DNA of 23,253 nucleotides, from positions 1 to 23,253 of IMG/VR virus record IMGVR_UViG_3300007345_000294, one strand, 5' to 3'. Both the position numbers and the translations under genes were made by a program. The notes beneath the pieces were generated by a model. The model was given only the letters and a program-made list of their open reading frames with translations, was not told the origin of the DNA and did no database searches. Positions 1 to 23,253 of this stretch are shown here, in pieces; the stretch's first letter is position 1, and each line of letters starts with the position of its first letter. Source of the stretch: a virus.

Positions 1-74
1 TCCAATATATAATCACCATTTGTATCTTTTAGGTAAACAACGGGCTTTATGTTGATCTTTTCTATCGGATTCAT
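1..74 (-). CDS. Partial gene downstream of gp15 (first 24 codons)
   Basis: An open frame starts with ATG at 74-72, overlaps the gp15 stop by ATGA, and runs off the left edge. The visible residues begin MNPIEKINIKPVVYLKDTNG. Both the overlap and the continuous open frame support a real, translationally coupled gene. In T4-like phages the genes after gp15 are usually the terminase subunits (gp16, gp17) or a tail completion protein. Twenty-four residues are too few for me to decide which, so I assign no function. Confidence 0.7.
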   Translation of the reverse strand, partial: MNPIEKINIKPVVYLKDTNGDYIL

Positions 75-757
75 TCATAGTCCTCTGGAAATTTATCAAA
101 AATATTAACATCAATATTTTTAATGAGTCCTGTTTGTCTTACGGGTCCGTACATTCTTGTTTTAGCTGTAAAATCAAAGTCCCACATTAAAAATCGAGTA
201 TTTTCTTTTACTAATTCCCCTTCAAACAATTCTGTATATTTTACTGCATTTAAAACAATTGGAACATCTATTCTTTCGTATTTGTCTTCTAATATTTTTG
301 GTTTTATTGTTATTGTAAATTCAGGTGTGAAGAACGGCAATATCTGTTCCATTACTTGAAGACCATCATCTATGTTTCTAGAATATAGAGAAAGTTTAAA
401 ATTTATATTATAAGGAACATCGGCATAATGGTAGTTGAAAACTATATCATCTGTAATATTTAAATTTTCTGCATATCTTTTTTGTAATGTATTTTTCTTT
501 CTTTCTTTATCATAAAAAATTTCAGATATTTGAAACGACATTGCTGGTAAAACTATTTGAGCAGCATATGCAGAAGGGTCGTTTAAATTTATGCTCAGTC
601 TTTGCATAAATTTTTCTTTAGCAGCATAGGTTAAAGGTACTTTTATTTTTTGTACTTCTTGGTTATTGTTTTTTCTCTGAACAAAAATATTATTAAATAT
701 AGTTCCAAAAGCAATAACTGTTTTTTTAGTTGTTTCGTGATAAAAAGTTGTAAACAT
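71..757 (-). CDS. gp15: Tail sheath stabiliser / tail terminator, gp15-like
   Basis: The 228-residue product resembles T4 gp15 (272 aa), the hexameric ring that caps the finished tail and sheath and joins it to the neck. The N-terminus MFTTFYHETTKK parallels T4 MFGYFYNSSFRR. A VPLTYAAKEKFM segment near residue 42 matches T4 VPITYASKEHFM, and a VMEQILPFFTPEF segment near residue 136 matches T4 IVEQILPYFQPHF. It is shorter than T4 gp15 because the proline-rich C-terminal tail is missing. The ATG overlaps the gp14 stop by one base (TAATG) and follows AAGGAAA. Its place after gp13 and gp14 is the classical T4 order. Confidence 0.94.
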   Translation of the reverse strand: MFTTFYHETTKKTVIAFGTIFNNIFVQRKNNNQEVQKIKVPLTYAAKEKFMQRLSINLNDPSAYAAQIVLPAMSFQISEIFYDKERKKNTLQKRYAENLNITDDIVFNYHYADVPYNINFKLSLYSRNIDDGLQVMEQILPFFTPEFTITIKPKILEDKYERIDVPIVLNAVKYTELFEGELVKENTRFLMWDFDFTAKTRMYGPVRQTGLIKNIDVNIFDKFPEDYE

Positions 758-1449
758 TAATAGTTTCCTTCTGAAAAGGGATCTATTTCAGAAAAATCGA
801 TAATGTCATCGGCTTTTTGTTGTAATTCTTCATTATCATCCGGTCCTTTAGATTTAGTTATAAAATCAGGAACGCCGTCATTATCAACATCTACAGCTTT
901 AGATAGATTCTCTTGTATAACATCAATATCATCAATACCTGTATTGAATTGCTCATATGAGTATTTGTAAAGTTCACAATCTACTTTATAAGTGTATAAT
1001 TTACCTTGTTGGTAAAATATATGCTTGTTATCTACATATTTTATTTCAAAAAGTCCTTTAGTGAGAGGAAAATAAATTAAATCTCCCATCATCGGAGATT
1101 CTATTTGAACAGGTCTGGAACTCATTGTTGGTAGTTTTGCTGCTTCTTGTTCAAATCTTTTTCTAGAAACAATCAAAGAAAATTCATCTTTGATCTCAAG
1201 ACCAAATCTTGAAATTACTTCTCTTTCACCGCCCATTTGGGCAAAATTTTCAAGATACATTTCAATATTAAATACATTTGTATAACTCTGAAGAATATCT
1301 TCTCCAAATACATTATCTAATTTATTAAATTTTTTAGGTATATAATATACATCTATACCATATTGTTTAATAGATTCCAACACAATTTCTTCTATAAGAT
1401 CCTGTGTTGGTGCATAATTATAATTATTGAAATATGGATTTATAGCCAA
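757..1449 (-). CDS. gp14: Neck protein gp14
   Basis: The product has 230 residues and matches T4 gp14 (256 aa), a neck component that with gp13 joins the portal to the tail. Visible family features are NPYFNNYN near the start, a segment of the type LIEEIVLESIKQYGIDVYYI, FGEDIL, and GDLIYFPLTKGLFEIKYV (T4: GDLIYFPMDNSLFEINWV). The C-terminus ends in PFSEGNY, like T4 PFDNDFMD. The start is TTG at 1449-1447: family homology begins right there, a strong AGGGGG site lies five bases upstream, and the first internal ATG would delete about 60 conserved residues. The gp13 stop lies at 1453-1451, one base before the TTG. Confidence 0.95.
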   Translation of the reverse strand: MAINPYFNNYNYAPTQDLIEEIVLESIKQYGIDVYYIPKKFNKLDNVFGEDILQSYTNVFNIEMYLENFAQMGGEREVISRFGLEIKDEFSLIVSRKRFEQEAAKLPTMSSRPVQIESPMMGDLIYFPLTKGLFEIKYVDNKHIFYQQGKLYTYKVDCELYKYSYEQFNTGIDDIDVIQENLSKAVDVDNDGVPDFITKSKGPDDNEELQQKADDIIDFSEIDPFSEGNY

Positions 1450-1450
1450 A

Positions 1451-2278
1451 TCAACCCCCTATGTAAAAAATTGGAGGTTCTTCATATTTGAGTTGAATTT
1501 CATCTTCAAGTTTACGAATTTCATCTTGTGCTTCATTTAATATTTTTAATCCATTCAAAGAAACTCCTCCGGGAAGAGATACACCATCAAATTTTGATAA
1601 ATTTCTTCCCCATTGTTCTTTTATTTTTGCGGTGACATATTGTTTTAAAATACGATCATTGTATATTTCACCATATAATTCAGGGTCCAATATTCTATAG
1701 GCTTCAAACATAAAATATTGACCAGGAACAGCGTGTGTTTTCCAATCTGCATCTATATAAATTCTATTGGTAACTCTACTAAATCTTATAGATTTCTCTG
1801 GAGTTAATAAGTCTTGAAGCATCTTCATGTGGCTTCGTGTGTAATTATAAATTTGTAAAGAATTACTATATGTATTTGTTCTTAGTCCATAGAGATCGTT
1901 TAGAGCAATTTGATACCTAGCATCAAACATTCCTGTTCCACCTAGGGTATCAAACAATTGAAAAAGCCGCACCACACTTATAATAGTCTTACCATCAGGA
2001 TCAAGTGGTGGAGCGGCTTTTATTTCGGGTGTTACTGTATCATCGGCTTCTGTTGCTTCTTTTAAATCAATATATTCTCGCTCAACATCTTTAGCCGATA
2101 TTTGATATGGTAAATATGTTTTCTCAACACCATCAAAATGATACTCTGCAAAAAACTGCAACGAATCATCTATTCTGTCTTCTATCTGTGCATCATCAAC
2201 ATTAATTTCGATTACAGGATAACCTAATCTACGGAGACAGTATTGTTTTAGTTCTTCTCTCGTAAGTGGTGTTGCCAT
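1451..2278 (-). CDS. gp13: Neck protein gp13
   Basis: The product is 275 residues when started at the ATG at 2278-2276 (T4 gp13 is 309 aa). Gp13 and gp14 make the neck that seals the DNA-filled head to the tail. The N-terminus, MATPLTREELKQYCLRRLG followed by PVIEINVDDAQIEDRIDDSL, is the pattern I know from gp13 of cyanophages and other marine T4-like phages. An AAAGGA site lies a few bases before this ATG. An in-frame ATG 42 bases upstream is less likely because it would run back through the inverted repeat and late promoter. The gene is probably expressed both by read-through and from its own late promoter at 2299-2306. Confidence 0.92.
   Translation of the reverse strand: MATPLTREELKQYCLRRLGYPVIEINVDDAQIEDRIDDSLQFFAEYHFDGVEKTYLPYQISAKDVEREYIDLKEATEADDTVTPEIKAAPPLDPDGKTIISVVRLFQLFDTLGGTGMFDARYQIALNDLYGLRTNTYSNSLQIYNYTRSHMKMLQDLLTPEKSIRFSRVTNRIYIDADWKTHAVPGQYFMFEAYRILDPELYGEIYNDRILKQYVTAKIKEQWGRNLSKFDGVSLPGGVSLNGLKILNEAQDEIRKLEDEIQLKYEEPPIFYIGG
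1455..1460 (-). promoter_or_regulatory. Ribosome binding site for the TTG start of gp14
   Basis: The minus strand reads AGGGGG followed by TTGAT and then the TTG start codon, a five-base spacing. It lies within the last codons and stop of gp13. No in-frame ATG lies near, so this site decides the start. Confidence 0.7.
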
Positions 2279-2288
2279 ATTTTTTTCC

Positions 2289-2322
2289 TTTTGATACTTA
2301 TTTATAATATTTAGTATCAAAA
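2289..2322. repeat. 10-bp perfect inverted repeat flanking the gp13 late promoter
   Basis: The arms are TTTTGATACT (2289-2298) and AGTATCAAAA (2313-2322), with a 14-base loop that holds the late promoter. In an RNA reading through from upstream the hairpin would abut and partly cover the AAAAGGA ribosome site of gp13. An RNA starting at the late promoter would lack the 5' arm. No T-run follows the stem on either strand, so it is not a typical intrinsic terminator. Confidence 0.75.
2299..2306 (-). promoter_or_regulatory. T4-type late promoter (TATAAATA) before gp13
   Basis: The minus strand carries an exact TATAAATA, the T4 late promoter core read by the sigma-like gp55 with gp33. Placed as in T4, transcription would start near 2293, about 15 bases before the gp13 ATG, and the leader would keep the AAAGGA site. 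In DNA this AT-rich the octamer occurs by chance several times in the window. Its place in a true intergenic gap and in the loop of an inverted repeat makes this copy the most credible. Confidence 0.65.
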
Positions 2323-2335
2323 AGATTTTAATATT

Positions 2336-2704
2336 TTAATCATAATCCATTAAATAAGAAATTAAAGTTAAATCAGATGGTGAAATAGTAAAATTACGAT
2401 CAAAATCTTGTTTTTTTAGTAATGGAGAGTATATACTAACTTCTGTATCAAACAGATATTTGTTTAAATCTTCTGTAAATTGCTTTTTCTTGTTATCAGG
2501 AATATTATATTCTCCTTTTGGAGTTTTTTTGCCATATTTTTCTAACAATTCATTTCTTGTTTTTTCGGCTACTTGTAGATGTTCGTTTATTTCTTTAATT
2601 AAATCTACTAACTTTTTGCTGGTATCTATACTCATTTTTAATTCTAAAATAGAATTTATTGTCGAAACACTACTATAAATATCAATCATTTTCACTTTTT
2701 TCAT
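2336..2704 (-). CDS. Small phage protein of unknown function, 122 aa
   Basis: A 122-residue, mostly helical, charged protein with a central segment of the type RNELLEKYGKKTPKGEYNIP and an acidic, leucine-rich C-terminus (SPSDLTLISYLMDYD). I recognise this general pattern from short phage tail-region proteins, but I cannot name a family or function. It overlaps the end of the 81-aa gene by 23 bases. The ATG at 2704 is preferred over the ATG at 2689 because AAAGGAG lies ten bases before it, whereas the second has no good site. It is the last gene before the promoter and inverted repeat of gp13. Confidence 0.75.
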   Translation of the reverse strand: MKKVKMIDIYSSVSTINSILELKMSIDTSKKLVDLIKEINEHLQVAEKTRNELLEKYGKKTPKGEYNIPDNKKKQFTEDLNKYLFDTEVSIYSPLLKKQDFDRNFTISPSDLTLISYLMDYD

Positions 2705-2927
2705 TTTTAAAATTCTCCTTTAGTAAGTGTAAAATAGACTTAACTTCATTTTTTAATTCAAACATTTCTTTTTTTAATATTGTATAATTTTTATCTAAAT
2801 TTTGTATTTTTTTTAAAGATTGTTTTTTGTTTTTATATTCTTTAAGTTCCTCTTTATTTATAAACAACAAAGCATTGTTATTCATGTCTCTTTCTAAATA
2901 ATCTTTATCTTTTACTTTGGCTCTCAT
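2682..2927 (-). CDS. Small coiled-coil protein, 81 aa, unknown function
   Basis: The N-terminus has a short polar motif (RDMNNNALLFINKEELKEY) followed by a lysine-, glutamate- and leucine-rich helix from about residue 35 to the end, with heptad-like spacing that suggests a coiled coil. Short genes of this shape (RD..T.AL..D...., then a helix) are common among the structural genes of marine T4-like phages, from memory. No function is known to me. The start overlaps the stop of the 2000-aa gene as ATGA, so it should be translated with that protein and could be a small partner or chaperone of it; this is inference. Confidence 0.75.
   Translation of the reverse strand: MRAKVKDKDYLERDMNNNALLFINKEELKEYKNKKQSLKKIQNLDKNYTILKKEMFELKNEVKSILHLLKENFKNEKSEND
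2715..2721 (-). promoter_or_regulatory. Ribosome binding site of the 122-aa gene
   Basis: The minus strand reads AAAGGAG ten bases before the ATG at 2704. It lies inside the 81-aa gene. It favours this upstream ATG although that causes a 23-base overlap. Confidence 0.6.
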
Positions 2928-5900
2928 AGTACAGTCATAACTCTAAGATTTTTAACTTTGGGAACATAAGCAGTATCTGTACTATATAGACAAACTTTAA
3001 CGCAATATTTATTAAAAGACTCTACTGTATCTTCTGGTAATTCAAATACTACTTCATACCAATCATTTTCTGAACCACTTTCAACCAAATTAAAATTGCT
3101 TGGTTGTATAGGAACCAGTTTTATATAGTTTCTATCATGGAATTCTTTTGTATCATATGAATTTTGAAGTTTAACAAAGAAATCAATATTTGTGTTTTTT
3201 GGTTTATATACACTAGCCACAACTCTACAATTATTAGATTCAAATCCTTCTTCCAAAGTGACTATTCTAGATATATATCTTGCTCTATTAGGACCAGAGG
3301 AAACATAATTTGAATAAGGATTCAATTCTCCATTGTTTTCTGTTGTATTAGATTCTATTTTATTTTCTGCAGAAATAAATCCTATACGATCAGAATCTAT
3401 AATTGGAGAGATGTCTTCATTTGTTGTTTTTGCTTTTGCAGTAACTTTTATTGGTATATTTGGTCCCATTATATATTTTTTCGACAAATATGTATCTGTG
3501 TTGGGTGTGGTGTCTAGAACTTCTTGGTTTCCGTTAAAGGGAAATATTCTAGATTCCCATGAAACACGACAAGAATTAGAATCTAGATAATTTGATTGTA
3601 AAAAGAATGTTTCAAAATTTTTGTTGGTAGTGGTTATATTAGAAAAAGGCAAATTATATTCAACATTTTTCTGGAATTTACATTTATTCAAGACCATCAT
3701 TAGATCCATATTCAATTCAGCATTCCATTCATTGGAATTGGTTGCCGTATACAATACACCTGTATATGGTTGAGAATTAATTTGAACATCAGTATTTATT
3801 ATGTTTTTGCCTAATTCTCCAACATAAATTTCAAAATCTGTGGACTGTGCCTTTATTACAATAGAATGTTCTCCGGGCAATAGCATTATAGGATAATCAA
3901 ATTTAAATTTTGTTTTTGTTTTATTTTGTGATGCTATAGGATCATTTGAAATATTGATTTCTGTAGATTTCAACGATACCTTTGATCCGGGATATACATC
4001 TGATAAACTAGGATATCCTGAAGTGACAGGTCTTATTTCGACACTGACTTTTAGATTTGGGTTAGTTGGTTTTTTGGCAAAGAACAAGTCTATGCTATCT
4101 AACATTATTCCTTCGGGATGTGTAGAACTATTTACAAAAAATGTTTGAGATATAAAATCAACATTAGGTTCGCAGATATAATTTATATTTCCAGAACTAT
4201 CAAAAACAGATTTCAAAGAATATCCAGGAGGACATGTTTTGTTTATATTATTATCCAAAGAGTTTATTACTTGATTAGAAGATGTATCTGTTATTTTAGA
4301 TAAACTTGTAGTTTCTATTTTATTTTTAATTTTAAATTCTTTTGTTGTTTTAATTTCAGTTTCTCTGGTTATTCCTGTTCCGTTTGCATAATATATACAA
4401 GACGTATTTGATACAGACTTGTTTTTATTATTTTCTTTATTATCGATTATATCGAAAATTCTTTCTCCTGACCTAAATGTCCCTTTGGGCAAAAAGAACG
4501 AAATATAGATTTTTCCTTCAGAATTAGTAGATAAATCAGAATCAGAAGAAGAAGAAAAAGAGAATCTATTTGTATCTAAAATCATATCTTTTTCTGTCTT
4601 ATAAGCATAACAATTTTCAGAAATGTCTATATTATCAAAAAACACATACATTCTTGTATTTGGTTTTAGATTGTCACCTATTAGTTTTAATTTTTGTTCT
4701 TTTATATAAGGTAGAATAGAAATATCCGATTTGTTTCCACCCACAGAACTTTGATTTTCTTCTAGTAATAAGTCATTAAACAAAGATTCTTGAAGTTGAA
4801 CTTTATCAGAAGAATTTATAGTAGAACTTATAGAAGATCTTGTGTTTTTTGTATCTGATGGTATGTTTTCTGTAGAAACTTTGGTATTCGTAGTACTACC
4901 AAATGCTTTCCAAGATCCCCAATGTGATCCTAATGATGTAATAGGAGAAGGATTCTTATCTAATGATTCCCATCCGTCATTTATGCCTCCTATATTTTTA
5001 ATAACATCTGGAGTTTTATCTTGGTCTATCCAAATTTCACAAGAGGGAAATATATCAAGGTCGCCTCCCCAATTCACATTTTCTTGTGATAGTATTTTTA
5101 TAGAAGATGATGCTAAAGGTTGCGCAATGAAAATCACAGTTTCATATGGAAAAGTCCAAATTGAAGTTTTAATTTCATTTGTCCCTGATTTTGTATATTG
5201 TATAAATTTATTTGAAGAAGTATTTTCACTATCTTCTTTTAATTTGATTTGTGTAACATCAAATGGAGGACGTAAACATTTTTCCACTTGATCAATAGAA
5301 ATATTATAATCAGGATTTAACACATCACCTACATTATGACCAGAAAATGAATCAACCAAAATAGATGTCTTAAATTTAATATTTCCATTTGAATCTGTTA
5401 CGTTATATCCTTCTGCATTATTTTCTAATGCACTTAGTTTTGTATATTCTTCTAATTTTTTAATTCTTTTGTCTAATTTTCCTATATCTTTCATTGTGTA
5501 TCTTTTATTATCAATGTCAATAATTTTAACATTTTTAATATCAAAAAGATATGGTGGTTTTTCTAATAAATGCAAAGATAAGCAACACTCATTTGGCTCA
5601 GGGGGATAAGTTGGATTTATAGAAGGATTGCCATAAATTACTTCGAAATTACCATTACCATCTAATATTACTCTATCTTTTCTGGGTATATAAGAAGAAC
5701 ATAAAATACTATCAGACCAATCTGGATGTGGCATAAATTTAGTATTTCCTAAATTATCACTATCTAAATTAAAAGTACTTGGTCTAAAATCTATTATTGT
5801 TGAATAATGGTTTCTTTTTCCTGTGTTGGGACTATCATAAAAGGGTATATCTTTTATTTCTAATATATTAGACCCTAACTTATACGATTCTCTTGTGCTT

Positions 5901-8900
5901 ATGTTAGCAGTTTGTGAAACAGTATAAAAACTATATGAAATTTCTAAATTAACAGAAAACGGATCTATTTCTTGATTGGAAGTAGTACCAAAATACTCAG
6001 ACTTTAGGTTTCCGTTTGAAGTTGTATATCCAGATTTAAGTATTAATTTTGGATTTGTAATTTTTTGATCTGTTGTACCATAGTCAATTTCAAACAAATC
6101 TTTGATATTTTTTGTTCCTGGAACAATATTATTATTTGAAATTATATAAACAGAATCTAAATTATTTAAAATACCTCCCTGTCCTGTTGTCATTAAATTA
6201 ATATACAATTTATTTTTATATTTTCCATCAGTGTCTCTGTTAAAAGGAGTTGTCAGTTGTTCTGTGTTAGTTCCTAAATTTCTTTCTGAAATATTTGATA
6301 TAGTTTTTGTAACACTGACTTTAGCAATAACTAAGATATCAGAATTTTCTTCTGCAATTTTTCTTTTTAAAGATAAAATAGATTTATTATAACCAGAAGA
6401 AGAAGGTGTTTTATATGAAATTGTTTTATTATCTGAAATATCATTTAAATCTGGAACCAAATTAAAAGTTTCTCCTGTTTTTGTATTAATAATATACCAA
6501 TTTAAATTTGGCTCTTCTATTAAAAATACTGAATCACTGTCTAAACTAGATGATCCGTCTTCTACTGGAATGTTTAATTCTTCATTTCCTGTTGTAAATC
6601 TTTTTGCATATATTTTTTGAACCTCAAAAGTGATACTGTTTGTCGGAGAAAGCACAGTTTCAAATGGACTATCCTTTACCTGACTTGGTAATTCTAAAAT
6701 CATTTTATCTTTATTTGGTTCAAATATTATGGTTTTTCTACTTAATATCTGATTATTATCAAAGGTTTCAATGTATTCTTGTCTACCTGTAAATTCTGCT
6801 ATTTTTAATATTGGCAAAGGACTAACATTTTCATTAAATTTATAGGCGATATTTGTTAAACTTCCAAATAAAGAAGAAGGTCCGTTTAATTCTGTATCAA
6901 AAATATGTATTTTATATAAAGGATACGAATCTTGGAGATTTATTCTTGGATTTATAGATACACATCTTATTCTTGTTGTCCCTATAAAACTTGGAACAGG
7001 GGTTTCATATTTTACGTCACTGGTTATATTTTCAAAATTAATATTTTTATCGGATATAAAATATGATTTGGTTGAATTGTCATAACTATATGGCCAATTC
7101 TCATCTTCAAAAATAGAAAAATCTTCTAGAATAAAATCAGAATATGGAACTATTTTTCCTGCAAATTCCAAAGAAGAATCTGTAGAAATCAAACTTCCTA
7201 ATTTAAACGATTGTAGATTTTGATATTCGTCAACTGGTGTGTTTGAATTTGGTAACTTGGGGCCTTTTTTATCTATTTTAATAGTTAAAATCATCGGAGA
7301 AGTATCTGATAGATTATTAGGATCTGGATATTCCCAAGAAATAACTGTACCCAACGAATATTGAAAATCTTCAATTTCGTTACTTGTGTTTAGTTTATGA
7401 ATTTGAATTACTTTTTGTCCCGGTTCATAATTATAGTTTTGATCATAAAAATTTTGTTTAGATAATGTCTGTATTAATGTTTCACCAGGATTGTTGATAT
7501 CCCAATTTGCGACGTATTGTTTATTTACAGAATAGACTAAACTTTCATCTTGAATTGATGTAACTTCAAATGGGAATATATGTTTTTCTAAATTAATAAA
7601 TCTAACATCATTTAATCTATTTAATTTTGTCTTTACCGTATTTATACCCCTATGTCCAAATATAGGAGGATCACTTCCTGTTTGTTGTATGATCGGACCA
7701 TATGGTATTTGTAAAGGTTTACTTGGGTCACATTCTCTGACATATATGACAGATTGTGTAGGAATCCAAGAAAACAAATCAGCAGAAATTTTTTCAGCAG
7801 TATTATTATTATCAATAACAAGATCACCTATATCCCACTGAAAAACAGGTATGGTTGTGCCACCCGATCCTGTTCCTAATTCGTATTGAGAGCCGTCTTC
7901 TGGAAATCCGTTTTCTTTAAATTTTACTCTCTTAAATGTAAATTCGTCATTACCAACGTCAAGTCTAATCAAATCCGTTATTGTATATCTAAAACAAGGG
8001 AAATTAGACCCAGAAGTTTCTATTGATTCTATAAAATATTCTTCATTATAAAATAATTCATTATAATTCAAACTTCCAACATTTTGAATATGAATAAATA
8101 ATGTTATGCTACTGTCACCAGAAGAAGAACCTGCTTTCATAAAAATATATCCACTTGCGATATTTTGTTTTGTAGTGGAATATTGAAAATCGTCACAACT
8201 ATCATCAGTATTATTATTTGGTCCTTCTGATTTTATATACTTAACAATATTTATAGGTGTTAATCCTATTCCGGTGTCTGGAATTAGACCATAGCCTGTC
8301 AGTGGTGTGTTAACATAACAGGGTGCCTGATCTGTAGAATTTTCAGATTCTCTAGTGGTTAATCTTATAACATTTTGTAATGTTACAATACTTTCTATAC
8401 TGCTACCCCAACTAACAACAGATCCACTGGAACCTTCTGGGCTATAATCTTGAAAATACACACCTCCGTTATTTTCAGGCAAGGCAAAATTCGTATTATT
8501 TAAATATTCAATATATAAATCAGAATCATAATCAGTCGGTATCCATCGTAAAGAATAACCGGAAGCTAAAATTGTTCCGTTTTGTGTATTAAGTTGATGT
8601 ATCTTATATTTATTTTGATTTTTATAATCATCAACAAAACCAATATTGCTGCTTTTTGTTATATCTGGATCATATGCTTGCGAAAAATCACCAAAATCGT
8701 TTGGAAAAGTGGTTTCTTCTCCTCCTATACTACTAATATGCCGAGAATTTGATCGGATATCTGTAAAATTTACCTTACATATGCTAGATTTGGTATCAGA
8801 AACCAATCTCATCCTATAATTTGTATTACTGCTTTGTCCTGTGACATTATTATATGGATAATTTCTACCATTACATCCGTTAGAATCATCTGGATATAAA

Positions 8901-8926
8901 TCAGAATTGAAGTTTATTGATGTCAT
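2924..8926 (-). CDS. Giant virion structural protein, 2000 aa, C-terminal part of a DUF4815-type protein
   Basis: Several segments match the C-terminal two-thirds of the DUF4815-type giant proteins of marine T4-like phages: a GTTRIR...YKIHIFDTEL unit near residue 655; LVDSFSGHNVGDVLNPDY near 1195; LKPNTRMYVFFDN near 1420; FRSGERIFDI near 1480; SQTFFVNSSTHPEGIMLDSI near 1595, followed by a beta-sandwich ending in a LLPGEHSIVIKA motif; and a final domain from about 1870 ending VPKVKNLRVMTVL. The first roughly 650 residues are extra and I recognise nothing in them. An IH(Q/K)LNT motif occurs twice (near residues 108 and 510), hinting at a duplicated beta domain. Composition is rich in Ser, Asn, Thr and Asp. 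The ATG follows AAAGGA. The protein is probably peripheral baseplate or fibre-attachment material and perhaps host-contacting; the exact role is unknown. Confidence 0.85.
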   Translation of the reverse strand: MTSINFNSDLYPDDSNGCNGRNYPYNNVTGQSSNTNYRMRLVSDTKSSICKVNFTDIRSNSRHISSIGGEETTFPNDFGDFSQAYDPDITKSSNIGFVDDYKNQNKYKIHQLNTQNGTILASGYSLRWIPTDYDSDLYIEYLNNTNFALPENNGGVYFQDYSPEGSSGSVVSWGSSIESIVTLQNVIRLTTRESENSTDQAPCYVNTPLTGYGLIPDTGIGLTPINIVKYIKSEGPNNNTDDSCDDFQYSTTKQNIASGYIFMKAGSSSGDSSITLFIHIQNVGSLNYNELFYNEEYFIESIETSGSNFPCFRYTITDLIRLDVGNDEFTFKRVKFKENGFPEDGSQYELGTGSGGTTIPVFQWDIGDLVIDNNNTAEKISADLFSWIPTQSVIYVRECDPSKPLQIPYGPIIQQTGSDPPIFGHRGINTVKTKLNRLNDVRFINLEKHIFPFEVTSIQDESLVYSVNKQYVANWDINNPGETLIQTLSKQNFYDQNYNYEPGQKVIQIHKLNTSNEIEDFQYSLGTVISWEYPDPNNLSDTSPMILTIKIDKKGPKLPNSNTPVDEYQNLQSFKLGSLISTDSSLEFAGKIVPYSDFILEDFSIFEDENWPYSYDNSTKSYFISDKNINFENITSDVKYETPVPSFIGTTRIRCVSINPRINLQDSYPLYKIHIFDTELNGPSSLFGSLTNIAYKFNENVSPLPILKIAEFTGRQEYIETFDNNQILSRKTIIFEPNKDKMILELPSQVKDSPFETVLSPTNSITFEVQKIYAKRFTTGNEELNIPVEDGSSSLDSDSVFLIEEPNLNWYIINTKTGETFNLVPDLNDISDNKTISYKTPSSSGYNKSILSLKRKIAEENSDILVIAKVSVTKTISNISERNLGTNTEQLTTPFNRDTDGKYKNKLYINLMTTGQGGILNNLDSVYIISNNNIVPGTKNIKDLFEIDYGTTDQKITNPKLILKSGYTTSNGNLKSEYFGTTSNQEIDPFSVNLEISYSFYTVSQTANISTRESYKLGSNILEIKDIPFYDSPNTGKRNHYSTIIDFRPSTFNLDSDNLGNTKFMPHPDWSDSILCSSYIPRKDRVILDGNGNFEVIYGNPSINPTYPPEPNECCLSLHLLEKPPYLFDIKNVKIIDIDNKRYTMKDIGKLDKRIKKLEEYTKLSALENNAEGYNVTDSNGNIKFKTSILVDSFSGHNVGDVLNPDYNISIDQVEKCLRPPFDVTQIKLKEDSENTSSNKFIQYTKSGTNEIKTSIWTFPYETVIFIAQPLASSSIKILSQENVNWGGDLDIFPSCEIWIDQDKTPDVIKNIGGINDGWESLDKNPSPITSLGSHWGSWKAFGSTTNTKVSTENIPSDTKNTRSSISSTINSSDKVQLQESLFNDLLLEENQSSVGGNKSDISILPYIKEQKLKLIGDNLKPNTRMYVFFDNIDISENCYAYKTEKDMILDTNRFSFSSSSDSDLSTNSEGKIYISFFLPKGTFRSGERIFDIIDNKENNKNKSVSNTSCIYYANGTGITRETEIKTTKEFKIKNKIETTSLSKITDTSSNQVINSLDNNINKTCPPGYSLKSVFDSSGNINYICEPNVDFISQTFFVNSSTHPEGIMLDSIDLFFAKKPTNPNLKVSVEIRPVTSGYPSLSDVYPGSKVSLKSTEINISNDPIASQNKTKTKFKFDYPIMLLPGEHSIVIKAQSTDFEIYVGELGKNIINTDVQINSQPYTGVLYTATNSNEWNAELNMDLMMVLNKCKFQKNVEYNLPFSNITTTNKNFETFFLQSNYLDSNSCRVSWESRIFPFNGNQEVLDTTPNTDTYLSKKYIMGPNIPIKVTAKAKTTNEDISPIIDSDRIGFISAENKIESNTTENNGELNPYSNYVSSGPNRARYISRIVTLEEGFESNNCRVVASVYKPKNTNIDFFVKLQNSYDTKEFHDRNYIKLVPIQPSNFNLVESGSENDWYEVVFELPEDTVESFNKYCVKVCLYSTDTAYVPKVKNLRVMTVL

Positions 8927-8938
8927 TTTTTTCCTTTG

Positions 8939-8962
8939 TTATACAGCAACTATTAGTTTCAT
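8939..8962 (-). other. Seven-codon mini-ORF bridging the two DUF4815 genes
   Basis: An ATG overlapping the stop of the 672-aa gene (ATGA) opens a seven-codon frame, MKLIVAV, that ends with TAA two bases before the AAAGGA site of the 2000-aa gene. It could hand terminating ribosomes to the next start, or it may be chance. Confidence 0.3.
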
Positions 8963-10977
8963 GTATTATTTATTAGAATTACACTTTCATATTCTTGCTC
9001 TGAGTCCAATGCAGAAAACATTATTCTGTTTTCTTGTTCTGGATGTAGTGTAATATTAAAAGGCGACCAAGAAAGAATTCCGTTTTCTGCGGTATCACCT
9101 TCTCCTGTTTCTAATACTATTGTTGCTATTTCATCACTTTGTAGTTGAAATTTAGGTAATTTTTCCCAATCTATTCCTGAAACAGAATCAAATCCTTGGA
9201 AATCGAAATCGGCAATAATATAATTACCCAAAAAACTATTCGAAGATAAAGTTTTATTTTCTGTTATAATATCTAAATTTATATTTCTACCTCTATCATA
9301 TTCTAAATTTATATTACTAATAAAATCTTGTTCATATCCACAAACATATGCTTTTCCTGGAGTATAGGATATTATGGCTTTATTTTCATCTCCCTTAATC
9401 CTATCATATAACGAATATGTACCATCTCCGTCTATATTATATTCAATACATTTTAATGATATTGTGGTAGAAACAGAACAAGGTGATTTAACATAATTAA
9501 AGTTATTAAAAGAAATTCTATTACAATTAAATTTTATAGAATTTAGTGGTTGTAGTTTTACTTTTTTTGTAGGAAATTCGGGATTATTGATATCCTCTTC
9601 TTTGGCTGATTCTACTTCTATTACTCTTAATACTGAAAAATTAAAATTTTCAAAATCTTCTACATCACACGGAAAAGTCTGAGGTGCGCTTATTGTGTTT
9701 CCGTTTTCATCTAAAGTGGACCAAACAATACCGTTTACTTGCATGTAATCAATACCATTAGGATTATCACTGGTATTTTCAACAAAAACAGAAAAAGAAT
9801 CTTTTCTTAAATGGTTTTTTATAAAGATATTAAAAGGTCGTACAGTATAAGACCCAGATTCGTCTTCTGTTCTTCTGGCTAATAGGTCTATAAATTCAGT
9901 AGAAGTATTATTTTTGCTTACCCAATCAATATTTCCTTTTACTATTCTGACTAATTGTATAAAATCTTTATTTGCATAATTTTCTATTTCAATCGAAGTA
10001 TTATCAAAAGTTTTATAATCTAAATTTAAATTTATTTTATATCTATCAGCACCGGGTGCGTTTTTGTTATAAAAACCATTTGAGGGATCTAGTAACGTAT
10101 TATCTTCTTGATTGGTTACTATATTTTTTACAACAGAAAATCCAATTCTTGAGGAAACAAAACTAAACAATCTGATATCAGGCAAAGCATTAACATAAAT
10201 GCTGTTTGTTAATAAAGATTCTTCTGTCTGGCCTTCTCTAGAATTATAAAAAGGACATATATGTTGTCTTTTATTTTTGACAAAAAATCCATTAGTATAG
10301 TAAATACCAGAATCCACAGTAATAAGATTTGCGGGTCCATATGCTTCTAGTTTATTAATATCTGTATTTGGATAAACTTGTTTGGTTATGATTTTAAAAT
10401 AAATATTTTGATCTTTGACTTTTAATATTGAATTAAAATCTAAGTTATTACCTGAAATTTTATCTAGTAATAAAATACTATAATTATCATTAAAGCTGTG
10501 GCCTGCTTTTAGAAAATGTAGAAGTTTTACTTCAGAAGAAGGAGATGAAAAATCATATAATCCGGTTTCATCTCTTGAATATACTTCTAATTCCACAGAA
10601 TCTATAGTTCCAACATAATTTGTATTATCATTTGAAACTATTTCTTCTTTATCTGTCTTGAGAGTATCCAAATAATCATCTGTAGAATTTTCTGTATATG
10701 AGAAAAAATTATCGGTTGGCTCTACTAGAACATTTTCTACTCGAGCAAAAGTAACTTTAGCCGTATTTACATTACCACCGAATACTCTAGATCCATCTTT
10801 GAAAAAATAATTAGCAAAACTAGAAGTTTGTGATTGTAGAAGTGTTTGTAATTGTGTTAGTTCTCTTGCCTGTATTCCATATCCTGGTTTAAAAAGAATA
10901 CGCAAAAAATCCTTTTCTTCTGAGAAATCATCGTAATAAGGATTATTTCTTAAAAAATTTGGGTGTTCTAGTGTCAT
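8959..10977 (-). CDS. Virion structural protein, N-terminal DUF4815 part, 672 aa
   Basis: Residues 1-50 carry the hallmark of DUF4815 proteins: NNPYYDDFSEEKDF, then LFKPGYGIQARELTQLQTLL, then a FANYFFKDGSRVFGG segment. The region to about residue 600 is typical beta-rich phage structural sequence with a late GKAYVCGYE motif. Where family members continue into further domains, this protein stops at residue 672, and those domains appear in the next gene 32 bases downstream. The start has AAGGAT six bases upstream. It lies directly after gp8, so it is probably part of the baseplate periphery in place of T4 gp9/gp10. The role is inferred from position and family, not shown by the sequence. Confidence 0.87.
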   Translation of the reverse strand: MTLEHPNFLRNNPYYDDFSEEKDFLRILFKPGYGIQARELTQLQTLLQSQTSSFANYFFKDGSRVFGGNVNTAKVTFARVENVLVEPTDNFFSYTENSTDDYLDTLKTDKEEIVSNDNTNYVGTIDSVELEVYSRDETGLYDFSSPSSEVKLLHFLKAGHSFNDNYSILLLDKISGNNLDFNSILKVKDQNIYFKIITKQVYPNTDINKLEAYGPANLITVDSGIYYTNGFFVKNKRQHICPFYNSREGQTEESLLTNSIYVNALPDIRLFSFVSSRIGFSVVKNIVTNQEDNTLLDPSNGFYNKNAPGADRYKINLNLDYKTFDNTSIEIENYANKDFIQLVRIVKGNIDWVSKNNTSTEFIDLLARRTEDESGSYTVRPFNIFIKNHLRKDSFSVFVENTSDNPNGIDYMQVNGIVWSTLDENGNTISAPQTFPCDVEDFENFNFSVLRVIEVESAKEEDINNPEFPTKKVKLQPLNSIKFNCNRISFNNFNYVKSPCSVSTTISLKCIEYNIDGDGTYSLYDRIKGDENKAIISYTPGKAYVCGYEQDFISNINLEYDRGRNINLDIITENKTLSSNSFLGNYIIADFDFQGFDSVSGIDWEKLPKFQLQSDEIATIVLETGEGDTAENGILSWSPFNITLHPEQENRIMFSALDSEQEYESVILINNT

Positions 10978-10985
10978 TTTTATCC

Positions 10986-13292
10986 TTAAATTTCAAGTGC
11001 AATGTTTATTTCTGCTTGATTGTCATCATTTAAAAATACAGTATCTATATTTTCTAAATAAGTAACTTCACCACTATTTATATCTAAATTATCAGAAAAT
11101 GATTCATACTGAACACTGTTTTCAATAAAATATCCATTAATAGTGGTCAGATTGTTTGGTATACTATATGGATTCGGAGAACATATAAAGAGTTCTCTAT
11201 CTGAATCAGAAGAAAATTCTTCAAAACTGCCTTTTTCTGGTATTATATAAGCAATAGCATTTTGATACCCACCAAAAACAGGATTTGAATACGATATATA
11301 TAAAATTTTACCAAAATTTAATAAATCTTTAGTTATTATGTATTCGTTCTTGTAGTCTGTTCCACTTAAATATAAATTAGGTTCACCTGTCTCTGAATTT
11401 GTTGAATTTATTGATATTTTGATTACTTTAGAATAAACACTATTAGTATCATTGTTGTTTATTGTATAATCTAATACATTTAAATAATTATAATCTAAAA
11501 ATTCATTTAAATCTGTTGTTGATTTTATCAAAGAAACAGATTCTCCCAATATTATATCACCAGTGTTAGTATAAAAAGATCTTAGTGGTGTTTTTTCTAA
11601 ATTTTTAATATTATATTTTATATGACTTGAATCGGTTTCTATTATGTTTTCGATAGAACAAGTAAAAAGAGATTCATTTCCTAAAATAATATCAGCATTT
11701 TCAAAAATAGATTCTTCTGGTAAATTAGTATAAGTTACACTATAATTTTCAATACTAAAGTTTGAATTTGTTGTTTCGTTTCGTAAAACGATAGTACTCG
11801 ATGATTGATCTATTAATCCATTTAATAATTGACAATATAATTTTATATTGCTTCCTTGATTGGTTATTTCTAGTATTTTTGCTCTAAATTGGTTCTTTTT
11901 GTAGGCAGATCCAATTGTAATTATATCATTAACACTAAAATAATCGATATAAAAATCATCTATGATCAATTCCAAAAACGAATCTGATTTTAATAATGTT
12001 ATTTCATTTATTGGAAAATTATTTTTTATAATATCATTATTTTTTGTTTTTAAATTTTTAATTATACCATATTGACTAAAAAAACTTGAATTTCCAAAAA
12101 AATATTTATTTTCAGAAGAAACCGATTGTTTATGTTTATCTATTTTTTTATTAACTAAAACAGTTTTACAATTTAATTCGTTTATAGCATTTTTTCCGTG
12201 TCCATCATTTGGTGATATGATTGGTTCTAGTATGTAAGGACTAGTTAACAGAAATTTTGCTTCTGCTTTGGTGTAATTTGATCCTGTTTCTATAACTTCT
12301 ATATTGTTTAGAATATTATCAGTAAAAACAGGATATGCTAATATTTCTCCGTTTCCGTCTCCGTTTACTTTTATTTTTGGTAATATTGAATATTTTGTAT
12401 TTGATGTTATAGAAGAAAAAGAACCGGATATAGAACTAAAAGTAATTGTAGCAATTTTTGTATTTAAATTAACACTATAGTCAGTAATGGTTGCTAGTAA
12501 AATTCCTTCTTGTATTGTATTAAATAATATTATATAATTATTGTTATAATAATCATTATCTGAACTTAAATTAAAAACACTGGTATTTGAATTTAAATAA
12601 ACTGTTACTTTATAGTTTTGTGTTGAATTGTCGTATTCTGTTCCTAAAACGGTCATTTCGTCTAATTCAAAATTTGTATTAATTATATCATTTTTTGAAA
12701 ATAAATTAGTATTATTTTCTGAAGTTTTTATATTTATTTCGTTTATTGGTCCTTCTTTTGCGTTGTTTTCAACATTTAGTTGTAAAGATCTTTCATCCAC
12801 ATATGAATTTTCTTCTAAAACAGGAATTGGAATGTAATCATCTGTTATGAATTTTTCAAAAAATTCTGGTATCTGATACATAAATTTCCACACATAACCA
12901 TCACTCAATTGTTGTTCTAAAATATTATTAGTGGTTGGTGATATTAAAGATGTTGCATTATTATTATTATTTAAGCATTTATAAACTCTATAATTGTTCT
13001 GTACATAATTTACAACATAAAAATTTTCATTGTTAATTCTGTCATTGTATTCTTCGTATATTGTTCCTTGTTCCCAATTTATTCTTTTTATTCCCAATGC
13101 AATATCATTTTCATTTATTTTATAATATGATATTATTGATTTTTTTGTATTATTTTCTTCATAGAAAGAATCAATTAAATCGGAACTATTATTTGTATTA
13201 TTACTGATAAAAATATAATTATTTTCTTTTTTCAATTCTTCTAAAAAAGAAAACGCAATATTATTTTTTAAATTATTTTTTAAATTGACCAT
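10986..13292 (-). CDS. gp8: Baseplate wedge protein gp8-like, enlarged (768 aa)
   Basis: T4 gp8 (334 aa) is a wedge subunit that binds gp7, gp6 and gp10. Matching features here are YRVYKCLNN (101-109; T4 LVYRCLDV), DGYVWKFMYQIP (131-142; T4 DGYVWEYLFEIP), DDYIPIPV (151-158), and the extreme C-terminus YLENIDTVFL...QAEINIALEI (T4 YMENRPPIIM...TEEINILFTF). The product is more than twice the T4 length, with the extra mass between about residues 160 and 740. That middle part is Asn/Ser/Ile-rich and beta-strand-like, and includes a GDGNGEILAYPVF...IEVIETGSNY unit of a type repeated in many phage baseplate proteins. The ATG follows AAGAGAA. Confidence 0.85.
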   Translation of the reverse strand: MVNLKNNLKNNIAFSFLEELKKENNYIFISNNTNNSSDLIDSFYEENNTKKSIISYYKINENDIALGIKRINWEQGTIYEEYNDRINNENFYVVNYVQNNYRVYKCLNNNNNATSLISPTTNNILEQQLSDGYVWKFMYQIPEFFEKFITDDYIPIPVLEENSYVDERSLQLNVENNAKEGPINEINIKTSENNTNLFSKNDIINTNFELDEMTVLGTEYDNSTQNYKVTVYLNSNTSVFNLSSDNDYYNNNYIILFNTIQEGILLATITDYSVNLNTKIATITFSSISGSFSSITSNTKYSILPKIKVNGDGNGEILAYPVFTDNILNNIEVIETGSNYTKAEAKFLLTSPYILEPIISPNDGHGKNAINELNCKTVLVNKKIDKHKQSVSSENKYFFGNSSFFSQYGIIKNLKTKNNDIIKNNFPINEITLLKSDSFLELIIDDFYIDYFSVNDIITIGSAYKKNQFRAKILEITNQGSNIKLYCQLLNGLIDQSSSTIVLRNETTNSNFSIENYSVTYTNLPEESIFENADIILGNESLFTCSIENIIETDSSHIKYNIKNLEKTPLRSFYTNTGDIILGESVSLIKSTTDLNEFLDYNYLNVLDYTINNNDTNSVYSKVIKISINSTNSETGEPNLYLSGTDYKNEYIITKDLLNFGKILYISYSNPVFGGYQNAIAYIIPEKGSFEEFSSDSDRELFICSPNPYSIPNNLTTINGYFIENSVQYESFSDNLDINSGEVTYLENIDTVFLNDDNQAEINIALEI

Positions 13293-13305
13293 TTTTTCTC
13301 TTTTA

Positions 13306-15012
13306 TTACGTTAAAACTACATTAGAAATAATACTTGTATTTGCTTTATTGCTTTTATTAACTACACTTTTTCCGAACAATTTATACCCAGATGGGTGTA
13401 CTAATTTTTTAACATTTTTTTCATAATTATTTATATTTATTTCAGACAATAACTCATAGGAATGTGATTGATAATAATAATTATCTTGTAAAATTTTTGT
13501 TGTATTTAATCTTCCTTTATCTGTGTTAAAATATGGAGGATAGTTACAAACAGTATTGACATTGACATATCCCTCAAATCCTTTTCCTTTTTGGGATTCT
13601 ACTTTAACATGATATAAATTTCTTGCTTGTTTTTCATAATTAAAACCAAAATCAATTATATCTATTTTTAGGATTCTACCTTTTTCATCTACTCGACTCA
13701 CCCTTCCAACAAACCCTTTTCCTTTTGTTTTTACTTCTCCTGGAATATTAAAATTAAAACCAAAATCGTTAGAAGTAAATGTCCAAAAATCTTGAGTAAA
13801 AGGTTTAAATGTCAATCCATCAACTTGGTAAAAATTATCATCGTTTTCTGGTAATGTATTTATATATTCTGACAATACTTGTCCATCTATTGAGCCAACA
13901 TTTAATTCTGATTCTGTCCAAGAATCAAAGTCTAATTGACCATATAAAACACCATCAACAGAGACATATTCAACAGGATTTAAATAAACAAAATCATTTA
14001 TTCTATAGTTATAACCTGTTGTAACAATTTCAATTTCACTGGGACATTGTACCATATCAAAACTAATATTTTCTATACTACCCAATATATCAACATTGCT
14101 TTGTATTTTTTTGTTATGATCAAAATTGCCGCTATAATAATCAAAAAATAATTCTGCAATTTTATATTGATCTATTGAATAAAATTCAATATTTTTTATT
14201 TTTGCTTTTACAATAAAATTATTATTTTGATCTAACTGATATATTTCTTTATTTAATAACTTTTTAGTTAAATTAATATCATTATAATATATTTTTATAC
14301 TTGTTTTTGATATCCAATCAGAATTGGATGCTTTTATTATTCTTTCTCTGGGATAATAAATATCTACTTTAGTGTCGAAAAGAATACGGAATAAAAATCT
14401 ATAAGAATCAAAAGTTCCTTTAGAATCGTAAAACTTTTTAATATTTTTAATTAGTGTTTTTTTATTTATTTGTGATTTTGTAACTGTATCAACAGCCAGA
14501 TTTTCAGGAAAATCTGGCATAAATTGTTTATAAAAATCTAAGACAAAGTAATCGATTGTTGTATCAACATCAGAAAAATCATTTTGTTTATAAGGAACAA
14601 GAAAAGGATTATTAGATTTTTCTAAAAATTTGTAATATTTTCTAATAAAATTTACAAAACTTTGATAATCTTCTTGTATAAAAATAGGTATAGTAGAATC
14701 AATTAAAGTTGATAAATTTGTTTTTTCTGGTACATTTATATTTAAAAAATTAAAATATAATGTATTTTCTGTGTATTTTAATTTTGAATTATTTTTATTT
14801 ATAGCATAATATATTATTTTATTTTTTCCTTCTTTGACGTTTTCTATCAAAAAAGAATCTTTATATGATTTTTTTGTGTATCTTTTATTGTTTATTAAAA
14901 AAACAATATTATTATAATTATTGTCTATTCCTGTAATTTCATAACTTAAAAATATATTTTGGTTAAAAATTGTTGTTTCATTTTTTGGATTTTTAACTGA
15001 AATAGTAATCAT
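13306..15012 (-). CDS. Baseplate wedge-like structural protein with N-terminal Ig-like domain, 568 aa
   Basis: Residues 1-92 have alternating hydrophobic strands with motifs (FLSYEITG, VFLINNKRY, FLIENVKEGKNKIIYYA) typical of bacterial Ig-like or cadherin-like sandwiches. Residues 100-230 carry a conserved phage structural module: FVNFIRKYYKFLE (119-131), DVDTTIDYF (148-156), KNIKKFYDSKGTFDSYRFLF (189-208) and YYPRERIIKAS (219-229). Further on lies a GKGFVGRVSRVDEKGRI unit of the baseplate beta-repeat type. It sits between gp6 and gp8, where T4 has gp7 (1032 aa), so it may fill the gp7 role linking wedge parts. I see no clear gp7 sequence signature and do not assign the name. No strong ribosome site is visible before the ATG, and the gp6 stop is two bases away. 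Confidence 0.8.
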   Translation of the reverse strand: MITISVKNPKNETTIFNQNIFLSYEITGIDNNYNNIVFLINNKRYTKKSYKDSFLIENVKEGKNKIIYYAINKNNSKLKYTENTLYFNFLNINVPEKTNLSTLIDSTIPIFIQEDYQSFVNFIRKYYKFLEKSNNPFLVPYKQNDFSDVDTTIDYFVLDFYKQFMPDFPENLAVDTVTKSQINKKTLIKNIKKFYDSKGTFDSYRFLFRILFDTKVDIYYPRERIIKASNSDWISKTSIKIYYNDINLTKKLLNKEIYQLDQNNNFIVKAKIKNIEFYSIDQYKIAELFFDYYSGNFDHNKKIQSNVDILGSIENISFDMVQCPSEIEIVTTGYNYRINDFVYLNPVEYVSVDGVLYGQLDFDSWTESELNVGSIDGQVLSEYINTLPENDDNFYQVDGLTFKPFTQDFWTFTSNDFGFNFNIPGEVKTKGKGFVGRVSRVDEKGRILKIDIIDFGFNYEKQARNLYHVKVESQKGKGFEGYVNVNTVCNYPPYFNTDKGRLNTTKILQDNYYYQSHSYELLSEININNYEKNVKKLVHPSGYKLFGKSVVNKSNKANTSIISNVVLT

Positions 15013-15014
15013 TT

Positions 15015-16838
15015 TTATTTGTTCTTATATGGAATATATGTTTCGTTTATTTTTATGGAATCGTTTGAATTTTCATCAAAATCCAAAACTGTTTTTCTTT
15101 TTGCAACAACATCTTCTTCTGTTGGTACACATTCTATAATTATCGGTAAATTATTAATAAAAAATTCTGGTTTAAAGTTTTGCAATTCTACTTTTCCTGT
15201 TTTATAATTTATAGTGCCAATTTTTTTGTTAATATAAACTTTTTCATTTGTTAACATATAAAACAAACCAATATTGCCCATACCATCATCTTCTATCATA
15301 CAATTTCTTGGTGTTTGTGTTATATCGTTGTAACCGAAAGCATTGCTTTTTAAATTTGTTATAGAATTATCAAATTCTATTAGATAATTTTGCTGAACTC
15401 CTAGATTTGGAAAAAATTCTTTACTTAATTTAATTTTAATAGTATTAGAAATAATTGAAGGATCTATGTTTTGTATTTTTTCTACAAGTTCAGAATTATA
15501 ATAATCTTTATCAAATTTTTTCAAATTATCAACAAAAAAATCAATTACATTTTCTCTTATCAATGTTTGAATGTTTGTTGTATTTGATATTACAATAGGA
15601 TCTATATTAACTGATATTTCTATATTTAAATATATGACATTTGGATCTACTATTTCTAATCTAACACCAACTATATTTCTGTTGTTTATTAAATTTGATA
15701 TTATATTATTTTTTTCTATTTCCGACAAAGAAGAATCGGAAATTGGTTTAACAGATAAGAAAACTTTTCCATAATCGGGGGGTTCGTTTTCTTCTCCTCC
15801 CCATACAATTACATCTCCTATTTCAGGATTGTCTCTTAGTATAATATTTTTATAGTCGTCCTTTGTGACTGCTCTTTCTGAACTAGTATAAGTTCTTGTT
15901 GAATTTATTTTTATACTGTCATTGGATTCTCTATCAGTCCCACCATGAGAAGGCTGTAATACTTCTATCGTGAATGTTTCAAGGCTTACGGTTTCACCAG
16001 AAAAAGATGAAAAATCAGATTGGCTAATATTGAAAGTGCTGGAAGAATTGTTTGTTCCTATATCATTCGCACTTTTTCCTTCTGTTTGCAATATTTCTAT
16101 TCTTATTATGCTAGAATCTTGTAATTTTTTACCAAAAACATCATCACCGAAAAATATTTCTAATTTATCATCTTCTGTTTGTTGAAGAAAATATACATTA
16201 TCAGTATCTGTTGTTTTTGTTATATCACTTACTTTTTTAAATAATATCTCTTCTGTAGAATATGGATCTGGTTGTACTTTTACTACTAAGGTAGAAGAGT
16301 CAACATTTGAATATGGTATTATAAATTTTTTATTAAAATTATTATAGTCATATACAAATGAATATTTTTTTAACTTTCCTTGTTTTAAAATAACAGGCCC
16401 AGATGTTCTGTAATTTTCTTCTTCGTTGTTTGTGAAATAAACATCATTCATTACAACGAAAGGATATGTTATATTATTTAAATTTGTTATAAAAGTAGTA
16501 TACTTTGGTATATAATAATTATTACTATTGCTTATGTTTGTTTTTATTTCAACAACACAAGTAGATGCTGTTATTGTTCTTGGAAAATAACCAAAATGCT
16601 TAGCTAAAGATATGATAGAAGATCTTTTCGAAGCACTACTCATAAACATTTCATTAACAGTTATATTATTATAATAAGCATTATAAAATGTATTATAAGC
16701 TAAAATATCCATAAGAACATTTAAAGCAGAACCTTCAAAATTAAAAGAATTGAATTCTTCTTGTGTTTTTAGAAATTCTATTAAATTTTGCTTAATACCA
16801 GAAAAATCTGTTTTTGTTATGGATATTTTGTTATTCAT
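15015..16838 (-). CDS. gp6: Baseplate wedge protein gp6 (baseplate J-like)
   Basis: The product has 607 residues (T4 gp6 has 660). Gp6 forms the dimeric inner ring of the baseplate that opens on sheath contraction. The N-terminus has DFSGIKQNLIEFLK, a FEGSALNVLMDILAYNTF segment and FMSSASKRSSIISLAKHFGY, all standard for this family. The J-like core near residues 300-365 shows HGGTDRESNDSIK, SSERAVTKDDY, then VIVWGGEENEPPDYGKVFLS, closely paralleling T4 (RAVTASDY, VYGGEDANPPQYGKVFIS). The ATG overlaps the gp25 stop as ATGA, as expected for partners made in fixed ratio. I see no truncation. Confidence 0.96.
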   Translation of the reverse strand: MNNKISITKTDFSGIKQNLIEFLKTQEEFNSFNFEGSALNVLMDILAYNTFYNAYYNNITVNEMFMSSASKRSSIISLAKHFGYFPRTITASTCVVEIKTNISNSNNYYIPKYTTFITNLNNITYPFVVMNDVYFTNNEEENYRTSGPVILKQGKLKKYSFVYDYNNFNKKFIIPYSNVDSSTLVVKVQPDPYSTEEILFKKVSDITKTTDTDNVYFLQQTEDDKLEIFFGDDVFGKKLQDSSIIRIEILQTEGKSANDIGTNNSSSTFNISQSDFSSFSGETVSLETFTIEVLQPSHGGTDRESNDSIKINSTRTYTSSERAVTKDDYKNIILRDNPEIGDVIVWGGEENEPPDYGKVFLSVKPISDSSLSEIEKNNIISNLINNRNIVGVRLEIVDPNVIYLNIEISVNIDPIVISNTTNIQTLIRENVIDFFVDNLKKFDKDYYNSELVEKIQNIDPSIISNTIKIKLSKEFFPNLGVQQNYLIEFDNSITNLKSNAFGYNDITQTPRNCMIEDDGMGNIGLFYMLTNEKVYINKKIGTINYKTGKVELQNFKPEFFINNLPIIIECVPTEEDVVAKRKTVLDFDENSNDSIKINETYIPYKNK

Positions 16839-17224
16839 TTACTTGTACCAAAATTTAAAGTTAAAGAATTTAGTTCATCTTCTGCTATTATACTGTAAAC
16901 TATATCTACTGTTATAGAATTTAAAGTTTCGTTATATAAAATATAAACATTATCCACTTCTATTCTTGGCTCATATTTCATAAGAATATTTTTTATATTT
17001 TCTTTTAATTTATCCGCGTCTACTATGGACATATTCTCAAACAAATAATCATTTATTCCAACTGTATTATCAATGTTGTAAAATTTGTCTTTTAAATTTA
17101 AAAATATTAAAGTTTTTATTGATTGGTTTATTGCTTTTTTGTCTTCTACTAGAACCAAATTTCCAGAAGAAGGATGTGCTCTAAAGTCAAAGGACAAATC
17201 TGTTATTTTTAATGTTTTTCTCAT
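16835..17224 (-). CDS. gp25: Baseplate wedge protein gp25
   Basis: The product is 129 residues (T4 gp25 has 132) when started at the ATG at 17224-17222. It belongs to the gp25/GpW baseplate family, also found in type VI secretion (TssE), which anchors the first sheath ring on the wedge. Family features are the FRAHPSSGNLVLVEDKKAIN segment near residues 14-33, a helix ending in YEPRI (84-88, the conserved EPR), and the C-terminal IVYSIIAEDELNSLTLNF strands. An ATG 36 bases further upstream exists, but the family N-terminus begins at MRKTLKITDL. The chosen ATG overlaps the stop of the preceding gene as ATGA. Confidence 0.95.
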   Translation of the reverse strand: MRKTLKITDLSFDFRAHPSSGNLVLVEDKKAINQSIKTLIFLNLKDKFYNIDNTVGINDYLFENMSIVDADKLKENIKNILMKYEPRIEVDNVYILYNETLNSITVDIVYSIIAEDELNSLTLNFGTSK

Positions 17225-17850
17225 TTTTCTTTGTTTATTAAGTTTTGTAATATTCCACAATATTTATTACACATATTTTCTATATTACTTATATTTATAT
17301 TTTTTATTTTATCTTTAGAACACCATTCTATAAAAAAAATACCAATAATATTTCCGTGATTTTTGTGTGATCTTATAGGAAAAGAATAAAAAGCTATGGT
17401 ATTTTTTTCTAATAAAAACGACTTAAAATTTGTATTTTTCAATTCATGGGTGTTTATTATTGTATTTTTATTTTCTATGGCTTCTTCAATACCACTATAA
17501 TTGGAAAGTAGATAATCTTTTGTTTCGTTTATATGGGAAGACACTCCCAATGAACAAGATTCATAACCCATTGAAAATTTAACAATAGGAGTTCCGTTTG
17601 AGTAATAATCTCCGTTGTGAAACTGTATAATAGATGTTCTTGCTGATTCTGTTTTTGATCTTATTTCTGATAAAATTTCGTTTATAGAATTGTGTCCCTT
17701 TATCACTTTCTCAATATTCATTTCTTTTAATATTTTTAATTTATTTAAAATTTTATATAAAATATCTTTTAAAAATGATGCTAAAATCAAAACAAAACTT
17801 AATATAATAAAATTTAAATGTTCTTGTAAATTTGAAATTAGATTTTGCAA
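17221..17850 (-). CDS. Membrane-anchored protein with FHNG motif (possible GAF-like fold), 209 aa
   Basis: The N-terminus has one hydrophobic segment (about 13-34, FIILSFVLILASFLKDIL), then a lysine-rich helix (36-66), then a soluble domain with ARTSIIQFHNGDYYSNGTP (70-88), KFSMGYE (91-97) and FPIRSHKNHGNIIGIFFIEW near 155-175. This strand and loop pattern recalls GAF-like sensory folds and FHNG-containing phage proteins I have seen left unannotated. No enzyme motif is apparent. The start is TTG at 17850-17848 with GGAG five bases upstream; the next ATG, at residue 44, would remove the membrane segment. It lies 13 bases after the spike gene and overlaps gp25. T4 has hub-assembly genes (26, 28, 51) near gp25, so an assembly role at the membrane is possible but unproven. 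Confidence 0.75.
   Translation of the reverse strand: MQNLISNLQEHLNFIILSFVLILASFLKDILYKILNKLKILKEMNIEKVIKGHNSINEILSEIRSKTESARTSIIQFHNGDYYSNGTPIVKFSMGYESCSLGVSSHINETKDYLLSNYSGIEEAIENKNTIINTHELKNTNFKSFLLEKNTIAFYSFPIRSHKNHGNIIGIFFIEWCSKDKIKNINISNIENMCNKYCGILQNLINKEK
17292..17299 (-). promoter_or_regulatory. Possible late promoter TATAAATA upstream of gp25
   Basis: An exact TATAAATA on the minus strand lies 68 bases before the gp25 ATG, inside the 3' end of the membrane-protein gene. It could drive gp25, gp6 and the genes beyond. The octamer is expected by chance in such AT-rich DNA, so the call is weak. Confidence 0.25.
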
Positions 17851-17855
17851 GGCAA

Positions 17856-17859
17856 CTCC
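17856..17859 (-). promoter_or_regulatory. Ribosome binding site for the TTG start of the membrane protein
   Basis: The minus strand reads GGAG, then TTGCC, then TTG. The five-base spacing supports the TTG start that keeps the membrane segment. Confidence 0.6.
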
Positions 17860-17863
17860 AATT

Positions 17864-19087
17864 CTATCTAGATGGCGTATCTATATTTATGTTTGTAAAA
17901 CCTTCGGTTATTATTTTTTCATAATTTATAAAAGAAGAAAAAACAGAATTTAAAGTCAATACTTGTGGGACTGGTGGTTTTTCTTGTCTCCATTGTGTTA
18001 AAAGTAATCCTGTTTTTACATGTAATTGGTCGCCTTTGACATCAAAATATGTGTTTTCTCCTGAAACAAAATTCAAGTGTCTGTCTGTAGAAAACCATAT
18101 TTCTCCTCCTGTTCTGAATCTTGGGTTTTCATTAGCAAAAAAATACATTTTTGGATCTACGTTAGAAGATTTTGATTTTGTTTTAGGATTCCAACCAGAA
18201 GAAAAAGACATATTTGCACAAGAAGATATTGTTAAATTTCCTAAATCAGGATCTGTGGTTTCTATTACTGTTTGTTCTTCTGTTCTTGAAATATTATTTA
18301 GAGAACTGGTTGTTATATTTTTAGACATTCGTTTTGATTCTTGTGTGCCAACCTTTTCAAAATGTCCATTATCATTAGTCATTTCCAAATAATCTAACTC
18401 ACCTTCTATGGTTGTTGCTCTTGATCTCTGTATTTTACAAATATCATCTTGTTCTATTATTGTTTCTCTTCTTCCTGTTACATGTAATCTATAATCCCCG
18501 TTAACATATTGCTTGTAATTACCATCTTCTTGTCTTAAATTTACATCGCCTTCTTTTACTAAGATATTTGAATTCCCTTCTTCAAGAGTTACGTTTAAGT
18601 CCCCCTTTTCAACATAGATGTTTATATTTGCATTTTTACCCACATGAATATCAAAATTTAAAGATTCCTCTTCTGTATTTTCGTTTTCTCCTGAATTTAC
18701 TAATATTTTCATTCCTTTGTCTATAGTGACTTCAGAATACCCAGAAACATGAACTCTACTATCACGAAAAATAGATTGATAAGAATCTCTGACTATTTTA
18801 TCTACTCTATCTCCATTTGGATGAAATTCTACAAAAGAACCAGTTCGGTGGTTAATTGATATTCTTTCACTTTCTTTGTTATCGTCTATTTCTACAAAAT
18901 GACCACTTTCAGAATGATAGACATGGTTAAAAGGATATATAGTTCTTTTATGAAAGATATCATCTTGACTTTCACCACTACCCCAACTTCCTTCACAACC
19001 ACAAGGAATGTCTTCCTCTTCTATTGGCTCTCCTTTTCTTTTTGAGTATTGAGTTGGTGGTTCATTCCATTTTAAATCTTCGCTCAT
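17864..19087 (-). CDS. gp5: Membrane-piercing spike, gp5 C-terminal beta-helix as a separate gene, 407 aa
   Basis: This corresponds to gp5C of T4, the trimeric needle below the hub. Residues 51-70 read YPFNHVYHSESGHFVEIDDN (T4 YPYVHTMETESGHIQEFDDT), followed by ERISINHRTGSFVEFHPNGD (T4 ERYRLVHPTGTYEEVSPSGR). From about 100 to 260 there are degenerate eight-residue V.G/G.-type repeats (HVSGYSEVTID, VEKGDLNVTLEEGNSNILVK), as expected for a triangular beta-helix. Residues 1-15 carry the linker motif WNEPPTQYS, and 16-50 are an acidic insertion with CGC and a glycine-rich stretch. The C-terminal 110 residues do not look like a simple needle tip. The ATG overlaps the OB gene by one base (TAATG), in a different frame. 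Confidence 0.92.
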   Translation of the reverse strand: MSEDLKWNEPPTQYSKRKGEPIEEEDIPCGCEGSWGSGESQDDIFHKRTIYPFNHVYHSESGHFVEIDDNKESERISINHRTGSFVEFHPNGDRVDKIVRDSYQSIFRDSRVHVSGYSEVTIDKGMKILVNSGENENTEEESLNFDIHVGKNANINIYVEKGDLNVTLEEGNSNILVKEGDVNLRQEDGNYKQYVNGDYRLHVTGRRETIIEQDDICKIQRSRATTIEGELDYLEMTNDNGHFEKVGTQESKRMSKNITTSSLNNISRTEEQTVIETTDPDLGNLTISSCANMSFSSGWNPKTKSKSSNVDPKMYFFANENPRFRTGGEIWFSTDRHLNFVSGENTYFDVKGDQLHVKTGLLLTQWRQEKPPVPQVLTLNSVFSSFINYEKIITEGFTNINIDTPSR

Positions 19088-19863
19088 TATTCTGTTCCAT
19101 ATATGTTTTTATTGTCTGAATTTATTCTGTTCTCTTCTTTTGCTGCTTTATAATTTGACATTGTAGATTTAATATCACTAGAAAATCTAAAATCTTCACT
19201 GTATTGTATAAATTCTGCTTTATTTGTATTACTGAATTTAACATTAGGGACAACTTCGTATTTTTCTGTAGGGTATATTGCTAAACGTATCTGTTTTTCT
19301 AAAATACCTCCGTCTTGTAAAGTTTTTCTTTTTGTTTCTACTAAAGTTTCCTCTATTCCTTTTATATTTGAATTTATAAAACTAGGACTCATTTCTATTA
19401 TATGATCTTCTCTTGGATATTTTTCTGGATCTTTATTTTCAATTAAAATATCTTCTCCAAGATTATATGTAATATTTTCTACTCTTACTGGATATTTTTC
19501 TAAATCTTCCCTTAAATCCTTGAATCCGTTTTGTACAGATTCACCTGTCAATCCAAATAATTCTTGGATATTATCATCTTCTTCGAAATGTGGCCTAGGA
19601 AAAACACCAATAACTATTGGTTGTTGGCTATGTTCATCATCAAAATAACCAAGAACTATACTGTTAACAGTCATTCCATTTGGTGATATTCCTACTCCAG
19701 AATTTAAACCTGAACTACAAGGAACAATAACAGATGCCCAAGGAAGACAATCATTTGGTATTTTTTCAGGATCGGGAGTGTGTTTTCCTAAAATTCTAAC
19801 CCTAACTCTTCCTGCTTGAAGTGGGTCCATTATATCTACAACAATACCTTTCCAAAAAATCAT
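19087..19863 (-). CDS. gp5: Baseplate hub gp5, N-terminal OB-fold domain as a separate gene, 258 aa
   Basis: The first roughly 95 residues are the gp5/VgrG OB fold: FWKGIVVDIMDPLQAGRVRV (T4 WFVGVVEDRMDPLKLGRVRV), then LPWASVIVPCSSGLNSGVG (T4 LPWMSVIQPITSAAMSGIG), and VLGYFDDEHSQQPIVIGVF. This domain sits on the gp27 trimer. In T4 gp5 a lysozyme domain and then the spike follow in one chain. Here the remaining 160 residues are polar linker without lysozyme signatures, and the chain ends before the spike, which is the next gene. An AGGAG site lies six bases before the ATG, inside the end of gp27. In transcription order it follows gp27 directly, its structural partner. Confidence 0.93.
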   Translation of the reverse strand: MIFWKGIVVDIMDPLQAGRVRVRILGKHTPDPEKIPNDCLPWASVIVPCSSGLNSGVGISPNGMTVNSIVLGYFDDEHSQQPIVIGVFPRPHFEEDDNIQELFGLTGESVQNGFKDLREDLEKYPVRVENITYNLGEDILIENKDPEKYPREDHIIEMSPSFINSNIKGIEETLVETKRKTLQDGGILEKQIRLAIYPTEKYEVVPNVKFSNTNKAEFIQYSEDFRFSSDIKSTMSNYKAAKEENRINSDNKNIYGTE

Positions 19864-19864
19864 A

Positions 19865-21214
19865 TTAATCTCCTAAAGAGTCTTTATGTGCTCTTATTCT
19901 ACAGAAATATTTAGGAGACAAAGCATTACTCAAATTTACAACATGCTTCATACTAGTTACTAAAAATTTTCCTTTATAAAAAATATCATCTTGTTTTATT
20001 TGAAATTCTGGATCATACATTAACGGTCTACTAAACAATATTGTTTTTCCTACAGAAACTTTATCTGTGTCTGAAAATCCACTAACAACAAATTCTATTC
20101 CTAACTGAAACATTTGTCCCATAAGACTTAATCTTTTAGAGGCACAATAAGGTTCATTTCTTTGTCCTCCGGGTGATTCTTTACAACAATAACCATGCTG
20201 TTTTACATTATATTCACTTGAAAAAAATGGTCCTTTTATTTGTTCCCAAAATAAAGAATTTTTATCTATTATTCTTTCGCTTGTTATATGTGTTTGTTTG
20301 TCCCATTCTTCATTTATATCATATGTTAAATATTCATGTGAATTCGTGTAATGAGGATCAACAAAATTAATACCAGAAGTATATGTACCTGCTAAACTTT
20401 CTTCATACAAAGATTTATTTTTACTATGATGGACATACGTTAATCTTCTATTTATTGCATAATTATTACCCGATAAGTATTCGGCATAAATAAACCCTGC
20501 CTGTTCAAAATTATTATCTGTTATTTCTGTTGTTGAACCAAAACTGGATTCTTCTGAGTATAGTTTTCCTAAACTTACAAAATTATGCTTACCTTTTATA
20601 TTTTGCCAAAAAACATAATTAACATCATCTATATTTTCTGTTCTTACTGAGTATTTTAATAAAGTTGAAATATGTTTAAATATATTATCATAAGGTAAAG
20701 CAGTTACAATATCCCCCTTGGTTTCTTCTACTTCATCCCATTCCAATTCTATTTCTGATCCTAATGATTCTACTATTGTATTTATTTTTTCTTTCTTAAA
20801 ACATTTTGACAATTTGAATTGTTGATCTTCAAAAAAACATCTATGAATAAAATTTAAAACAAATTGTTGACTTGTTTTATTTGTAGGAAAAGCGGGAGTA
20901 AATTTATACAAAAAATAGTCAGAACTGTTTAGTTCTATTTCTTCCTGTAATCCCTTTCCATCATCCTGAACACCACGAAAAGAAAAGGAAATAGAAGTTT
21001 CAGGTCCACCTTTTAGTTCTAATCTTCTTATTATTCTATAAGATGCAGCATCTTTAAATATCAAGCATCCCTTAACATAAGGACTAAATATATTTTCTTC
21101 TACTTGTATTTCTGAAACTAAATTTGTTATATCTATAGGGGGATCGTTTTCGCTTTTTAATAATATCGGCGAAAAATCACCAAGAAGATATTCTTTTGGT
21201 AATAGGTGTGCCAT
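19865..21214 (-). CDS. gp27: Baseplate hub protein, gp27-like, 449 aa
   Basis: T4 gp27 (391 aa) forms the trimeric cylinder linking the tube to the gp5 spike. The overall layout fits: an N-terminal beta domain (DITNLVSEIQVEENIFSPYV near 29-48), a central domain with a VNYVFWQNIKGKHNFVSL segment (T4 DKFVFVWQDIMGVNMMDY), and a C-terminal barrel with GKTILFSRPL and KFLVTSMKHVVNLSNALSPK (T4 [20 protein letters not shown]). It is longer than T4 gp27 and has a cysteine-bearing loop (GYCCKESPGG...PYCASK) absent from T4. It lies directly before the gp5 OB gene, and its ATG overlaps the gp53 stop (TAATG). Similarity is weaker than for gp5, so the name rests partly on position. Confidence 0.82.
   Translation of the reverse strand: MAHLLPKEYLLGDFSPILLKSENDPPIDITNLVSEIQVEENIFSPYVKGCLIFKDAASYRIIRRLELKGGPETSISFSFRGVQDDGKGLQEEIELNSSDYFLYKFTPAFPTNKTSQQFVLNFIHRCFFEDQQFKLSKCFKKEKINTIVESLGSEIELEWDEVEETKGDIVTALPYDNIFKHISTLLKYSVRTENIDDVNYVFWQNIKGKHNFVSLGKLYSEESSFGSTTEITDNNFEQAGFIYAEYLSGNNYAINRRLTYVHHSKNKSLYEESLAGTYTSGINFVDPHYTNSHEYLTYDINEEWDKQTHITSERIIDKNSLFWEQIKGPFFSSEYNVKQHGYCCKESPGGQRNEPYCASKRLSLMGQMFQLGIEFVVSGFSDTDKVSVGKTILFSRPLMYDPEFQIKQDDIFYKGKFLVTSMKHVVNLSNALSPKYFCRIRAHKDSLGD
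19870..19874 (-). promoter_or_regulatory. Ribosome binding site of the gp5 OB gene
   Basis: The minus strand reads AGGAG six bases before the ATG at 19863. It is one of the strongest sites in the window and lies inside the last codons of the gp27-like gene. Confidence 0.6.
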
Positions 21215-22020
21215 TATTGTTCTATATTAGTATTCGGTGATGTAAAATTAAATACATTATTAATAGGAGAACCTATTAATAGTCTATTAAATTCTGTAAC
21301 AATATCAGATATTTTTTCTGGTTTTATTAATAAAATATTTCTTTTATCATCATTTATTTTATTTTCAAATAAAATATTGGTTTCTGTAAATTGTTCATCA
21401 TTTGTTGTAGCATAATTTTTTAAATATGTTGTATTTTGATTTTCAAAAGGAAAATCATATGGAGAAACATAATAATCTGTATTGTTTTTAAAATGATGCA
21501 ATCCAAATTTATTTTCATATGATAAATTATAATTCTCACTATTCAATGTTAAAATTATATCTTTATTTTTATTTTTTAAACTAATACTATTATTAAATAT
21601 TGTGTTTGGTATTTTTTCCATAATAAATTGGCTAAAAGATTTATTATAATCTATTACAGAATAATTGATGTTCTGGTTCCCAACATAAAATACATCTGAA
21701 AAATTTAAATTTATTATTTCATCGGGATTTATAACTATAGAAGAATTATTATATTTTTCGTTTATTTTTTTATCAAAAATATTTTTATTTAATGGTAAAT
21801 CTTCATAAATGTTTTGTATATCGTTTAATAACCAAATAAAAAAAGATAATCTAGAATTCTTATAAAGAAGATAACATACCGATTCAACTGAATCATCGTC
21901 TTGAAGACTATATTCTTCAACATAATTACTATTTTTGAAAGAATTAGAAAAATATATTCTTTTAAAAATATCTGTTACTATTGTATTCTTGTATATTGTC
22001 TGTAAGTAGTCTTTATACAT
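21214..22020 (-). CDS. gp53: Baseplate wedge protein gp53
   Basis: The product has 268 residues (T4 gp53 has 196). Gp53 clamps neighbouring wedges and contacts the hub. Its LysM-like core is visible: EEYSLQDDDSVESVCYLLYK (about 35-54), SRLSFFIWLLNDIQNIYEDL (about 56-75) and an INEKYNN segment, paralleling T4 RPEELANAIYGNPQLYWVLL and NDNYDPYYGW. The C-terminus LLIKPEKISDIVTEFNRLL parallels T4 IKIIAKSDINSFMNDLIRIM. The middle is Asn-rich and expanded. The ATG lies inside the gp48-like gene, which it overlaps by eight bases. The region is especially rich in A+T, with many Asn, Ile and Lys codons. Confidence 0.9.
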   Translation of the reverse strand: MYKDYLQTIYKNTIVTDIFKRIYFSNSFKNSNYVEEYSLQDDDSVESVCYLLYKNSRLSFFIWLLNDIQNIYEDLPLNKNIFDKKINEKYNNSSIVINPDEIINLNFSDVFYVGNQNINYSVIDYNKSFSQFIMEKIPNTIFNNSISLKNKNKDIILTLNSENYNLSYENKFGLHHFKNNTDYYVSPYDFPFENQNTTYLKNYATTNDEQFTETNILFENKINDDKRNILLIKPEKISDIVTEFNRLLIGSPINNVFNFTSPNTNIEQ

Positions 22021-22930
22021 TGTATTCTTGTTCTATAGATTCTCTTGTAGAAACAATATTTTCTTGAAATGTCAAATTCAAATTTATAATTGAAGGAGTT
22101 CCGTCATAATGGCCCGCATAGGTTCCTGACTCCCCATATCCTACTTGTACATCTAATAGTGAACATCCTATTTTTTCATCAAATCTTATTCCGTTACCCA
22201 TAGAAAAGAGAACTATCGGTTGTCCGTCTCTTGCTGGATTTGTTTTTACTGAAATAGCATATTTTGCAGGGTATCCTGATCTCCAGACATCGTTTGTTTT
22301 AGCATACATGTTTTTTCTTAGGTCATCTATTAATGCTTTTATTGTATCACTTACTTTTTTATCATATGGAATAAATCTATATTGAAATTGCATTTGTCTT
22401 AAATTTGCACCTCTAAACGCCATTTCCGTGTTTGGGTTTATTGATGTTCTTGTTGCCAAAGAAAATTGATTATATATGTTTCCTTGGCCCATCATGATTT
22501 TCTGTCCTAATAAATCATCAGAAGAATCTAAATCGTATAACCCAAAAGATAAAAGATTTCCTGTTTGTTTAGCCAAAGTCTCAGCAGCACTCAAAAATCC
22601 TTGCATAATACCAGAACCTGCTTCTTGTCCTTCTACCATTGCTTGTTGTGCTACTTTTGCTTCTGCTAAATTTATACCCTCCCAATTTGCACTATGCATA
22701 TCAATAATATCAATAGGAGGGGGTAATGCCCAAGTTATACCTTTAATACCACCCCCTTCTCTTCCTGTATTTGGGTCTGTTCCTACGTCTAAAGTATCTA
22801 TAACACTATAAACCAAAGCATCATCTCTGGTATCAGTTCCTACTGAAACAATATTCGGTATAGAAACTGCGACATTTTTTGATAAATTTGATGCTAATCT
22901 AGCGGCATTTAGTGCTGAAGTTATTGACAT
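22013..22930 (-). CDS. gp48: Baseplate tail-tube cap/initiator, gp48-like (gp54 possible)
   Basis: The product has 305 residues. T4 gp48 (364 aa) and gp54 (320 aa) both have a tail-tube fold and link the hub to the first tube ring. Here residues 165-210 (NPNTEMAFRGANLRQMQFQY, then RFIPYDKKVSDTIKALIDDL) and the C-terminal SIINLNLTFQENIVSTRESI match the tube-like domain of this family as seen in marine T4-like phages. The N-terminal 150 residues are Ala/Gly-rich with a proline-rich WALPPPID segment. I favour gp48 by the TEMAFRG and FQE..V.TRE motifs, but gp54 cannot be excluded; only one such gene is present in this window. An AAAGGA site lies seven bases before the ATG. It is the first gene of the minus-strand operon. 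Confidence 0.8.
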   Translation of the reverse strand: MSITSALNAARLASNLSKNVAVSIPNIVSVGTDTRDDALVYSVIDTLDVGTDPNTGREGGGIKGITWALPPPIDIIDMHSANWEGINLAEAKVAQQAMVEGQEAGSGIMQGFLSAAETLAKQTGNLLSFGLYDLDSSDDLLGQKIMMGQGNIYNQFSLATRTSINPNTEMAFRGANLRQMQFQYRFIPYDKKVSDTIKALIDDLRKNMYAKTNDVWRSGYPAKYAISVKTNPARDGQPIVLFSMGNGIRFDEKIGCSLLDVQVGYGESGTYAGHYDGTPSIINLNLTFQENIVSTRESIEQEYNV

Positions 22931-22939
22931 AAATATGTC
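22926..22939. repeat. Short inverted repeat over the gp48 start
   Basis: GACATA, two bases, TATGTC: six-base perfect arms covering the gp48 start codon and overlapping the possible plus-strand late promoter. It is short enough to be chance in AT-rich DNA. Confidence 0.4.
22928..22935 (+). promoter_or_regulatory. Possible late promoter (CATAAATA) for gp4
   Basis: It matches TATAAATA at seven of eight positions, about 28 bases before the gp4 ATG. A T4-like start would lie near 22942, giving a leader of about 22 bases without a clear ribosome site. Confidence 0.35.
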
Positions 22940-22944
22940 CTTTT

Positions 22945-22952
22945 AATTTATA
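22945..22952 (-). promoter_or_regulatory. Possible late promoter (TATAAATT) for the baseplate operon
   Basis: It matches the late consensus at seven of eight positions in the 33-base divergent gap. A T4-like start near 22939 would cut into the AAAGGA site of gp48. The neighbouring TATATATA at 22951-22958 would keep that site, so which octamer is used is open. Confidence 0.35.
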
Positions 22953-22963
22953 TATATACTATT

Positions 22964-23253
22964 ATGGCATATAAAGGAAAATACACACCAGAAAATCCCC
23001 GTAAATATAAAGGGAAAACAGAAAATATTATTTATAGATCTCTCTGGGAAAGAAAATTTATGGTTTTTTGTGATAAAAACCCTAATGTTATTCAATGGTC
23101 TTCTGAGGAAATAATAATACCATATTTATCAATAGATAACAAAATACATAAATACTATGTTGATTTTTGGGTTAAAATAAAAACAAAAAACAAAATTGAA
23201 GAATATATATTAGAGATAAAACCAAAAATACAATGTTTCCCTCCAAAATTTAA
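22964..23253 (+). CDS. gp4: Head completion nuclease-like protein gp4 (partial, 3' end cut)
   Basis: The open frame runs 96 codons from ATG at 22964 to the right edge (T4 gp4 is about 150 aa). Gp4 is the T4 head-completion protein with a TnsA-like restriction-endonuclease fold, needed to finish filled heads before tail joining. The N-terminus MAYKGKYTPENPRKYKGKTE (T4-type GKYKPENPHKYKGD), YRSLWERKF (24-32), WSSEEIIIPY (45-54), the acidic YVDFWV (65-70) and LEIKPK (83-88) match. Asp67 and Glu84-Ile-Lys86 fit a PD-(D/E)xK site. It is the only plus-strand gene and diverges from gp48 across 33 bases. No good ribosome site precedes the ATG. Confidence 0.94.
   Translation, partial: MAYKGKYTPENPRKYKGKTENIIYRSLWERKFMVFCDKNPNVIQWSSEEIIIPYLSIDNKIHKYYVDFWVKIKTKNKIEEYILEIKPKIQCFPPKF

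Follow-up and report, generated by a model that had tools for sequence, protein, structure and literature searches.

A hairpin with an embedded late-promoter box as a probable translation switch upstream of the neck gene gp13 in T4-like viruses of aquatic bacteria

Background

Several genes of T4 and its relatives, namely T4 e, soc, 49, I-TevI, 25, 26, 39 and segB, and mobE of Aeh1, have ribosome-binding sites that are hidden by structure on longer transcripts, and e and I-TevI additionally have a promoter inside the structure from which an unmasked RNA arises (PMC3014915, PMC2988022). In the leader hairpin of the lysozyme gene e, two late promoters are located where the 5' strand of the structure is encoded; the Shine-Dalgarno sequence (SD) is sequestered on read-through RNA and the late RNA is unmasked (PMC3014915). 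In I-TevI, I-TevII and segB of T4 and mobE of Aeh1, the promoter is likewise situated in or beside a hairpin, with the ribosome-binding site hidden on longer transcripts (PMC2988022). The T4 genes 49, 25 and 26 provide instances of late genes with comparable masking structures (PMC3014915, PMC2988022).

Here we describe a related arrangement upstream of gp13 in a 23,253-nt virus record (IMG/VR IMGVR_UViG_3300007345_000294), analysed over its full length and hereafter termed the window. It belongs to a T4-like phage, the nearest named phages being the Pelagibacter phages Mosig and HTVC008M and cyanophages. The arrangement shares with T4 e the predicted sequestration of the SD on read-through RNA and its release on late RNA, but the gene and the phage lineage differ; furthermore, e is masked on early RNA, whereas gp13 in the window has late structural genes upstream. 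Similarly, I-TevI, I-TevII, segB and mobE are selfish genes in early or middle units, whereas gp13 is a virion gene heading a cassette. T4 gp13 itself is unlike its counterpart in the window, as it has no late box nearby and opening of its SD requires just 3.1 kcal/mol. Thus, the mechanism is known from T4 (e, I-TevI, 49), and the gene, the lineages, the evolutionary evidence and the extent of the phenomenon are new as far as we could find; a literature search, conducted without most subscription journals, recovered no paper on an arrangement of this type at gp13 or in marine phages.

Genomic setting of the neck cassette

The minus strand of the window encodes the tail-tube cap, baseplate proteins, a gp5-like hub, gp25-like and gp6-like proteins and further baseplate components, followed by a 2000-aa protein, two small genes and finally gp13, gp14 and gp15 (Table 1). 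By annotation, every gene upstream of gp13 in the window codes for a virion protein of the late class, and a co-directional upstream unit able to read through into gp13 is present. Given that gp14 abuts gp13 and gp15 overlaps gp14, masking of gp13 would probably lower the expression of all three. The SD of gp14 lies within a hairpin inside the end of gp13 (opening 7.9 kcal/mol), and translation of gp14 is accordingly probably coupled to that of gp13. The tight gp13-gp14-gp15 spacing is general among relatives, but the hairpins before gp14 and gp15 are found in the window and in one close relative (L004) only, and a conserved coupling cascade of such hairpins was accordingly rejected. Elsewhere in the window, the gp5-like hub and lysozyme region (17864-19863, minus strand) is split over two open reading frames (19087-19863 and 17864-19087), and the SD of the first falls in a 9-bp stem located inside the gene before it.

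Table 1. Features of the gp13 upstream region and the neck cassette in the window
Feature	Position	Strand	Basis or remark
gp15 (tail sheath stabilizer); start overlaps gp14 stop by 1 nt	71..757	-	annotation, spacing
gp14 (head closure); begins 1 nt past gp13 stop	757..1449	-	annotation, spacing
gp13 neck protein (head-tail adaptor Ad2), 275 aa; gene predicted to be masked	1451..2278	-	phrog_211, E 1e-35
gp13 ATG	2278-2276	-	direct read
gp13 Shine-Dalgarno AAAAGGA, 7 nt 5' of ATG	2286..2292	-	direct read
Stem 3' arm AGUAUCAAAAGGA, with whole Shine-Dalgarno	2286..2298	-	direct read, folding
Predicted late transcription start; RNA 5'-AAAAGGAAAAAAAUAUGG	2291..2293	-	T4 late-promoter spacing
Putative late-promoter box TATAAATA, fills 3' half of loop	2299..2306	-	sequence match
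Loop, 14 nt	2299..2312	-	folding
Second, weaker promoter candidate ACTAAATA	2308..2315	-	alignment with relatives; predicted RNA unmasked
Stem 5' arm UCUUUUUGAUACU	2313..2325	-	direct read, folding; would be missing from RNA begun at embedded promoter
Co-directional upstream gene, 122 aa, phrog_1401, function unknown	2336..2704	-	stop codon 10 nt 5' of hairpin

The hairpin in the window

On the minus strand, the sequence 3' of the stop codon of the 122-aa gene reads ATCTTTTTGATACTAAATATTATAAATAAGTATCAAAAGGAAAAAAATATGG. The direct read bears out the initial annotation in that two perfect 10-bp arms (2313-2322 and 2289-2298) flank an exact TATAAATA in the loop. That annotation had further placed the GGA of the SD just outside the stem and had expected partial masking; this proved to be wrong, since the RNA stem extends to 13 bp (2325-2313 with 2298-2286) by addition of a U-G, a C-G and a U-A pair to the ten perfect pairs, and the predicted fold thereby encloses the entire AAAAGGA, pointing to full masking. 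The isolated hairpin has a folding energy of -12.9 kcal/mol (z -6.6), with none of 200 shuffled sequences folding equally well, and in the read-through RNA the folding model assigns the gp13 SD a pairing probability of 0.99. The proposed difference in folding between read-through and late RNA was also recovered: opening the SD requires 7.2 kcal/mol in the read-through RNA versus 0.1 in the predicted late RNA at 37 C, and 11.1 versus at most 0.1 kcal/mol at 15 C, these being model values calculated without proteins or ribosomes. When the SD and TATAAATA were held fixed and the rest was shuffled, the observed opening energy was reached in none of 200 trials. A search of Rfam with the hairpin region returned no family at the gathering score.

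The embedded promoter and late transcription

The late box is placed, in the window and family-wide, such that the predicted transcription start falls 3' of the pairing partner of the SD. In the closest relatives (L004-L007, gp13 83-97% identical), the stem is kept and the box is degenerate, reading TATAAAAG or CTAAATA, the latter common to L004 and L007. The segment of the window that aligns with the promoter of the relatives is the TAAAT in ACTAAATA. The window RNA is predicted to be unmasked from either candidate start, TATAAATA or ACTAAATA. The choice between these boxes is the weakest point as regards the window's own promoter, and the start site given here is the one expected from spacing. 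Among 13 longer contigs of relatives, gp55 is present in 10 and gp33 in five; the window is too short to hold them. In one relative (G014, 109 kb) a 1959-aa gene upstream of gp13 has its own unmasked late box, making late read-through toward gp13 plausible.

Survey of gp13 upstream regions

Five scans of viral contigs yielded 344 gp13 loci for which 60 nt or more of upstream sequence was available, corresponding to 180 distinct upstream regions, 159 of which have a recognisable SD. Masking was measured as the free energy required to unpair the SD, with the read-through RNA spanning -60 to +25 and the late RNA modelled from 5-7 nt after the box; an SD with an opening energy of at least 6 kcal/mol was scored as masked. 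This test recovered T4 e (14.8 kcal/mol in read-through RNA falling to 0.6 in late RNA), I-TevI (11.1 to 0.6), I-TevII (11.4 to 0.3), 49, segB and 26 as positive controls. It missed soc, for which the SD criterion gives 0; the soc structure blocks the AUG region. By the same test, genes 51, 53 and 4 join the late genes of T4 with masking structures. In these three genes (53, 51 and 4; AF158101, loci L092) late boxes lie inside the SD-masking hairpins, with opening energies of 9.1, 9.8 and 6.1 kcal/mol respectively, and the divergent genes 26 and 51 have one two-sided hairpin common to both.

The late-promoter motif NATAAATA occurs in 86 of the 159 gp13 upstream regions, versus 19 of the 383 genes taken from the same loci as controls. 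The read-through RNA is masked in 56 of these 86 regions and the predicted late RNA in none; for the 56, the late-RNA opening energy has a median of 1.1 and a maximum of 4.3 kcal/mol. Masking is seen in 22 of the 383 control genes overall and in two of the 19 with a box, both from T4 (genes 51 and 53). Two geometries can be recognized. In the first, typified by the window and L014, L019 and L359, the box lies in the loop; in the second, it lies in or at the 5' arm and the predicted start cuts the arm (L155, with a 21-bp stem, and L215-L236). In both, the mask is gone in the predicted late RNA. In the remaining 30 of the 86 boxed gp13 regions, a strong hairpin is lacking. All masked genes have a co-directional gene upstream, with a gap of at least 25 nt in 66 of 67 cases. 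The identity of this upstream gene varies, including the 122-aa family, a PAAR-like protein, a GIY-YIG-like protein (the latter two assigned by eye) and others, so the hairpin goes with gp13.

Specificity for gp13 and phyletic distribution

The arrangement is strongly biased toward gp13 within individual genomes. Two long contigs, G013 (118 kb) and G014, have eight and nine genes respectively with a box before the SD. In each contig gp13 is the single masked gene among them (14.6 and 15.0 kcal/mol), the other boxed genes having opening energies of 0.2-3.1 kcal/mol. When thirteen further contigs were examined, the genes standing out as strong exceptions, gp13 aside, were a tail-fibre-like gene and the RegA homologue of one contig. 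A genome-wide design, in which every late promoter is hidden in a hairpin, is ruled out by these observations, gp13 being nearly alone.

Some of the other genes merit description in their own right. The tail-fibre-like gene (L097:8938-10374, minus strand), from a relative of the window, has TATAAATA in an SD-hiding hairpin and constitutes a second instance of the design. The RegA homologue (L096:5848-6249, minus strand) is preceded by a very stable hairpin (-25 kcal/mol) overlapping a CATAAATA box before the start. In the gene for an HNH homing endonuclease (L095:3299-3748, minus strand, contig G002), a UCUCCUAAA/UUUAGGAGA hairpin holds the SD, as in mobE and I-TevI, but no exact late box lies inside it.

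No clear gp13 case was found among the isolates T4, Mosig, HTVC008M, Melnitz-3, phiM12, DLP6, P-SSM2, P-RSM4, S-CAM1, S-CAM9, DSL-LC02, DSL-LC03, X1, K441 and phiMAM1, or in two single-cell genomes. The gp13 gene of Mosig has a weak hairpin of 5-6 bp, and that of HTVC008M has a divergent upstream neighbour and a late box with the hairpin absent. In HTVC008M (L089, start at locus position 1474), CATAAATA ends approximately 10 nt before the ATG with no clear SD, and, judging from this spacing, the late mRNA of gp13 may have little or no leader. The lack of a clear hairpin in the examined isolate and single-cell phages, taken together with the boxed gp13 genes devoid of one, indicates that the structure is not essential for T4-like phages. 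The group with the gp13 hairpin is a little-known branch of the T4-like viruses that infect aquatic bacteria.

Evolution of the paired arms

Covariation was assessed in 22 lineages, using one representative per cluster at 80% protein identity. The 5' and 3' parts of the same lineage pair at a mean of -14.6 kcal/mol, versus -7.4 for parts exchanged between lineages, and none of 10,000 permutations reaches the observed value; the pairing of exchanged arms stems partly from the shared SD, and the surplus represents covariation. A column-wise count of pairs within one near subclade shows one C-G to U-A exchange among four distinct rows, a set devoid of statistical power. Both arms have been rewritten sufficiently to show that the pairing itself is selected, and these comparisons indicate that the hairpin before gp13 is kept by evolution while almost every letter is rewritten.

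In the gp13 tree, the clade that includes the window (SH-aLRT 98) has 23 representatives, each masked or intermediate and none unmasked, and over the whole tree the masking trait has undergone at least 13 changes. The compensatory conservation of the arms in relatives that the initial annotation had proposed as a check is thus seen in the swapped-arm comparison. Relatives with the promoter and no paired arms, which it had regarded as a refutation of the idea, are absent from the window's clade but occur outside it.

Alternative explanations

The hairpin could instead be a transcription terminator of the upstream operon, with the promoter restarting transcription for gp13. A subclade (L014-L032) in which the stem is followed by seven T, and T4 gp13, with a compact GC-rich hairpin directly before its SD, are in line with such a role. 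However, the sequence after the stem in the window is A-rich, unlike the U-run following a G+C-rich stem that defines a terminator, and no more than two T in a row occur between SD and ATG in 24 of the 56 masked upstream regions. Moreover, AU-rich stems and long loops make poor terminators, and in every case the 3' arm falls on the SD, a placement needless for termination. We therefore regard this explanation as unlikely.

Inverted repeats flanking promoters are typical of operators, and the repeat could accordingly work as DNA, as a regulator-binding site at the late promoter, with SD masking as a side effect. This is very improbable given that the arm sequences differ among lineages with the pairing kept, such that no recognition sequence is conserved, that one arm always spans the SD, that other late promoters in the same genomes lack an inverted repeat, and that the outermost U-G of the window stem, which lengthens the stem in RNA, would be a mismatch in a DNA inverted repeat. 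Least probable is a functionless stem accidentally formed around a frequent octamer in AT-rich sequence: exact TATAAATA is indeed not enriched over the whole window (11 found versus 10.2 expected), but the shuffles with SD and box fixed, and the recurrence and covariation in 22 lineages, argue against chance and refute it for the family, though for the window alone the hairpin may be an unused relic.

A promoter-dependent switch and its implications

Given the above observations, we consider it likely that the hairpin acts as a promoter-dependent translation switch for gp13. On read-through RNA from the upstream baseplate genes, both arms would be present and the 13-bp hairpin would hide the gp13 SD, such that gp13, along with the abutting and probably coupled gp14 and gp15, would be poorly made. 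RNA polymerase directed to TATAAATA by the phage late sigma factor would start approximately 6 nt downstream, past the 5' arm, producing a late RNA unable to form the hairpin, from which gp13 would be translated. The timing and amount of the neck cassette might thereby be freed from the read-through that comes from the late operon upstream. In this model we infer the promoter activity, the start site, the masking in the cell, the gp14-gp15 coupling and the purpose.

The logic taken from T4 in the initial annotation holds in so far as folding, covariation and the T4 controls point to a hairpin that masks read-through RNA and an embedded promoter that gives an unmasked late RNA. Its rationale of silencing early RNA is less compelling here: the upstream genes are themselves late structural genes, and the hairpin is more likely to insulate gp13 from the baseplate operon than to repress it on early RNA. 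The uncoupling of gp13-gp14-gp15 from that operon, also suggested earlier, gains support from the computational and comparative evidence and from the specificity for gp13, and the hairpin is best read as a device that insulates the neck cassette and times its expression.

More tentatively, it is possible that this large and mostly uncultured aquatic T4-like group keeps gp13 off all read-through RNA, including that of the late baseplate operon, by means of a hairpin that evolves fast yet is always paired and has its own promoter; this would act as an insulator between two late operons, perhaps so that the neck complex does not cap portals before packaging ends. Previous examples of the T4 device came from a small number of genes in few coliphages, most of them lysis, recombination and homing genes. 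Here it would guard a virion gene in many lineages represented only in metagenomes, and it offers testable predictions of operon boundaries and start sites for phages that cannot be grown. It also raises the question of why a neck gene, almost alone among late genes, must escape read-through translation.
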